NCBI RefSeq assembly: GCF_015210005.1
Contig: NZ_MU158698.1
Coordinates: forward strand, 1,909,479 to 1,973,478
Source: Sphingobacterium hungaricum
GTDB taxonomy: Bacteria; Bacteroidota; Bacteroidia; Sphingobacteriales; Sphingobacteriaceae
Length of the DNA: 64,000 bases
Direction: 5' to 3'
Shown: positions 1-64,000 of the stretch, piece by piece
How the letters are laid out: every line of letters begins with the position of its first letter
Numbering within the stretch: the stretch's first letter is position 1
Program-made: the position numbers and the translations under genes
The notes under the pieces: model-generated
What the model was told of the DNA's origin: nothing
Database searches by the model: none
What the model saw: only the letters and a program-made list of their open reading frames with translations

Positions 1-70
1 CCTCTGTGGAACTTTGCGGTTAGCTTTAAAAAACGAAGACCGCAGAAGAAACATAAGGTTGTTAGTTATA

Positions 71-95
71 AAAGAAAAAATTGTCTTTCAACAAT
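71..95 (-). terminator. weak terminator after purU
   Basis: Read on the minus strand, a short inverted repeat (ATTGT / ACAAT, 80-84 and 91-95) is followed by a T-rich run (complement of the A-run at 71-80). It lies about 30 bases past the purU stop and could end the parE-purU transcript. The stem is only five pairs, so this is tentative. Bases 1-70 hold no gene that I can recognise. Confidence 0.3.
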
Positions 96-126
96 GCTTC
101 CCCCTTTGAGGGTTAGGGGATTTTAT

Positions 127-969
127 CTACTCAAAAATTACCGTCTTATTCCCATTCAGCATGACCCTGTCTTCGGTCAACAATTTTAATGCATGGCTTA
201 AAACAGCTTTTTCAATTTCTTTTCCTGCGGTTACCATTTCGGTCAAATCATATCCATGATGAATAGATTTTGTGCGTTGCACAATAATTGGACCTTCGTC
301 CAAATCATTCGTCACAAAATGTGCTGTCGCGCCAATGATTTTGACGCCTCGGTTTTGCGCTTGGCGATACGGATTCGCACCAATAAAAGCAGGGAGAAAG
401 GAATGGTGGATATTTATCACTTTATCCTTAAATTTCCCAACAAACTCCGGCGAAAGAATACGCATGAATTTGGCAAGAATGATAAAGTCAGCATCATAAT
501 GCGTTAACAGGTCTGAAATTCCATGTTCAAAATCACTTTTCGATTTTTCTTCATGCGACACATAATGAAAAGGAATTTCAAATTTTTCCGTAAAAGTCCC
601 TAGAGATTCATAATTGCCGATGACCGCCAAAACATCCGCATGCAGGGTATCAAAATAATTTCTAACCAGAATGTCAGCTAAACAATGATGTTCTTTGGTA
701 ACCAATAAAACTATTTTTTTGCGATTCGCGGGGTTGATTTTTACGCTTGCATTGTAGGGCAAAGTCTTCGTCAATTCCTGTTGCAGGATATCCGCATGTT
801 CAGGAATTCCAGAACAGACTACACGCACGAAAAACTTGTTGTTCGCTTCGTCGACATATTCGCGCATGGTCACAATATTCAATTTTTGCTGTGCTAAAAC
901 ATTCGAAATTCTCGCGACAAGGCCCACCTCATCTGCACATTGAATCAATACTAAAGTCTGTTGCTGCAT
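127..969 (-). CDS. purU: formyltetrahydrofolate deformylase
   Basis: Hydrolyses 10-formyl-tetrahydrofolate to formate and tetrahydrofolate, balancing one-carbon pools and supplying formate for purine synthesis; cytosolic. The 280-residue protein has the two-domain layout of PurU: an N-terminal ACT domain (about 5-80, beginning with a strand and the DEVGLVARISNVLAQ helix) and a formyltransferase fold (about 85-280). The active-site region is visible as INIHHSFLPAFIGANPY and, further on, the GATAHFV..DLDEGPI segment with the catalytic aspartate. The length is normal for the family. It begins 5 bases after the parE stop codon, so the two genes are probably co-transcribed, although they have no known functional link. 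Confidence 0.95.
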   Translation of the reverse strand: MQQQTLVLIQCADEVGLVARISNVLAQQKLNIVTMREYVDEANNKFFVRVVCSGIPEHADILQQELTKTLPYNASVKINPANRKKIVLLVTKEHHCLADILVRNYFDTLHADVLAVIGNYESLGTFTEKFEIPFHYVSHEEKSKSDFEHGISDLLTHYDADFIILAKFMRILSPEFVGKFKDKVINIHHSFLPAFIGANPYRQAQNRGVKIIGATAHFVTNDLDEGPIIVQRTKSIHHGYDLTEMVTAGKEIEKAVLSHALKLLTEDRVMLNGNKTVIFE

Positions 970-974
970 GAATC

Positions 975-2828
975 TTAAACCGCTTCTTTTGCTAATTGTT
1001 CCTCTAAATCCACTTCGTAACGCAGGTTGTTGACGATATGTTTCTGTCGATCCGGTGTGTTTTTGCCCATATAATATTCCAAAAGTTGCGGTAATTTATT
1101 GTCTTTTGAGAGAATAACGGGGTCTAAGCGAATGTCTTTTCCAATAAACAATCCGAATTCTGAAGGCGAAATTTCGCCCAAACCTTTGAATCGTGTGATT
1201 TCAGGTTTAGCGCCTAATTTTGCAATTGCACGCTGTCTTTCTTCGTCGGAATAGCAATAAATTGTTTCTTTCTTATTTCGTACCCGAAATAATGGCGTTT
1301 GCAAAATGGATACGTGGCCAGATTTCACCAAATCAGGGAAATATTGCAGAAAAAATGTCAATAGGAGCAAACGAATGTGCATGCCATCGACATCGGCATC
1401 GGTCGCGACGACGATGTTGTTGTAACGCAAACCATCCAAGCCGTCTTCGATATTTAATGCATGTTGCAATAAATTGAATTCTTCGTTCTCATAAACCACT
1501 TTTTTAGACATGCCATACGAATTCAATGGCTTTCCTTTCAAACTAAAAACCGCCTGTGTTTGGACGTCTCGTGATTTGGTAATTGAACCGCTGGCAGAAT
1601 CACCTTCGGTAATAAATAAGGTCGTTTCTAAGTTACGCTCGTTCTTGTCGCTAAAATGGATTTTGCAATCTCTTAATTTGCGGTTGTGGACAGATGCTTT
1701 TTTCGCACGTTCATTCGCTAATTTTTTGATTCCAGCGATGTCTTTACGTTCGCGTTCCGACTGCAGAATTCTTTTTTGCAAAGCATCCGCCGTTTCAGGG
1801 TTTTTATGCAAATAATCATCCAATGCTTTCTTTACAAAATCATTGATAAAGGTTCTGACGGTTGGTCCATCCGGACCAACGCTTTGAGAACCTAGTTTTG
1901 TTTTCGTTTGCGATTCAAAAACAGGTTCTTGCACTTTGATTGCGATTGCTCCGATAATCGACGAGCGCACATCTGAAGCATCAAAATCCTTTTTATAATA
2001 TTCCCGAATGGTTTTTACCACCGCTTCGCGGAATGCTGCCTGATGCGTTCCTCCTTGGGTCGTATGCTGTCCATTCACGAATGAATAATATTCTTCCCCA
2101 TATTGTTGGCCGTGCGTGATCGCCATTTCAATATCTTCACCACGGAGATGAATAATGGGATAGCGCATGGCTTCTGTATCAATATTACGTTCTAATAGGT
2201 CTTTTAGGCCATTTTCAGAAATAAATTTCTGGCCGTTGAAATTGACCGTTAATCCAGCATTCAAGAAAACATAATTCCAGATCATGTTTTCTACAAATTC
2301 CATCCGATATTTATAATGGCTAAAAATCGTATTGTCGGGGTAAAACGTAACGCTTGTTCCGTTTCGCTGCGTGGTTTCTTTCTGTTCGTCATTGACCAAT
2401 TCGCCTTTGTTGAACAAAGCAATCCGAGTGACGCCCTGACGGTAAGATTGTACGGTAAATTGTTCGGAAAGTGCATTTACAGCTTTTGTACCCACACCAT
2501 TTAAACCAACAGATTTCTGGAATGCTTTACTGTCGTACTTTCCGCCGGTATTGATTTTAGAAACAACATCTACAACCGACCCGATAGGGATCCCGCGTCC
2601 GTAATCCCGTACAGACACTTTATTTTCATTGACCGTAATGTCAATGGTTTTTCCAGCGCCCATAACGAATTCATCGATACAATTATCAACGACCTCTTTC
2701 AATAAAACATATATTCCATCGTCATAAGCCGAACCGTCGCCCAGTTTTCCAATGTACATGCCAGGTCTCAGACGGATATGTTCTTTCCAATCGAGGGATC
2801 GTATGCTGTCTTCGTTATATGTTGTCAT
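975..2828 (-). CDS. parE: DNA topoisomerase IV subunit B
   Basis: ATPase subunit of a type IIA topoisomerase, which decatenates and relaxes DNA together with ParC. Over 617 residues it shows the GHKL ATPase motifs ([10 protein letters not shown] near 45-54, DYGRGIPIG near 75-83, [13 protein letters not shown] near 109-120), a transducer domain, and the Toprim motifs EGDSASGS (408-415) and DADVDG (477-482). It lacks the long insertion of some GyrB proteins. The partner parC lies in this window at 49164-51905 rather than next door. ParE is preferred over GyrB because of length, the Bacteroidota-type N-terminus and the lone parC-type A subunit nearby. A TAnnTTTG promoter sits just upstream. Confidence 0.9.
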
Positions 2829-2847
2829 AAAGTTCTTGTAATGCTAA

Positions 2848-2855
2848 CAAAAATA
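2848..2855 (-). promoter_or_regulatory. -7 promoter element of parE
   Basis: The minus strand reads TATTTTTG, an exact match to the Bacteroidota -7 consensus TAnnTTTG, 19 bases before the parE ATG. This gives a short leader of roughly 12-15 bases. Confidence 0.6.
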
Positions 2856-2890
2856 GTAAAATGAAAGGGAATTCACATGAAAACCAGTGT

Positions 2891-2930
2891 AAAACTAAAA
2901 AGTCGACAGAATTGCCGACTTTTTAGTTTT
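2891..2930 (-). terminator. terminator of the cupin gene
   Basis: A perfect 15-bp inverted repeat (2891-2905 and 2916-2930, loop of 10) begins 14 bases past the stop of the minus-strand cupin gene. Both arms contain A/T tracts, so the 3' arm supplies its own U-rich tail. It separates the cupin gene from the parE promoter. Confidence 0.8.
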
Positions 2931-2943
2931 TTGTGAACGATGA

Positions 2944-3444
2944 TTATCTGCCGAAATCATCTTGTACACGTACAATATCATCTTCATCAGAAGGATTTGA
3001 ACCATCAGTATGTTGCCAGATTTCAGCAACGACACCATAATTTGTCAATCCAACTAAACGGTGACGCTGTCCTTGGCTCAAACGAATGGTTTCGCCCTCT
3101 TTTAAAATCTTTAATTCATGTTCTTCGTCAGTTGGGCTTGTAACTACGCCAACTTCTCCTTGAATCACGCGCCAGATTTCCGCTCTGCGGTGATGGTACT
3201 GCCATGATAATCTTTTGTTCGGTCCAACAATTAAAATCTTAGGGCTTAATTTTCCGGAAATTTTTAGATCTTGAACATCCAATCCCTCGAAATATGCATT
3301 CGCAAATTCTTGAGCTTGATCTTCATTGATTACAAAAAAACCGCCCCAAGGTCTTGTCTGATCGATGTTGTCAATCCCAAAACCTTTTTCTTTTAATTTT
3401 ACTTCAACTTGGCTGAAAAGCTCGCTTTTATCAATGTATGTCAT
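2944..3444 (-). CDS. cupin protein, phosphomannose isomerase type II-like
   Basis: A 166-residue soluble protein with a single cupin barrel in its second half. The sequence GPNKRLSWQYHHRRAEIW (about 88-105) matches the metal-binding start of the type II mannose-6-phosphate isomerase domain (typically ..H.HR.EHW), followed by the LKEGETIRLSQGQRHRL strand typical of the second cupin motif. The nucleotidyltransferase half found in full ManC/AlgA proteins is absent, so this may be a stand-alone sugar-phosphate isomerase or a sugar-binding cupin. The tail is rich in Asp and Glu. It is a single-gene unit with a clear terminator and a weak -7-like TATCTTCA upstream. The substrate is not evident. Confidence 0.7.
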   Translation of the reverse strand: MTYIDKSELFSQVEVKLKEKGFGIDNIDQTRPWGGFFVINEDQAQEFANAYFEGLDVQDLKISGKLSPKILIVGPNKRLSWQYHHRRAEIWRVIQGEVGVVTSPTDEEHELKILKEGETIRLSQGQRHRLVGLTNYGVVAEIWQHTDGSNPSDEDDIVRVQDDFGR

Positions 3445-3564
3445 GGTTAGAAAAATTGCATTTATTTGTGTGAAGATAAAATTTTTCCATAAATAAACCT
3501 AAAAATATTAAAATACTTTCTTTCGATTTCCGTTTCGCCCATCAGTTCAATCCTAATAATATCG

Positions 3565-3572
3565 TATCTTTG
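3565..3572 (+). promoter_or_regulatory. -7 promoter element of the Pif1-like helicase
   Basis: TATCTTTG matches TAnnTTTG exactly and lies 25 bases before the ATG at 3598. No convincing TTTG -33 element is seen at the usual spacing. Confidence 0.6.
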
Positions 3573-3597
3573 TATTTTTAATTTCAAACAAAAATAC

Positions 3598-5817
3598 ATG
3601 AGCAGTTTACCTATTGATTTACAAAATAAGGCCTTTATGCAGGCCGTATCGTTTGTAAATCAAACCAATCAGCATTTATTTCTAACAGGTAAAGCTGGTA
3701 CTGGGAAAACTACATTCTTAAAATACATCCGCGAGAAATCCTATAAAAAAATGGCGATTGCCGCACCGACAGGTGTTGCGGCGATGAATGCGGGCGGAAC
3801 GACTTTGCATGCCTTATTTTGGTTGCCTTTCGGTGTGTTTATCGAAAATTATGAATTGAAATGGAACGAGCAGGACAGCCATATCTACAACAAAAGCCGT
3901 CTGTTTTCGACCATTAAATTGACCAAACAACGCCGTGCATTATTGCAAGAACTGGAGTTGCTAGTCATCGACGAAGTGTCAATGGTGCGAGCCGATACCT
4001 TGGACGCAATCGACGTCATCCTAAAATCTGTTCGTCGCGATATGCGTCCGTTCGGTGGATTGCAAGTTTTATTTATCGGTGATCTTTATCAATTGCCTCC
4101 AGTCGTTCGTGAGCATGAATGGCAAATCCTGAAAGACGAATACAGCAGCATGTTTTTTTTCGATGCAAAAGTATTGAGAAACAATCCTCCAGTATTATTG
4201 GAATTAGCGAAAATATACCGCCAGAAAGATGTTGATTTTATCCATCTGCTGAATGCGATTCGCAATAACAACTGCAGCGTTGGAGATTTGGAATCTCTGA
4301 ATAGTCATTACAATCCAGATTTTGATCCAAAAGAAGATGAACAGTTTATTACCTTAACTTCTCATAATCGTTTGGCTGACGAAATCAATCAAGAAAAACT
4401 CCAAAAACTACCTGGAAACTTACAGCAGTTGAAAGCTGTGGTCAAAGATGATTTTCAACGAGGGTCTTTCCCTGCGGACGAAAATCTAGCCTTAAAAATC
4501 GGCGCTCAGGTCATGTTTATCAAAAATGATGTCGGCGAGGACCGTAAATATTTCAATGGAAAGATAGGTGTAGTAAAAGAATTGCTTCTGGACAAGCACC
4601 AGATTGTTGTTTCGTTTCCGAATGGCTCGGAAGATGTCGTCGTCAAACGGGAGACTTGGGAAAACATCAAATATTCGTACGATAAAGGCGAAGATAAAAT
4701 CGATTCTGAAGTGATGGGGACTTTCTCGCAATTTCCTTTGCGTTTGGCTTGGGCGATTACGATTCATAAAAGTCAGGGTCTGACATTTGAAAAAGCAATT
4801 ATTGATGCCGGAACTTCCTTTGCTCCAGGACAGGTCTACGTCGCTTTAAGTAGAATGACCGGCTTAGAAGGCTTGGTTTTGAAATCCAGAATCCCTAGCC
4901 ATTCCATTCGCACGGACTTTCAAGTTGTCGAATTTATGCAACGCACGCAGGATGAAGAACAATTAAATTCTTTACTGGAAGAAAGCCAGCGAAATTATTT
5001 AGCTCAGATTTTAATAAATAGTTTTAAATGGCATCAGTTAGTGCAAGAAGCAAGTGATTTAAAAGTCGCATTAGCCGATCGGAATATTGATCATAAGCAA
5101 GTGGCCATTGAATTTTTCGATCAATTATGTACTGATTTGGAAAATCAAGAATTGGTGGCGAATAAGTTTATTACCCAATTGCATAAAATGCTTCAAAATA
5201 AATCCGCCATTGATTACACATCGATTTGTGATCGCACAACTTCTGCAGTTTCTTGGTTTTTGCCAAAATTAGATCAGGAAATTATTGATAAAACAAGCAA
5301 GCATATACACGAATTTGAGCTTAAAAAGCGGACAAAAAAATACATAACCGAACTCAAATCGCTATTGTTGACTTTTAAAAGAAAGCAAGAGCAAATCAAG
5401 CATTGTGAAACAATTGCCAAAACATTGACCAAAAAAGATGACTTGGCCATTGCTGCTGAAAATTTATTGAAAGCCGAAAAGACAATCGATAAAACGTTGG
5501 TGGCATCCTCTGAGCTGGATAAAAAAGATACCAAAACAATGACATTGGAATTGTTTCATGACGGTTTGACCATTGAAGAAATAGCGAAAAAGCGGGATAT
5601 GGTTGTCGGAACAATCTATGGGCACCTTATTCACTTTGTGGGAACGGAAGTTGAAGCTGCGGATTTAATTGATGCAGCGAAGCTGAATGAATTGACAAAA
5701 GTAATCCGTGAGAACCCAAATAAATCTTCATCCGAATTGAAAATGATATTAGGGCCGAAGTTTGATTATCCTGACATCAAGCTAGGTCAGCGTGTCGTGG
5801 AATTGGAAAATGCCTAA
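3598..5817 (+). CDS. Pif1/RecD-like superfamily 1 helicase with C-terminal helix-turn-helix
   Basis: A 739-residue ATP-dependent DNA helicase of the Pif1 family, which moves 5' to 3' and unwinds DNA, forks or G-quadruplexes. Visible motifs are Walker A GKAGTGKTT (31-39), motif Ia APTGVAAMNAGGTTLHALF (about 56-74), Walker B IDEVSMV (124-130), motif III GDLYQLPPV (161-169), and the late motif ITIHKSQGLTFEKA with VALSRM. After residue 430 there is a long helical extension ending in a helix-turn-helix-like region (about 640-735, LTIEEIAKKRDMVVGTIYGHL), as in the C-terminal domain often fused to RecQ and Pif1 helicases. It is a single-gene unit between the cupin gene and the ATP synthase operon. 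The cellular role in this phylum is not established. Confidence 0.85.
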   Translation: MSSLPIDLQNKAFMQAVSFVNQTNQHLFLTGKAGTGKTTFLKYIREKSYKKMAIAAPTGVAAMNAGGTTLHALFWLPFGVFIENYELKWNEQDSHIYNKSRLFSTIKLTKQRRALLQELELLVIDEVSMVRADTLDAIDVILKSVRRDMRPFGGLQVLFIGDLYQLPPVVREHEWQILKDEYSSMFFFDAKVLRNNPPVLLELAKIYRQKDVDFIHLLNAIRNNNCSVGDLESLNSHYNPDFDPKEDEQFITLTSHNRLADEINQEKLQKLPGNLQQLKAVVKDDFQRGSFPADENLALKIGAQVMFIKNDVGEDRKYFNGKIGVVKELLLDKHQIVVSFPNGSEDVVVKRETWENIKYSYDKGEDKIDSEVMGTFSQFPLRLAWAITIHKSQGLTFEKAIIDAGTSFAPGQVYVALSRMTGLEGLVLKSRIPSHSIRTDFQVVEFMQRTQDEEQLNSLLEESQRNYLAQILINSFKWHQLVQEASDLKVALADRNIDHKQVAIEFFDQLCTDLENQELVANKFITQLHKMLQNKSAIDYTSICDRTTSAVSWFLPKLDQEIIDKTSKHIHEFELKKRTKKYITELKSLLLTFKRKQEQIKHCETIAKTLTKKDDLAIAAENLLKAEKTIDKTLVASSELDKKDTKTMTLELFHDGLTIEEIAKKRDMVVGTIYGHLIHFVGTEVEAADLIDAAKLNELTKVIRENPNKSSSELKMILGPKFDYPDIKLGQRVVELENA

Positions 5818-5854
5818 ATTCCTATAATTTTCTTGTCTATATTATTGATTTACT

Positions 5855-5862
5855 TATCTTTG
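5855..5862 (+). promoter_or_regulatory. -7 promoter element of the ATP synthase operon
   Basis: TATCTTTG matches TAnnTTTG exactly. It is only 7 bases from the TTG start of the first gene in the operon, so the transcript would start at or almost at the start codon. Confidence 0.6.
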
Positions 5863-5869
5863 CATTCAT

Positions 5870-6271
5870 TTGAAACTTCAGCATTCTATATCTAGATTTT
5901 TAATCTACTTTGCGATTTACAGCCTTGCATTAGCAGGCATCGCCTATTTATTGGCAAAATGGCTCGCTCCGGCGCAGCTATTAAGCCCAAATTTTTGGTT
6001 GATGTTTGTGTTTATCTTTTTTCTGACCGTTATTGCTTACGTTTTATCGGTTTTTGGCCTGAGCAAAAACCCAGAAGTGGGCACAATGACCATTCTCGGA
6101 GGCATGCTAATTAAGATGTTGTTCGCTTTGAGTTTGTTCATTTTTATACGTTTTAAATCGGATGAAAATCTGCTCGTTTTGGGCCTGAATTTTTTTTCTA
6201 TATATTTATTGTTCACAGTCTTTGAAGTTATATCTTTGTTGCGTATCTTGCGCCACCAAATAAAAAGGTAA
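5870..6271 (+). CDS. AtpI-like membrane protein leading the ATP synthase operon
   Basis: A 133-residue integral membrane protein with four predicted hydrophobic segments (about 10-30, 40-63, 75-95 and 100-125) and a basic C-terminus. It lies 14 bases before atpB, the position taken by atpI in other bacteria, where the protein helps assemble the c-ring or handle Mg2+. Sequence resemblance to classical AtpI is weak by eye, so the name rests on position and topology. The TTG start is the only usual start codon between the upstream stop at 5846 and the first hydrophobic segment, so initiation at TTG is likely. Confidence 0.6.
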   Translation: MKLQHSISRFLIYFAIYSLALAGIAYLLAKWLAPAQLLSPNFWLMFVFIFFLTVIAYVLSVFGLSKNPEVGTMTILGGMLIKMLFALSLFIFIRFKSDENLLVLGLNFFSIYLLFTVFEVISLLRILRHQIKR

Positions 6272-6285
6272 AAAACATAGCATAC

Positions 6286-7458
6286 ATGGAATTTAGCCAC
6301 ATTTTGACATCAGTAAGAATTAGAATAGTTGCCTTAATCGCTGTTTTATTCACTTGTTTTTCCGCTGTTGCCCAAAATTCGGAGCACAATCACCCTTCAA
6401 ATGTGGAGGATATTGAGGCTTCATCTGACGCACATCACGCCGAAGAAAAGAAGGGATTTGACATCACAACATTTATTTTTCACCACATCGGCGACTCACA
6501 CGAGTTTACTTTTTGGGGCGGTGATGCCGAAGGAAAATCAAATTGGGTGGGTATTTATCTTCCTGTTATTTTATTTACCGATAATGGTCTTGTTACATTC
6601 TCTTCAAGTGAATTTGAAAGAAATGATGCAGGAACAAAAATCGTTGAGAAAAAAGGTCAGAACTTTGTGAAGTACCATGGTAAAATTTATTATGCTACAG
6701 CAGATGCAAATGACCACGGTGCGTACATTGCTTATGATGAAGAACACCACGCTACCAATAAACGTCCTTTAGATTTTTCAATCACTAAAAACGTATTCAG
6801 TCTTTTATTAGGATTCGTTATCTTAATTGTTGTTTTCTTTTCTGTTGCAAAAGGATACAAGAAAAATGAAGGTAAAGCACCAAGAGGAATTCAATCTTTC
6901 TTTGAGCCGATCATCATTTTTGTAAGAGACGAAATTGCAATCCCTAACTTGGGTCACAAATACGAACGTTACATGCCTTACTTATTAACTGTATTCTTTT
7001 TTATATGGTTTATGAATATGTTGGGCTTGATTCCGTTTTTCCCAGGATCGGCAAACGTAACGGGTAATATTGCGATTACTGCGGTACTAGCGGTGATTAC
7101 TTTATTGATTACGTTGTTTAGCGGAAATAAGTATTACTGGGGACACATTTTCAATCCTCCAGTGCCTTGGTGGTTAAAACCTTTGTTAATCCCTGTAGAG
7201 ATTGTAGGTGTTTTTACAAAACCAATCGCATTAGCTATTCGTTTGTTTGCAAACATTACGGCAGGACACATTTTAATTTTATCATTATTATGTTTGCCAT
7301 TTATTTTCAATGCGCATTCAGTTGCTGCTGGATCGGTAGTTTTTACCTTATTCATCAGTTTGATTGAATTATTGGTGGCATTTATACAAGCATTTATTTT
7401 TACGATACTTTCAGCGCTATTTATTGGAATGGCGGTCGAAGAGCATCACGATCATTAA
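6286..7458 (+). CDS. atpB: ATP synthase F0 subunit a
   Basis: Membrane subunit a, forming the two proton half-channels against the c-ring. The 390-residue protein is longer than the E. coli one because of an N-terminal signal-like segment (about 10-28, ending near AVAQ) and a His/Glu-rich periplasmic extension (about 30-55, HNH..AHHAEEKK), typical of Bacteroidota. Several membrane helices follow from residue about 165. The essential arginine lies in TKPIALAIRLFANITAGH, where it faces the c-subunit carboxylate. The C-terminus EEHHDH is also His-rich. Second gene of the operon. Confidence 0.95.
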   Translation: MEFSHILTSVRIRIVALIAVLFTCFSAVAQNSEHNHPSNVEDIEASSDAHHAEEKKGFDITTFIFHHIGDSHEFTFWGGDAEGKSNWVGIYLPVILFTDNGLVTFSSSEFERNDAGTKIVEKKGQNFVKYHGKIYYATADANDHGAYIAYDEEHHATNKRPLDFSITKNVFSLLLGFVILIVVFFSVAKGYKKNEGKAPRGIQSFFEPIIIFVRDEIAIPNLGHKYERYMPYLLTVFFFIWFMNMLGLIPFFPGSANVTGNIAITAVLAVITLLITLFSGNKYYWGHIFNPPVPWWLKPLLIPVEIVGVFTKPIALAIRLFANITAGHILILSLLCLPFIFNAHSVAAGSVVFTLFISLIELLVAFIQAFIFTILSALFIGMAVEEHHDH

Positions 7459-7481
7459 TTAAGAACAATTTTGTTAACTAA

Positions 7482-7697
<216 letters not shown>

Positions 7698-7812
7698 TTA
7701 AACGTAATTAAGAACAAAGAATTATAAAGAATCTATACTCGGGTTTGCCGTTTGTAGATTCTTTATTAACTATTTAGTTTCAAAGAACAAAGATTTTAAA
7801 TTAATATAGAGT

Positions 7813-8307
7813 ATGGATTTATTAATTCCTGAAATTGGCCTGGTATTTTGGCACACGGTAACCTTCTTGATTTTGTTGTTTTTATTGACAAAATTTGCTT
7901 GGAAACCTATTATGAAAGGCATCAAAGATCGTGAGACAACGATTGAAAATGCATTAGAAGCTGCGGAAAAAGCTAAATTAGAAATGCTTCGTTTAACGAA
8001 CGAGAATGAGCAATTGTTAAAAGAAGCTCGTGCGGAACGTGACGAAATTTTAAAAGAAGCAAAGAAATTAAAAGATACTATCGTTTCTGATGCGAAAGTT
8101 GAAGCACAGGAAACTGGCAAGAAAATGATCGAGCAAGCTCGCAAAGAAATTGACGATCAAAAAATCAAAGCTTTAGTTGAAGTGAAAAATCAAGTTTCTG
8201 CATTATCTTTGGAAATTGCTCGCAAAGTATTAACGAAAGAGTTTGAAGATCAGAATGCACAAGAAGAGCTAGTTTCTGACTTGTTGAAGGATGTGAAGTT
8301 AAACTAA
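7813..8307 (+). CDS. atpF: ATP synthase F0 subunit b
   Basis: The peripheral stalk protein linking F0 to F1. Its 164 residues show one N-terminal membrane helix (about 8-28, GLVFWHTVTFLILLFLL), the family motif KFAWKPIM just after it, and then a long charged coiled-coil (about 35-140) rich in Glu, Lys and Ala that forms the right-handed stator dimer. There is a single b gene and no b' paralogue in this operon. It lies 24 bases before atpH. Confidence 0.95.
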   Translation: MDLLIPEIGLVFWHTVTFLILLFLLTKFAWKPIMKGIKDRETTIENALEAAEKAKLEMLRLTNENEQLLKEARAERDEILKEAKKLKDTIVSDAKVEAQETGKKMIEQARKEIDDQKIKALVEVKNQVSALSLEIARKVLTKEFEDQNAQEELVSDLLKDVKLN

Positions 8308-8331
8308 TTGATTACGATTTAAAAAAGAACT

Positions 8332-8877
8332 ATGTCTGTATTTACAGTTGCTTCCCGTTATGCAAAGTCATTAATTGATCTATCTATTGAAAGAGATAAT
8401 CTTGATGTAGTCAAAACAGATGTGGAGCAATTTTTGGGCGTACTAAACGAGAATCCTGAATTGTGCGCGGTACTTAGAAATCCAATCATTAAATTGGATA
8501 AAAAGAGAAATATCTTAGCAGCTATTTTCAAGGATAAAATAGATCCTGCCATATCTTCTTTCTTTAATATCTTAATTAATAAAGGCAGAGCAGGCATTTT
8601 AGAAGATATCGCAAAAGAATTCTTGCGCGAATACAATGAGGTAAAAGGCATTGTGAAAGCTAGAGTTATTTCTGCATCCGCGTTAACGGAAGAGCATCTT
8701 GCTGAGTTGAAATCAATTATTTCAAAAGAAATCAATGCTGATGTGATCTTGACAAACGTTGTCGATCCTTCGATTATTGGTGGATTTGTGATCAATGTTG
8801 GTGACAAGCAGATTGATGCGAGTATTGCAGGAAAATTAAATAAATTAGAAAAGTATTTTACAAGTCAAGGCGTATAA
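8332..8877 (+). CDS. atpH: ATP synthase F1 subunit delta
   Basis: The stator cap (OSCP homologue) that binds the N-terminal end of the alpha subunits and the b dimer. The 181 residues have the normal two-part layout: an N-terminal six-helix bundle starting ASRYAKSLIDL (about 7-17) and a C-terminal segment with the conserved DPSIIGGFVINVGDKQID signature (about 145-162). It lies between atpF and atpA, as in most bacterial atp operons. Confidence 0.95.
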   Translation: MSVFTVASRYAKSLIDLSIERDNLDVVKTDVEQFLGVLNENPELCAVLRNPIIKLDKKRNILAAIFKDKIDPAISSFFNILINKGRAGILEDIAKEFLREYNEVKGIVKARVISASALTEEHLAELKSIISKEINADVILTNVVDPSIIGGFVINVGDKQIDASIAGKLNKLEKYFTSQGV

Positions 8878-8923
8878 CCTTGATCGAAAATAGTAGATTC
8901 AAAAACCCCTTATAAAAATTACA

Positions 8924-10498
8924 ATGATAGAGGTAAGACCAGATGAAGTTTCGGCAATTTTAAGAGAACAATTGTCAGGCTTTAAATCAGAAGCCGAACT
9001 AGAAGAAGTAGGTACTGTACTCCAAGTGGGTGACGGTATTGCTCGTATTTACGGCTTAACGAAAGTACAGTCCGGTGAGTTGGTTGAGTTTGAAAGCGGA
9101 TTGCAAGGTATCGTATTGAACTTAGAAGAGGACAATGTGGGTGTGGTACTTTTAGGATCTTCTGACGAAATTAAAGAAGGTGACACAATCAAACGCACAA
9201 ACAGAATTGCTTCTATTAAAGTAGGAGAAGGTATGTTGGGTCGTGTGGTTAACACATTAGGCCAACCAATCGATGGTAAAGGACCAATTGTTGGTGAGAC
9301 GTACGAAATGCCTATTGAGCGTAAAGCGCCAGGAGTTATTTTCCGTCAGCCCGTAACTGAGCCTTTGCAAACAGGTATAAAAGCAATTGATGCGATGATT
9401 CCAGTAGGTCGTGGACAACGTGAGTTGGTAATCGGTGACCGTCAGACAGGTAAAACTGCGGTTTGTATCGATACGATTTTAAATCAAAAAGAATTTTATG
9501 ATGCAGGCGAGCCTGTATTCTGTATTTATGTTGCGGTAGGTCAAAAGAACTCTACAGTAGCGAATATCGTTAAAACATTAGAAGATCGCGGTGCAATGGC
9601 TTATACTGTTGTTGTTGCGGCTTCTGCAGCTGATCCAGCGCCAATGCAGTTTTATGCACCAATGGCAGGAGCAGCAATCGGCGAGTTTTTCCGTGACACA
9701 GGTCGTCCGGCATTGATCGTTTATGATGATTTATCAAAACAAGCTGTAGCTTACCGTGAGGTGTCGTTATTATTACGTCGTCCTCCTGGTCGTGAGGCTT
9801 ACCCTGGAGACGTTTTCTACTTGCACAGCCGTTTGTTAGAAAGAGCTGCGAAAATCAATTCATCTGATAAAATTGCGCAAGGAATGAATGATTTACCAGA
9901 ATCAATCAAGCATTTGGTAAAAGGTGGCGGTTCGTTAACGGCATTGCCGATTATTGAAACTCAAGCTGGTGACGTTTCTGCTTATATTCCAACAAACGTA
10001 ATTTCGATTACGGATGGTCAGATTTTTTTGGAGTCTAACTTATTCAACGCAGGTATCCGTCCAGCGATCAACGTTGGTATTTCGGTATCGCGTGTAGGAG
10101 GTAATGCACAGATCAAGTCGATGAAGAAAGTTGCTGGTACATTGAAATTGGATCAAGCTCAGTTCCGCGAGTTAGAGGCTTTCTCTAAATTCGGTTCTGA
10201 CTTAGATGCAGCTACGAAAGCAGTTTTGGATAAAGGTATCCGTAACGTGGAAATCTTGAAACAAGGACAATATTCTCCAGTTTCTGTTGAAAAACAAGTT
10301 GCGATCATTTATGCAGGTACAAAAGGTTTGTTCCGTACAGTTCCTGTAAATAAAGTTCAAGCATTCGAAGACGAATATTTAACACAATTGGAGCAACGTC
10401 ATCCGGAAGTTTTAGCAGCGCTTAAAGCTGGTAAATTCACTGATGAATTGACAGGCGTGTTAGAAACTGTAGCTAAAGAATTAGTAGGAAAATATTAG
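8924..10498 (+). CDS. atpA: ATP synthase F1 subunit alpha
   Basis: The regulatory nucleotide-binding subunit of the F1 head. The 524-residue length is normal. Visible features are the N-terminal beta-barrel (about 25-95), the P-loop GDRQTGKT (171-178), the [30 protein letters not shown] region in the middle (given by position, about 265-295), and the SISDGQI-like [11 protein letters not shown] stretch. The usual partner genes atpD (beta) and atpC (epsilon) are not in this window. In Bacteroidota they are often a separate pair, so this is expected. A 208-base repeat-filled gap separates it from atpG. Confidence 0.97.
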
Positions 10499-10502
10499 AT
10501 TA

Positions 10503-10698
10503 GATTTGAGAGCATAGATATGAGACTATAGATATGAGAGCATAGATTCGAGATTAAGCGTAATGAAATCTCAAATCTTCAGTCTCATATCTCCAATCTC
10601 ATGTCTCATATCTCATATCTTAAAACAGATTCAGAGAATAGATTATAAGATTGAATGACGTCAAGGTCTCAAATCTGACATCTCAAATCTCACATCTA
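10503..10698 (+). repeat. heptamer-rich inverted repeat between atpA and atpG
   Basis: The gap is filled by near-repeats of 'agatatgaga/gcatagat' on one strand (10503-10555) and by the reverse sense 'tctcatatct/caaatctc' further on (10566-10620, and again 10665-10698, ending 8 bases before the atpG ATG). The two blocks can pair as a long imperfect hairpin with a short loop near 10556-10565. Coding potential is nil. It lies inside the operon and so would be transcribed with it. It could adjust the atpA:atpG ratio, act as a processing site, or simply be a simple-sequence repeat family spread in the genome. Confidence 0.7.
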
Positions 10699-10706
10699 AC
10701 AAAAAC

Positions 10707-11591
10707 ATGGCAAATTTAAAAGAAGTAAGAAATAGAATAGTATCTGTAAGCTCTACGCAACAGATTACAAAAGCCATGAAAATGGTTTCTGCAGCAAAAT
10801 TGAAGCGTGCTACAAATGCTATTGTACAATTACGTCCATATGCGAATAAATTAAGGGACATCCTAGCGCAGGTTTCTGCATCTGTTGAAGGAAGTGAATC
10901 GCCTTTTACAGAAGATCGTATCCCTACGAAAGTGTTGATTATTGTTGTCTCTTCAAATAGAGGATTGGCGGGCGCATTTAATGCTAATGCAATCAAAGCG
11001 ACAAATAATTTAATTGCCAACAAATATGCTGATCAATTTGCACGTGGTGACGTTAGTTTGATCGCTATCGGTAAAAAAGGACAAGATTTCTTTGAACGCC
11101 GCAATTTCAATGTTATTGGAAATAATACCGAATTATTTGCTAACCTTAATTTTGAGAATGTTTCTAAAATTACAGAATATGTAATGGAGGAGTTTAAAGA
11201 AGGAAACATTGATCGTGTGGAAGTTGTTTACAACCAATTCAGAAATGCAGCGATTCAGATCTTAACCACAGAGCAGATTCTTCCATTATTACCAGAAGAG
11301 AAGCCTGAAGATGCAAAAGTTTCTGAAACTGACTACATCATCGAGCCTTCGAAAGAAAAGATCATTGAAGAATTGATTCCTAAAGCAATCAAAACGCAGT
11401 TATACAAAGCAGTTTTGGACTCACATGCTTCTGAGCATGGTGCTCGGATGACGGCGATGGATAAAGCAACTGAAAATGCTGGTGATTTATTGAAAGCATT
11501 GAAATTGTCTTACAACCAAGCGCGTCAAGCAGCGATTACAACCGAATTAACGGAAATCGTTTCGGGTGCAGCAGCGTTGTCCAACGGATAA
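10707..11591 (+). CDS. atpG: ATP synthase F1 subunit gamma
   Basis: The central rotor shaft. The 294 residues have the conserved N-terminal helix (MANLKEVRNRIVSVSSTQQITKAMKMVSAAKL region, 1-32) and the C-terminal helix with SEHGARMTAMDKATENA and NQARQAAITTELTEIVSGAAAL, which together form the coiled-coil axle. The central Rossmann-like domain is present. Last gene of the operon, followed by a strong terminator. Confidence 0.96.
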   Translation: MANLKEVRNRIVSVSSTQQITKAMKMVSAAKLKRATNAIVQLRPYANKLRDILAQVSASVEGSESPFTEDRIPTKVLIIVVSSNRGLAGAFNANAIKATNNLIANKYADQFARGDVSLIAIGKKGQDFFERRNFNVIGNNTELFANLNFENVSKITEYVMEEFKEGNIDRVEVVYNQFRNAAIQILTTEQILPLLPEEKPEDAKVSETDYIIEPSKEKIIEELIPKAIKTQLYKAVLDSHASEHGARMTAMDKATENAGDLLKALKLSYNQARQAAITTELTEIVSGAAALSNG

Positions 11592-11611
11592 TTAAGAACA
11601 TTAAGATAGTG

Positions 11612-11639
11612 AGGAGGCTTTTAAAGCCTCCTTTTTTTT
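11612..11639 (+). terminator. terminator of the ATP synthase operon
   Basis: AGGAGGCTT and AAGCCTCCT arms around a TTA loop are followed by eight T residues. The stem begins about 20 bases after the atpG stop. A classic intrinsic terminator. Confidence 0.92.
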
Positions 11640-11744
11640 GTTCAAAATATTAATTTTTGACATTTTTTTAACGGAAGCAACATTGTGGCATATTAAAAAT
11701 CTAGTTAATTTTAAATCAAGTTTTAATATTTTATCACATATCGT

Positions 11745-12422
11745 ATGGCAAAGAAATTATTCGTTTCGAATTCGGAAGAATCTTCGCGTATGTTTAAAAA
11801 TGATTTTCTAGAATCATTGACAAAAATTCATTATGCAGTTCCATTGGTGTTCTGGATTCCTGTAATCATCTATTTTATTTGGAAAGCGTTAGTACCTGGC
11901 GAACTTTCTGGAGGCAAAGTATTTCTTTATTTTGTGTATGGTTTGGCATTCTGGACCTTGGCAGAATATGTATTGCATCGCTGGGTATTTCATTTTGAGC
12001 CGAAGTCAAAGTTTGGACAGCGTGTGCATTTTATCTTTCATGGAGTGCATCACGATTTTCCCAAAGACCGTTTGCGTTTAGTTATGCCTTTGTCGGCAAG
12101 CATTCCAATGGCGGCGATTATTTATTTTATCTTCTATTTGTTTTTTCAAGAGTATACGCTTGCTGCATTTTTTGCGGGATTTTTAGGAGGCTATCTGATT
12201 TATGATGAGTCGCATTACGCCATGCATCATGCAAATTTTAAATCCGGACTGTTCAAAAAAATAAAAGATCACCACATGTTGCATCATTATCAAGATCCAG
12301 AACATGGTTTTGGAGTCAGTTCTTACCTCTGGGATGTTATTTTCAATTCTGGTTTTGCGAAGAATAAGACAAGAAAGGACTCAAATAAGCTGAAGAATGT
12401 AGAAAATGGAGAAACGAATTAG
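11745..12422 (+). CDS. fatty acid hydroxylase family membrane protein (sphingolipid 2-hydroxylase-like)
   Basis: A 225-residue member of the sterol desaturase/fatty acid hydroxylase superfamily, which uses a di-iron centre held by histidine clusters. The clusters are visible in order: HRWVFH, HGVHHDFP, HYAMHH and HHMLHHY. About four membrane helices surround them (near 38-55, 68-90, 122-150). The arrangement resembles fatty acid 2-hydroxylases (Scs7/FA2H type), which act on the acyl chain of ceramides. Because Sphingobacteriaceae make sphingolipids, hydroxylation of a sphingolipid acyl chain is the inferred role, unproven here. It is a single gene; its own terminator overlaps the stop codon. 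A TAATTTTA sequence upstream is a weak -7 candidate. Confidence 0.8.
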   Translation: MAKKLFVSNSEESSRMFKNDFLESLTKIHYAVPLVFWIPVIIYFIWKALVPGELSGGKVFLYFVYGLAFWTLAEYVLHRWVFHFEPKSKFGQRVHFIFHGVHHDFPKDRLRLVMPLSASIPMAAIIYFIFYLFFQEYTLAAFFAGFLGGYLIYDESHYAMHHANFKSGLFKKIKDHHMLHHYQDPEHGFGVSSYLWDVIFNSGFAKNKTRKDSNKLKNVENGETN

Positions 12423-12434
12423 TCTCTCCATTTT
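12403..12434 (+). terminator. terminator overlapping the hydroxylase stop codon
   Basis: A perfect 10-bp inverted repeat AAAATGGAGA / TCTCCATTTT (12403-12412, 12425-12434) followed by T residues. The loop contains the stop codon at 12420-12422, so the left arm is coding sequence. Confidence 0.8.
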
Positions 12435-12651
12435 TTATTGCAATAACTTCGACGCAAAGCTGTACCGAATGTCGTCGGAAACAAGTTGCCTTCTTTAATT
12501 TTCCCACGCTTTGTATAATGCAATCTAGACTGAAGCTGGTTGGTGACTTATTCGAAAAAGCGCGATCAATATCGCCTTACTAAGCTCGATTTAAATATAG
12601 TCAAACAGACACCAAATTTTTTTTGCCTATTATTTTCAGTAAATTTACTGC

Positions 12652-12879
12652 ATGAGCAACAATGATATCATGAAAAAACTCCGTGTCGCTATGAAATTTA
12701 CTGACGAAGATATCGTTGGTGTGTTGGCGTTAGTGGATTTTAAAGTTTCGAAAACAGAACTTAGTGCGATATTTCGGAAAGAAGATCATCCTAATTTTAA
12801 ACCATGTGGTGACCAATTGCTCCGCAATTTTCTTAATGGATTGATTATTTACAAGCGAGGACCAAGAAATAATAAATAA
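12652..12879 (+). CDS. single-repeat DUF1456 protein (YehS half)
   Basis: A 75-residue soluble protein. E. coli YehS and most relatives have two DUF1456 repeats (about 150 residues). This one has a single repeat and by eye matches the second repeat of YehS (NNDIMKKLRVAM, KTELSAIFRKEDHPNFKPCGDQLLRNFLNGL). There is no remnant of a first repeat upstream, since bases 12435-12651 are non-coding. The function of the family is unknown. The start ATG lies 4 bases after a TAAATTTA sequence that resembles the -7 box, another candidate for a leaderless message. Confidence 0.75.
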   Translation: MSNNDIMKKLRVAMKFTDEDIVGVLALVDFKVSKTELSAIFRKEDHPNFKPCGDQLLRNFLNGLIIYKRGPRNNK

Positions 12880-12941
12880 GGAGTACTATCTAATTATTTA
12901 CATTATTGATTTAACGGGCTATCATTCGTTTCAATGATTTG

Positions 12942-13087
12942 AATTCTTGCCGTTTGATATCTTTCAAAGGGGGGGATGTCAACGTTTGAAAGATTGAGAA
13001 TTGTAGCCCAAATAGCTAGACTGTAGCGGATTACAAATCCGCTTTTATCATTAATTCAGGATACCCCTTCGGAACATCCTGAATAGC
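12942..13087. repeat. intergenic repeat, copy 1, with two hairpins
   Basis: First of two tandem copies (period about 147-149 bases) filling the 397-base gap between the DUF1456 gene and fabH. It holds two perfect hairpins: AGCGGATT-aca-AATCCGCT (13025-13043) and ATTCAGGAT-N13-ATCCTGAAT (13054-13084). No coding potential. It looks like a REP/BIME-type element, of the sort moved by Y1 transposases in Bacteroidota; no transposase is present in the window. Confidence 0.75.
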
Positions 13088-13090
13088 ATA

Positions 13091-13234
13091 AATTCTTGTT
13101 GCTAGATATCTTCCGAAATAAGATGTCAACGTTTGAATGATTGAGAATTGTATCCCCAATGGCTAGACTATAGCGGATTACAAATCCGCTTTTATCATTA
13201 ATTCAGGATGCCCTTTCGGAACATCCTGAATAGC
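13091..13234. repeat. intergenic repeat, copy 2, with two hairpins
   Basis: Second copy, about 90 percent identical by eye to copy 1 over its last 113 bases (13122-13234). Both hairpins are perfectly kept: 13172-13190 and 13201-13231. Differences between copies lie outside the stems or in the loops, which suggests selection on the hairpins or recent duplication. It ends about 40 bases before the fabH stop, so it may also serve as a transcription end for fabH. Confidence 0.75.
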
Positions 13235-13276
13235 GTAGTACCTTATTCCTTACTCTTTATTCCTTAATCCCTACCG

Positions 13277-14323
13277 CTACCATCGAATCAATGCCGATCC
13301 CCAAGTAAATCCCGCACCAAATGCAGCCAGACAGACTAAGTCGCCGTCTTTGATTTTGCCTTGTTCCCAAGCTTCGCATAAAGCAATCGGAACAGAAGCA
13401 GCCGTCGTATTTCCGTATTTTTGAATGTTATTAAATACCTTGTCATCCGACAGGCCCAATGTTTTTTGGATAAACTGCGAGATTCGTAGGTTAGCCTGGT
13501 GTGGAATTAACATATCGATATCTTCGGTTTTTAAGTCATTTTTTGATAAAGCTTCACCGATCACTTCAGGAAATTTGACAACCGCTTTTTTAAATACAGC
13601 TTGTCCATCCATTACTGGAAATGCAGTTCCGTCTTCTAGCATTTCGGGAGTCATTAACATGCCACCTAACTCCTGATTAGGCCATGTCGGTGGATTTTCG
13701 GTCCATATTCCTCCAGACGCTCCGGGATAATACATCGCTAATTTTTCTGCATCAGCACCATCTGAATGCAAATGTGTGCTTAAGATGCCTTTTCCAGCTT
13801 CAGTGGTTGGCTGTAAGACAATAGCTCCAGCGCCATCACCGAAAATGACCGACACTGCTCTTCCACGTGTAGAAAAATCCAGCGCAAAAGAGTGTTTTTC
13901 CGAACCTACAACCAAAATATTCTTATACATGCCTGTTTTGATAAACTGATCGGCAACCGATAATGCGTAAACAAATCCAGAACATTGATTTCGGATATCC
14001 AACGCACCGATCTCCTTCATACCCATCTCTCTTTGTAACAATACGCCACAGCCCGGAAAATAATAATCTGGGGACAAAGTCGCGAACACAACAAAGTCTA
14101 TTTCTTCAGCAGTAGTATTTGCACGCTCAATAGCAATTTTGGCAGCCTCTACGGCCATGGTGGTCGTAGTTTCGCCTATACGGTCGGCATAACGTCTTTC
14201 TTTAATTCCGGTACGCTCTTGAATCCATTCGTCACTTGTTTCCATAAAACGGGTTAAGTCATTGTTCGTGTAGACATTTTTTGGAACATAATATCCTAAA
14301 CCCGCAATTTTAGATTGAAACAT
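13277..14323 (-). CDS. fabH: beta-ketoacyl-ACP synthase III
   Basis: Starts fatty acid synthesis by condensing an acyl-CoA primer with malonyl-ACP; branched primers are likely in this phylum. The 348-residue thiolase-fold protein has the full catalytic triad: C114 (RNQCSGFVYA), H275 (MLIPHQANLR) and N305 (YGNTTAAS). The length is normal. It is a single gene, not in the usual plsX/fabH cluster, so it may be a second KAS III paralogue in the genome. Divergent from clpS with a 78-base shared promoter region. No clear -7 box on its own strand was found. Confidence 0.9.
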   Translation of the reverse strand: MFQSKIAGLGYYVPKNVYTNNDLTRFMETSDEWIQERTGIKERRYADRIGETTTTMAVEAAKIAIERANTTAEEIDFVVFATLSPDYYFPGCGVLLQREMGMKEIGALDIRNQCSGFVYALSVADQFIKTGMYKNILVVGSEKHSFALDFSTRGRAVSVIFGDGAGAIVLQPTTEAGKGILSTHLHSDGADAEKLAMYYPGASGGIWTENPPTWPNQELGGMLMTPEMLEDGTAFPVMDGQAVFKKAVVKFPEVIGEALSKNDLKTEDIDMLIPHQANLRISQFIQKTLGLSDDKVFNNIQKYGNTTAASVPIALCEAWEQGKIKDGDLVCLAAFGAGFTWGSALIRW

Positions 14324-14389
14324 AATTTTTAGTTTTGATTAAAAAATATTGTATTTAAAGCAATATTACGCTTTTTTTGAAAAATAAAC

Positions 14390-14397
14390 TATTTTTG
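14390..14397 (+). promoter_or_regulatory. -7 promoter element of clpS (leaderless)
   Basis: TATTTTTG fits TAnnTTTG and lies only 4 bases from the clpS ATG at 14402, so transcription should begin at or next to the start codon. Confidence 0.55.
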
Positions 14398-14401
14398 TCT
14401 A

Positions 14402-14683
14402 ATGAGTGTAGAGACGGAACAAGAAACCTTCACGTTAGAGGAAATATTGGCTTCAGTAAAAGAATCCAACAGGTTGATTTTGTGGAATGATGACATCAAT
14501 ACGTTTGACCATGTGATTTATTGCATGATGCATTATTTGCAATATTCTGAATCCGAAGCAGAACGCATCGCCTGGCGTGTTCACAACGAAGGGAAATGTG
14601 CGATTTTAGAAGGCTCTTACACCGAAATGGAAATCTATCGAAAAATCTTAAAAACCGAAGGCCTAACAGTTTCTGTCGAATAA
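14402..14683 (+). CDS. clpS: ATP-dependent Clp protease adaptor ClpS
   Basis: Delivers N-end-rule substrates to the ClpAP or ClpCP protease. The 93-residue protein has a short acidic N-terminal tail and the ClpS core: LILWNDDINTFDHVIYCM (about 25-42, with the conserved NDD and substrate pocket), the HNEGKCAILEG segment and MEIYRKILKTEGL at the end. The canonical pocket residues N-D-D, M and H are present. It is divergent from fabH. It has a promoter but no room for a Shine-Dalgarno leader. Confidence 0.92.
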   Translation: MSVETEQETFTLEEILASVKESNRLILWNDDINTFDHVIYCMMHYLQYSESEAERIAWRVHNEGKCAILEGSYTEMEIYRKILKTEGLTVSVE

Positions 14684-14763
14684 TTTAAGGTAATAATGCA
14701 GTTACGATACATCATATAAGCTTTAATTTATTCACTTTTGCATGTAATCATTTATATTTTCAC

Positions 14764-17253
14764 ATGCTAAACAGAAATTTTCTTAGCTTATTCCTATTCC
14801 TTCTTCCATTTTTTGCATTAGCTCAAAAGGCTCAAATCCGTGGGTTGGTCGTTGTTGATTCATCCAAACAACCTATTGCGGGGGCTACCGTGGCGTTGTT
14901 GACGCAAAACACGCAAGCGTACATTCGTGGACAACAAACAAATGAGAAAGGCGAGTTCGTATTTGACGAAGTAGACGCTTCGACTTATACCTTGAGAATT
15001 TCCTATACTGGATTAGAAAATTACCTGAAAGAAAATCTAGTGATTACTGCGGGAAATAATGTCAACTTGGGAACTCTGGAATTAACAGAAGCCAGTCAGA
15101 CGATTTCTGAAGTTGTAGTTGAAGGGAGAATGCCTGATATGCAACTGGATATTGATAAGAAAGTTTTTGATGTAAGCCAAAGTTTGGTCAGCGTTGGAGG
15201 AACAGCTTCCGATGTTTTGGCGAATGTGCCTACGATCCAAGTGGATTCTGATGGTTCTGTATCCTTGAGAGGTTCGAGCAATGTGCGTATTTTGATTGAT
15301 GGAAAAGAATCAGCAATGGCTGGATCGGACATCAATAGTTTTCTGCAATCCATGCCTGCCAATTCAATTTCTAAAGTAGAGGTAATCACAAATCCTTCTT
15401 CAAAATACGATGCTGAAGGACAATCCGGAATTATTAATATTGTACTTAAGAAAGATGCAAGAATCGGACTAAATGGTTCTGTGACTGCTTCTGCAGCGAC
15501 TTACAATAACTACATGGCCGGCGTAAATCTAAACTACCGCGACAATAAATTCAATTATTTCGGAGGATATAATTTTAACCGTAGAAATAATGTCGGCAGC
15601 AGCCGAAATGATAATGTTGTCCTAATCGATGGACAAATTTCTGACGATAGTCAGCGTACAATAAGCAATTCGGAGAATACACGATTAAACCATAGCCATA
15701 CGTTTAGATTTGGTGCAGATTTTTATGCAACTGAAAAAACGACCTTGAGTTTAGGGTCAAATATTAGTATCCGTAAAAACGATCGCCTTTCCGATATAGA
15801 TTTTGACTATTTCAATATTCCTGAATTCGGAAGCAATTCATCGAGAACTTCTCAGCAATATGAAGACGATTTAGGATATGACATTACTTTTGATTTTAAA
15901 AGAGAATTAAAAAAAGAAGGTGAGGAATTAACAGCAAACGTAACTTTTGGGTCGGATACTGAAGATGGAACCAATGAGTTCTCACAAACTTACGCGAGCA
16001 CCCGCAAAGATTTAAACCGAAACAATACCACCACAGAAAATGGTAAAAATTGGAATCTGCAATTGGATTATGTGTTGCCATTAGGAGAGAATCACAAGTT
16101 CGAAACTGGTTATCGCTCCATTATCCGCAATACCGAAGATACTCAGTTTTCTTTACTTCAAGATACCATCACAGGAGTTTTCAATCCTGATTACCGCGTG
16201 AGCAATGATTTTGATTTAAAAAGCAGCGTACATGCGGTGTATGCGAATTACCAAAGACAATTAAGCGATCGAATCGGTATGCAAATTGGATTGAGGGCTG
16301 AACAGGCTTACTTAAATTCTATCTACTATAGCAAGAATCCAGACGCAGCACCTGGAACAGCAGAAATTAGAGCAGAACAAGACTATTTCCGAATTTATCC
16401 AACTGCATTTTTGACCTACAGAGTTGGCGAAAAAACGGATAAAATTCAATTGAGTTATTCCCGCCGTGTGCAAAGACCGAGAGGATGGCAGGTTAATCCA
16501 TTTTTAGATTTATCCGACGAAACGAATTACCGTCAAGGTAATCCAAATTTATTGCCTGAAGATATTCATTCCTTTGAGTTGAGTTTTGCTAAATTCTACG
16601 AGAAATGGAATTTCATTAGCTCTGCTTACTACCGCAAGGTTTTTGATATGGTTCAGCCTTTTCAATACGATATTGATTTAATTGAAGACATCATCGGAAC
16701 ACCAGTAGGAAACGAAACCTATATGAAATGGGAGAATGTAGGAAAGCAAGATGCGATGGGTTTTGAGTTAATCTCTAAAGTGAATTTATTTAAGTGGTGG
16801 GATGTTACTGCCAATGCAAATTTATTTTACAACAACACGCAACCATACGATCAGTTTCCTACGAACAGTGCGGAAAACTTTAGCTGGAACGGTAACTTAA
16901 GTACCAATATCAAATTTACAAAAACTACTTCTGCTCAAGTTAGAGGAGATTACCGCGCACCGCAAAATTCATTGCAAGGCAAAATGTATGCAATGAGCGG
17001 CTTGGATATCGCATTGCGCCAAGATGTATTGAAAGGTAAAGGAAGCATTATGTTTAATGTACGCGATGTATTCAATACACGTATGTTCAAATTTGAGAGC
17101 AATCTGCCAACTCGCTATACAATTTCTGAAAACCGCTGGATGCCTCGCATGTTCACGCTTTCATTTTCTTACCGATTTGGTATTCAAGATTTATCAAAAA
17201 ATCGCAAAGAGAATAATGCGATGCCTGAAGATATGGGCGGCGAGCAATTCTAA
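14764..17253 (+). CDS. TonB-dependent-type outer membrane beta-barrel receptor
   Basis: An 829-residue outer membrane protein. The signal peptide is about 1-20 (hydrophobic stretch ending ALAQ). It is followed by a carboxypeptidase D regulatory-like domain (about 22-108, IRGLVVVDSSKQPIAGATV), a TonB plug-like region (about 115-235, VSVGGTASDVLANVP and LRGSSNVRILIDGK) and a beta-barrel of the outer membrane family OMP_b-brl_3 to the end. There is no SusD partner next to it, so it is not a SusC. Ligands in this family range from siderophores to peptides and sugars; none can be inferred. The next gene is a DUF1080 lipoprotein 99 bases on, possibly co-transcribed. Confidence 0.85.
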   Translation: MLNRNFLSLFLFLLPFFALAQKAQIRGLVVVDSSKQPIAGATVALLTQNTQAYIRGQQTNEKGEFVFDEVDASTYTLRISYTGLENYLKENLVITAGNNVNLGTLELTEASQTISEVVVEGRMPDMQLDIDKKVFDVSQSLVSVGGTASDVLANVPTIQVDSDGSVSLRGSSNVRILIDGKESAMAGSDINSFLQSMPANSISKVEVITNPSSKYDAEGQSGIINIVLKKDARIGLNGSVTASAATYNNYMAGVNLNYRDNKFNYFGGYNFNRRNNVGSSRNDNVVLIDGQISDDSQRTISNSENTRLNHSHTFRFGADFYATEKTTLSLGSNISIRKNDRLSDIDFDYFNIPEFGSNSSRTSQQYEDDLGYDITFDFKRELKKEGEELTANVTFGSDTEDGTNEFSQTYASTRKDLNRNNTTTENGKNWNLQLDYVLPLGENHKFETGYRSIIRNTEDTQFSLLQDTITGVFNPDYRVSNDFDLKSSVHAVYANYQRQLSDRIGMQIGLRAEQAYLNSIYYSKNPDAAPGTAEIRAEQDYFRIYPTAFLTYRVGEKTDKIQLSYSRRVQRPRGWQVNPFLDLSDETNYRQGNPNLLPEDIHSFELSFAKFYEKWNFISSAYYRKVFDMVQPFQYDIDLIEDIIGTPVGNETYMKWENVGKQDAMGFELISKVNLFKWWDVTANANLFYNNTQPYDQFPTNSAENFSWNGNLSTNIKFTKTTSAQVRGDYRAPQNSLQGKMYAMSGLDIALRQDVLKGKGSIMFNVRDVFNTRMFKFESNLPTRYTISENRWMPRMFTLSFSYRFGIQDLSKNRKENNAMPEDMGGEQF

Positions 17254-17352
17254 ATTGTCGCGGTTCGAATAAATGATTAATTTTTGATATTCAATTTTAA
17301 AATTGCTAATTTCACTAAATAGAAACTTAAACAACCTTAATAAACAGTTAAC

Positions 17353-18174
17353 ATGAAAAAACAATTTATAGGTGCTATAGTTGGATTTGCTGTGCTAAGC
17401 ACAGTAGCTTGCAGCACGCAATCACCTAAAAACGCTTCAGCAGATGCTTCTGTACCCGCTTATGAGCTTTTGGATTTACCGAAAGTTAATTTGAAATCTT
17501 TTAGAAAAAATGCTGTAGGAGCTTATGTCATTTTTGATGGAACTTCTTTAGAAGGATGGCGTGGATACAACAAAGATCATATTCCTAGCAAATGGGCGAT
17601 TGACAATGGTACATTGAAATTCTCTAAAAAACCTGCTGGCGTACAAAATGCAGAAGGTGGTGATTTGATTTTTGCTCACGATTTCAAAAATTTTGAGTTA
17701 GAATTCGAATGGAAGATTTCAGAAGTTGGAAATTCAGGTGTTTTCTTTTTAGCGAAAGAAGTGAAAGACCAGGCAATCTACGTTTCTAGTCCTGAGTATC
17801 AGTTGTTAGATAACGAAAGACATCCTGACGCAAAACAAGGTGTTGATGGAAACAGAAAATCTGGATCTTTATACGATATGATTCCTGCGAAGCCTCAAAA
17901 TGCATTTCCGGCAGGAGAGTGGAACCGTGCGAAAATTGTTGTAAACAAAGGAAAAGTTACACATTATCAAAATGATGAGAAAGTTGTTGAATACACGTTG
18001 TGGACTCCAGAATGGACTCAACTATTGGACGCAAGTAAATTTAGCAAAGAAAAATGGCCTTTAGCTTATGAGTTATTGAACAACGTAGGTGGTAAGTCTA
18101 AATCTGGTGTGATTGGTTTCCAAGATCACGGTGATGATATCTGGTTAAGAAACGTTACTGTAAAGGTATTGTAA
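17353..18174 (+). CDS. DUF1080 lipoprotein (3-keto-disaccharide hydrolase family)
   Basis: A 273-residue surface or periplasmic lipoprotein. The signal peptide ends in STVAC with the lipidated Cys at 20. The rest is one DUF1080 concanavalin-like domain: FDGTSLEGWRGYN (about 62-74), GDLIFAHDFKNFELEFEWKI, the SGVFFLA strand, and the LRNVTVKVL end. Members act on 3-keto glycosides or bind glycans. It converges on the SusD/SusC pair and may serve the same substrate. A strong terminator follows. Confidence 0.85.
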   Translation: MKKQFIGAIVGFAVLSTVACSTQSPKNASADASVPAYELLDLPKVNLKSFRKNAVGAYVIFDGTSLEGWRGYNKDHIPSKWAIDNGTLKFSKKPAGVQNAEGGDLIFAHDFKNFELEFEWKISEVGNSGVFFLAKEVKDQAIYVSSPEYQLLDNERHPDAKQGVDGNRKSGSLYDMIPAKPQNAFPAGEWNRAKIVVNKGKVTHYQNDEKVVEYTLWTPEWTQLLDASKFSKEKWPLAYELLNNVGGKSKSGVIGFQDHGDDIWLRNVTVKVL

Positions 18175-18194
18175 TTCTCAATTCCAGCAAAAGC

Positions 18195-18230
18195 AAAAGC
18201 CCCAAATTCAATTAAGAATTTGGGGCTTTT
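18195..18230. terminator. bidirectional terminator between DUF1080 and susD
   Basis: A perfect 15-bp inverted repeat (18195-18209, 18216-18230; loop AATTAA) with A residues before and T residues after, so it can end both the plus-strand DUF1080 gene and the minus-strand SusC/SusD unit. Confidence 0.92.
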
Positions 18231-18242
18231 TATTGTGATTAA

Positions 18243-19622
18243 TTAGTAACCTGGATTCTGCTCTAAGCTTGGATTGATAGCAATCTGAGATGGAGGAATT
18301 GGGTATAGAAATTGATTTTCATTGCTCACCCAAGGCAACACTTCTAAAGCCAATCCTGTCCGGCAGAAATCAAACCATGTCTCTCCTTCAAACAAAAGTT
18401 CAAGCTCTTTTTCCAATTGAACTTTCTTTACAAAATCATTCACGCTCGTAAACGAACCAATTGCATCAGGCGTTAATCCCGCACGTTCTTGAACAGCTTT
18501 CAATGAATTGTAAGCTTCAGTGGATACGCTGTTGCTTACACGAGCTGCAGCTTCTGCATGGATTAAGTAGATTTCAGAAAGACGGATCAAAGGCAAGTTT
18601 TGGATTGCTGGATTGAAGTTTGGAAATTTGCCCATAATGATTCTATCTGTCGAATTGACCGTAGCCTGAACCAGTGTCGCATCTTTTCTCTTATCTTCAT
18701 CTGCATACAATGTATTGATTCTGTTTTCTGGTTTTACATAGAACAATAAACTCGCATTGGCATTACTCACTGCCGCTAATGGATTTGTTGCTTGATTATC
18801 AAATTGTAATTCAAAAATAGATTCTGTTGTGTTTTCTGCTGACCATATTGACCCATAATCACCAACTAAAGAATAATCTGTAAGGGCTAAAATTTCTTCA
18901 GAATATTCCAAAGCTTTACTATAATCATTGGTAATCGATGCATGATAAAGATGTACTTTCGCCAGCAAAGCCTTAGCGGTATTTACGTGTGCGCGACCTT
19001 TTGTCGTAGGAACATCTGCATAGCTAGCGGGCAAAGTTTCTTCGGCTTCCGTTAAATCTTTGATGATTTGATCATAGATAACAGCAGGAGCTGCTTGATC
19101 GACAACAGGGTTTTCTGTTTCTTCAGTAGGCTCTAATTTTAATGGAACATTTCCGAAAGCACGGACCAAGTAAAAATAACTCAGCGCGCGTACGAATTTG
19201 GCTTCACCAACAAATTCGTTTCCTTTTTGCTCGGAAATCAAGCTTGCATCCATCTCTGGAACATGTTTGATAATGTTGTTCGCCGAATTGATGGTCGCAT
19301 AGATTCCTTGCCACGAATTGGTAGTCCATGCATTGGCAGCTACTAGCGAATCAGTTGCGAATAATTCATACTCTGGGAAACTTCCGGTATGCGAAACGTG
19401 ACCGGCAGAAAATTCAGGAATAATGACCATTGTCTGCCCATAGGTAAACGAACTTAATAACGTTCTGTACATACCGTTCACTGCCGCCGTAGCATTGGTC
19501 TCAGAATTAAAAAAATCATCTGCTCCAACCTGACTTAATGGATCGCGATCTAAAAATTTCTCACAAGAAAAACAAGTGAAGAGCAGCAATGATGCGAAAA
19601 ATATATTTAGTTTTTTGTTCAT
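18243..19622 (-). CDS. RagB/SusD family outer membrane lipoprotein
   Basis: A 459-residue surface lipoprotein that caps the SusC transporter and captures the ligand. The lipoprotein signal is clear: hydrophobic stretch then FSC with Cys20. The mature N-terminus EKFLDRDPLSQVGADDFF is the usual SusD opening, followed by TPR-like helices (about 75-210) and the late IRLSEIYLIHAEAAAR and FEGETWFDFCRTG segments typical of the SusD/RagB C-terminal domain. It follows susC with a 18-base gap and forms one operon with it. The ligand is unknown. Confidence 0.95.
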   Translation of the reverse strand: MNKKLNIFFASLLLFTCFSCEKFLDRDPLSQVGADDFFNSETNATAAVNGMYRTLLSSFTYGQTMVIIPEFSAGHVSHTGSFPEYELFATDSLVAANAWTTNSWQGIYATINSANNIIKHVPEMDASLISEQKGNEFVGEAKFVRALSYFYLVRAFGNVPLKLEPTEETENPVVDQAAPAVIYDQIIKDLTEAEETLPASYADVPTTKGRAHVNTAKALLAKVHLYHASITNDYSKALEYSEEILALTDYSLVGDYGSIWSAENTTESIFELQFDNQATNPLAAVSNANASLLFYVKPENRINTLYADEDKRKDATLVQATVNSTDRIIMGKFPNFNPAIQNLPLIRLSEIYLIHAEAAARVSNSVSTEAYNSLKAVQERAGLTPDAIGSFTSVNDFVKKVQLEKELELLFEGETWFDFCRTGLALEVLPWVSNENQFLYPIPPSQIAINPSLEQNPGY

Positions 19623-19640
19623 TTTATTTCAATTTTTAGG

Positions 19641-22600
19641 TTAGAAAGAAAGATTGACTCCAGCTGTGAAAATTCGTGGCTGCGGATAACTTCCGTAATC
19701 ATATCCGTAAATTAAACCTGTATTAGCTCCTCCATGACTCGAACTTACTTCTGGGTCATATCCTTTATATTTGGTGAATACAAACGCATTTTGTACCGTT
19801 GCATACACTCTTAGCTTGCTTACTTTAATATTTTGAGTGAATGCTTCTGGGAACGTGTATCCTAAGGTAATGTTACGAAGGCGGAAGAATGATCCATCTT
19901 GTACGAATCGATCTGAAATTGCGCCATTGTCAAAACTTCCTGGAGTTGGTCTAGGCATGCTAGTAATGTCTCCTGGTTGACGCCATCTATCCACCCAATC
20001 CACTAAACCGTTGTTGGACGGGCTGTAGCCTTCTAATCCTGTAGCAAGGTTGTAATTGAAAACATCATTTCCATAAGTGAATTGTCCCATAATGCTCAAA
20101 TCGACATTTTTGTATTCAAACGTATTGGTAATTCCACCGAAGAAATCTGGATTCGGGTCACCGATAACTTGACGATCAGCCTGATCGGTAGGTGCAGTCG
20201 GGTTTCCATTCGCATCTTCAAAATCGATCAATCCAGTTTGAGGATTCACGCCGATCATTTTCCACCCGTAGAATGTTCCTAAAGGCAATCCAACTTCTGC
20301 AATGTTCAATTCGCCTACACCGCCAAGTATGCGTTGGTTATTTGGCAGAGCCAATACCTTGTTGCGGTTGAAAGTCATGTTCAAGGATGTTGACCATTTG
20401 AATTCGCCAACAAAATTTCTTGTGGTCAATTCAAATTCAAAACCTTTATTTTCAATATCTCCAGAATTGGTAAATTGATTCACAAAACCCGTTGAAGTTT
20501 CGATAGGAACTGCTAACAATAAATCAGATGTTTTCTTGTAATAGTAATCGGCTAAAATGGAGATTCTGTTGTTGAACAAACCCAAATCCAATCCGATATT
20601 AGACTGATTCGTTGTTTCCCATTTCAAATCTTTATTTCCTAAAGTCGCTGGAATAAAGCCTGGTTGTCCAATGTAATTTTGACCACTTGAATACAGTGTG
20701 CTTCTCGCATAGTTACCAATACTTTGATTTCCGGTGATACCCCAACTTGCACGGATTTTTAAGTCCGAAATAATAGAATTATCTGTCAGAAAATCTTCTT
20801 CCGAAACTCTCCATGCCGCCGCAAAAGATGGGAATGATGCCCAACGGTTATTTTCACCAAAGCGAGATGAACCATCAGTCCGATAATTCGCTGTTAATAT
20901 GTATTTGCTTTTATAGTTGTAATTGATTCGAGCAAATGCGGAGGCAATTGCCCATTCTTCAGGAAATGAATTTGCTCCCGTAATGACACCACCTGCAGAA
21001 ATGTACTCAATATCATTGGATGAAAAGTTAGATCGAGCAGCATCTACAAATTCCAAACGTGATCCTTGAACAGAAACGCCTCCTAATGCGTTAAAGTAGT
21101 GGTCGCCGAATGTATTGTCATAGGTTAATGTTGTTTCATTGATCCATAATTGGTCGCGTGTATTGCGTCGCAAACCAATACCGCCCGAACTTGCAAACGA
21201 ACGGATGCCATTTGGAGGCATAAAAAATGTTTCATCGATAAAGCTCACATCCGCTCCAAAGCTTGTTTTCAATGCTAGTGTCGGAATGAATTTATATTCT
21301 GCACTCACATTTGCCAACGCTCTGAATGTTTCCGCATTGTTTGTTGGAAGTTCCAACATAGCCACAGGATTTTCCTTTGTCAAACTGACCATGTCATAAG
21401 AATAATTTCCTGAAGCATCGTACACAGGAATATTTGGCGCCATAAAAATCCCTCCTTTTGTAGGGCCTTCTTTGGAGTTTTCTTCCTGCACGCGATCATT
21501 TACTGCTCGTGTTAAATTGATTGAGGTATTAAATTTAAGTTTTTCACTGTGTTGGTGATCCAAGTTGATGCGTGCGCTAATCCGGTTGAAGTTCGAATTT
21601 AGCAAGACACCGCCTTGTTGCATATAACCGATGGATGTATAATATTGCGTTTTTTCACTTCCGCCACTTGCTGACAATTCGTAGCTGCGCGTCGGCGCGG
21701 TTCTGAAAATAGCATCTTGCCAATCCGTATTCACATTCGGATTGGAGAAAATTTGTTCAGGAACAACGCCTGCAGGATTGCTTTCTGACCAATACTTGTA
21801 ATAATCTTGCATGTAACTTTGGTATTGTTCCGTATTCATCATATCATAATAACGCTCTTTGGGAACTTGAGAAAAACCTTCATACATGTTGAAATTGAAC
21901 GAGCTTGTTCCAGCTTGTCCTTTTCGAGTGGCAATCAAGACAACTCCATTCGCTGCTCTCGATCCATAAATAGAAGAAGAGGCTGCATCTTTTAAGATTT
22001 CGACTGACTGGACATCTGCTGGATTGATCGAAGCCAAAACGTTAATTCCTTGTGTTCCTCCACCGAAATTAAAATTAGAACCACCCGTGAAATTTGTCGT
22101 GCTATTCACTGGAATTCCATCCACAACATACAATGGATCCGAACTTGCATTGATTGATGTCGTACCGCGCACCCGAATATTCAATCCACCACCTGGTGAT
22201 CCAGATTTTTGAGTTACCTGAACACCACCTGCTTTTCCTTGAATCGCTTGCGTAATACTTGGAAGAACTTCATTTTCTATTTCGTCCGAGCCGATGCTCG
22301 ATACCGAACTAGCTAAAGTCGCCCGGCTCATTGTTCCATATCCGACAGCCACAACATCCACTGAAGAAATTGTGTTTGTCGCCTGAACCATCGTTACGTT
22401 AATGCTTTTTCGTTCGCCGACCGATTCTTCAACATTGCTATAGCCAACAGAGCTGAAAACCAAAACTGCTGATGGGGATGCTTTGATAGCAAATTTACCT
22501 TGCTCATCCGTACTGATAACTTGGTTGGTTCCTTGAACAGTCACCGTAACCCCAGGAATCGGGCCCGTATCATCAACCACCAAACCCGTAATGCTTCCAG

Positions 22601-23126
22601 CATTCGCTGTGTCTATTTGACCAGTCACGACTCGCGTTGAATCTGTTCCAACTGTAGCCACTTGCGTGGAATCCGTAGTTGTCGCCGCATTGGTAGAATC
22701 TACTTGAGCAACTTCGACTTTCGGTGCTTCGCCGACTTTGAATAAGGTCAGATTAAATGTTGAAAGTCCAGCAAATGGAAATTCGCGAGTTTCGTAGCCT
22801 TCCAAAGAAAACACGATCGTCTGATCAGAAAGGCCGGCTATTGCGTAATAACCTGAAGAATCCGTTTTAAGTGTTTCCGTACTTCCTTTGATCTGAACGG
22901 TTACATTCTGCAATGCAACTTTTGTTGTATCCAAAACATGACCAACGACTTTAATGGTGTCTTGGTAAATATTTTTTGTAGCAAAAGTTGGTTTAAGTGT
23001 GTTGTGAACGGAGTGTGTCATCGTCTTCGAAAGAAGAGCTGAACTTTTAGATGCGGCATATGTGTAAGTAGAGACACAGAGGGAGAACAGCGCAATAAAA
23101 GTGAGTAAGAAATTGATTTTTTTCAT
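19641..23126 (-). CDS. SusC/RagA TonB-linked outer membrane transporter with two N-terminal regulatory domains
   Basis: A 1161-residue SusC-type importer. Order: signal peptide (1-24), low-complexity stretch, first carboxypeptidase D regulatory-like domain (about 58-128), a Thr/Ser/Asp-rich linker (130-177) with three DST repeats, a second such domain (178-248), a TonB-box-like VDVVAVGYGT (about 256-265), plug (to about 390, with LYVVDGIPVN and SSIYGSRAANGVVLI), then the barrel. Normal SusC proteins have one such domain, so the duplication and linker are unusual. It is paired with the SusD gene downstream. The function is energy-dependent uptake of an unknown oligomer across the outer membrane. 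Confidence 0.95.
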   Translation of the reverse strand: MKKINFLLTFIALFSLCVSTYTYAASKSSALLSKTMTHSVHNTLKPTFATKNIYQDTIKVVGHVLDTTKVALQNVTVQIKGSTETLKTDSSGYYAIAGLSDQTIVFSLEGYETREFPFAGLSTFNLTLFKVGEAPKVEVAQVDSTNAATTTDSTQVATVGTDSTRVVTGQIDTANAGSITGLVVDDTGPIPGVTVTVQGTNQVISTDEQGKFAIKASPSAVLVFSSVGYSNVEESVGERKSINVTMVQATNTISSVDVVAVGYGTMSRATLASSVSSIGSDEIENEVLPSITQAIQGKAGGVQVTQKSGSPGGGLNIRVRGTTSINASSDPLYVVDGIPVNSTTNFTGGSNFNFGGGTQGINVLASINPADVQSVEILKDAASSSIYGSRAANGVVLIATRKGQAGTSSFNFNMYEGFSQVPKERYYDMMNTEQYQSYMQDYYKYWSESNPAGVVPEQIFSNPNVNTDWQDAIFRTAPTRSYELSASGGSEKTQYYTSIGYMQQGGVLLNSNFNRISARINLDHQHSEKLKFNTSINLTRAVNDRVQEENSKEGPTKGGIFMAPNIPVYDASGNYSYDMVSLTKENPVAMLELPTNNAETFRALANVSAEYKFIPTLALKTSFGADVSFIDETFFMPPNGIRSFASSGGIGLRRNTRDQLWINETTLTYDNTFGDHYFNALGGVSVQGSRLEFVDAARSNFSSNDIEYISAGGVITGANSFPEEWAIASAFARINYNYKSKYILTANYRTDGSSRFGENNRWASFPSFAAAWRVSEEDFLTDNSIISDLKIRASWGITGNQSIGNYARSTLYSSGQNYIGQPGFIPATLGNKDLKWETTNQSNIGLDLGLFNNRISILADYYYKKTSDLLLAVPIETSTGFVNQFTNSGDIENKGFEFELTTRNFVGEFKWSTSLNMTFNRNKVLALPNNQRILGGVGELNIAEVGLPLGTFYGWKMIGVNPQTGLIDFEDANGNPTAPTDQADRQVIGDPNPDFFGGITNTFEYKNVDLSIMGQFTYGNDVFNYNLATGLEGYSPSNNGLVDWVDRWRQPGDITSMPRPTPGSFDNGAISDRFVQDGSFFRLRNITLGYTFPEAFTQNIKVSKLRVYATVQNAFVFTKYKGYDPEVSSSHGGANTGLIYGYDYGSYPQPRIFTAGVNLSF

Positions 23127-23683
23127 CCTTATTTTTTGAGATTTTATTAATTAAATTATCATTGGATTTGTATTCGTCTTCTAATCGAAGTAAAAAAAAT
23201 ACTGTATCTTTTGGAAGTGATTTAAATATGCCATGTCGTTCTTCGTAAATAGTTTTAGCTAAGGAGCTACCTATTTAACATATAGTTTACCAATATGTTT
23301 TAAACGTTTAAAAACTTTGTAATATTATTAATACAATCAACTTATTTTCTGCAAGTTGCTTTAAAAAATATTTTTTTTATTTGATTCAATAACTTTTGGA
23401 GAAGCCGATTTTGTCTTTTTTATCAGCCTAAGGATATTTTAAGCCAATTTTTGAAGAAATGCATTTGCCTGCAAGTTTTTATGGTTTCGTTAAGTAAATT
23501 CCAGATTATTTATTTGCAATTTCAAAGAATGTTAGGTTTTTCGATGAAATAGTGTTTGATTTTTTTTGAAAATAAGTATATTTTATTCCTAAAATAGATT
23601 CAGCTCTTGCAGAAAGAAAAGACAGCAACGGTATGATTTCTAAATAAATTTTCCTACTTTTTACGCTATCAAATAAAAACGCA
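23127..23683. other. long AT-rich intergenic region upstream of susC
   Basis: 557 bases without a convincing gene. It holds the promoter region of the SusC/SusD unit (minus strand) and of the helicase pair (plus strand; TACTTTTT at 23655-23662 is a weak -7 candidate before the GTG at 23684). It contains an inverted repeat AACATAT-N9-ATATGTT (23277-23299) and the 16-bp palindrome listed separately. A minus-strand open frame at 23506-23745 is AT-rich and judged spurious. Confidence 0.6.
23298..23313. promoter_or_regulatory. 16-bp palindrome with central CG
   Basis: TTTTAAACGTTTAAAA is a perfect 16-bp palindrome, about 170 bases upstream of the SusC start. The AAACGTTT core with central CG resembles operators of LacI-family regulators, which often control sugar uptake. 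Chance occurrence in AT-rich DNA is possible. Confidence 0.4.
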
Positions 23684-23971
23684 GTGACTTTACAAGACTT
23701 TAAAAATACGCTGGGGGACAGCGCTCCCAAACCAGAACTATCCATCCTGCTTCAATCCTTGTGGTTTGACGCGAATAACGATTGGCGTACCGCACATGAC
23801 TTGGTGGATTCATTGGGAGGAAAAGATGCCGCTCATGTACATGCCTACCTTCATCGCGTTGAGGGAGATTTGTTCAATGCACGTTATTGGTATGGGCAAG
23901 CCCAAGAACCGGTTTGTACATCGGATCTGAGTGAAGAATGGGAGAGTTTGGTCAACAAGTTTATAAAATAA
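23684..23971 (+). CDS. small conserved protein coupled to a helicase gene
   Basis: A 95-residue soluble, acidic protein from a GTG start. The core YLHRVEGDLFNARYWYGQA (about 55-73) and WFDANNDWRTAHDLVDSL (about 27-44) look like a conserved helical pair and remind me of an unnamed family seen in many bacteria (pattern HAYLHR.EGD..NA.YWY..A). No function is known to me. No signal peptide or membrane segment. The stop codon is one base before the TTG start of the helicase gene, so translation is probably coupled. An accessory or regulatory role for the helicase is possible, but this small family also occurs elsewhere alone. Confidence 0.7.
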   Translation: MTLQDFKNTLGDSAPKPELSILLQSLWFDANNDWRTAHDLVDSLGGKDAAHVHAYLHRVEGDLFNARYWYGQAQEPVCTSDLSEEWESLVNKFIK

Positions 23972-23972
23972 G

Positions 23973-26711
23973 TTGAAGCAATTTCCGGCAGAAGCCAAAT
24001 TCATTTATCCTTGGCGCAGCTACCAAAAGCGTGTGCTAGATGAGTTGTCTACACACCTAAGCGATGAGCATTTACACGTTATAGCGCCTCCGGGTTCCGG
24101 CAAAACGGTGCTTGGTTTGGAAGTTATGCTTCGCATCAATAAGCCTACGCTTATTCTATCACCTACCTTAGCAATTCGGGATCAATGGATACAGAGGTTA
24201 TGTCAGCTTTTTCTGCAAACGGATCATCCGCCAGAATGGATTTCCACGGATATTCGAAATCCAAAATTGCTAACGATTGTTACTTACCAAGGCCTTCATG
24301 CAGCCTGCAACAGCCAGCGGCATAAACTTGAAGTTGCTTACGATGATGAAACTGATGTAAAAATTAGATCGAAATCTAATTTTTTAAATCTGGATAACAT
24401 TGCCAAAAAGCTCAAAGACCAAGGCGTTGAAACATTCATTGCGGACGAAGCACATCATTTGAAAAACGAATGGTGGAAGACATTGATTCATCTTAAAAAT
24501 ACATTAAAACCTCATGTAGTTGGGTTGACGGCCACGCCGCCATATGATGTCAGTGAAAAAGAATGGTTTCGCTACATGGAACTCAATGGCACGATCGATG
24601 CAGAAATTACCGTCCCAGAACTTATCTTGGAAGGTGATTTGTGCGCGCATCAGGATTTTGTTTATTTTTCCGAACCTACAGACGAAGAGGCTGTTTCGAT
24701 AAAAAAATGGAGAGAAAAGGGTACGCGGCTTTTTAACGTGCTAAAGAATGATCCGCATTTAGTTGAAGCTTTTTGCTCGCACCCGCTTTGGGTAGATCCA
24801 CAAGATCAGCTCGTGTGGATCAGCAACAACCTGTCGGTCTACTTAGCCAGTTTGGTTTTTCTAAAGGAGAATGGATTTGAAATAGAAGTTAAACATGTTG
24901 CTTTTGTAGGCGCTAAAGCTCAAAAGTCTGAGGATGATTTCCCGGCATTATCGATTGAGCTGTTTGAACAAGTTTTGCTATTCTATTTGTTCGATCCTAA
25001 CTGCTATTTTCAGGATAAATATCCCGATAAGCATGAGGAATACCGCAATAAGCTACAGCACGCTGGAGTTTTGGATAAGAAAAAAGTAAGCTTTGATTTT
25101 TCCTCCTCGATCTCAAAAGTATTGGGCTTTAGTTTGGGGAAATTAGAGTCCATCCAGCAACTTGTTGCATTTGAAAACAAACAATTGGGTTCAGACTTGC
25201 GGATGGTTATTCTAAGTGATTATGTTCGAAAGGAATTTCTAGTCAAATCTTCTGAAAATGATTTGGAAATAAATAAAATGGGCGTTCTCCCCATTTTTGA
25301 AAAATTGAGGAGAGCACATGGAAGTTCCATTAAACTAGCTGTATTGACAGGCTCTATCGTGATAATTCCTTTGGATGCGTATCAACTATTTTTAGCTAGA
25401 TTTCCAACGAATACGAACGAAAACACCTCTGTTCAGTCCCTTCTTTACGATTCCGGTTATGTGCTGGTTTCGCAGAGCGAACATTTATCGCATGGGTTAG
25501 TTCATGCAATTACTGATTTATTTCAAGAAGGATTGATCGAAGTACTGATTGGAACAAAATCACTGCTAGGAGAGGGCTGGGATGCACCTGCTATAAACAG
25601 TTTGATTCTGGCTAGTTTTGTCGGGTCTTACGTCTCTTCCAACCAAATGCGAGGCAGAGCAATTCGTTCATTGATCAGTAATTCAAAAAAGACGAGCTCG
25701 ATTTGGCACCTGGCTTCTTTTGATGGAACCGATGCAATGGGCGGTGATGATGTGAGCTTGTTGCAGCGAAGGTTTAAAAGCTATGTTGGGATTTCAGAGC
25801 GACATCCTGGAAATATAGAGAATGGACTTTCGAGACTTAATTTGCCGTTAGAAAATTTGACTCACGAAGAAATTTTATTTCAGAACCAACAAACACTTGA
25901 AACTGCTTCGCAACGTGATTTGCTTATTGATAAGTGGAACGCTGCTATCCCTAACGGAATACAATTGGTCGAAGAATTGAAGGTTCCCTATTTTGAAAAA
26001 GGGAAATATGAACTAAAAAAATCTGCCCAACTGAGAAAAAGTGTGGAGTATACGCTGGTGACTTTGCTATCAAGCATTCTGTTTTTTCTAGAATCTTCCG
26101 CACAGGTAGTCAGCAATGCCTTGCGGTTTGTAAGTCCGAATCAGCATTCAGCAATTTACATGGGTTTATTTATCGTCGGCATGTCCTTTTTTGGATGGCG
26201 TTCTTTCAAAGCCATTCGATTGTACATTTCCTACCGTGATTTGACGAAGGATATTTTTGAAATTGCGAATGCATTATTGGCAACGGTTTGCAAAGTGAAT
26301 ATTTTTGCAACTCCAAAAAGCCAATTAAACGTATTGACCTATGCTAACAATGAAGGATCGGTCTATTGCCATTTGGAAGGAGGAACAACCTACGAGAAAA
26401 ACCTGTTCATCCAACTGATTCAAGAGATTATCGATCCCATAGATAATCCTCGATACATCATCATCCGAAAGAGCTCTTTATTTTCTCTTGTCAAGCAATA
26501 TGATTTTCATGCCGTTCCAGAACTGCTTGGACGCAAAAAAGCGTTGGCAGAAGAATTCGCTAAAAACTGGAATGATATGGTTGGAGATTGTTACCTGATT
26601 TACGGCAAGTCTGATGAAGGCGTCAAATTGGTTTTAAAGGCTAAAGTGAAAAGTTTATCCGCTCAATTTTCTGAGGAAATGGCGATTCAGCACGTCAATA
26701 TTTGGCGATAA
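23973..26711 (+). CDS. DEAH-type superfamily 2 helicase with two membrane segments
   Basis: A 912-residue protein. Helicase motifs: APPGSGKTVL (38-47, Walker A), FIADEAHHL (156-163, DEAH box), GLTATPP (184-190, motif III), GTKSLLGEGWDAPAI (527-541, motif V) and QMRGRAIRS (558-566, motif VI). Between the two RecA-like folds there is a large insertion (about 220-480). After the helicase core two hydrophobic segments follow (about 691-712 and 727-745), then a cytosolic tail of about 165 residues of unknown fold. A membrane-tethered SF2 helicase is unusual. It could act in nucleic acid processing at the membrane or in defence. TTG is the start that fits the overlap with the preceding gene. It converges with tamB, with the stop codons one base apart. 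Confidence 0.75.
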   Translation: MKQFPAEAKFIYPWRSYQKRVLDELSTHLSDEHLHVIAPPGSGKTVLGLEVMLRINKPTLILSPTLAIRDQWIQRLCQLFLQTDHPPEWISTDIRNPKLLTIVTYQGLHAACNSQRHKLEVAYDDETDVKIRSKSNFLNLDNIAKKLKDQGVETFIADEAHHLKNEWWKTLIHLKNTLKPHVVGLTATPPYDVSEKEWFRYMELNGTIDAEITVPELILEGDLCAHQDFVYFSEPTDEEAVSIKKWREKGTRLFNVLKNDPHLVEAFCSHPLWVDPQDQLVWISNNLSVYLASLVFLKENGFEIEVKHVAFVGAKAQKSEDDFPALSIELFEQVLLFYLFDPNCYFQDKYPDKHEEYRNKLQHAGVLDKKKVSFDFSSSISKVLGFSLGKLESIQQLVAFENKQLGSDLRMVILSDYVRKEFLVKSSENDLEINKMGVLPIFEKLRRAHGSSIKLAVLTGSIVIIPLDAYQLFLARFPTNTNENTSVQSLLYDSGYVLVSQSEHLSHGLVHAITDLFQEGLIEVLIGTKSLLGEGWDAPAINSLILASFVGSYVSSNQMRGRAIRSLISNSKKTSSIWHLASFDGTDAMGGDDVSLLQRRFKSYVGISERHPGNIENGLSRLNLPLENLTHEEILFQNQQTLETASQRDLLIDKWNAAIPNGIQLVEELKVPYFEKGKYELKKSAQLRKSVEYTLVTLLSSILFFLESSAQVVSNALRFVSPNQHSAIYMGLFIVGMSFFGWRSFKAIRLYISYRDLTKDIFEIANALLATVCKVNIFATPKSQLNVLTYANNEGSVYCHLEGGTTYEKNLFIQLIQEIIDPIDNPRYIIIRKSSLFSLVKQYDFHAVPELLGRKKALAEEFAKNWNDMVGDCYLIYGKSDEGVKLVLKAKVKSLSAQFSEEMAIQHVNIWR

Positions 26712-26712
26712 A

Positions 26713-29700
26713 TTAGTTTGTTTTATTTTCCTTTTCTTTGCTATTCCACAACCAGAGTTTGCGCCAAAATTCGCCAAATGTATTAAATTCCTGACGATAC
26801 ACCAAACCAACTGCACTTATGTAATCATCATAAGGATTTAAAAAATTCCGCGTATTTAATCGATTATATGCCCTAAAACGCAAACTTCCATCCCGGCGGA
26901 TATTGTAAGTCAGTTCAGCGTCGGTCGCTACACGATCGGAAAAAATGCTTAAATCGTTCAACTGCAAATTGCTTCGGTCAGTGATTCCTCCGGTGAAGAT
27001 CAGTCGGTCGTTAAAGAAACGAAAGGAGGCCGAGGCATCGTTCAATGAGCGAATATTCAAGTCGAAGAAATTCATATTCAGCGACTGTGAAATAATGGAA
27101 TTCAATTGGTTAAATGCGATTTCGGTTCCTGCAGATAAAAGCGTGTTGTTGACTTCACGTCCAATTTCGCTCGTTGAGCTAGGTGTGAAGCTTCGTCTCA
27201 AAATCAAGCTCAAAGCCTGTTGATTGACATTGTTTGCATCGCTCAAAAAACCTTGCAACTCATCAACAATGTAGGGGTCTTGAGGGAAATTCAATCCAAA
27301 CGTTACATCGGGCTGCGATATCGTTCCTTTGATAATCATGTCGGCTTGCGCCAAAACACGTTGGTCATTTCCAGTTCTACCAGCAGCATTGTACAGCGGT
27401 GAAATGGAGGTTCGTTGCTGATACATGGCAATCATGTTGATAACAGCTTCGCTTGGATTTCCTGCCCAGCGGATGGTACCTCCTTGTTTGATGTCGAAAT
27501 ATTTATTGATAAAATCTTGCGCTGTGAAATGGAATTTTCCTGAATTGATGCTGTAATCCCCAAACATTTCAAAATCTCCCAAGCTGGAAATCTTTAGTGA
27601 TATTTCACCAGTTCCATTCCCTTTCAAAGACCCGAGATTAGTAGCTAGATTGACTTCTGCTTCAGGCGTCAGTTCCAAATCCATATTCATCGTTAATCCT
27701 CGAAATGCAAATTTCTTTTCGTTCAGTTTACGCCGGCTTTCATTTGGATTGATGAAATAAATAAAATCATTGTCGGCAATGGTCATCGCAGAATTGAAAG
27801 GAATATTCAGCACCGTATGTTCATTCGATTTAGCATCGATGTCAATATTAATAGCTGAAGTCGGCCCTACAAAAGCAAATTGACCAGTCGCAAACGCGGT
27901 TCCGTAATATAAGTTATTGTCTTTAAAACTTGTATTCATAATCTGGAAATTGTTTGCCTGTAAGTTGACGTCAATGTAGGGGTCGGATAATTTCTGGAGA
28001 TTCACAATTCCATTGGCTTGCGCTTCGCTTCTGTTGATGTCTCTGATTTTTAAATTGGTCAACAAAATCGAATTGTTGTCCAGCAAGGTATTTTGATTCT
28101 CAATGCTGTATCGAGTCCTCAAATAATTTATGATGAATGAAGCATTTGGAATGGAAGCAGAACCGCTAAATCTCGGATTATTGTAATTTCCGCGAATGGT
28201 TAGATCTGCATTTGCCTTTCCTTGGATTTCTGAAACTAAAGCTTTTAAAAATGGCTGAAACAAGACCAAATCAATCTCTTTTAATTTAGCTTTTAAATTA
28301 ATGGCATCTTGCTTAGCGTTTAAGTTATACGTTCCCGAAACATTCAACCCTCGTTGCAAGTCGTCTAACAAGTCCAGTTTTAGCGTCGCAATATTCGTCT
28401 GCGGTTCAAAATCCGCTACTAGATTTAATTTGCCTACCGGAATTTGGTTATAAATAATCGTTGATGTTTGAAGGTTGGACGAGAAAAACGGGTTTTTGAA
28501 GACTGAATTGATGGTTAGATTACCATTCATTTCGCCTTGCAGATGGATGCCCAATGGATTGGTCAAGCCATTCAGTGCAGATAATCCAAATCGGTTAAAA
28601 TCAATGCTGAGCTGGTCGTCATCATTCGACAGCACACCATTAATTTTGACTTGCTGATCTAAATGGCTCAACACTAAATTATTTAAATAAAATTTTCCTT
28701 TGGAAACACGCAATTCGGAATCTTCATTGAGTTGCCAGAATTCATGGTTGATTTTGATGGACGATTCCTTGAAATGAATGTATGCAGGCTTGTTGTGCGC
28801 AAAATGAATATCGCCATTTAATTTCAACTGATTGGAAAGGCTGTCTTCAGAAAGCTGAATTGCAAATTGTAGGCTGTCATTTGCCAAAATAGTGGAAATC
28901 TCGATGTTGTTGATGTAGGTGCTGTCGGTATATTTGATTTGATCCGCCAACACAGCTATCGATAAGGCCGTATCATCTGCATTTTCATCGATGCTTAGAT
29001 TTTTGACGGAAATACCTTTGTAAGTTACAGAAGGACTGAAAGCAGAAAATTGCGCTTTGTACGATTGCGTCGAAAAATTTGCCTTTAGGGTAGCACCATC
29101 TTCTAAACTCAATGATGGATCAAAAAACGCAGAAATCGGTTTAAACGATTTTATGGAAAGATTTAAATTGAAATTTTGCTGATTGTAAGGCTTCAGTTCA
29201 AGGCCGATTGCAGGTGCGTAACGCATCGCCAGCGATTCAAAATAAGGTCTGATGGTATTCAAATCAATGTTTCCTAAAATTTCAATCGTGGCAACGTCCG
29301 AATTTAAACTCAACAAACGGCTATTCTCATTTCCTTCGGCTTTCAGGTCCACGAAATCGATATCAAATTCTCCTCGTGACGATTGCAGATGAATATTTTT
29401 AGCTGAAAAATTACCCTGTAAATCGTTCAAATTGGACCCTGTGATGTCTGTTTTGAAACTGGTGTTTTTCAGAATGATGCTGTCTTTTTGAAATAAATTT
29501 AAGGCATGCAGATTAGCGAAATTTAAGTCCGCATCTAGGTTGTAACGAGCTTCCGGAGCTGACCAGTCAATATCAGTCGCATAGGTTACGTTCAAATTTT
29601 GGTCCTGAATCGAACCATTTAATTCAAGCTGTTGCTCGATCAGACTGCCATTAAATTGTATGCTGTCGTAGCTGTAATTCTTGAAATTGGTTTGCGTCAA

Positions 29701-31053
29701 TAAAGCATCAGCCGTGAGGTTCATTTTTTCAAGATCTAAATCTGTTCCGTCGAAATTTATTGCCAAACCCGTGGTCGAAAGGTCGGAAAGATTAATTAGT
29801 TTTCCGGCATCGAATGATTCAGACGAAACCGTCCCTTTGTACTTTAGTTGCTCGCCTATTTCCAAATTTGAACTTAAGCGAATATCTCCAAGATCCGATT
29901 CGAGAAATCCATCCAACACAAAATTGGAGTACAGACCCTTGAATGTTCCTACATAATTCACCTGTCCAAATTTTTGGATCTGCTCAGGCAATTTGAATGA
30001 TTTTAAATTCCCTAACTCAGGAACGATTTTTTCTATTTCTTCAATCGTCGATTGTAAGGAACCGATAGAAACGTCAAACTGCGTTTTGTTAATATCGGGT
30101 AAGCCTTTGATCGTGAAATCTGCTAAAATTTTTGTTGATTTTAACATGCTCAATGAAACGTCTCTTGCCAGAATATTGGAAACAGTTCCAGATAAATTGG
30201 CGGAAATTACATCCGTCCTAAAACGAACAAGTTTCATGTCTGGCGCAAAAAATTCGATGTCTCGAGAATCTACGGTAGAATTTTCTAATGTAGAATTCAT
30301 TTTGACTTTGTCAATGAAATCTTCGAAATCTTTAAAACTATGGTATTGCATGCGCACATAGCGACTTAGCTTAGAATAATTCGTTTGCAACAGCATGGCG
30401 TCCAATTCAATTTCTCGATTAGAAATGGAAGATTGAGCCGTAAGTTCCTTTAAATGAAATCCTGATTTTTCTTTAAAATGCAATTTTTCCGCAGAAAAAT
30501 TAACCCCTGAGCTATCCATCTTGATATCATCCAGAACTCCAGAAAATTCGGTCAATTCGATGTCCGAGAAATTGATGCCACGAGTTTTATACTCAGATTG
30601 ATGATTGACAAATTTAAAATGGTTGTTTTTGAATTCGATGCGGTCTAGATTGATTTCCAGTTTTTTCTTTTCGGGTTTTTCTTCCTTTTCGCTTGACGTG
30701 AAATAATCGATTAAAAATTTAAAATTTGAACTGTCTTTATAGAGTTGATAATCAATGAATGCATCCGTCAGCTTGAGTTCTTCTACGCTGATTTTATTGT
30801 TGAAAAACTGAGTAAATACCAAGTTAGCTTCTACATTTTCTGTGTAAAGAATGCGATTTCCATGTTTATCTTTTATGGAGAACTTGTTTAGTTCCAGAGA
30901 AGTGAATGGTTTGAAATATACATTCTCCAGGCTGATATCTGCGTCTAACTGCTGGCTTAAATAGGCGGAAACTTTTTTGGCTAAAAACGTCTGTACGGAG
31001 GCAAATTGAAGAGAAAATAACGCAATTGCGATTAGCAAAAGGATGCTAAGCAA
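26713..31053 (-). CDS. tamB: TamB/AsmA-like translocation protein
   Basis: A 1446-residue inner-membrane-anchored periplasmic protein that bridges the envelope and moves lipids or helps outer-membrane assembly. An N-terminal membrane anchor (about 1-17) is followed by a long beta-taco of DUF490-type repeats, and the C-terminal DUF490 domain with LGGTG-like strand patterns and SSLGDFEMFGDYSINSGKF near the end. The annotated start is a TTG. The frame stays open further upstream and encodes Lys/Ile-rich residues (K-K-I-L-K-I) that would be the usual cytoplasmic basic start of such an anchor, but no ATG, GTG or TTG is available there. The real start may be a rarer codon. It is divergent from tsaD, an arrangement common in this phylum. 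Confidence 0.85.
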   Translation of the reverse strand: MLSILLLIAIALFSLQFASVQTFLAKKVSAYLSQQLDADISLENVYFKPFTSLELNKFSIKDKHGNRILYTENVEANLVFTQFFNNKISVEELKLTDAFIDYQLYKDSSNFKFLIDYFTSSEKEEKPEKKKLEINLDRIEFKNNHFKFVNHQSEYKTRGINFSDIELTEFSGVLDDIKMDSSGVNFSAEKLHFKEKSGFHLKELTAQSSISNREIELDAMLLQTNYSKLSRYVRMQYHSFKDFEDFIDKVKMNSTLENSTVDSRDIEFFAPDMKLVRFRTDVISANLSGTVSNILARDVSLSMLKSTKILADFTIKGLPDINKTQFDVSIGSLQSTIEEIEKIVPELGNLKSFKLPEQIQKFGQVNYVGTFKGLYSNFVLDGFLESDLGDIRLSSNLEIGEQLKYKGTVSSESFDAGKLINLSDLSTTGLAINFDGTDLDLEKMNLTADALLTQTNFKNYSYDSIQFNGSLIEQQLELNGSIQDQNLNVTYATDIDWSAPEARYNLDADLNFANLHALNLFQKDSIILKNTSFKTDITGSNLNDLQGNFSAKNIHLQSSRGEFDIDFVDLKAEGNENSRLLSLNSDVATIEILGNIDLNTIRPYFESLAMRYAPAIGLELKPYNQQNFNLNLSIKSFKPISAFFDPSLSLEDGATLKANFSTQSYKAQFSAFSPSVTYKGISVKNLSIDENADDTALSIAVLADQIKYTDSTYINNIEISTILANDSLQFAIQLSEDSLSNQLKLNGDIHFAHNKPAYIHFKESSIKINHEFWQLNEDSELRVSKGKFYLNNLVLSHLDQQVKINGVLSNDDDQLSIDFNRFGLSALNGLTNPLGIHLQGEMNGNLTINSVFKNPFFSSNLQTSTIIYNQIPVGKLNLVADFEPQTNIATLKLDLLDDLQRGLNVSGTYNLNAKQDAINLKAKLKEIDLVLFQPFLKALVSEIQGKANADLTIRGNYNNPRFSGSASIPNASFIINYLRTRYSIENQNTLLDNNSILLTNLKIRDINRSEAQANGIVNLQKLSDPYIDVNLQANNFQIMNTSFKDNNLYYGTAFATGQFAFVGPTSAINIDIDAKSNEHTVLNIPFNSAMTIADNDFIYFINPNESRRKLNEKKFAFRGLTMNMDLELTPEAEVNLATNLGSLKGNGTGEISLKISSLGDFEMFGDYSINSGKFHFTAQDFINKYFDIKQGGTIRWAGNPSEAVINMIAMYQQRTSISPLYNAAGRTGNDQRVLAQADMIIKGTISQPDVTFGLNFPQDPYIVDELQGFLSDANNVNQQALSLILRRSFTPSSTSEIGREVNNTLLSAGTEIAFNQLNSIISQSLNMNFFDLNIRSLNDASASFRFFNDRLIFTGGITDRSNLQLNDLSIFSDRVATDAELTYNIRRDGSLRFRAYNRLNTRNFLNPYDDYISAVGLVYRQEFNTFGEFWRKLWLWNSKEKENKTN

Positions 31054-31085
31054 TGTAATGGACGCTATTTTTAGTATTTTTTTGA

Positions 31086-31093
31086 TACTTTTG
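31086..31093 (+). promoter_or_regulatory. -7 promoter element of tsaD
   Basis: TACTTTTG fits TAnnTTTG and lies 23 bases before the tsaD ATG. It overlaps the 5' end of the tamB reading frame on the other strand. Confidence 0.55.
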
Positions 31094-31116
31094 TTTATAA
31101 CTTTTTAAATTCTGAA

Positions 31117-32118
31117 ATGGCAATTATTCTTGGTATCGAATCCTCCTGTGACGAAACTTCTGCTTCTATATGCATAGATGGAGAGATTAAGTCGAATATT
31201 ATTGCAGGTCAAGCTGTACATGCAAAATATGGTGGTGTCGTACCTGAATTAGCCTCGCGTGCACATCAGCAGAATATAATTCCTACGGTTGATCAAGCCA
31301 TTCAAGCAGCAAAAATACACAAAAATGCGATAGATGCGGTGGCTTTTACGCGCGGACCGGGACTTCTTGGTGCATTATTGGTCGGAACATCGTTTGCGAA
31401 ATCATTTGCTTTGGCTAGAAATATTCCATTAATCGAGGTCAATCACATGCAGGCACATATTTTGGCGCACTTTATCGATGACCCTAAACCCGCTTTTCCT
31501 TTTCTATGTTTGACAGTTTCTGGTGGACATACGCAAATCGTGTTGGTTAAGGATTATTTTGAAATGGAGCTTTTGGGAGAGACTTTGGATGATGCAGCAG
31601 GGGAGGCCTTCGATAAAACCGCGAAGATTTTGAATCTTCCATACCCCGGAGGGCCATTGATTGATAAATATGCTCAGTTGGGAGACCCAAATAAATTTAA
31701 GCTTCCCGAACCACAGATTGCTGATTTAAATTTTAGTTTTTCAGGACTGAAAACAGCGATTTTGTATTTAATTCAAGACGAAGTAAGGAAAAACCCTGAT
31801 TTCTTGGAAGAAAACCTGAACGATGTTTGCGCATCTGTACAACAACGGATTGTGACGATTCTCTTGAATAAATTAAAAAAGGCCGCTCAGCAAACAGGCG
31901 TTTCAAACTTAGCTATCGCCGGTGGCGTTTCTGCGAATTCAGGATTACGCAGCGGTTTGCAAGCATTGGGAGAAAGACAGGGCTGGAATGTATTTATCCC
32001 AAAATTTGAATATTGTACGGATAATGCAGCGATGATTGCCATTGCCGGTTATCAGAAATACCTTGTCAACGATTTTGTGGGTCAAGACATTACACCTCTT
32101 GCAAGAATGCATGTGTAG
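31117..32118 (+). CDS. tsaD: tRNA N6-adenosine threonylcarbamoyltransferase
   Basis: Transfers the threonylcarbamoyl group to A37 of ANN-decoding tRNAs, together with TsaB and TsaE; essential in most bacteria. The 333 residues show the ASKHA ATPase fold, the start GIESSCDETSAS (6-17), the metal ligands H110 and H114 (NHMQAHILAH), the SGGHTQIVLV loop and the late NAGDNAA-type pattern YCTDNAAMIA. The length is normal. It is transcribed alone, away from tamB. Confidence 0.96.
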   Translation: MAIILGIESSCDETSASICIDGEIKSNIIAGQAVHAKYGGVVPELASRAHQQNIIPTVDQAIQAAKIHKNAIDAVAFTRGPGLLGALLVGTSFAKSFALARNIPLIEVNHMQAHILAHFIDDPKPAFPFLCLTVSGGHTQIVLVKDYFEMELLGETLDDAAGEAFDKTAKILNLPYPGGPLIDKYAQLGDPNKFKLPEPQIADLNFSFSGLKTAILYLIQDEVRKNPDFLEENLNDVCASVQQRIVTILLNKLKKAAQQTGVSNLAIAGGVSANSGLRSGLQALGERQGWNVFIPKFEYCTDNAAMIAIAGYQKYLVNDFVGQDITPLARMHV

Positions 32119-32159
32119 TTACGGTCTCCCTAAGCCCCGAAGGGGAAAATAGCTTTCAA

Positions 32160-32197
32160 TAAAAAATGGCTAGTCTGCAATCACGCATACTAGCCAT
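32160..32197 (-). terminator. terminator of the ABC/DUF3299 operon
   Basis: The inverted repeat ATGGCTAGT / ACTAGCCAT (32166-32174, 32189-32197) is followed on the minus strand by a T-run (complement of the A-run at 32160-32165). It lies about 57 bases past the stop of the last gene. Confidence 0.75.
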
Positions 32198-32254
32198 CGT
32201 ATAAACTCAGAAAGGCTTTTTACTTTTGAATTTTGAATTTTTACTTTGAAAACC

Positions 32255-32734
32255 CTAAATTATTTCCGCATCAATAATCTGAATCTCCGCATTCCCTTTT
32301 AAAGGCTCGGTATTGAATTTCATTTTGCCTTTCAGTTTGATGGGTTCTTCGGTGAACTTAATTGTCCCTTTTTTCATAAAGATCTCCACCATTGGCGGGA
32401 TTCCATTTGTACCACAAAATTGACATTGCATTACAGGCAATACGGATAACATAAATGTGCTATGGTTTCTTCCGCTATTCAGCGGAACAATGTATCCAGG
32501 AAGTTCTACAGTTTTGTTTTCTAACGCTTTCAAAGGCGCTGGAAAAGTCGGCGTATAAATCTTTTTATTTCCTTGCGTAGTCACTTTATACATCAATTTA
32601 TCAATTGCTTCCCAAGTGCTGTTCATCATCGGTGTGTGATCGGGAACATTCATTTCCGGGTATTGACCGATTTGCGCCTTGCTTACGCCGATTGTTGTGC
32701 AGCCAAAAAATAAAAATAAGATTATATATTTCAT
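32255..32734 (-). CDS. DUF3299 periplasmic protein of a metal-type ABC operon
   Basis: A secreted protein of about 159 residues. The start at 32734 (MKYII) directly follows the preceding stop and gives a normal signal peptide (about 1-21, ending SKAQ). An upstream ATG at 32746 would overlap the permease gene by 11 bases and is less likely. The DUF3299 signature is visible: VELPGYIVPL, the FMLSVLPVMQCQFCGTNG segment with the CxFC cysteines, and PPMVEI. The family is periplasmic and often lies beside FtsX-type ABC genes thought to handle metals. It probably binds or delivers the cargo of the adjacent ABC transporter. Confidence 0.8.
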   Translation of the reverse strand: MKYIILFLFFGCTTIGVSKAQIGQYPEMNVPDHTPMMNSTWEAIDKLMYKVTTQGNKKIYTPTFPAPLKALENKTVELPGYIVPLNSGRNHSTFMLSVLPVMQCQFCGTNGIPPMVEIFMKKGTIKFTEEPIKLKGKMKFNTEPLKGNAEIQIIDAEII

Positions 32735-32735
32735 T

Positions 32736-34217
32736 TTATTTATCATTTAATATAGTTGAAATGTTCGTGTTGTATGCTTTAAACGCTGGAATTACGGATG
32801 CAATAAGTCCCACTAAGATAGCAAAAAGGATCAATATCCACTCTTTTGGCAGGATATTGAATACTTCAATAAAATCAGCGCTTTGGCTGGTTTGTTGCGT
32901 AATAAAATACAAAGCCAAATGCCCTAGAAGTAAACCCAAAATACCGCCGATCAACGTAATCACTAATCCTTCGACAATAACAAGTGTGAAAAGTTTATTT
33001 TTGCTTGCGCCCATCGAACGCATAATTGCCAAATCATATTTGCGTTGTTTTAGCGCGTTGTATAGACTGATGAAAATACTTAAGCCAGCGATAAACATGA
33101 TTACGTAGGCTAAGATCTCTAATGAATCAATTCCGACACCAATCAATGAGAACAAGCGAGTTGTTTCAATTGCAGGAGAAGCGGCCTGCATATTTGTAGT
33201 CTGATTGACCAATTTTGGAATGACGCTGATCGCTGCAGGAGAACGATAACGCACCAAAAGAGCGGTGATTTCTAAGCCTTGATCTTTTACCATGTCTTGA
33301 CCGATCGATTTGATAAAAACATCATTTCTGCCAGCTATGGCTTCTTCTCTCGAAACAACTTCTTCCTCATGAGCATGACCTTCATGATTTTCGTTTGTTG
33401 TTGCAAGCGTGTCTTTAGTTGCGCTCTCATGACTGTGGTCATGATCAGTATGCTCATCGTGATCATGAGATTCAGTTTCATGATTATGGACGCTGTCCGA
33501 ATGGTTATGTCCATGATGTTCATCAGTCTGCTGAGAACCATGGTCGTGTTCATGGTCGTGTGCGTGGTCAGCATGTTCTTCATGATCATGTTCTTCATGA
33601 TGAATCCCATGTACATCCCAAACACTTTCCAGATTGCAGAGGATTAAGTTGTCTACGATTGAATTAGATTTCTCTAAAATGCCAACAACCACAAAAGGGT
33701 GATCATCGTGAACATGTCCTTCGGCAGATAATCCATGAGCGCCGTGAATTTCATCGCCGATTTTTAGCTGATGTTTGCTAGCAGTTTCGCTACCAACGAT
33801 CGCTTGGAAGCTTTTGTTCCAAATTTTTCCTTCACGAATCGTTAAACCATACAATTCTAAATAACTGCTATCTGTTCCGATAATGCGGTGTCCCTTATAA
33901 TTATCTCCCAAGGAAATAGGAACAGCCAATTCGATCAAAGGGTTATTTGCAATCTCTAGGGCTTCTGTTAAAGGGATATTCCCAGTTGGATTGTCTACAT
34001 GATATAAAGAAGACAGAATCAATTGCAACGGGCTTCCTTTTGCACCGATGACTAAATCAATATCCTTGCTGTTATTATCCAATTGCTTTTCGATGGAATC
34101 ACTGCTCACATACAGCACCGTCAAAATCGCGATTCCGAAAGCAGTAAGCAGTATGCTTAAAAAGGTATTTCCTTTTTGTTGGGATAAGTTTTTCCAGACT
34201 AATTGTAAACTGTTCAT
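32736..34217 (-). CDS. FtsX-type ABC permease with histidine-rich periplasmic insert
   Basis: A 493-residue permease of the MacB/LolC type. One N-terminal membrane helix (about 17-37), a periplasmic domain and three C-terminal helices (about 370-390, 415-440 and 460-480). The cytoplasmic loop reads RKYDLAIMRSMGASKNKL, which contacts the ATPase. The periplasmic domain carries a low-complexity insert at about 203-283 with some 26 histidines plus many Asp and Glu, a clear metal-binding stretch. It is followed by DUF3299 and preceded by the ATPase gene, 12 bases away. Inferred role: zinc or other divalent metal transport or release. Confidence 0.85.
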   Translation of the reverse strand: MNSLQLVWKNLSQQKGNTFLSILLTAFGIAILTVLYVSSDSIEKQLDNNSKDIDLVIGAKGSPLQLILSSLYHVDNPTGNIPLTEALEIANNPLIELAVPISLGDNYKGHRIIGTDSSYLELYGLTIREGKIWNKSFQAIVGSETASKHQLKIGDEIHGAHGLSAEGHVHDDHPFVVVGILEKSNSIVDNLILCNLESVWDVHGIHHEEHDHEEHADHAHDHEHDHGSQQTDEHHGHNHSDSVHNHETESHDHDEHTDHDHSHESATKDTLATTNENHEGHAHEEEVVSREEAIAGRNDVFIKSIGQDMVKDQGLEITALLVRYRSPAAISVIPKLVNQTTNMQAASPAIETTRLFSLIGVGIDSLEILAYVIMFIAGLSIFISLYNALKQRKYDLAIMRSMGASKNKLFTLVIVEGLVITLIGGILGLLLGHLALYFITQQTSQSADFIEVFNILPKEWILILFAILVGLIASVIPAFKAYNTNISTILNDK

Positions 34218-34229
34218 TTTTTGCTGATT

Positions 34230-34862
34230 TTACAATTGATAGGTATGAGAGAAATGATCTTTGATTCGTTTATCATGCGTTGCAATGAGCAAGGTCGATT
34301 GGTATGAATTTGCAATAGCAAATAACAAATCCAATACCCGCTGGGTGTTGCTGTCATCCAATGCGGCTGTCGGTTCGTCTGCAATCAATAAAGCAGGTTT
34401 GTTGATAATCGCTCTAGCAATCGCAGCGCGCTGTAATTGGCCACGGCTGATTTCGTTTGGATAACTGTTGGCTTTCTCGTCCATTTCCAGCATCGCTAAT
34501 AATTCATGAATGGCTGGCACATCAACTTTGTTATTTGCTAAACTTTGCGCCAATTTGATATTTTCCAGAATAGTGAAATTACGAAGCAAATGAGCTTCTT
34601 GAAAAATAAAGCCAATATGTTTTGCACGGTAGCTATCAAGTGCACTACCACTCAACTTGTACAAATCTTGTCCATTCAAGAAAACAGTTCCGGAACTCGG
34701 TTTAGAGAATCCGGCTAATAAATTTAATAAGGTTGTTTTTCCTTTTCCTGAATCTCCAAGCAACAGCGTATGCTGCAATTGCTCCATGTGAAGATTCTGA
34801 AATCGCATAGGTGTGCTGTTTGGATATTGGAATACTAGTTCGTGTGTGGATAATACGTCCAT
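34230..34862 (-). CDS. ABC transporter ATP-binding protein (LolD/MacB type)
   Basis: A 210-residue ATPase that powers the adjacent FtsX-type permease. Motifs: Walker A GDSGKGKT (36-43), Q-loop near FQEA (87-90), signature ISRGQ (138-142; the second glycine of the usual LSGGQ is Arg), Walker B LLIADEPTAALDD (158-170) and the H-loop THD near residue 196. First gene of a three-gene operon (ATPase, permease, DUF3299). This order matches, from memory, a zinc-regulated ABC system described in Vibrio (zrg genes). Here the separate His-rich binding protein is missing, and the permease carries the histidines instead. Confidence 0.85.
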   Translation of the reverse strand: MDVLSTHELVFQYPNSTPMRFQNLHMEQLQHTLLLGDSGKGKTTLLNLLAGFSKPSSGTVFLNGQDLYKLSGSALDSYRAKHIGFIFQEAHLLRNFTILENIKLAQSLANNKVDVPAIHELLAMLEMDEKANSYPNEISRGQLQRAAIARAIINKPALLIADEPTAALDDSNTQRVLDLLFAIANSYQSTLLIATHDKRIKDHFSHTYQL

Positions 34863-34917
34863 TTCGGAGTTGTTTCTAATAAAGTTGCAAAATAAAACAT
34901 ATTATTCTCTTAAACTA

Positions 34918-34927
34918 ATGTATACAT
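34918..34927. promoter_or_regulatory. palindrome in the divergent promoter region
   Basis: ATGTATACAT is a perfect 10-bp palindrome 56 bases before the ATPase gene start, between the ABC trio and the TonB receptor gene. A candidate operator (for example a metal regulator) but short enough to occur by chance in AT-rich DNA. Confidence 0.35.
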
Positions 34928-34970
34928 ATGGATAAATTTTTTTTAACAAAAAAAATACATCAGGCCATCT

Positions 34971-35049
34971 GTTAACAATTCGGTAACACTATACTAATGC
35001 ATTGATAATCCTTTGGTAACATTCACCTAATACTACCCTCATAATTTTG
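34971..35049 (+). promoter_or_regulatory. 11-bp-phased direct-repeat operator and -7 box of a TonB receptor gene
   Basis: Seven-base units recur every 11 bases: 34971 GTTAACA, 34982 GGTAACA, 34993 ACTAATG, 35004 GATAATC, 35015 GGTAACA, 35026 CCTAATA and a weaker 35037 CCTCATA. Units 1-6 all have TAA at positions 3-5. The -7 box TAATTTTG (35042-35049, exact TAnnTTTG) begins 9 bases after the sixth unit, and the gene's ATG is at 35070. A 7+4 repeat close upstream of the promoter core is the design of PhoB/PhoP-type (OmpR family) response-regulator boxes, and TTAACA with 5-base spacing is the B. subtilis PhoP form. Regulation by phosphate is an inference. Confidence 0.6.
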
Positions 35050-35069
35050 CAACATACATTTAACATAGT

Positions 35070-37808
35070 ATGATTCAATTTTACAAATCATTTATTCTTT
35101 GTCTCGTGTTATTTACCGCGAGCATCAATTTAGTTTTTTCACAAAGTGTTATTATAAAAGGAAAAGTTTTAGATATAGATACCTATCAACCTATTGCTGG
35201 AGCAACAATCAAATTAGCCAATTCGGCTCTCGCAACGACGACTGATACCAATGGAGAATTTGACTTAAAAATCCAAGAAGTTGGAGAAGAATTCGGAATC
35301 GTTGCATCATATGTTGGCTATAAAGCAGAATCTACTTTAGTCAAAACTACCGGAGGCGGAACAAAGCAAGTAAGCATCCTATTAATCAACGAAAATTCGA
35401 CAATCGATGAAGTAGTTGTTACAAGACGCAGAGTGCAAGCTAGCGAATTAGCTTTATTGGAAGAACGCCGATTAGCGACATTAACCGTAGAGAAAATCGG
35501 AGCACAGGAATTATCGAGAAAAGGCGTGGGCGATGTTGCTACCGCGGTAACCAAAATGTCTGGAATTTCAAAAGAAGACGGAAGCAGCCAAGTATTTGTA
35601 AGAGGATTGGGCGACCGATACAATTCTACTGCGTTAAATGGATTGCCGATTCCTTCAAACGATCCTGAAAAGAAAAACATTGATTTAGACTTATTTTCTA
35701 CAGATATCGTCGAATATATTTCCGTAGATAAAGTCTATAATGCGTCGATGGCAGGAGATTTCGCTGGGGGTAATGTGGATATTTATTCAAAGAATTACAG
35801 CGGAGACGGATTATTTTCTGTTCAAATTGGGACGAGTATAAATACGAACTCAATCAACCAGTTTGATAACTTTTACTTAAATCAAGGGCATAATTTATTT
35901 GGGTTTTCTCCCTATCAAGTTCCTGCAAATGCATTGACCTCATATGATTTTCAGAACAGTTTAAATCCTAAAAAAGTTTCTCCTTTAGCGGGAAACTTAG
36001 GTCTGCAAGTGGGCAAATCCTATACATTTAACGATGACAGCCGATTAAATCTTTTTGCGACAGGTAATTTTTCTAGCGGGTATGAATACCAAGAAGGGAT
36101 AAATAAGGAGATTGATGCGCAGGGAGATAATGTTAACGATTTGACCTATAGACGATCTACTTACAAAACGAATACAACAGGTTTGTTCAACGCAAATTAT
36201 ACATTAAAGCCTAATCAGACGATTGCTTACAATTTTATGTTTGTCAATAGTTCTTATCAAGCTAGGAATGTCTTTGAAGGAAAGAAACGTGATCAAGCGG
36301 ATGACTACAATGGCTTACTTCAGCGTGGAACGTATGTCCAGAATAAGTTGTTCGTTAATCAGTTATTAGGAAATCACAAAATTAATGATCGAATTGATTT
36401 GAATTGGGGAGCTTCCTTTGACGTTGTTCAAAGCGATATGCCAGATCGGACTTGGTTCAACTTAAAATATGACCCAAATGTAGACGGGTATACAGTTATC
36501 GGAAACGCAAGTAACCACCGCTATTATCAAAGTTTGATAGAGGATGAAATTGCAGTCAATTTAGCAGCGAAATATAAAATTGGGGATGTTGATAAACCAA
36601 AAGGCTTATTTACTCTTGGATATAGTGGAAAATTCAAAAAAAGAAACTTTGAAGCTATCCAATTCAATTTTACAATTAACGGAAATAATTTTTCTACAGT
36701 TGTTGATCCAAATAACTTAGACGGTTTCTTCAATCAACCGAATTACGAATCTGATTTTTTCAACATTTCTGCATTTTCTCAAAATACGCCTCAAACATAC
36801 AATGGCGATCAAAAAATACACTCCGTTTTTGGGAATTTAGAATATAATTTGTCAGAAAAATTAACTTCAGTATTGGGAATCCGCTACGATAAGCTTTCTC
36901 AGATGGTAAGCTGGAGAACTCAATTGGACGGAAACGGTGGGACGAATACGTTTAGCAGAAACGAATTTTTACCTAGTTTAAATTTAAAATATGCGGTCAA
37001 CGAAAAGCAAAACTTACGCTTAGGAGCCAGTAAAACATATACATTACCACAATTTAAAGAACGCGCACCTTTCTTATTTGAGGATGATGATTTGATTGTG
37101 AAATACGGTAATCAATACTTGTACCCTTCGCAAGACTATAATTTGGATTTAAAATGGGAGTTCTTTCCAAAAGCATCTGAACTGGTTTCAGTTACATTGT
37201 TTGGGAAGTACATTGTCGATCCAATTAATGAAACTTTCGTCGCTTCCTCTTCCAATGATATTTCTTATGTAAACATCGGTGATCATGGAACTGTCTATGG
37301 AGTTGAGTTTGAACTAAAGAAGGACTTATTGAAGTTCAATAATGATAATGATGTCCTATCTGGAGGTTTAAACTTCGCCTACATGAGAACTAATCAAGAA
37401 TTAGATTCAGAAAAGGTAGCGAGAGAAACGAATTTTACAATTAACCTAACAGATAATACTTCTAGTTTCACTGGCGCTTCTGATTTACTGATTAACGGCG
37501 ATTTAAGTTATTCAAAAAACTGGGAGAGTGGTGCAAACGTAATGGCGACAGCTGTATACTCTTACTATTCTGATAAGATTTATGCGCTTGGATCGTATGG
37601 AAAAGGAAATTTGATTGACAAAGGTGTGGGTATGTTAGACATCGTGTTACGAAGCAAAATCACAAAAAAATTCGGCATCAATTTTACCGCGAAAAATATT
37701 TTAAATCCAGAATTCAAAAGAATTCAAGCAAACGAAAATGGAGATTTTCCAGTGTTGACCTACAAAAGAGGTGCATTTTTTAATCTTGGCTTGAACTATA
37801 ATTTTTAA
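35070..37808 (+). CDS. TonB-dependent receptor
   Basis: A 912-residue outer membrane receptor. The signal peptide is about 1-24 (ending VFSQ). It has a carboxypeptidase-like regulatory domain (about 25-115, IIKGKVLDIDTYQPIAGATI), a plug with the sequence FVRGLGDRYNSTALNGLPIPS (about 175-195), and a large barrel ending with an aromatic Phe (NLGLNYNF). The plug motif is typical of receptors paired with a downstream beta-helix surface lipoprotein, rather than of SusC. The next gene, 51 bases on, is such a lipoprotein. The upstream phased operator suggests control by a response regulator, possibly phosphate starvation. The ligand is unknown. Confidence 0.85.
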   Translation: MIQFYKSFILCLVLFTASINLVFSQSVIIKGKVLDIDTYQPIAGATIKLANSALATTTDTNGEFDLKIQEVGEEFGIVASYVGYKAESTLVKTTGGGTKQVSILLINENSTIDEVVVTRRRVQASELALLEERRLATLTVEKIGAQELSRKGVGDVATAVTKMSGISKEDGSSQVFVRGLGDRYNSTALNGLPIPSNDPEKKNIDLDLFSTDIVEYISVDKVYNASMAGDFAGGNVDIYSKNYSGDGLFSVQIGTSINTNSINQFDNFYLNQGHNLFGFSPYQVPANALTSYDFQNSLNPKKVSPLAGNLGLQVGKSYTFNDDSRLNLFATGNFSSGYEYQEGINKEIDAQGDNVNDLTYRRSTYKTNTTGLFNANYTLKPNQTIAYNFMFVNSSYQARNVFEGKKRDQADDYNGLLQRGTYVQNKLFVNQLLGNHKINDRIDLNWGASFDVVQSDMPDRTWFNLKYDPNVDGYTVIGNASNHRYYQSLIEDEIAVNLAAKYKIGDVDKPKGLFTLGYSGKFKKRNFEAIQFNFTINGNNFSTVVDPNNLDGFFNQPNYESDFFNISAFSQNTPQTYNGDQKIHSVFGNLEYNLSEKLTSVLGIRYDKLSQMVSWRTQLDGNGGTNTFSRNEFLPSLNLKYAVNEKQNLRLGASKTYTLPQFKERAPFLFEDDDLIVKYGNQYLYPSQDYNLDLKWEFFPKASELVSVTLFGKYIVDPINETFVASSSNDISYVNIGDHGTVYGVEFELKKDLLKFNNDNDVLSGGLNFAYMRTNQELDSEKVARETNFTINLTDNTSSFTGASDLLINGDLSYSKNWESGANVMATAVYSYYSDKIYALGSYGKGNLIDKGVGMLDIVLRSKITKKFGINFTAKNILNPEFKRIQANENGDFPVLTYKRGAFFNLGLNYNF

Positions 37809-37859
37809 AACAAGAAGAAGACTTTATTTCAATCATCAAAATAATCTAATAAAAACAAA

Positions 37860-39047
37860 ATGAAAAATTCAATTAAAAAAACTTTGGGAATGGCTGTGTT
37901 ATCAATGGCTGTTTTGGCATCATCTTGTACGGATTCGGGTACAGATCCAATCATCGAAGAGCCTACATCTACGTTTGTTTTAAATCCTTCTGATTTAAAA
38001 GGTAACATCAATGACGGAGAAGTTGTTTTGGAACCAGGAACTTATAAATTAACGGGTAAACTTCAAGTAAATAACGGAGCTAAATTGCGCATCAAAGCGG
38101 GTGCTAAGATTGAAGCAACTGCAGTAGCAGGAGCGACGGGAGAATCAATTCGTTATATTGCTGTTTCACAAGGTGCACAGATTTTTGTAGAAGGAACGTC
38201 TACAAATCCTGTGATTATGACTGCTGATGTAAAAGCTCCTGAATCTTGGGGTGGTTTAGTAATTTGTGGAAAGGCTCCAATCAACAAAGGTACTACAGGA
38301 GTTGCAGAGGTGTCTGATCTTACTTATGGTGGAACAGTTGCTGATGATAACTCTGGTTCGATTAAATACTTGCGTATTGAGTATTCTGGTTACAGATATA
38401 GTTCTACAAAGGAATTTAACGGTTTGTCATTATTTGGTGTAGGTAATGGAACTACAATTGAATATGTTCAAGCTTATGAAGGTTCTGATGATGGATTTGA
38501 ATGGTTTGGTGGAACTGTAAATGCTAAATATTTAGTAGTTAACAATGCTGCTTCTGCGGTAGGTGATGATATGTTTGACTGGACTGAAGGCTGGGTTGGA
38601 ACTGGCGAATATTGGTACGGTGTTAAGAAAAATGCAGGAAATAGAGGTATTGAAGCGGATAACAATTCAGATAATCAAACAGCGGCTCCATACTCTAATC
38701 CAACAATTAGAAACATCACATTAATCGGTAATTTGGATACAGATCCAGAGCCTCAAGGGATTAAGCTTAGAGTTGGTACAAAAGGTATCTTAGATAACGT
38801 TGTATTAAGCAAATGGAAAGTTGGTATTGATGTTGAAAATGATGTTACATTAGTGAATGTTGCTGCTGGAAGTTTAAAAGTAACGAACGTAAGATTTGAT
38901 CAAGTAACAACAAAAGCAACAGGTAAAACTTCTGCTGGTGTTACTACAGATTTAGCTGCTGTATACACGGAAAATGCTTCAGCAACAGGTGCAGGTAATG
39001 GAGCTGGTGTTCCAACTTGGACTGCTGGTTGGACTGTAGGTTTGTAA
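37860..39047 (+). CDS. beta-helix surface lipoprotein partner of the TonB receptor
   Basis: A 395-residue lipoprotein. The signal peptide ends ASSC (Cys23). The rest is rich in Gly, Asn, Thr and Val with repeated short strands (KLQVNNGAKLRIKAGAKIEA, GLVICGKAPIN, IKYLRIEYSGY, IEYVQAYEGSDDGFEWFGG), the pattern of a right-handed parallel beta-helix. It is likely surface exposed and passes a ligand to the receptor encoded just upstream. No catalytic motif is evident. The two form one operon closed by a strong terminator. Function not assigned. Confidence 0.75.
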   Translation: MKNSIKKTLGMAVLSMAVLASSCTDSGTDPIIEEPTSTFVLNPSDLKGNINDGEVVLEPGTYKLTGKLQVNNGAKLRIKAGAKIEATAVAGATGESIRYIAVSQGAQIFVEGTSTNPVIMTADVKAPESWGGLVICGKAPINKGTTGVAEVSDLTYGGTVADDNSGSIKYLRIEYSGYRYSSTKEFNGLSLFGVGNGTTIEYVQAYEGSDDGFEWFGGTVNAKYLVVNNAASAVGDDMFDWTEGWVGTGEYWYGVKKNAGNRGIEADNNSDNQTAAPYSNPTIRNITLIGNLDTDPEPQGIKLRVGTKGILDNVVLSKWKVGIDVENDVTLVNVAAGSLKVTNVRFDQVTTKATGKTSAGVTTDLAAVYTENASATGAGNGAGVPTWTAGWTVGL

Positions 39048-39070
39048 TTTTAAAAAAAATATATACTGTG

Positions 39071-39102
39071 AAAGCCGCTCTGCAAAGAGCGGCTTTTTTT
39101 TT
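39071..39102 (+). terminator. terminator of the TonB receptor/lipoprotein operon
   Basis: AAAGCCGCTCT (39071-39081) and AGAGCGGCTTT (39086-39096) form an 11-bp stem with a 4-base loop, followed by T residues to 39102. The stem starts about 25 bases past the lipoprotein stop. Confidence 0.9.
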
Positions 39103-39231
39103 GTTTCAAATATTTCTGCAAAATCGTGATGGTTATGATTCTACTAATCAAATCTGATTTAAGTCTTGATAACAAACCCTGCCCGAAAATTTGCCGATAG
39201 GCACAAGTTAAGTTATCGTTTTGGGCGATAT

Positions 39232-39266
39232 AAGAAAGCAGAGACTGATTTTTTCAGCCTCTGCTT
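39232..39266 (-). terminator. terminator of the SusCD/peptide operon
   Basis: On the minus strand an inverted repeat with one mismatch (AAGCAGAG-a-CTGA / TCAG-c-CTCTGCTT, 39236-39248 and 39254-39266) lies 6 bases past the susD stop at 39273. The following T-run is short and broken. Confidence 0.6.
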
Positions 39267-39272
39267 AGCTTT

Positions 39273-40760
39273 TTAATATCCAGTATTTTGTTGATTTCCA
39301 ATTTCAGGATTAGCATTTATTTCTGCTAAAGGAATTGGAAGGATTGTTTTAAAGAAGGTTCTATCGATTGTTTTTTCGCGATGGATTGTTGAAATATCTC
39401 CGAACTCATCATTGAATTCAATTGTTTTATTCCATCTGATCATATCAAAATAGCGATGTCCTTCAGTAAATAATTCTTTGCTTCTTTCATTCGCAATCAT
39501 ATCCAAGCTAACGGTAGCGGTTGTTGCAGGAGCTAAAGAAACTGCTCTTTTTCTGATGGCATTAAGATAGGTGACCGTTTTTGTTAAGTCAACGCTTGGT
39601 TGCCTGAACGCCGCTTCCGCTGCAATTAAATAGATTTCTGAAAGCCGGACTACTTTAATATTCACGGCTGTACTATTGGTCGTTTTTTTGTCTCCGGCCA
39701 AAGCTGTACTTCCGCTGTATTTATAGCTTGCTCCCAGACGAGTTGAAGAGGTTTCATCAGCGGCCATAACGCCCATGCGCACATCAACTGAAACTTCATT
39801 TAATCGAGCAAGATAGTAATCGCTTGCCGTGAAATTTCCTAAAAAACTTGAACTTCCATGCGCTCTGCGTCGATAATATGCACCTAAAGAAGTCGTGTTT
39901 AAATCACCCTCATTGGCATAAATGCCTAACTCAAAGATTGATTCTGTTCCAAATTCAGATGCCCAAGATGAAACCCAATTATCATTGCTGTACAGCGTGT
40001 ATAGATTCGAATTGATTACTTCTTCAGCAGCTGATAGGGCACTTGGAAAATCTTCCATGTATAAGTAGACCCTAGCTTGGATGGCCTTATTGGCATAATA
40101 GTTTAGAAATCCTCTTGACGAAGTCAATGTGGCCGCGTTCGTTGGTTTAACGATTAACGTTTCTGCATCTTTTAAGTCTTTCAGAATTTGAGTGTAATTT
40201 TCCTCAACGGTATTGCGAAGCAAATTATCTTCAGCATTTAGCAAACTCAATGTAATGGGTACACCGTAAGAAGATTTGTTTTCATTATATGGCTCGCCAT
40301 AAAGTCGAACTAAATCAAAATAAATTAAAGCTCTGGCGGTAAGCGCTTGCCCGACGAAATTGTCAAAGTTTTCTGTACTTCCGGCTGCCTTGATTTTTTC
40401 AATTGAAGCTAATAAATTATTGATATCGGCTAGACAGTGGTATCCCTGCGACCAAATAGAAGAATAGCTATTCGATGATTCGCTATGGTTAAACACGTAA
40501 AGATAATCATATCCTCTACCTTGAGCAATGATGGTGATATCGCCACCTTTCGTATCTCCGTATAATGGAAAATTTCGTCCATAATAATCTCCGCTGCTCA
40601 TTTTTCTCATGATGCCTCGCATAATCACCTGTGCATCCGCAGCAGTCTGTATAGCAGTTTCCGCATCACCTGAATTCGTTGGTGGATAATCTAAAAAATC
40701 CTTGCATGATGTAAAACAAAATGCAATGAATATGCATGACGTATATAGTATATTTTTCAT
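39273..40760 (-). CDS. RagB/SusD family outer membrane lipoprotein
   Basis: A lipoprotein of about 495 residues, the last gene of the peptidase/epimerase/SusCD operon. The reading frame extends upstream to 40817, but the start at 40760 (or 40763, adjacent ATG) gives a proper lipoprotein signal: MKNILYTS, hydrophobic core, FTSC with Cys19. The mature start KDFLDYPPTN is SusD-like. TPR-like helices and the SusD C-terminal segments VRLSEIYLIAAEAAFR and SKELFTEGHRYFDMIRW follow. It should cap the SusC encoded just upstream, which is interrupted. It probably captures a cell-wall-derived or other peptide, given the neighbours. Confidence 0.92.
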   Translation of the reverse strand: MKNILYTSCIFIAFCFTSCKDFLDYPPTNSGDAETAIQTAADAQVIMRGIMRKMSSGDYYGRNFPLYGDTKGGDITIIAQGRGYDYLYVFNHSESSNSYSSIWSQGYHCLADINNLLASIEKIKAAGSTENFDNFVGQALTARALIYFDLVRLYGEPYNENKSSYGVPITLSLLNAEDNLLRNTVEENYTQILKDLKDAETLIVKPTNAATLTSSRGFLNYYANKAIQARVYLYMEDFPSALSAAEEVINSNLYTLYSNDNWVSSWASEFGTESIFELGIYANEGDLNTTSLGAYYRRRAHGSSSFLGNFTASDYYLARLNEVSVDVRMGVMAADETSSTRLGASYKYSGSTALAGDKKTTNSTAVNIKVVRLSEIYLIAAEAAFRQPSVDLTKTVTYLNAIRKRAVSLAPATTATVSLDMIANERSKELFTEGHRYFDMIRWNKTIEFNDEFGDISTIHREKTIDRTFFKTILPIPLAEINANPEIGNQQNTGY

Positions 40761-40776
40761 CATTTTATATTTTAAA

Positions 40777-43700
40777 TTAAAAACTAAAGTCAATTCCGAA
40801 CGTGTAGGTTTTAGCAATAGGAATTTCCCATCCTCTAGTGCTGTATTGATTTACTTCCGGGTCAGCTATTTTATATTTGCTGAAAGTCAATAAATTGCTT
40901 CCGTTAAAGAAAATGGAAGCGTTGCTAATCCTTATTCTGTTTAATATCTCGTTAGGAATTCGATACGTTAATGACACGTTTTTTAATCTCAAGAAACTTG
41001 CATCGTACAAATGCCTGCTGCTTATTTGATTCACATCTTCTAAATCACGTCCAGAAACGACAGGTAATGTGCCTGTTGGATTTGAAGGTGACCATGATTC
41101 ATCAATGAAATATTGTGAATGAATTCTTTCCCAATAATAACCGTCATCCGCCACATCCTTGATTGCTGCATCGTATAGCTTTCCTCCAATTTTGTAGTTG
41201 AAATTTAAGGCTAGCGAAAAGCTTTTGTAATCTAGATTGGAATTAATACCACCATAAAAATTTGGAATCCCGTCGCCGATTATTTTGCGCTGCGCTTTGG
41301 TATAATCATATGTAGCCCCTCTGCCATTAAATTCAAAATCTCCTCCTGGACTATTGCTGTCATTTACATACCAGACGTTCCTACCATTTGTTTGGTCAGT
41401 TCCTGCCCATTCCAAACCGTAAAAAGCCAATGTTGATTCCCCTTCTCTGTAAATAAATCGCGTTCTAGCGTCGCCTCCTGTTGGGTCGTTCCAAATAATA
41501 TCTTCGCCATCATTTAATGAGATGACTTTCGACCTTATGGTTGAACCATTGATGCTTAAAGTCCATTTTAAATTTTCATTTTTGATGATGTCAGAACCTA
41601 ATTAAAGTTCAATGCCTTTGTTGTTTATCGATCCAACATTTTTAACTGAAGTGCTGAAACCTGTTATCATAGATTGAGGTACATTCTGGATTAAATCTTT
41701 GGATGTCCGGTTGTAAAACTCCACAGTACCGAATAATTTGTTGTCAAACAATCCAAATTCTAAAGCCAAGTTTGTTGTGTAATTCAACTCCCATTTTAAA
41801 TTTGGATTAGGTGAATTGGATAATCCTCCGCCGGCTTGTTCCATGTATTTGTTGGAATAGGTAACCAAAGGTCGCCATGCGAAATTATCTGTTGGCAATG
41901 TTCCGTTCACACCGTAAGAAGCTCTAAGCCGCAATGCGTTTATTTCGGGAACTTGTTGTATAAACGATTCGTTGGCTAGATTCCAAGCTCCGGCCAATGA
42001 CCAGAAATTGCCCCATCGCACGTCCGGCCCTAGTTTTGAAGAACCATCTCTTCTGAAAGATGCTGATGCGAAATATTTTTCATCGAAATTATATTCTGCT
42101 CTTGATAAAACTGACAGCATACTATTTCCCCAGCTGTAGGCAGTTGCATCTAATTTTCCAGCCGTAGCAACGGTATGAAGGCCTGAGCTAGGTAAATCTG
42201 TTCCCGAAGATCTCATGTAGTCGATGGTGTTTTTCTCAGCTTCGAAACCGGCTAAAAGGTTCAAATTATGCAAACCAAATGTTTTAGCAAAGTTTGCCGT
42301 TGTGGATGAAACATACCGCTCATAATTGGTCGACATCTCGTTGACCGAGCCATTCGTAGTTGCTCCCGTATAATGTTTGGCGCTGTAATAGAGATGGTCT
42401 CTTGTTTCTGTATTGTCGTATGAGAAAATCGTTTTCACGTTTAACTCTGGGAGGATATTGATTTTTAGTGAAGGAACCGCTTGTATTCTTCGCGTTTTCG
42501 AAGAGTTTTCCCATTCATTGTTGTAATAGACTTGGTTTTGTGCGAAACTTCCGTATCGGGCAGTCCACACCTCTCCAGTTTTGTAATCTGTTGGCCAATA
42601 GAGCGGCCAGAACAAATTGCGGCTTTGGTATAAATAACTTGTGCTCGTGTTTCGTGTATCGTTTAGTCCATTTAAGCCCGTTTGCGCTAAATTGACGTTT
42701 GCATTAAATTCGGCGATAGTTCCTATCCTTTGCGTAAAGTTAATTCGCCCATTGATACGGTCATAATCGTTTAAAACAGCCCTGCTTTTATCTTTGGTAT
42801 ACCCTATGGAGCTGAAATAATTTGAATTTTCTGTCGCGCCGCTAAGTGAAATGTCATTGTTGTTAAAAATTCCAGTCCTGAACAACACTTTATCCCAATC
42901 GTAGTATCTTCCATCCCGGTTTTCGACCCCATCAGTTTTTCCGGTAATCGTTACGTTTTCCCACATCGACGTGCCTGTCGTAGAAAATTCGTAGCCATGT
43001 ATTCCAAAACCATAGGATGTGGTAGGTGCGCCGGTGCTCCAATTGAGTGAGTTCAATCTTCGCAAAGTATTTTGGTTGGCCAATTCTGGAGTTTGACCAG
43101 CTGCAATTCTAGAATCGTATAAAATGCTGTAGAGCATATTTACTTGTTCTTGAACAGATCCTTTTTCATAATTATCCGTTGCCCAGTCAGGACTGATTGC
43201 GAGAGAACTTTTGAAATTGATTTTTGGACTTCCTGATTTTCCCTTCTTCGTCGTGATGATAACGACTCCATTTGCCGCACGTGAACCGTACAAAGAAGAT
43301 GCTGCGGCATCTTTTAATACCGTAATCGATTCGATGTCATTTGGGTTTAATGTACTCATTACATTGTTGCTATTTGCTAGATAGCCAGATAATTGAGATA
43401 CATCCCCCGATACTACAGGGACTCCATCGATAACATACAAAGGTTCATTTGAAGCATTCATTGACCCAATTCCTCGAATCCTTATGGATGGAGTTGCTCC
43501 AGCTTGCCCCGAGGTAGTCGAAACCTGCAATCCAGGAATGCGGCCGGCCAAAGCCTTTTCAAAAGAGGTAATCGGTTGCTTCTCCAGGTCCTCTGCCTTT
43601 ACCGTCGAAGCCGAACCAGTAAATGTACCTTTGGTCGAGGTACCATAGGCGACAACAATAACTTCATCAATAGATGCATCGTCCGCTAATAAAGTTACAT

Positions 43701-43974
43701 TAATTGTTTTCCGCTGGCTAACAGCAATTTCTTGGGATTGATAGCCAATTGCGGAAATCAAAAGAGTCGCATTTTGATCAGCGTTTAATGTAAATAAGCC
43801 GCTCTGATTTGTTGTTCCGCCAGAATTTGACCCCTTTACTCGGATGGATATTCCCGGCAGGGCATTTCCATTCGAATCGGTGATTTTGCCGGCTATCGAA
43901 ATTTGTTGCGCGTTGACGACTTGAAAAGTACTGCAAGCCATCACACATAAAGTTGTGATTAATTGATGTTTCAT
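40777..43974 (-). pseudogene. SusC/RagA transporter gene interrupted by an in-frame TAA
   Basis: A full-length SusC would have 1065 residues. The reading frame from 43974 runs through the signal peptide (about 1-22), regulatory domain (about 27-105), plug (LYVIDGVPVV, SSLYGSRAANGVVII) and most of the barrel to codon 790, then meets TAA at 41602-41604 in the sequence KGIEL-stop-LGSDIIKN. Beyond it the same frame stays open for 274 more codons and ends with the expected C-terminal barrel strand TFGIDFSF. There is no frameshift. Intact relatives have a Glu or similar residue here, and GAA to TAA is a single base change. Without the last strands the barrel cannot fold, so the transporter is probably inactive unless the stop is read through or is a sequence error. 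Confidence 0.88.
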
Positions 43975-44014
43975 ACTTTGGTGGTTAATAAAAAAAGTTT
44001 TGTATAAGGTTAAT

Positions 44015-45061
44015 TTATAATTCTTGTATTCCTATTCCAGCTTTTTCAGAAAGAACGCATTCCCCATTTTTCACGGTCATTCCTGTATAAATATCATTTC
44101 CAATCAATAAAGCTCCATCCAAATCTGCCCAATCGACCAAAGGCGCCAATTGAGCTGCGGCAGAAATTGCACATGAGGTTTCGGTCATGCAACCCAGCAT
44201 CACTTTCATGTCCAGCGAGCGCGCTAACTCAGCCATCTGTTTCGCCTCGCGCATACCTGTGCATTTCATCAGTTTAATATTAATTCCGGTATAAACTCCC
44301 CTCAGAGCTGGAACATCCTTCAATCGCTGACAAGCTTCGTCTGCGATTGTCGGAATCGGAGAATGTGCGGTCAGCCAAGCATTATCGTCAACTTGTTCTT
44401 TCGGCATCGGCTGTTCTAAGAAAACAACATTTTTTTCTGCCAGCCAGTGTGCCATCTCCAGCGCTTGTTCTTTATTTTTCCAACCTTGGTTGATGTCTGC
44501 ACATAAAGGAACATCTGTTTCCGAACGGATGGTTTCAATAATCATTTTATCTGTATCCAATCCTAATTTGACTTTCAGGATTTTAAATTCGTTTGCTTCT
44601 TTTACCTTTTTGCGAATCATTTCTTCCGAATCGATACCAATCGTGAAGGAAGTAGGAGGGATGCCTTTCGGATTTAATCCCCAGATTTTGTAGAATGGCT
44701 GTTGCATGATTTTTCCTAATAAATCATGAAGAGCAATGTCAACGGCGGCTTTTGCTGCGGTATTTTTATCGGCTAAGCCGTCGATGTAGTGCAACAAGTC
44801 TGCTGTTTCAAAAGGAGAATTAAAATTCGATAAGTCGATTAGATTTAAGAAATTGATAACACTTTCTTGCGACTCTCCTAGATAGGGGGGCATGCTGGCT
44901 TCGCCATAGCCAGTGATTCCTTCAAATTCTAGCTTTGTTAAAATAACCGGCGTCGTTGTACGGCTGAAGGAGGCGACCGTAAAAACATGGCGCATTTCTA
45001 AGGTATAAGGGCGATAGCTTAATTTAAATTTTCCGAAACTTCTGGTTACCCAATTATTCAT
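44015..45061 (-). CDS. dipeptide epimerase (L-Ala-D/L-Glu type)
   Basis: A 348-residue enolase-superfamily enzyme. The catalytic residues are visible: the KxK lysine pair LKVKLG (about 173-178), the metal ligands in LCADINQGW, VFLEQPM and IADEACQ, and the second-side lysine in NIKLMKCTG. These are characteristic of the Ala-Glu epimerase subgroup, which converts L-Ala-D-Glu from cell wall turnover into L-Ala-L-Glu for normal peptidase use. The preceding gene, 9 bases away, encodes an NlpC/P60 endopeptidase that can make this dipeptide; this is the ykfB/ykfC pairing of Bacillus. The susC start is 40 bases on, so all four genes form one operon. Confidence 0.88.
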   Translation of the reverse strand: MNNWVTRSFGKFKLSYRPYTLEMRHVFTVASFSRTTTPVILTKLEFEGITGYGEASMPPYLGESQESVINFLNLIDLSNFNSPFETADLLHYIDGLADKNTAAKAAVDIALHDLLGKIMQQPFYKIWGLNPKGIPPTSFTIGIDSEEMIRKKVKEANEFKILKVKLGLDTDKMIIETIRSETDVPLCADINQGWKNKEQALEMAHWLAEKNVVFLEQPMPKEQVDDNAWLTAHSPIPTIADEACQRLKDVPALRGVYTGINIKLMKCTGMREAKQMAELARSLDMKVMLGCMTETSCAISAAAQLAPLVDWADLDGALLIGNDIYTGMTVKNGECVLSEKAGIGIQEL

Positions 45062-45070
45062 GTTCTGTTC

Positions 45071-46291
45071 TTAGTTTGTGTAGTAGTTGCTTTTAGCGAT
45101 TTCTTGGATTTGCGAGTCACCAGAACCCAAATATCTTCTGGCTGCCACGACTGTTCTGGTCTGGAAATCGTCATAGTTTTTTGCGTCTCTGAGCATGCTG
45201 TTGATTCTGACCGTTCCTGCGGCGTGGATAAATTCTCCATTTCCAAGATAGAGCGCGACGTGGGTGACTCTTGGGTTTTCTCTTGTGCCTTTGCTCATCG
45301 CAAAGAATAAAAGGTCAGCAGGTTTGAGATTTTTCAATGCTTTTGCTGAATCAAAATCTCCATTCTCATCCAGAATATCAATTTTTTCTCCGGCTAATAC
45401 TTGCTGTGAGGCATCTCTAGGAATAATGTAGCCGTTCATAAAATAGGATGTTTTGGTAAAACCGCTGCAATCCACTCCTTTGACCGAAGTTCCTCCCCAC
45501 AAATAAGGAAGACCCATCATGGTTTTTGCACTTGCCAGAATGTTATCCGCAGTTGGGTTTCTCGAGGACAGCCATTCGTCAAAAGGTTCTACTTCAGAAG
45601 CTGGAATATAGGCCTTGCGGTTGTCTGGGTAAGAAACCTGCACATAATCGCCAGCTCTTTTGTCAAGAGCCAGGATATCGCCATACACTAAATCCGTAAC
45701 TCGTAAGCTATTTACTGCCGCTTGGGAAAGCGACTTTCCAAACTCTTCGGTATAAATTACTTTTTCTCTTTTGTTCCATAATTCAAAATCTTGCTGATTC
45801 ATCGGGCTGATAGATGAAGTCGGAACCCAAGCGATGTATCCTTCTGGAGTTCGGACACGAAAATCACCGCCAGATTTCTGTAAAATATCTACTCGAGTGC
45901 CCAATAAAACTTGCGTAGCCATTTCTGCTGAATGGCTTGGCTGTGTTCTCAAATTAGCGACCGACAAATTCACGACACCTATTTTTGTATCTCCGACGGT
46001 TTCATCCGGCAATTGAATAAATTCCACCTCGATTCCTTGTTGCTTAAACTCTTTTTGCAGGTATTCCGTGGCAATTGATTCTGTGGTTTGTATGCTATAT
46101 TTTTTTTGGATAATATCTGCGTGTTTTAGCTCAATTAACTTCGTTCTTTTATCGGGAGCATAGATTTTTCTTGCACTTTCAATAGACTGAACAATCTTTC
46201 TGTATGTCGAGGAATCCTGTTGGGAATAACAGCTGTGGTTTATGGTCAAAAAAAGCACAACAACGGGCAGAATTTTTTTGTAAAGGGTCAT
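45071..46291 (-). CDS. NlpC/P60 endopeptidase with SH3-like domains (dipeptidyl-peptidase VI type)
   Basis: A 406-residue exported cysteine peptidase that cleaves gamma-D-Glu-diamino acid bonds in peptidoglycan peptides. Layout: signal peptide (about 1-23), a helical N-domain, two bacterial SH3-like domains (about 105-165 and 190-245; KSGGDFRVRTPEGYIAWV and KRAGDYVQVSYPDNRKAYI), then the NlpC/P60 core (about 255-395). The catalytic Cys is in GVDCSGFTKT and the His in RVTHVALYLG, with the third polar residue in FIHAAGTV. This layout matches YkfC of B. subtilis. First gene of the peptidase, epimerase, SusC, SusD operon. It supplies L-Ala-D-Glu to the epimerase. Confidence 0.88.
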   Translation of the reverse strand: MTLYKKILPVVVLFLTINHSCYSQQDSSTYRKIVQSIESARKIYAPDKRTKLIELKHADIIQKKYSIQTTESIATEYLQKEFKQQGIEVEFIQLPDETVGDTKIGVVNLSVANLRTQPSHSAEMATQVLLGTRVDILQKSGGDFRVRTPEGYIAWVPTSSISPMNQQDFELWNKREKVIYTEEFGKSLSQAAVNSLRVTDLVYGDILALDKRAGDYVQVSYPDNRKAYIPASEVEPFDEWLSSRNPTADNILASAKTMMGLPYLWGGTSVKGVDCSGFTKTSYFMNGYIIPRDASQQVLAGEKIDILDENGDFDSAKALKNLKPADLLFFAMSKGTRENPRVTHVALYLGNGEFIHAAGTVRINSMLRDAKNYDDFQTRTVVAARRYLGSGDSQIQEIAKSNYYTN

Positions 46292-46398
46292 TTTGATTAA
46301 ATATTTATTCTAATTTAACATTAATGAGTCAAATTCGCAATTTATTTTACATGTTCTTAATACAAACGTGAAAAAAAACGCATATCAAGATTTCATGG

Positions 46399-46406
46399 TA
46401 ATTTTG
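46399..46406 (+). promoter_or_regulatory. -7 promoter element of the glycosylasparaginase gene
   Basis: TAATTTTG fits TAnnTTTG exactly and is 12 bases before the ATG at 46419. It lies inside the longer open frame that begins at 46368, which argues for the later start. Confidence 0.6.
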
Positions 46407-46418
46407 TATACTTGTTTT

Positions 46419-47450
46419 ATGAATACGGATAACACAAATTCCAGGAGGAATTTTATTAAGCAAAGTATACTTGGAGCGACAGCGATTGGTTCTATTTCGG
46501 CGATGACCGCTTCCAAGCCGGCGGCTGTGAAGGGAAAGCCTATTGTAATTTCGACATGGGATTTCGGTATAGCTGCCAACAAAGAAGCTTGGAAAGTTTT
46601 AAGTGCGAATGGACGTGCGCTGGATGCGGTAGAGCAAGGCGTTAAAGTTGCAGAAGCCGATTTAAATAATCCGACGGTTGGCAAAGGCGGTTATCCTGAC
46701 AGAGATGGATTTGTGACCTTGGACGCTTGTATTATGGACGAGTTTGGAAATTGTGGCTCTGTCGCTTTTCTGCAAAATATCGCACATCCGATTTCAGTAG
46801 CTAGAATGGTTATGGAAAAAACACCACATGTGATGCTGGTCGGTGATGGTGCTTTGCAATTTGCTTTGCAAAATGGTTTTTCGGAAGATAATTTATTGAT
46901 TCCATCATCCGAAAAAGCATGGAAAGAATGGTTAAAGGAGAAGAATTATAAACCTGTCATGAATATTGAAAACAAATCGTTTTCTACAGAGCGCTTGCCG
47001 GGAAATCAATACAATCATGATACCATTGGCATGCTTGCCTTAGATGCTGCAGGAAATCTTTCTGGTGCGTGTACGACAAGCGGAATGGCGTTTAAAATGC
47101 ACGGTCGCGTCGGGGATAGCCCGATTATTGGAGCCGGACTGTATGTGGATAACGAAATCGGCGGTGCGACTTCGACAGGAGTGGGAGAGGAAGTAATTCG
47201 CACGGTTGGAAGTTTTCTTGTGGTTGAATTAATGCGTCAGGGCTATTCGCCAGAAGCGGCTTGTAAAGAGGCTGTGAATAGGATTATCAAAAAGAAGCCG
47301 GAGACGGCAAAGGAAATTCAAGTCGGATTTTTGGCTCTGAATAAAAACGGCGAATACGGTTCATACGCATTGCAAAAGGGATTTAGTTATGCGCTTTGCA
47401 ATTCTGAAAAACAAGATTTATTAGTAAAGGGAAAACATATTTACCAATAA
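46419..47450 (+). CDS. N4-(beta-N-acetylglucosaminyl)-L-asparaginase
   Basis: A 343-residue exported Ntn-hydrolase that cleaves GlcNAc-Asn bonds of glycoproteins. The start at 46419 is chosen because it gives a twin-arginine signal (SRRNFIKQ followed by a hydrophobic stretch ending SAMTAS) and because the promoter lies upstream of it. The proenzyme cleaves itself before Thr202 in NHDTIGMLALD, where that Thr becomes the nucleophile. Substrate-binding sequences GRVGDSPIIGAGLYVDNEIGGATSTG follow (given by position, about 227-254). Divergent from the NlpC/P60 operon, with which it may share a taste for cell-surface glycopeptides. Confidence 0.88.
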   Translation: MNTDNTNSRRNFIKQSILGATAIGSISAMTASKPAAVKGKPIVISTWDFGIAANKEAWKVLSANGRALDAVEQGVKVAEADLNNPTVGKGGYPDRDGFVTLDACIMDEFGNCGSVAFLQNIAHPISVARMVMEKTPHVMLVGDGALQFALQNGFSEDNLLIPSSEKAWKEWLKEKNYKPVMNIENKSFSTERLPGNQYNHDTIGMLALDAAGNLSGACTTSGMAFKMHGRVGDSPIIGAGLYVDNEIGGATSTGVGEEVIRTVGSFLVVELMRQGYSPEAACKEAVNRIIKKKPETAKEIQVGFLALNKNGEYGSYALQKGFSYALCNSEKQDLLVKGKHIYQ

Positions 47451-47476
47451 TTATTTAAAATATGACAATTACGAGT

Positions 47477-47484
47477 TAGTTTTG
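47477..47484 (+). promoter_or_regulatory. -7 promoter element of msrA
   Basis: TAGTTTTG fits TAnnTTTG exactly, 26 bases before the msrA ATG at 47511. Confidence 0.55.
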
Positions 47485-47510
47485 AAGTTTTATCTACTTA
47501 AATTTAAACT

Positions 47511-48026
47511 ATGAAAGCAACATTTGGAGGTGGGTGCTTCTGGTGTACAGAAGTAATTTTTCAGCAAGTAGAAGGTGTAACTTCTGTTTTGCCGGGATAC
47601 ATGGGCGGAACAAGAGAAAATCCTACATACGAACAGGTTTGTTCGGGAGCTACCGGGCATGTAGAGGTGATTGATATTGAGTACGATGAAGAGAAAGTAA
47701 GTTTTCGAGAATTGCTTTCGATATTCTTCAAGACGCATAATCCAACAACTTTAAATCGACAGGGAGCTGACGTTGGAACGCAATATCGTTCTGTTATTTT
47801 TTACCATAATGAGGAACAGCGTTTGTTAGCCGATGAGTTTATTACAATGTTGGAAGAGGCTGAAATTTATGAAGAGAATATCGTAACGGCTGTGGAACCT
47901 GCCGATAAATTTTGGGAAGCTGAAGATTATCACGTCAACTATTTCAATCGAAATCCCCAAAATCAATATTGTGCAGCTGTTGTTGCTCCGAAACTGAATA
48001 AGTTTTTAAAGGATTATAAGAAATAA
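47511..48026 (+). CDS. msrA: peptide methionine (S)-S-oxide reductase
   Basis: Repairs oxidised methionine in proteins using thioredoxin. The 171 residues show the catalytic GGCFWCTEVIF motif (Cys9 nucleophile, Cys12), the GYMGG loop, THNPTTLNRQGADVGTQYRS (family signature, about 83-102) and the Cys in QYCAAVVAPKL near the end as a resolving residue. The length is normal for cytosolic MsrA. A terminator follows. The neighbours do not suggest a pathway link. Confidence 0.95.
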   Translation: MKATFGGGCFWCTEVIFQQVEGVTSVLPGYMGGTRENPTYEQVCSGATGHVEVIDIEYDEEKVSFRELLSIFFKTHNPTTLNRQGADVGTQYRSVIFYHNEEQRLLADEFITMLEEAEIYEENIVTAVEPADKFWEAEDYHVNYFNRNPQNQYCAAVVAPKLNKFLKDYKK

Positions 48027-48048
48027 AAATATACTTGTAACTTTATTT

Positions 48049-48079
48049 AAACCTCATGAAATTTTCTTGAGGTTTTTTT
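48049..48079 (+). terminator. terminator of msrA
   Basis: AAACCTCA (48049-48056) and TGAGGTTT (48068-48075) pair across an 11-base loop, followed by T residues. It starts 23 bases past the msrA stop. Confidence 0.75.
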
Positions 48080-48168
48080 GTTCTTTTACTTTCGGTTAGG
48101 TAGGATATAAGAATTCAAAAATGAAGAACTAGAAAACTTTCTTTCTCAATTTCATTTTGATTTTAATG

Positions 48169-48214
48169 CCACGAATACACGAAGGATTTTTACAACTATT
48201 TGTGTTTTTCGTGG
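48169..48214. repeat. CCACGAATACACGAA-type intergenic inverted repeat
   Basis: CCACGAATACAC (48169-48180) and GTGTTTTTCGTGG (48202-48214) form an imperfect hairpin. Sequences of this kind are common intergenic elements in Bacteroidota genomes. The 245-base gap between msrA and the beta-lactamase gene holds nothing else beyond this, the msrA terminator and AT-rich sequence. Confidence 0.5.
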
Positions 48215-48271
48215 TTTTTTAACACAGAAAGTCTTTCCACAATTTTTTAATTTTTACTTTTTAATTTTAAC

Positions 48272-49150
48272 TTATTTTGTCAAAAAATAATCGAAAGCCG
48301 CTTTGCTGATTTCAGCAATGATTTTGTCATTCGTCTCTTCGTTTTCCAATGAATTATTCACAAAAATGCTGATTGCTAAGTGTTTTTTGTTCGGAAGCTC
48401 AATGATTCCCACATCGTTTAAAGCTCCAGCCAATCCATATGAAGTTACCGCAGAAGTTCCGGTTTTATGATAAACAACAGTGTTTTTTGGCAACAAACCT
48501 TTGATGCGGTTAAGTCCTGTGCTCGTTTCTTTCATGATTTTCCAAAGAAACGATTGGTAGTCATTTGCCAATAAAGGTTGCGTAAAAGATTTTTGAAGTA
48601 AATTATTCATGTCATTAGGGGATGAATAATTCAAATATTGAATGTTCCAATCTGAACCCATAGTTTCTTCGTCGGCTACAATTTTAAGATTTTCAATCCC
48701 TAAATTTTCAAAATATTGCTCCGCAACGTCAGGACCACCGATCCATCGCAACAAAATATCGCATGCGTTGTTGTCACTCCGCGAAACCATGACGCTCAGC
48801 AGCTCGTCCATTGTCACCGCACTATTTCCGTTAGGATATTTATCGCGTAAAGGGCTCCATGTATTTTCTAGCAAATCGGCTTTTGTCACCAATAATGTAT
48901 GGTTTAAAGGGATATTTTCCTTCTGCATTTTGTCCAAAACAACCAATGCAATCGGATATTTAAAAACGCTTTGCATCGCGTAAAATTTGTCGCCATGGTG
49001 GTTGATTTTTTCGCCGCTTTCAAGATGGAAAATCGAAACCCCCACTTGCGCTTTTTTATCACGAAGTATGTTTTCTATGCTTGTTTCTAAGTTTTGAGAA
49101 AATGATTTTCCAAAGAATAAAACGAGGATAATGGCTACAATGTATTTCAT
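48272..49150 (-). CDS. class A beta-lactamase
   Basis: A 292-residue periplasmic serine beta-lactamase. The signal peptide is about 1-18 (ending SFS). Motifs: S61-V-F-K64 (SxxK), S125-D-N127 (SDN) and K229-T-G-T (KTG). The omega-loop region is ADEETMGSDWNIQYLN (about 159-174), of the type found in the PER/VEB/CfxA-like branch of Bacteroidota class A enzymes. The general-base Glu cannot be placed with certainty by eye. The spectrum could include cephalosporins, by family analogy only. It starts 13 bases after the parC stop, so it is probably co-transcribed with it. No mobile element flanks it, so it looks resident. Confidence 0.88.
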   Translation of the reverse strand: MKYIVAIILVLFFGKSFSQNLETSIENILRDKKAQVGVSIFHLESGEKINHHGDKFYAMQSVFKYPIALVVLDKMQKENIPLNHTLLVTKADLLENTWSPLRDKYPNGNSAVTMDELLSVMVSRSDNNACDILLRWIGGPDVAEQYFENLGIENLKIVADEETMGSDWNIQYLNYSSPNDMNNLLQKSFTQPLLANDYQSFLWKIMKETSTGLNRIKGLLPKNTVVYHKTGTSAVTSYGLAGALNDVGIIELPNKKHLAISIFVNNSLENEETNDKIIAEISKAAFDYFLTK

Positions 49151-49163
49151 GTTTTTTTAAATT

Positions 49164-51905
49164 TTAAAATAATCCCAATTGACCGTTGTCATCAATCTGA
49201 ACATCATCAGGATTGGTGATTTCCAGTTTGATATCATCTTTTTTAGGCTCAGATTCAGTCTTTTTATCTTCAGCCTTTTCTTCTGCGATAGTTTTCGTTT
49301 CCTTTTCGTCTACCGGCGCTGGCTCTTGGATTTCTTCAACTGCCGGAACAGGATTTTTACTTGCCACAGAAGCTAAATCCTTGTCTTCTGAAATTAATTT
49401 AACCTTACTAACCGTGTGAAGGGAAAGGCGATTGCCTTGTGCTTTCATGCCTTTCACATCGATAAGCTCGTTTAAATTTTGGTCGACATTTTCTTTTGTT
49501 TGCGATTTGCCTTTCAGCAAATCAATGTTTACGATCGGCTCATCCGCATTCGTAATAACCAGCAATTTGGAACCTTCTTCCTCATTGATAAAATTCACGC
49601 GCTTTCCTATCGGCTGATCGTCAAACTTAAAACGTTTCACATAATATGTGCCTGATTTTCCGTCTTGATGGATTACGCTATAAATCTGCTCTGGATAATA
49701 TTTTTCTAAACGAATCATTTTTTCATCAAAATGATTGTTTAAGTCAAAAGATGAAAGTTCGTAGGTTCCATCTTTCAATACGATTAATAACTTATCGTCT
49801 CCATCAAACTCTCCAAGAAATTTGCCACGCTCGTCAACGTTTAAGCGTTTCAGGATATCATCATACCATATTTTCCTGCCGGAAAGTGTAGACACGCCCG
49901 CGCTTTTAAATGTGACTTTTTTGATCGGATATTTTGTCACGATATTTCCTTGAGAACCTCGGCCTTTAATTGCGATTTCTGCAAAATCTTGGTCAAAAGC
50001 GAGCTTGCGGAGTTTCGCATGAGGTTTCAGCTGAATATTAACGATTTCCGCTTCGCCATTCGGATTCGCTGTAAAATAAATGACTTTAGATCCTTTGCCG
50101 CCTTTCGTCAAATCATATTCTTTGTCGCGGGTAATTCCCGTCACCGCGAATCGTTTGATGTAGGCAGTTCCAGAAGCACCATCTTTGTAAATGGCATTAT
50201 ATACAGTTCGCTCGTCACCTTTTTTGAATACCGCAACATGAATAATGTCTTTTCCAACAAACACCTTATCCTGAATCTTGACAACGGTAAATTTACCATC
50301 GCTTCTGAAAGCAATGATATCATCGATATCCGAACAATCTGAAACAAATTCATCTTTCTTGATTCCAGTTCCGATAAATCCGTCCACGCGGTTCACATAT
50401 AATTTGGCATTTGCTAAAGCAACCTGGGTAGCTTCGACTTTGTCGAATAATCGCAATTCTGTCTTACGTTCGCGGCCTTTCGCATATTTTCCGCGTAAAT
50501 ATTCAAACCATTCGATCGTATATTCGGTTAGCTGACGAAGATTTTTCTTAACAACTTTAATCTCGTCTTCCAAGGCTTTCATTTGTTCATCCGCTTTCTT
50601 TACGTCGAATCGCGTGATGCTGCTCATTGGTTTGTCAATCAATCGTTTGTAATCTTCCGGCAAGATCGGACGATAAAACTGTTCGAAAAAAGGTTCGAAC
50701 AAATGATTTAGGACTACAACAACAGTTTCAAAATCACCTGCATTTTCATAATCTTCATGTTTGTACATGCCTTCTTGAATGAAAATCTTAAGCAAAGAAC
50801 TAAAGAAAATCTTCTCTTGCAATTCATGCAATCGAATTTCTAATTCTTGTTTAAGCAACGCTTTGGTGAATTTGGTGTTTTCGATCAGAATATCATTGAC
50901 CGACATAAAGTACGGCTTGTTATTCTTGATGACACAGGTATTCGGTGAAATGGACGATTCACAAGCCGTGAATGCATATAAAGCGTCAATCGTCACATCC
51001 GGAGAAATTCCTGGCGCGAGATGCACCATAATCTCTACGTGTTCCGCGGTATTATCTTCTATTTTTTTGATTTTGATTTTGCCCTTGTCGTTTGCTGCGA
51101 CGACAGAGTCGATTAAACCGCCAGTAGTTGTACCAAAAGGAATTTCGGTGATGGCTAAGGTTTTCTTATCGCGCTCTTCGATTTTTGCGCGAACGCGAAT
51201 TTTTCCGCCTCGCTGTCCTTCATTATAATTCGACACATCGGCCATGCCGCCTGTCGGAAAATCAGGCAATAGGTTTGGACGTTCGCCTTTCAGAACCTGA
51301 ATTGAACCCTCAATGAGTTCAATAAAATTATGGGGCATAATTTTAGTCGCTAGACCCACGGCAATTCCTTCAGCGCCTTGCGCAAGCAATAGGGGGAATT
51401 TAACGGGCAACGTAACAGGTTCTTTGTTCCGACCATCATAACTTAATTGCCATTCCGTTGTGTCCGCATTGAAAACAACATCTAAAGCGAATTTTGATAA
51501 ACGCCCTTCGATGTAACGAGGAGCTGCCGCAGAATCACCAGTAATTGGGTCTCCCCAGTTTCCTTGGCAATCGATCAGCAAATCTTTCTGACCGATCTGA
51601 ACCATGGCGTCGCCGATTGAAGCATCGCCATGCGGATGATATTTCATCGTATTACCAATGACATTCGCCGCTTTGTTGTAGCGTCCGTCATCCATTTCCT
51701 TCAGCGAATGAAGAATACGGCGTTGAACAGGCTTAAATCCATCATTGATATGGGGAACGGCGCGATCTAGAATTACGTAGGAAGCGTAATCCAGAAACCA
51801 GTTTTCGTACAATCCCGATAGTGGAATGGTATTGCTGGTTTGTTCGTTCTCTTGTGGTATTAAATTATTTTGGTTGTCGTCAGTGTAATTCGTTTCGTCG
51901 CTCAT
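49164..51905 (-). CDS. parC: DNA topoisomerase IV subunit A
   Basis: The DNA-cleaving subunit paired with ParE. Over 913 residues: N-terminal winged-helix region with YHPHGDASI (89-97), where quinolone-resistance changes fall, the catalytic Tyr131 in AAPRYIEGRL, then the tower and coiled-coil gate (about 400-480), and a long C-terminal beta-pinwheel-like region to about residue 825. The last 90 residues are acidic, Lys/Glu/Pro-rich and probably disordered. No GyrA-box is recognisable by eye, which favours ParC. The beta-lactamase follows after 13 bases. A hairpin in the leader is listed separately. Confidence 0.88.
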   Translation of the reverse strand: MSDETNYTDDNQNNLIPQENEQTSNTIPLSGLYENWFLDYASYVILDRAVPHINDGFKPVQRRILHSLKEMDDGRYNKAANVIGNTMKYHPHGDASIGDAMVQIGQKDLLIDCQGNWGDPITGDSAAAPRYIEGRLSKFALDVVFNADTTEWQLSYDGRNKEPVTLPVKFPLLLAQGAEGIAVGLATKIMPHNFIELIEGSIQVLKGERPNLLPDFPTGGMADVSNYNEGQRGGKIRVRAKIEERDKKTLAITEIPFGTTTGGLIDSVVAANDKGKIKIKKIEDNTAEHVEIMVHLAPGISPDVTIDALYAFTACESSISPNTCVIKNNKPYFMSVNDILIENTKFTKALLKQELEIRLHELQEKIFFSSLLKIFIQEGMYKHEDYENAGDFETVVVVLNHLFEPFFEQFYRPILPEDYKRLIDKPMSSITRFDVKKADEQMKALEDEIKVVKKNLRQLTEYTIEWFEYLRGKYAKGRERKTELRLFDKVEATQVALANAKLYVNRVDGFIGTGIKKDEFVSDCSDIDDIIAFRSDGKFTVVKIQDKVFVGKDIIHVAVFKKGDERTVYNAIYKDGASGTAYIKRFAVTGITRDKEYDLTKGGKGSKVIYFTANPNGEAEIVNIQLKPHAKLRKLAFDQDFAEIAIKGRGSQGNIVTKYPIKKVTFKSAGVSTLSGRKIWYDDILKRLNVDERGKFLGEFDGDDKLLIVLKDGTYELSSFDLNNHFDEKMIRLEKYYPEQIYSVIHQDGKSGTYYVKRFKFDDQPIGKRVNFINEEEGSKLLVITNADEPIVNIDLLKGKSQTKENVDQNLNELIDVKGMKAQGNRLSLHTVSKVKLISEDKDLASVASKNPVPAVEEIQEPAPVDEKETKTIAEEKAEDKKTESEPKKDDIKLEITNPDDVQIDDNGQLGLF

Positions 51906-51932
51906 TTACTGCAAGGCTGTATTAATTTACCT

Positions 51933-51958
51933 AAAAAAGGGTTGATCGCTCAACCCTT
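51933..51958 (-). terminator. terminator-like hairpin in the parC leader
   Basis: On the minus strand AAGGGTTGA-gcga-TCAACCCTT is a perfect 9-bp stem followed by TTTTTT, a classic intrinsic terminator. It sits 28 bases upstream of the parC ATG. The nearest genes on the far side are on the plus strand, so there is no upstream minus-strand gene to end. It may be an attenuator of parC or the end of a short leader RNA. Confidence 0.6.
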
Positions 51959-52107
51959 GTAAATTTACAAAAAGCATTTTGAATTTGAGGAATGCAAGAG
52001 CTATGTTAAGCTAAAAGTCTTCTATAGAAATTTGACTGAATTTTATGTGCAATATATTCACATGTCAGTTATTTTTTTATAACTTTAAGTTAATTAATGT
52101 ATTTACG

Positions 52108-52533
52108 ATGAAAATTATTGTTGTTATTCTAGGTTTATTGTTTTCCCCTTCTTTTCAAGAAAGCGACGAAACATTAGTACGAAATTTCCTGATTAGTATT
52201 GAAAAAGGAAGTAATGAAGAAGTCGTCGACAAGTATTTGATTTTAACTGAAACCAGTGATTCACTGCAGATAGCAGATAGGAAAGAGTATTTAAATTTAG
52301 TCCTTGACGATCTAAGAGATACTTTGAAAATTAAACCAATTGAACATATAAAAATAACTCGAGTAACTGATTATTTCGATTATGATATTGATACTGATGA
52401 GTCAGGTTTTGATCATTTAATGATTGTTTCTTACAAGAACGAAAAATTATTGAGCGTACTCACTCACAATAATAAAATTAAGTCTTTCACGGGGATGCGA
52501 AAGGGTGAAACGGAAACCTTCTTTTTTTATTAA
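52108..52533 (+). CDS. small secreted protein of unknown function
   Basis: A 141-residue protein. The ATG at 52108 gives a short signal peptide (about 1-16, MKIIVVILGLLFSPSF). An earlier in-frame ATG at 52045 would add a non-signal-like stretch. The mature part is acidic (many Asp, Glu) with an N-terminal helix ETLVRNFLISIEKGSNEEVVDKYL and later beta-strands ending KSFTGMRKGETETFFFY, which suggests a small NTF2-like or similar fold. I do not recognise the family. A -7-like TAACTTTA (52080-52087) precedes it. It lies divergent from parC with no clear operon partner. Confidence 0.65.
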   Translation: MKIIVVILGLLFSPSFQESDETLVRNFLISIEKGSNEEVVDKYLILTETSDSLQIADRKEYLNLVLDDLRDTLKIKPIEHIKITRVTDYFDYDIDTDESGFDHLMIVSYKNEKLLSVLTHNNKIKSFTGMRKGETETFFFY

Positions 52534-52722
52534 AATCTTAGTCGTTGAATTTTCGAAAATTAACTTTCAGTCAAGAAAGGTCATTTGAGTTCTGTAAGAT
52601 TTTTGATATTCGACAATCAAAATCTTCTAAGAGGTAATTTGATATTTATTTGATCAACAGTTTTTTTTGCATAAAGCATGGGTTAAGATTTTTTTATTGA
52701 TAGGTTAAGTCTTTAGTTTTTG

Positions 52723-52730
52723 TATCTTTA
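52723..52730 (+). promoter_or_regulatory. probable -7 element of the esterase gene
   Basis: TATCTTTA differs from TAnnTTTG only in the last base and lies 33 bases before the ATG at 52764. The 230-base gap before the gene (52534-52763) shows nothing else. Confidence 0.4.
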
Positions 52731-52763
52731 AAATTCAACGATTTGAACTTATTCCAACGATTT

Positions 52764-53576
52764 ATGAAAGTTTTTAGACCCTTTATCTCTTGTTTGTTTT
52801 TCCTTGTTTCCTTCACGGCTGTAGCTCAGCAGATTACTTACAAGGAAGTTAAAGATATTCCTTACTATCCCAATTCATCCGATTCGTATATCAATGAAAA
52901 ATGTAAACTGGATATTTATTACCCAGAGAATAAAAAATCAAAAGCTACAGTCATTTGGTTCCATGGGGGAGGCTTAACAGGAGGGGCGAAGGAACTTCCA
53001 GAATATCTGAAAAATAAGGAGCTCACCATTATTGGAGTTGGCTACCGTTTCTCGCCGAAAGTCAAAGTTGCGACCATTGTCGAAGATGCTGCGCAAGCGA
53101 TTGCTTGGGCTTTCCAAAATATTGAGAACTACGCTGGTAGCAAAGACAAAATCATTTTAAGCGGGCATTCTGCTGGAGCTTATTTGGTCAATATGGTAGG
53201 TTTAAATCCAGCATATTTACAGAAGCACCAGATTTCGAACCAAGATGCTTTGGGGATTATTTCGTTAAGCAGTCAGGCAATTACGCATTTTACTGCCCGC
53301 AATGAAGTTGGGCTGAAAGAAACCCAACCGACGATAGATTCGTTAGCTCCGCTGTATTGGGTTACGAAAGATGCATCGCCAATCCTGCTGATTACTGGTG
53401 ATCGGGAATTGGAAATGGTTGGGCGTTATGAAGAAAATGCGTATCTCGCACGCATGTTGAAATTAGTTGGCCATACAGATGTGACTTTGCTGGAATTGGA
53501 CGGTTATGGACATAATATGACTTATCCTGCTTTTCCTTTATTGGTTAAGGAGATTGATAGGCTTTTGGCGAAATAA
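52764..53576 (+). CDS. exported alpha/beta hydrolase (esterase)
   Basis: A 270-residue secreted hydrolase with a signal peptide of about 1-22 (ending AVAQQ). The in-frame TTG at 52743 is less likely as a start because ATG 52764 opens directly on the signal peptide. Features: oxyanion hole HGGG (67-70), nucleophile elbow LSGHSAGAY (Ser136), acid residue in LLITGDREL and His in DGYGHNM, the full catalytic triad of the HSL/BD-FAE-like family. It may deacylate sugar or lipid esters. A single gene. Confidence 0.8.
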   Translation: MKVFRPFISCLFFLVSFTAVAQQITYKEVKDIPYYPNSSDSYINEKCKLDIYYPENKKSKATVIWFHGGGLTGGAKELPEYLKNKELTIIGVGYRFSPKVKVATIVEDAAQAIAWAFQNIENYAGSKDKIILSGHSAGAYLVNMVGLNPAYLQKHQISNQDALGIISLSSQAITHFTARNEVGLKETQPTIDSLAPLYWVTKDASPILLITGDRELEMVGRYEENAYLARMLKLVGHTDVTLLELDGYGHNMTYPAFPLLVKEIDRLLAK

Positions 53577-53655
53577 ATGAGCTTTGGTTGCACTAACTTG
53601 ACTTATTAACAAATTGCGCTATAAGAACCAGTAAATTTAACTTGAAAAGCAAGCA

Positions 53656-54036
53656 ATGCTCAAATACGCAATCATCCTATTTCTTGTATTCAACGTAGCT
53701 CTTAAAGGTATTGGTCAGACTGTTTATACTACACCTTCTGGCAAGAAATACCATACCGCTACTTGCCATCATATAAAGAATGTCTCGCATAAAAGGACAT
53801 TAGTAGATGCAGAAAAATTGGGGTTCACACCATGTTCCCAATGCAACCCTAAACAGCAAGAACAAGCAGGATTTGTATCGACGCCTAGCAGTGGCGGGCT
53901 CGGAATTAAACGAGGGGAAGCAAGGGGAATAAAGTCAATTGCTACCCAATGCAAAGCGATTGCAAAGTCAACAGGTAAGCGATGCAAGCACATGACCAAA
54001 AATGTGAATGGCTATTGTGCACAACACGAACAATAA
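53656..54036 (+). CDS. small exported protein with two cysteine-rich motifs
   Basis: A 126-residue protein with a signal peptide (about 1-20). The first half matches a short module seen at the end of secreted nucleases and in small proteins: GKKYHTATCHHI...GFTPCSQCNP, a possible zinc site of one His/Cys pair and CxxC. After a Gly/Ser linker (about 75-90) the second module, CKAIAKSTGKRCKHMTKN..GYCAQH, has three Cys and a His, again zinc-finger-like. No catalytic domain is present. It might bind nucleic acid or metal outside the cytoplasm; function unknown. Confidence 0.6.
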   Translation: MLKYAIILFLVFNVALKGIGQTVYTTPSGKKYHTATCHHIKNVSHKRTLVDAEKLGFTPCSQCNPKQQEQAGFVSTPSSGGLGIKRGEARGIKSIATQCKAIAKSTGKRCKHMTKNVNGYCAQHEQ

Positions 54037-54077
54037 TGTCACTGTAAGACTTCCATAACGTTTGCAACGCATTTGAC

Positions 54078-54108
54078 AAAAAAATCCCCCTAGATTTGCT
54101 AGAGGGAT
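54078..54108 (-). terminator. terminator of the nucleoside transporter operon
   Basis: On the minus strand ATCCCTCTAG / CTAGGGGGAT (complement of 54084-54108, one mismatch, 5-base loop) is followed by a T-run (A-run at 54078-54084). It lies about 22 bases past the transporter stop. Confidence 0.8.
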
Positions 54109-54129
54109 AGATAATTATTTGTTTTAAAA

Positions 54130-55377
54130 TTATGTAATCTCGTCTGTACGCGTATGCTTATGCTTGAATAAGAATGAGAATAAGAACGCGATAATTAAGG
54201 AGTAGAAAGCAAAGCAAAGCCAAATTTCAGTCCACATCATGTTTCCATTTGGATCGGTTAAGAAATGTTCAATGGCATAACCAGAAGCATAACTTCCCAA
54301 TATCGCACCAAAACCATTGGTCATCATCATAAACATTCCCTGAGCGGATGAGCGGATAGCAGGGGAGGTATTTGTTTCTACGAATAAAGAACCTGAAATA
54401 TTAAAGAAGTCGAAAGCCATTCCGTAAATAATACACGACATAATAATCATCCATAATCCTCCTGCAGGATCGGAATAAGCCAATAATCCGAAGCGCAACA
54501 CCCAAGCCAGCATGCTGATCAGCATCACTTGTTTAATGCCGAATTTCTTTAAAAAGAATGGGATGGCTAAGATAAATAAGGTCTCAGAAATCTGTGATAT
54601 CGACATCACGATGGTTGAATTCTTAACGATCAATGAGTCTGCATATTCTGGGTACTCTCCAAAATGCGATAGAAAAGTGTCGCCATACATGTTCGTTAAT
54701 TGCAGCGCAGCACCTAAAAACATGGAGAATACAAAGAAAAGCGCCATTTTGTAATCAGAAAAAAGCTTGAACGCTTTCAGTCCGATCGCTTCCGAGAAGC
54801 TTTTGCTCTTATCGCTGATCCGCATTGGCGGACTTGCGGGCAAGGTTAAAGCATAAGCGCCTAATGCAAATGCACCAATGGCCGCAATGTAAAATTGACC
54901 TTCCGTCGCTTTATTTCCGGATAGATTTGTAATCCACATCGCTGCAATAAAACCTACCGTTCCCCAAACACGTATCGGAGGATAATATTTTACGACATCT
55001 AAATTGTTTTTCTGCAAGACAGAATATGCAATGGCGTTGGATAGCGCAATGGTTGGCATATAGCAAAACATGGCGGCTAGCATAATCCAGAAAAACAGAT
55101 TAGGATCCGTCACTTGGGTAAGATAAACTAATGCAACCCCATATAACAAATGAAGCAAGGCGTACAGACGCTCGGCATTAATCCATTTATCGGCAATAAT
55201 TCCCGACAACGTCGGCATCACTAACGACGCCAATCCCATCGTCGAAAAAATAGCTCCAAATTCGGTAGCAGTACCAATTTTATTTTCAAACCAATAAACA
55301 CCAATGGTAATGAGCCATGCACCCCAAACAAAAAATTGCAAGAAGCTCATGATGGTCAGACGTAGCTGTATAGACAT
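54130..55377 (-). CDS. nucleoside:H+ symporter family MFS transporter
   Basis: A 415-residue inner membrane protein with about 12 predicted helices. The N-terminus (SIQLRLTIMSFLQFFVWGAW) and the segments ENKIGTATEFGAIFSTMGLASLVMP and RVWGTVGFIAAMW match the NupG/XapB-like nucleoside symporter branch of the major facilitator superfamily. It probably imports nucleosides with protons. It lies 21 bases downstream of the bifunctional-nuclease gene, in one unit. The exact nucleoside is not evident. Confidence 0.85.
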   Translation of the reverse strand: MSIQLRLTIMSFLQFFVWGAWLITIGVYWFENKIGTATEFGAIFSTMGLASLVMPTLSGIIADKWINAERLYALLHLLYGVALVYLTQVTDPNLFFWIMLAAMFCYMPTIALSNAIAYSVLQKNNLDVVKYYPPIRVWGTVGFIAAMWITNLSGNKATEGQFYIAAIGAFALGAYALTLPASPPMRISDKSKSFSEAIGLKAFKLFSDYKMALFFVFSMFLGAALQLTNMYGDTFLSHFGEYPEYADSLIVKNSTIVMSISQISETLFILAIPFFLKKFGIKQVMLISMLAWVLRFGLLAYSDPAGGLWMIIMSCIIYGMAFDFFNISGSLFVETNTSPAIRSSAQGMFMMMTNGFGAILGSYASGYAIEHFLTDPNGNMMWTEIWLCFAFYSLIIAFLFSFLFKHKHTRTDEIT

Positions 55378-55398
55378 AAAGTATGTTAGGTAATAATA

Positions 55399-56028
55399 TT
55401 ATAATTTGCGTCTTTCGATTTCATCGCGGATTTTGGCAGCGGCTTCATATTGCTCGTTTTCCAATGCCTTGTCCAATGTTTTTTCAAGTTGGTCGTTCGT
55501 AAGTGATGTATAAGCAGACGTTTCTTTTTGCTTTTCTACCGGTTTTTCTTTTTGCGGTTCGTCCTGAATATTTTTTAATTCAATATTCTCAATGTTTTCC
55601 AAGAAGGCAAAATCATTGCTCTCGATTACAATGCCTGCGGCATCCATAATAAAGTCATAGGTGTAAATCGGGCAACCAAATCGGATGCCTAAAGCAACGG
55701 CATCAGATGTTCTTGCGTCGATTTCTGTCGTTTTCTCCGTTGTTTTGCACAACAATTTCGCGAAGAAAATTCCGTCCACTAAATTGTAAATCAATACTTC
55801 TTCCAGACGAATGCTAAATTCATCAGCAAAAGATTTAAACAAATCGTGGGTGAGCGGGCGGCTAGTACTTACTTTTTCTATCTCAATAGCAATGGCTTGC
55901 GCTTCAAAACCACCGATGATAATTGGCAATCTTCTATTTCCATCCACTTCTCCTAGAACCAGGGCATAAGCGCCCGACTGTGTTTGGCTGTAGGATATTC
56001 CAACGATATTTAGCTTAATTTTCTTCAT
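55399..56028 (-). CDS. bifunctional nuclease family protein with UVR motif
   Basis: A 209-residue cytosolic protein. Residues about 5-140 form the BFN/DUF151 domain (GEVDGNRRLPIIIGGFEAQAIAIEIE, DARTSDAVALGIRFGCPIY), found in plant and thermophile proteins with DNase/RNase activity. After an acidic linker (about 150-175) a UvrB/UvrC motif closes the protein (LEKTLDKALENEQYEAAAKIRDEI, given as about 179-202), a helical pair used for protein contacts. The BFN plus UVR layout is common in Bacteroidota. It precedes the nucleoside transporter by 21 bases; a link to nucleic acid degradation and nucleoside use is inferred. Confidence 0.85.
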   Translation of the reverse strand: MKKIKLNIVGISYSQTQSGAYALVLGEVDGNRRLPIIIGGFEAQAIAIEIEKVSTSRPLTHDLFKSFADEFSIRLEEVLIYNLVDGIFFAKLLCKTTEKTTEIDARTSDAVALGIRFGCPIYTYDFIMDAAGIVIESNDFAFLENIENIELKNIQDEPQKEKPVEKQKETSAYTSLTNDQLEKTLDKALENEQYEAAAKIRDEIERRKL

Positions 56029-56072
56029 TCTTAACGACCTTAAGATAGTACAAATATGTAAATATTAAAGCC

Positions 56073-56116
56073 AAAAAAAAAGTGGCCTACCATTTTTTTA
56101 AAAATTAAGGCCACTT
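56073..56116 (-). terminator. terminator of the etfBA operon
   Basis: The inverted repeat AAGTGGCCT / AGGCCACTT (56080-56088, 56108-56116) has a 19-base loop with A/T tracts. On the minus strand it is followed by a T-run (A-run at 56073-56080). It begins 28 bases past the etfA stop. Confidence 0.8.
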
Positions 56117-56143
56117 CTGGATTCACTGTTTAGTTTAATTCTT

Positions 56144-57118
56144 TTAACTATTCTTAAATTTCTTTAAAGCTTCTGTTAATTTTGGAACCACCTCAAATGC
56201 GTCACCTACGATTCCATAATCTGCCACTTTGAAGAACGGCGCTTCTGGGTCTTTGTTGATGACAACAATCGTTTTCGATGAACTTACACCCGCTAAATGC
56301 TGGATTGCGCCAGAAATACCGATTGCAATGTATAAGTTAGGGCTGACCACGATGCCGGTTTGGCCTACGTGTTCAGAATGTGGCCTCCAATCAGCATCGG
56401 ATACGGGTTTTGAACAAGCTGTAGCAGCGCCCAAAACCTCCGCTAATTCCTCAATAATTCCCCAGTTTTCCGGACCCTTTAATCCGCGACCAGCAGAAAC
56501 TACGATTTCAGCCTCCGGCAAAGAAATTTTATCAGTAGCACGAACAATCTCTTTGACAATCACCGAAAAATCATCCTGATTTAAACTAGGCGTAAACGAT
56601 TCAATCGTTGCTGAACCGCCAGTTTCTTTAACCTCATACGAATTCGGATTCACAGCAATGACTTTCACCGCTGTGGTTAATTCTTCGGTGGCGAACGCTT
56701 TGCTCGAGAAAGCAGATTTTTTTAGCTTAAATGTATCGCCCGAAATTTCAGGTAACTCAATCGCGCCATCTGCTAAAGCTGCATTCAATTTTGTTGCGAT
56801 GCGTGGTGCCAATCCTTTTCCGCTAAAGGAATTGGATAAGACAACAACTTTTGCTTGTTCTGATTTTGCAGCTTCCGCTAGGATAGAACCGTATGCTTTA
56901 TTAACAAAGTTTTTTAACTGTTCGTTCTGAACATTCAACACTTTGGATGCTCCATAGTTGCCTAATTTGGACAAATTCTCATCAGCGACTTGACCGATTG
57001 AAATTGCAGTTAGCGAATCACCCGTCTGGTCGGCGATTGCTTTTGCATAAGAAACTACTTCGAAGGCTGATTTTTTGAAATCACCTTCAATATTTTCGAC
57101 ATATACTAGAATTGACAT
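56144..57118 (-). CDS. etfA: electron transfer flavoprotein subunit alpha
   Basis: A 324-residue subunit that binds FAD with EtfB and carries electrons from acyl-CoA and other dehydrogenases to the respiratory chain. The N-terminal half is Rossmann-like. The C-terminal FAD domain is clear: VSAGRGLKGPENWGII, PVSDADWRPHSEHVGQTG, LYIAIGISGAIQHLAG and VINKDPEAPFFKVADYGIVGD. All are family hallmarks in order. It is 18 bases downstream of etfB in one operon. Confidence 0.96.
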   Translation of the reverse strand: MSILVYVENIEGDFKKSAFEVVSYAKAIADQTGDSLTAISIGQVADENLSKLGNYGASKVLNVQNEQLKNFVNKAYGSILAEAAKSEQAKVVVLSNSFSGKGLAPRIATKLNAALADGAIELPEISGDTFKLKKSAFSSKAFATEELTTAVKVIAVNPNSYEVKETGGSATIESFTPSLNQDDFSVIVKEIVRATDKISLPEAEIVVSAGRGLKGPENWGIIEELAEVLGAATACSKPVSDADWRPHSEHVGQTGIVVSPNLYIAIGISGAIQHLAGVSSSKTIVVINKDPEAPFFKVADYGIVGDAFEVVPKLTEALKKFKNS

Positions 57119-57136
57119 ATTTCTTGCTGATTATAA

Positions 57137-57874
57137 TTAAATAACTTTTGCCTTGCTGTGTAATAAATTGACCAATTCGTCTACATTGCCAGCATCGACT
57201 AATGTAACTGCTCCGCGCGGAGTCGGTGATTCGTAACCTGTGATTTTAGATAAAACTGTAACGTCTATCGGCTCGATTACATTCAATGGTTTTGTTCTCG
57301 CGCTCATAATCCCTCTCATGTTCGGAATCTTTGGCTCTGCCACACCTTCGGCAGTTCCTACAACAACTGGAAGTGAAGTGCTCACGACTTCTTTTCCGCC
57401 TTCTATTTCTCTTTCAATCGTCGCCTCGTTATTATTTATTGTTAATTTTTTAGCAATAGAAACCGAAGGAAGATTTAATAATTCTGCAACAATCGCAGTA
57501 ACTTGAGTACCGTTGTAATCAATGGACTCTCGGCCTGTCAAAATCAAATCGACAGGATTTTCTTTCACGTAGTTTGCAATTTGATTGGCTACGAACCAAG
57601 CATCTCTCGGCGCAGCATTAATTCGTACGGCTTCATCAGCACCAACTGCCAAAGCTTTTCTTATAGTTGGTTCTGTACTTTGGTCGCCTACGTTAATCAC
57701 CGTTACAGATGCGTTTCCGCCTTCAGCTAGTTCCACAGCTTTTGCCAATGCAATTTCGTCATATGGATTAATAATGTACTGAATTCCATTCGAATTGAAT
57801 GCGGTGTTGTTATCTGTAAACGTTATTTTAGAAGTAGTGTCTGGGACATTACTTATACATACAAGTATTTTCAT
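57137..57874 (-). CDS. etfB: electron transfer flavoprotein subunit beta
   Basis: A 245-residue AMP-binding partner of EtfA. The start at 57874 (MKILVCISNVPDT) is the normal family start and lies after the promoter. A TTG at 57895 lies inside the -7 box. Features: NPYDEIALAKAVEL (about 36-49), VTVINVGDQSTEPTIRKALAVGADEAVRI, and the late PNMRGIMSARTKPL loop. Transcribed first in the etfBA unit. Confidence 0.95.
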   Translation of the reverse strand: MKILVCISNVPDTTSKITFTDNNTAFNSNGIQYIINPYDEIALAKAVELAEGGNASVTVINVGDQSTEPTIRKALAVGADEAVRINAAPRDAWFVANQIANYVKENPVDLILTGRESIDYNGTQVTAIVAELLNLPSVSIAKKLTINNNEATIEREIEGGKEVVSTSLPVVVGTAEGVAEPKIPNMRGIMSARTKPLNVIEPIDVTVLSKITGYESPTPRGAVTLVDAGNVDELVNLLHSKAKVI

Positions 57875-57892
57875 AATTATTAGCGTTTTAAA

Positions 57893-57900
57893 CAAACCTA
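57893..57900 (-). promoter_or_regulatory. -7 promoter element of etfBA
   Basis: The minus strand reads TAGGTTTG, an exact TAnnTTTG, 18 bases before the etfB ATG at 57874. The shared region to the TPR gene at 58184 (about 280 bases after this box) holds only the second promoter and AT-rich sequence. Confidence 0.6.
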
Positions 57901-58157
57901 CTATTTTTAAAATTTATTTCAAAAAAAATTACCTTAAACAAACCAATCAAGCCTATTGATTTATTTTTGCCGAATTTTTAATAAATAGTGTTGTCTGTTT
58001 TTGTTTTGATAAATAAACGTTATTAATGCGCTCTTGTTTTAAATTATTTTCAAATATCGTCGCTTGTGCAAATTGGTCAACACACTGTCATTTTCTATGC
58101 TAGCATAGTAAATTGGTTGTTTTGGAATATTTTCTTTCGTGGCTGATGGTTTAAACT

Positions 58158-58165
58158 TATTTTTG
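58158..58165 (+). promoter_or_regulatory. -7 promoter element of the TPR gene
   Basis: TATTTTTG fits TAnnTTTG and lies 18 bases before the ATG at 58184, which rules out the longer GTG-started frame from 58139. Confidence 0.55.
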
Positions 58166-58183
58166 AAGCTAAATAGATTATTG

Positions 58184-58516
58184 ATGAATAGGATTGAAGA
58201 AATACATAAGTTTTTAGAAGAAACACCCAATGACCCGTTTTTACATTACGCACTGACGATGGAATACGTTAAGCTTGAAGAATTGGATACAGCAAGAGAT
58301 TTGTTTCAAAAACTAGTGGATGAATATGGAGATTATGTAGGCACGTATTATCATTTTGGAAAGTTGCTCGAGAAAGTAAATGAAAAGGATTATGCCTTAA
58401 CTATTTATCAAAAAGGAATAGAAATAGCTCGCAGCAAGCGGAATTTTCATGCGCTGAATGAATTGCAAGGCGCTTACAATTTAGCCTCTGGATTGGATGA
58501 AGATGATGACTATTAA
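58184..58516 (+). CDS. small TPR-repeat protein
   Basis: A 110-residue soluble protein made of two to three tetratricopeptide-like helix pairs (FLHYALTMEYVKLEELDTARDLF, YYHFGKLLEKVNEKDYALTIYQ) with an acidic tail DEDDDY. No signal peptide. It probably mediates protein contacts. It is widespread in Bacteroidota as a small TPR protein of unknown partner. The start is chosen from the promoter position. Confidence 0.75.
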   Translation: MNRIEEIHKFLEETPNDPFLHYALTMEYVKLEELDTARDLFQKLVDEYGDYVGTYYHFGKLLEKVNEKDYALTIYQKGIEIARSKRNFHALNELQGAYNLASGLDEDDDY

Positions 58517-58584
58517 TCGCTAATCCTGCACTGTAAGGTCAATCGTGGTATCTTTTTTGTATCCTTAGTGTATATCATTTTATA

Positions 58585-58992
58585 ATGCGCATACAACTAA
58601 TAGTCATATCCCTTCTTTTATTTACGTTCACTGGATGTTTAAATAACAAGTCTAATGTCAACCAAAAGGATGCATATGAGGATAATGCGTTTAAAACTGT
58701 AAATCTTATCGGCACTTATGAAGGAAGCCTTCCCTGTGCTGATTGCGATGCGATAACAACATTATTGACCTTAAACCAAGATAAAACATACATAATGACT
58801 TATGTTTATTCTGGGAAAAGTGCCGAAACGTTTGAGAAAAAGGGCAATTGGAAGGTGGATAAAGGAATCTTGATTTTGGATGGAGAAGATTATTTCTATA
58901 AAATTGGTAATAATTTCATTACACAACTAGATTTGTCGGGGAAAGAAATTTCTGGGCCATTAGCAGAAAAATACCAGCTAAAGAAACTATAG
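58585..58992 (+). CDS. NlpE-like lipoprotein (copper homeostasis/envelope stress type)
   Basis: A 135-residue lipoprotein. Lipobox FTGC with Cys18. The mature part is a single NlpE N-terminal domain: GTYEGSLPCADCDAITTLLTL (about 43-63) with the CxxC pair C51 and C54, then the TYIMTYVYSG and KGNWKVDKGILIL strands of the small barrel. In E. coli NlpE signals envelope and copper stress through Cpx. Bacteroidota lack Cpx, so a copper-binding or redox-linked role is more likely here. A terminator follows. Confidence 0.82.
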   Translation: MRIQLIVISLLLFTFTGCLNNKSNVNQKDAYEDNAFKTVNLIGTYEGSLPCADCDAITTLLTLNQDKTYIMTYVYSGKSAETFEKKGNWKVDKGILILDGEDYFYKIGNNFITQLDLSGKEISGPLAEKYQLKKL

Positions 58993-58994
58993 AA

Positions 58995-59022
58995 AAAAAG
59001 AGAAGTTGCCTTCTCTTTTTTT
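58995..59022. terminator. terminator between nlpE-like gene and cysteine desulfurase
   Basis: AAAAAGAGAAG / CTTCTCTTTTT (58995-59005, 59010-59020), a perfect 11-bp stem with 4-base loop and A/T runs on both sides, suited to end both converging transcripts. Confidence 0.88.
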
Positions 59023-59037
59023 CGTTATATGCTATAT

Positions 59038-60168
59038 CTATTTAGAACAAAGTTCTTTTAATTTCTGAACAACAAAATCAATCTCTTCTTTTGTATTGTT
59101 CTTGCTGAAGGAGAAACGAACCGATGGACGTTTTGGGTCAGCCCCGATACCCGATAACACATGTGAACCGATATCTGAACCCGAACTGCAAGCGCTTCCG
59201 CCTGAAGCCGAAATTCCATTGATATCTAGATTGAACAGCAGCATATCTGAAATATTTGTACAAGGAAGGGAAACGTTCAAAACGGTATATAACGATTTGC
59301 TAGCTTCTGTTACACCATTAAATCGAACATCAGGAATCTCATTTAGCAAAGATTCTTTCATATAGTCTTTTAAACTTTGAATGTAATTTTGGTGCTCTTC
59401 CATTTCTTCGTAAGAAATTTCTAAGGCTTTCGCCAGACCAACGATTCCGTACACATTTTCAGTTCCTCCGCGCATATTTCGTTCCTGAGCACCTCCATAA
59501 ATCATCGGTTTGATTTTATTTTTGCCATTCACATATAAAAATCCGACACCTTTTGGCCCGTGAAATTTATGGCCTGCACCAGTGATGAAATCTATTTTTA
59601 GAGTGGATAAATCATGCGGATAATGTCCCATTGTTTGCACCGTGTCCGAATGAAATATGGCATTGTATTGTTGACAAAGTTCAGATACTTTCTGCAAATC
59701 CGTGATGTTCCCCAGCTCATTATTTGCATGCATAATGGAAACCAATGTTCTTGGGTTTTTAGCAAGTAATTCTTCCAAATGCACCAAATCAATATTTCCT
59801 TCGGCATCTACATTCAGAATATCCAAATGGATTTTCCCCAATTTTTCCATTTCCTCTAAAGTATGCAAAACAGCGTGATGCTCAATCGGAGAAGTGATGG
59901 CATGAGAAAGTTTAAAATCCTCAATCGAACGGACAATTGCCATGTTGTCGGCTTCTGTTCCTCCAGATGTGAAGAATATCTCTGAAGGCGACGCATGCAA
60001 TAAATTAGCAATTGTTTTACGCGCTCGCTCGACGATAGATTTAACTTGTCTACCGTGACCGTGGATGGAGGAAGGGTTTCCGAAATTATTCTGTAAAGCG
60101 TCTACCATGACCTCGATGACACGTGGGTCAATAGGGGTAGTCGCTGCATTGTCTAAATATACTTGCAT
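59038..60168 (-). CDS. cysteine desulfurase (NifS/IscS family)
   Basis: A 376-residue PLP enzyme that takes sulfur from cysteine for Fe-S clusters or tRNA thiolation. The N-terminus YLDNAATTPIDPRV, the PLP lysine K201 (GAGHKFHGPKG), SDTVQTMGH, and the mobile-loop cysteine C327 (GGSACSSGS) are all present. The mobile loop and length place it with the group I (IscS/NifS-like) enzymes. It is not next to iscU or suf genes. Its promoter box is only 5 bases from the ATG, so the mRNA is probably leaderless. Confidence 0.9.
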   Translation of the reverse strand: MQVYLDNAATTPIDPRVIEVMVDALQNNFGNPSSIHGHGRQVKSIVERARKTIANLLHASPSEIFFTSGGTEADNMAIVRSIEDFKLSHAITSPIEHHAVLHTLEEMEKLGKIHLDILNVDAEGNIDLVHLEELLAKNPRTLVSIMHANNELGNITDLQKVSELCQQYNAIFHSDTVQTMGHYPHDLSTLKIDFITGAGHKFHGPKGVGFLYVNGKNKIKPMIYGGAQERNMRGGTENVYGIVGLAKALEISYEEMEEHQNYIQSLKDYMKESLLNEIPDVRFNGVTEASKSLYTVLNVSLPCTNISDMLLFNLDINGISASGGSACSSGSDIGSHVLSGIGADPKRPSVRFSFSKNNTKEEIDFVVQKLKELCSK

Positions 60169-60173
60169 GGCTA

Positions 60174-60181
60174 CAAAATTA
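60174..60181 (-). promoter_or_regulatory. -7 promoter element of the cysteine desulfurase gene (leaderless)
   Basis: The minus strand reads TAATTTTG (exact TAnnTTTG), with only 5 bases between it and the ATG at 60168. Initiation at or beside the A of ATG is expected. Confidence 0.55.
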
Positions 60182-60200
60182 AAGAAAGATTATGATAATA

Positions 60201-61814
60201 TTATCTTCGAATTATTTTTTGTCGAATTATCAATCCTGCTGATAATAAAGAGATTATGGTAAAAATATAGACTATTAAATCACCCGATTTTGTATAAAAT
60301 GTCAAATTTTCATTCAGATTGATTTCGTGGGCAAGTGCTGTTGGAACCCACCATTGTGTTTTCGCCACAACATCGCCTCGCTGATTAATAAAAGCTGAAA
60401 TTCCGGTGTTTGCAGAACGGACGACCCATCTGCGATTTTCTATCGCTCTAAGTTTTGCATACTGCAAATGCTGGTCTTTTCCAGACGTGTTTCCCCACCA
60501 GCCGTCATTCGTGACAACAGCGATAAACTGCGCGCCTTTTTTGACATACTGCGCAACATAATCACCCCAAATGGATTCGTAGCAAATCACTGGCGCTACG
60601 CCGATTCCGCTTTGCGCATAAAATACTGAAGGTTCATCCTGACTTCCATAACCACCTGTCGTTCCGCCAAAGTGTTTGAATAAAGGTTTTAGGAAAGACA
60701 AGGCTTCGCCGAATGGCATCTGCTCCACACCTGGAACAAGTTTGGATTTATGGTAAAACTGCAGTTTCGTAGAGTTATCAATTAAAACCGCCGCATTAAA
60801 ATTATCAACGAAGACATCCCCATAAGGTCTGGCTGTTTTCGTTTGTGGATTATCATAAATCTGTATGCTTTCTATTCCGGATAATACGCTGCCATTGCGA
60901 AAGCTATCCAAAAAATTAACGACCTTGTTGTATGAAGGATGGCTTCTGAAATCTTCTTCATTAATCCAGCTTGAGGAAGAAATTGCAGTTTCAGGCCATA
61001 AGAAGAATTCGGTATTTGGTTTCGCAACTGATTTCGACAATTGAATCAACAAATCCAATTGTTCTTCAGCTGGCATGGAAGTGAATTTTTCTGTCGGGTC
61101 AATATTGGGTTGCACCGTCACCACTTCCGATGGATTGATGTGTTCTTCATAGGTTGAATATTGAAGAATAGAAATAAATGCCGGAAGAACAACAGCCGAT
61201 GCAAAAGCAATTGTCAATTTCGTATTGCTAATAGCCGACACTTTGTTTTTCTTCTGCCAATACAGTAAAAATCCTAACACGTTACAAGTCCAAATCCAAA
61301 GCGTTCCACCATACACACCTGTATACTCATACCATTGAACTAATTGATGCGTATTCGCAAATCCATTGCCTAACGTCATCCATGGAAAAGCTAAATCCCA
61401 AGATTGGTGCAAACATTCATACGCAACCCAAAAGGCAACTAAGCCAACAAAACTAAGTGCAATGCCTTGGCTTTTGCGAAGCTGATAATATAATCGAAAT
61501 GCAGTAGCCATCAATAAAGGAGCTAGGGCATAAGGAATCAACGAAATCAACAAGGATGGAATTGTTGGAAGAAAAGCATTCATGGAATTAAAGACCCAAT
61601 AAATGCTCGCGGTATTCCAAACCAATCCAGCTACGAACGTGACTAAAAATATTTTAGCACCTTTTTTATTATAATTTCCACGAATGATATTTTCGACGGA
61701 AACCAACAAAGGGACAAAAGCGATTAACAATAAAATCCCTGTAAAAGGCATCGGTGGCCATGCTAACCAAAGTAAAAAGGCACTTAAAAGTGCCAATAAA
61801 TAATTTGTTCTCAC
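60201..61814 (-). CDS. lnt: apolipoprotein N-acyltransferase
   Basis: Adds the third acyl chain to lipoproteins in the inner membrane, completing maturation of the many lipoproteins seen in this window. The 537-residue protein has about 6-7 N-terminal membrane helices (to about 210) and a periplasmic carbon-nitrogen hydrolase domain (about 225-500). The catalytic residues are E in LWPETAIS, K in YHKSKLVPG and C in VICYESIWGD. A last membrane segment lies near 513-530. It follows the SHOCT protein gene by 5 bases. Confidence 0.92.
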   Translation of the reverse strand: MRTNYLLALLSAFLLWLAWPPMPFTGILLLIAFVPLLVSVENIIRGNYNKKGAKIFLVTFVAGLVWNTASIYWVFNSMNAFLPTIPSLLISLIPYALAPLLMATAFRLYYQLRKSQGIALSFVGLVAFWVAYECLHQSWDLAFPWMTLGNGFANTHQLVQWYEYTGVYGGTLWIWTCNVLGFLLYWQKKNKVSAISNTKLTIAFASAVVLPAFISILQYSTYEEHINPSEVVTVQPNIDPTEKFTSMPAEEQLDLLIQLSKSVAKPNTEFFLWPETAISSSSWINEEDFRSHPSYNKVVNFLDSFRNGSVLSGIESIQIYDNPQTKTARPYGDVFVDNFNAAVLIDNSTKLQFYHKSKLVPGVEQMPFGEALSFLKPLFKHFGGTTGGYGSQDEPSVFYAQSGIGVAPVICYESIWGDYVAQYVKKGAQFIAVVTNDGWWGNTSGKDQHLQYAKLRAIENRRWVVRSANTGISAFINQRGDVVAKTQWWVPTALAHEINLNENLTFYTKSGDLIVYIFTIISLLSAGLIIRQKIIRR

Positions 61815-61819
61815 TAATC

Positions 61820-62605
61820 CTATAATTGGTCTAATAAATCCGATTTCTTGTTTTCATATTCCGCCTGAGTAATGAGCTGTTTGTCATACAATGTTTTTAG
61901 CTTTTTCAGCTTCACGGTAATCTCATCGTCTTCCTCTTTAACAGGAGCAGGAGCTGGCGCAGGAGGAATTATTGCCGGCGCGGGCGGAGTTGAAGAATAG
62001 CTCGGTGTCGAAGCCTGGAAACTTTCTTCCGACTTGTTCGCTAAGCGTTCGTTCAAAGTTTCTGGTCTTTTTGTTTCTTCATCAAAAAAACTAACACGCT
62101 TGATTTGCTCAGGTTCAGTCGCTGGAACAACCGGAGTTGGGGTAGTAGGAGCAGGAGGAGTTGGAGTTGCCTGAAAAGCTGGCTTTTCGGGAGCTTTGAT
62201 GCCTTCCTTCGCATTGGTTTCTTTTTTCTCCAATGACTCTTTAATCAATTGATATAATTTACGCGCCTGAACTTTAGGAATGTAGTCGATGGTCAAATTT
62301 TCCCCCGTAAATGGAATGACCGTAACTTTCGACCCAAAGATTTCTTCTTTAAATGCAATGTCTTTAATATCCGTCCAAGAAAAAATCTCAAAGTTCGTGG
62401 CTAAACCCAACTTGGTAAATTCGCACAAAAAGATGCGTTTATTGCTGACCGTGATGCTATCTGGAAGAATAGTCACAGCTGGTTTCTTTTGCAGAGCAAT
62501 GTAATTGAGCGACTCGCCCGATGTTAGCATGTCAACAATCTTCGCGTAAATCTTTTCGACTACTTTGGAATCTTGTCCATCCTGAATAAATTTATCTATA
62601 CTCAT
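61820..62605 (-). CDS. PH-like and SHOCT domain protein
   Basis: A 261-residue cytosolic protein. The N-terminal 120 residues resemble a bacterial PH-like domain (LPDSITVSNKRIFLCEF, FSWTDIKDIAFKEEIFGSKVTVIPF). It is followed by a long Pro/Ala/Thr-rich flexible linker (about 130-225) and a C-terminal SHOCT motif (KKLKTLYDKQLITQAEYENKK, about 232-252). SHOCT plus PH-like proteins probably form assemblies; their function is not known. It is upstream of lnt, in the same unit. Confidence 0.75.
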   Translation of the reverse strand: MSIDKFIQDGQDSKVVEKIYAKIVDMLTSGESLNYIALQKKPAVTILPDSITVSNKRIFLCEFTKLGLATNFEIFSWTDIKDIAFKEEIFGSKVTVIPFTGENLTIDYIPKVQARKLYQLIKESLEKKETNAKEGIKAPEKPAFQATPTPPAPTTPTPVVPATEPEQIKRVSFFDEETKRPETLNERLANKSEESFQASTPSYSSTPPAPAIIPPAPAPAPVKEEDDEITVKLKKLKTLYDKQLITQAEYENKKSDLLDQL

Positions 62606-62679
62606 TTTATGTGTCTTAAAAATGTGTTTCTATTTGTAAATATAGTAATAGTTAACGATGATGTGGAAAAGGATAAAGA

Positions 62680-62982
62680 TTATCCGAATGATAGATTCAC
62701 ACGTTTACCAAGTCCAAATTCGAATATTCTATATAAAGTGGAAAGTTGTATATCGCACTGACCATTTTCTATTCTTGAAATATAACTTTTTTTAGTTCCG
62801 ATTTTTTCTGCTAATTCTTGTTGAGTCATGTTTGCTTCTTTACGCGCCTCTTTTAGTAGCTCACTTATTATAAAATATTGTGACTTTTCTTCAAACTCGT
62901 CTCGTTTTGCTTCGCCAATTTTTCCGTATTTGATGTCTAATAGCTCGTCAAAGTTTCTCGCATCTTTAATCTTGTCTTTCAT
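62680..62982 (-). CDS. higA: HigA-type antitoxin (Xre helix-turn-helix)
   Basis: A 100-residue DNA-binding antitoxin. The helix-turn-helix is MTQQELAEKIGTKKSYISRIENG (given by position, about 53-75). The N-terminal part (1-50) is helical and probably binds the toxin. It overlaps the upstream toxin gene by 17 bases, the HigB-HigA order of type II systems. It should neutralise the toxin and repress the operon. Confidence 0.85.
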   Translation of the reverse strand: MKDKIKDARNFDELLDIKYGKIGEAKRDEFEEKSQYFIISELLKEARKEANMTQQELAEKIGTKKSYISRIENGQCDIQLSTLYRIFEFGLGKRVNLSFG

Positions 62983-63328
62983 ATCCTGTATTTTTAGATT
63001 TGAAGTAGTCTTGTTTCAATTTTATGGCAATTTCAATTTCAGACTTAGGCGTTTTCTGGGTCTTTTTCTGAAATCCATTAAATAGAATAACTAAGTTTCC
63101 TTTATCAAAACAGCAAAATATTCTATAAATATTGCTCTCAAATTCAATTCTTATTTCATAAATTCCATCTGTGCCAGTTAAGTGCTTGAGGAATTTTTTT
63201 GGAACCACCTGAACCGTTCTGATTATTTTAAAAACATATTCTATTTTTTCCTGCACTTTACTAGACTGTTCTAGGTAAAAGTCTAGAAAAAAATGTTCAT
63301 AGAATATGATTTTTCTTTCAGGATTCAT
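62966..63328 (-). CDS. higB: HigB-type RelE-family toxin
   Basis: A 120-residue toxin of the RelE/HigB (phage Gp49-like) fold, which cuts mRNA on the ribosome. It has the core KFLKHLTGTDGIYEIRIEF, NIYRIFCCFDKGNLVILFNGF and the C-terminal helix KTPKSEIEIA typical of the group. The gene precedes its antitoxin with overlap. A small AT-rich operon set between the SHOCT/lnt unit and rsmI, which suggests it was inserted. A palindromic operator lies just upstream. Confidence 0.85.
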   Translation of the reverse strand: MNPERKIIFYEHFFLDFYLEQSSKVQEKIEYVFKIIRTVQVVPKKFLKHLTGTDGIYEIRIEFESNIYRIFCCFDKGNLVILFNGFQKKTQKTPKSEIEIAIKLKQDYFKSKNTGYERQD

Positions 63329-63334
63329 TGCATA

Positions 63335-63352
63335 AAGTTAACTTAAAAGTTA
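63335..63352. promoter_or_regulatory. palindromic operator upstream of higB
   Basis: Two overlapping palindromes, AAGTTAACTT (63335-63344) and TAACTT-aa-AAGTTA (63339-63352), lie directly before the toxin start. On the minus strand they overlap a -7-like TAACTTTA. The likely binding site of HigA for autoregulation. Confidence 0.55.
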
Positions 63353-63383
63353 TCAAATTGCAAAAAACATAATCACTTATTTA

Positions 63384-64000
63384 TCATTCCAAACCTGCTA
63401 CGCAAAATACAAATTCGCCTTTTAACGTGTTAGATTCAAAATGTTGCTTTAATTCGACCAATGTTCCCCGCACATTTTCTTCGAAGAGCTTACTTAATTC
63501 TCTGGAAATCGAAGCTTGGCGGTCTTCACCAAAGTAAGTGATAAATTCCTCCAACGTTTTAAGAACGCGATGCGGTGACTCGTAGAATATCATTGTCCGC
63601 TTTTCTTCAGCCAATAGTTTCATTCGCGTTTGTCTTCCTTTTTTAACAGGAAGAAATCCTTCGAAACAAAATCGGTCATTCGGCAAGCCGGAATTTACCA
63701 ATGCCGGAACAAATGCTGTAGCTCCGGGCAAACATTGCACTTCGTAACCCGCTTTTATTGCTTCGCGAACCAATAAAAAGCCAGGGTCAGAAATTGCAGG
63801 CGTGCCTGCATCTGAAATTAACGCAACTTGTTTTCCTTCGCCCAGAAATTTAATAATTTCTGTAACTGCTTTGTGTTCATTGTGCTGATGGTGAGCGAAA
63901 ACTTTTTTGTCAATGCCAAAATGTTTTAACAATGGCGCACTAGTGCGTGTGTCTTCAGCCAAGATGACATCCGACTCCTTCAACACTCTTATCGCGCGAA
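63384..64000 (-). CDS. rsmI: 16S rRNA 2'-O-methyltransferase RsmI, truncated by window end
   Basis: Methylates the ribose of C1402 in 16S rRNA. The frame runs to the window end, where the last codons encode R-A-I-R-V-L-K-E-S, matching the usual N-terminal region of RsmI. The true start (typically MLYLVPTPIGNLEDIT) lies outside the window. Motifs visible: VILAEDTRTS, SDAGTPAISDPG, PGATAFVPALVNSGLP, FEGFLPVKKG, and FYESPHRVLKTLEE. The C-terminal end FVFCVAGLE is complete. Confidence 0.92.
   Translation of the reverse strand, partial: RAIRVLKESDVILAEDTRTSAPLLKHFGIDKKVFAHHQHNEHKAVTEIIKFLGEGKQVALISDAGTPAISDPGFLLVREAIKAGYEVQCLPGATAFVPALVNSGLPNDRFCFEGFLPVKKGRQTRMKLLAEEKRTMIFYESPHRVLKTLEEFITYFGEDRQASISRELSKLFEENVRGTLVELKQHFESNTLKGEFVFCVAGLE

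Follow-up and report, generated by a model that had tools for sequence, protein, structure and literature searches.

In Escherichia coli, the Pho box sits just upstream of the core promoter. It consists of tandem 11-nt direct repeats, each with seven well-conserved nucleotides plus four, which are bound head to tail (PMC4415409). A literature search for Pho boxes in Bacteroidota found none apart from the putative Pho boxes reported in plcP clusters of marine bacteria (PMC4796936). DAP-seq of the Riemerella anatipestifer regulator PhoP yielded the motif TTTAACA, and the promoters assayed by EMSA included that of a TonB receptor; the authors compared the PhoP motif with that of ArcA and discussed ArcA-like redox control (PMC9603813).

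In Flavobacterium johnsoniae, a TonB receptor (Fjoh_0545) and an outer-membrane lipoprotein, FII (Fjoh_0546; IPR011050), are encoded in the phoBR cluster (PUSIV), and their transcripts are induced on phosphate depletion with FC values (log2 by the text) of 8.02 and 9.91 (PMC8115612). Uncharacterised low-phosphate loci, including Fjoh_0546, are tightly repressed at iron and nitrogen limitation in the same report. Phosphate-induced receptors and lipoproteins of F. johnsoniae are already known; the operator is not described in the main text of PMC8115612, in which the terms 'pho box', 'promoter' and 'motif' are absent. ElpS of Caulobacter crescentus is a lipoprotein produced under phosphate starvation (PMC2996285), and FI, FII and FIII show 31–36% identity over 50–54% to a Caulobacter low-phosphate lipoprotein (PMC8115612).

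The 64-kb stretch of Sphingobacterium DNA analysed here (the window) contains a comparable gene pair, preceded by an array of short repeats (Table 1). TAA occurs at positions 34973, 34984, 34995, 35006, 35017 and 35028, a spacing of exactly 11 bp. The units that carry it read, in order, GTTAACA, GGTAACA, ACTAATG, GATAATC, GGTAACA and CCTAATA, and are separated by 4-bp spacers. Like the E. coli Pho box bound by PhoB, the array is thus made of tandem 11-nt direct repeats with seven conserved nucleotides plus four. It differs from the E. coli Pho box in its TTAACA-like rather than CTGTCAT unit, in its six slots and in a promoter with a TAnnTTTG -7 box, the Bacteroidota type; judged by eye, this promoter has no -33 element. 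The earlier note had counted six to seven units, and the six with TAA in register stand. The claimed seventh, CCTCATA (35037..35043, +), was rejected: it lacks TAA, it covers the gap and the start of the -7 box, of which its final two bases are the first, and its columns before the box are poorly conserved among relatives (majority frequency 0.33–0.67). The unit count is therefore six.

Table 1. Features of the locus and of a related array elsewhere in the genome; positions refer to the window unless a contig is named.
Feature	Position	Strand	Basis
Six-slot 11-bp direct-repeat array, predicted PhoB-binding operator (tandem Pho boxes)	34971..35032	+	Spacing, conservation, matrix match
Strongest Pho-box match, units 1–2, 13.55 bits, rank 1 in window	34972..34989	+	pstS/phoB/pit matrix
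-7 promoter box TAATTTTG, TAnnTTTG type	35042..35049	+	14 bp past last TAA; register common to relatives
TonB-dependent receptor, 912 aa (CarbopepD_reg_2, Plug, beta-barrel)	35070..37808	+	Domain matches, orthologues
Lipoprotein, 395 aa, beta-rich predicted fold	37860..39047	+	Homologue beside receptor in relatives; invariant C23 in signal
Second six-TAA 11-bp array (L225), before TonB receptor and phytase gene (PF02333)	G000:C2:1980438-1980503, ~7 kb past window end		

The array is unmatched in the window: no other run of five or six TAA at 11-bp spacing occurs in it, and the longest run on the minus strand has four. In 60 second-order Markov copies of the 64-kb window (one strand), runs of three appeared 39 times and longer runs never. 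Among 20,000 first-order copies made of the 207-bp intergenic region, 527 contained a run of three, 24 one of four and none one of five or six.

Receptor orthologues were sought in 59 genomes, 36 of them of the genus, at a threshold of E <1e-150. Twenty genus genomes, including the window's own, encode one at 38–55% identity; loci L062, L063 and L068 were left out of this count. In all 20 promoters the six slots stand in a single register relative to the -7 box, with 15–18 of the 18 TAA letters and 5–6 of the six box letters matched in the best register. This register is constant even though the start used lies anywhere between 22 and ~140 bp away. A score of at least 21 is reached by 19 of the 20 promoters (search stretch set by hand at six loci) and by only 23 of 219,512 positions across both strands of the same loci, and the counts at scores 22, 23 and 24 (9, 7 and 2) are all accounted for by genus promoters; as these promoters share descent, such counts are not independent. 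Among nine arrays less than 75% identical, the three TAA columns are conserved at 0.98, 0.89 and 0.98 and the other unit columns at 0.52–0.72 (search stretch set by hand at eight loci). Slot 3 carries TAA in only 5/20 genus arrays and lacks it in the other 15/20.

Beyond the genus, named genomes were scanned and the best 80 of 581 confirmed receptor loci were used, 79 of them for promoter counts, since L212 has no upstream DNA. In the 62 promoters of L162–L224, which are mostly from Flavobacteriaceae and include four from Sphingobacterium (L213 and L214 seemingly already among the genus 20), a score of at least 19 was reached by 50 at period 11 and by 0, 0, 1 and 0 at periods 9, 10, 12 and 13, respectively. 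Only 0.11% of dinucleotide shuffles score as high at period 11. Twelve promoters fell below 19, and ten of these stayed at 15–18 even on a wider look. The other two, L222 (23) and L203 (22), both from Sphingobacterium, have arrays further upstream that were missed at first because the starts were misplaced; the count was kept at 50/62. In the arrays of other genera, TAA is present at slot 3 in 5/50 (absent in 45/50) and at slot 6 in 12/50, where the commonest reading is TTTACA. Within the Chryseobacterium-type block (L145–L161, mostly Chryseobacterium and kin), a six-slot array was found in only 1/17 promoters. Several promoters of this block have three or four phased TAA but lack an in-register -7 box.

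Related species preserve the phasing, as the earlier note had called for, both in the genus and in these mostly Flavobacteriaceae receptors. The array is a real regulatory element that has been conserved; since distantly related bacteria share its layout, the switch itself looks real. DNA curvature or AT-rich promoter composition, acting at a period near one helical turn and with no specific protein, might be invoked for an intergenic region that is indeed AT-rich and whose 11-bp repeat is close to that turn. It is nevertheless a very improbable explanation: none of the 20,000 simulated intergenic regions held a run of five or six, other periods account for 0–1 of 62 promoters, the TAA letters are more conserved than the rest of the unit, and a matrix built from other genes locates the site.

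Expectation maximisation was used to derive this matrix from pstS, phoB and pit promoters only, 51 in all, drawn from 19 genomes; three of the 51 promoters belong to the window's genome, and receptor promoters were excluded. The phoB and pit promoters of G056 (L124 and L144) were dropped before the matrix and spacing counts, so that 51 of 53 were used. The pstS/phoB/pit matrix, TTAACAnnnnnTTAACA, reads TTAACAATTTcTTAACAT. It places units 1–2 first among ~128,000 window positions, ahead of a runner-up at 12.60 bits. Of the remaining slot pairs, only units 5–6 come near, at rank 21. The runner-up lies at window positions 46346-46363 (+), before an Asparaginase_2 gene, and by eye has no -7 box at the 14-bp distance. 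Within the genus, TAA[CT]-7-TAA[CT] is found upstream of 13/13 pstS, 19/19 phoB and 19/19 pit genes, and six alternative spacings of the pair each occur in 0–6 promoters. Sites similar to the array thus precede core phosphate genes of both the genome and the genus, as the earlier note had anticipated and as expected of a Pho box.

PhoB is by far the likeliest binder of the array, and the six repeats are very probably docking sites for this phosphate-starvation regulator. The candidate protein in the window's genome (gene at G000:C2:2131576) comprises a receiver and a Trans_reg_C domain. In NCBIfam it matches PhoB models best, at scores below the curated cut-offs (222.6 of 296.2; 221.2 of 270), so its name rests on synteny and on its match to the receptor-linked regulator of F. 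hydatis. In the window's genome, this phoB-linked Flavobacterium regulator finds C2:2131573 at E 1.8e-80 and its next match at 3.4e-37, a clear reciprocal match. Of the best 80 receptor loci, 63 encode a homologue of PhoB (E up to 1e-20), counting two weak matches, a partial one in L159 (6e-23) and one in L208 (4.7e-48), and one in L216 that is not divergent. At 60 of the best 80 loci, phoB is divergent and lies no more than 1.4 kb from the receptor, and it is divergent beside the receptor in 12/17 of the Chryseobacterium-type loci. A PhoR-like kinase also falls below its own curated cut-off. It is encoded at L228:2066-3094, directly upstream of a PhoU_div-Pit operon and on a different contig from phoB; at 342 residues, it leaves no room, by eye, for a long periplasmic domain.

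Two other kinds of regulator must be weighed against PhoB. TonB receptors are often iron-regulated, and an iron-responsive Fur-type operator would account for such control. Head-to-tail 11-bp repeats common to phosphate genes and the tight repression of Fjoh_0546 at iron limitation (PMC8115612) make this the least probable of the readings considered. Another OmpR-family regulator with an ArcA-like 11-bp code might instead bind the array and respond to some other cue, for instance redox state. Searching the window's genome with a PhoB-type query does give 18 matches (E up to 1e-10), the PhoB-type protein misses the PhoB cut-offs, and the authors of PMC9603813 themselves compared the R. anatipestifer PhoP motif with ArcA's. 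That PhoP comes from the same phylum and resembles the array in its TTTAACA core letters, a likeness of name and motif; redox control is discussed by its authors, and no array layout is described in the available text. This alternative is unlikely, since the same sites lie upstream of pstS and pit and also of the PhoB-type gene, phoB and the receptor gene so often stand next to each other in divergent orientation, and phosphate depletion induces the F. johnsoniae pair, with Fjoh_0546 reported as repressed at iron and nitrogen limitation (PMC8115612). The PhoB reading of the 11-bp array, which the earlier note had advanced, is supported by the conservation, by the pstS/phoB/pit motif and by the phoB linkage.

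The array-to-box register recurs in part of the phosphate regulon: it is kept in receptor (20/20) and pit (19/19) promoters, lies one slot further in phoB promoters (19/19) and is partial in pstS promoters. With one mismatch allowed, a -7-like box is found 14 bp past a TAA in 19/19 pit promoters and 25 bp (14+11) past a TAA in 19/19 phoB promoters; for pstS, 7/13 have it at 14 bp and 7/13 at 25 bp. Competing offsets of -7-like boxes are 8 bp in 10/19 pit and 11 bp in 16/19 phoB promoters. When exact box letters and an adjacent TAA are required, phoB and pstS promoters never fit the 14-bp register; in them a register is seen only when one box mismatch is allowed and TAA is demanded at no more than a single one of the following three slots. 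The register to the -7 box is a preferred one, and other offsets occur.

It is highly likely that the array is a tandem PhoB operator that switches on the receptor and lipoprotein under phosphate starvation. In the proposed mechanism, a PhoR-type kinase would phosphorylate the PhoB-type response regulator on phosphate starvation, and this regulator would occupy the six slots head to tail, with each 11-bp slot taking one monomer. The promoter-proximal monomers, at the -33 contact position, would recruit RNA polymerase to TAATTTTG. The receptor and surface lipoprotein would then be switched on, and phosphorus compounds would be the cargo scavenged.

Such a switch is of an ordinary, known kind, and the six-slot layout with its weak third slot and common register looks the part most worth following. 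It is conceivable, if somewhat doubtful, that a PhoB operator of six slots, the third of them weak, kept across families with one -7 register, acts as a graded or threshold switch that distinguishes this pair from genes with two slots, pit among them, and that TTAACA-N5-TTAACA plus the register reads the Pho regulons of the phylum. If so, this code and register would let Bacteroidota Pho regulons be read from sequence; a searchable, conserved Pho-box code with a preferred -7 register makes regulon prediction in this phylum testable. Six slots with a weak third also pose a concrete question on cooperative PhoB binding.

The receptor–lipoprotein pair corresponds to the phoBR-linked F. johnsoniae pair induced on phosphate depletion (PMC8115612), in agreement with the link to phosphate that had been suggested for it. 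Both consist of a TonB receptor followed by a lipoprotein. Unlike Fjoh_0545/0546, the window's pair is unlinked from phoB, and the likeness is drawn via F. hydatis and F. pectinovorum. By analogy with the promoters of these two species (L171 and L197, respectively), the F. johnsoniae promoter probably carries the array as well. All of the best 80 named loci encode a lipoprotein homologue, which lies downstream of the receptor in 79/80; in L154 the best match is upstream. An open frame of 382–408 aa with a lipoprotein-like start follows the receptor in 20/20 genus genomes, and G056 has one of 404 aa. The lipoprotein has no match in Pfam or NCBIfam at 0.001; an alignment (n=31) contains ten invariant acidic residues. 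Its AlphaFold2 model has a mean pLDDT of 89.8. A fold search with the lipoprotein gave 334 matches at E up to 10 and none at 0.001 (best E 9.4e-3), and the 50 matches listed are, by name, mostly beta-helix proteins. The predicted fold is thus weakly like parallel beta-helices, namely beta-helix enzymes and tailspikes, in line with the earlier description of a beta-helix lipoprotein. ElpS, from a different phylum, is likened to the window lipoprotein by description (PMC2996285). Divergent from the receptor, window positions 32736-34862 (-) encode, by eye, an ABC exporter permease with a long His-rich stretch and an ATPase; in L054 and L060, too, the receptor is preceded by ABC-type sequence of a similar sort.

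Pattern searches of the 4.06-Mb genome that were blind to gene function reached, among other places, the promoter of pstS, which is followed by ABC permease and ATPase genes, and the promoters of the PhoU_div-Pit operon and the PhoB-type regulator. The same searches returned many matches without an evident phosphate link. Pairs of TAACANNNNNNTAACA are in mild excess (24 vs 17 in the control), many of them without an evident phosphate gene, so one such pair alone predicts little. A loose composite (two TWA plus TAnnTTTG) showed no enrichment in this genome, with 20 matches vs 26 in the reversed control. The two units that precede a SusC gene at C2:2319880 were excluded from the Pho set. Four TAA at 11 bp occur 17 times vs 10 in the control. 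Six TAA in register occur at only two places in the genome, each of which makes up three consecutive four-TAA matches among the 17.

The second of these places, C2:1980438, precedes a TonB receptor and a phytase gene, and the sixth TAA of its array overlaps the -7 box. A table for F. johnsoniae lists a phosphate-induced receptor and phytase, Fjoh_1368/1367 (PMC8115612). Phytase-receptor promoters of 11 genomes keep four slots in the 14-bp register in six cases; two others have phased TAA without that register, and three have none evident. The phytase motif lies behind the receptor in 10/11 genomes. Elsewhere in the genome, around bases 1400-1700 of L005 (G000:C2:627602), a CRISPR-like array with a repeat of ~36 bp (GTTGTGATTACC...) is visible by eye.
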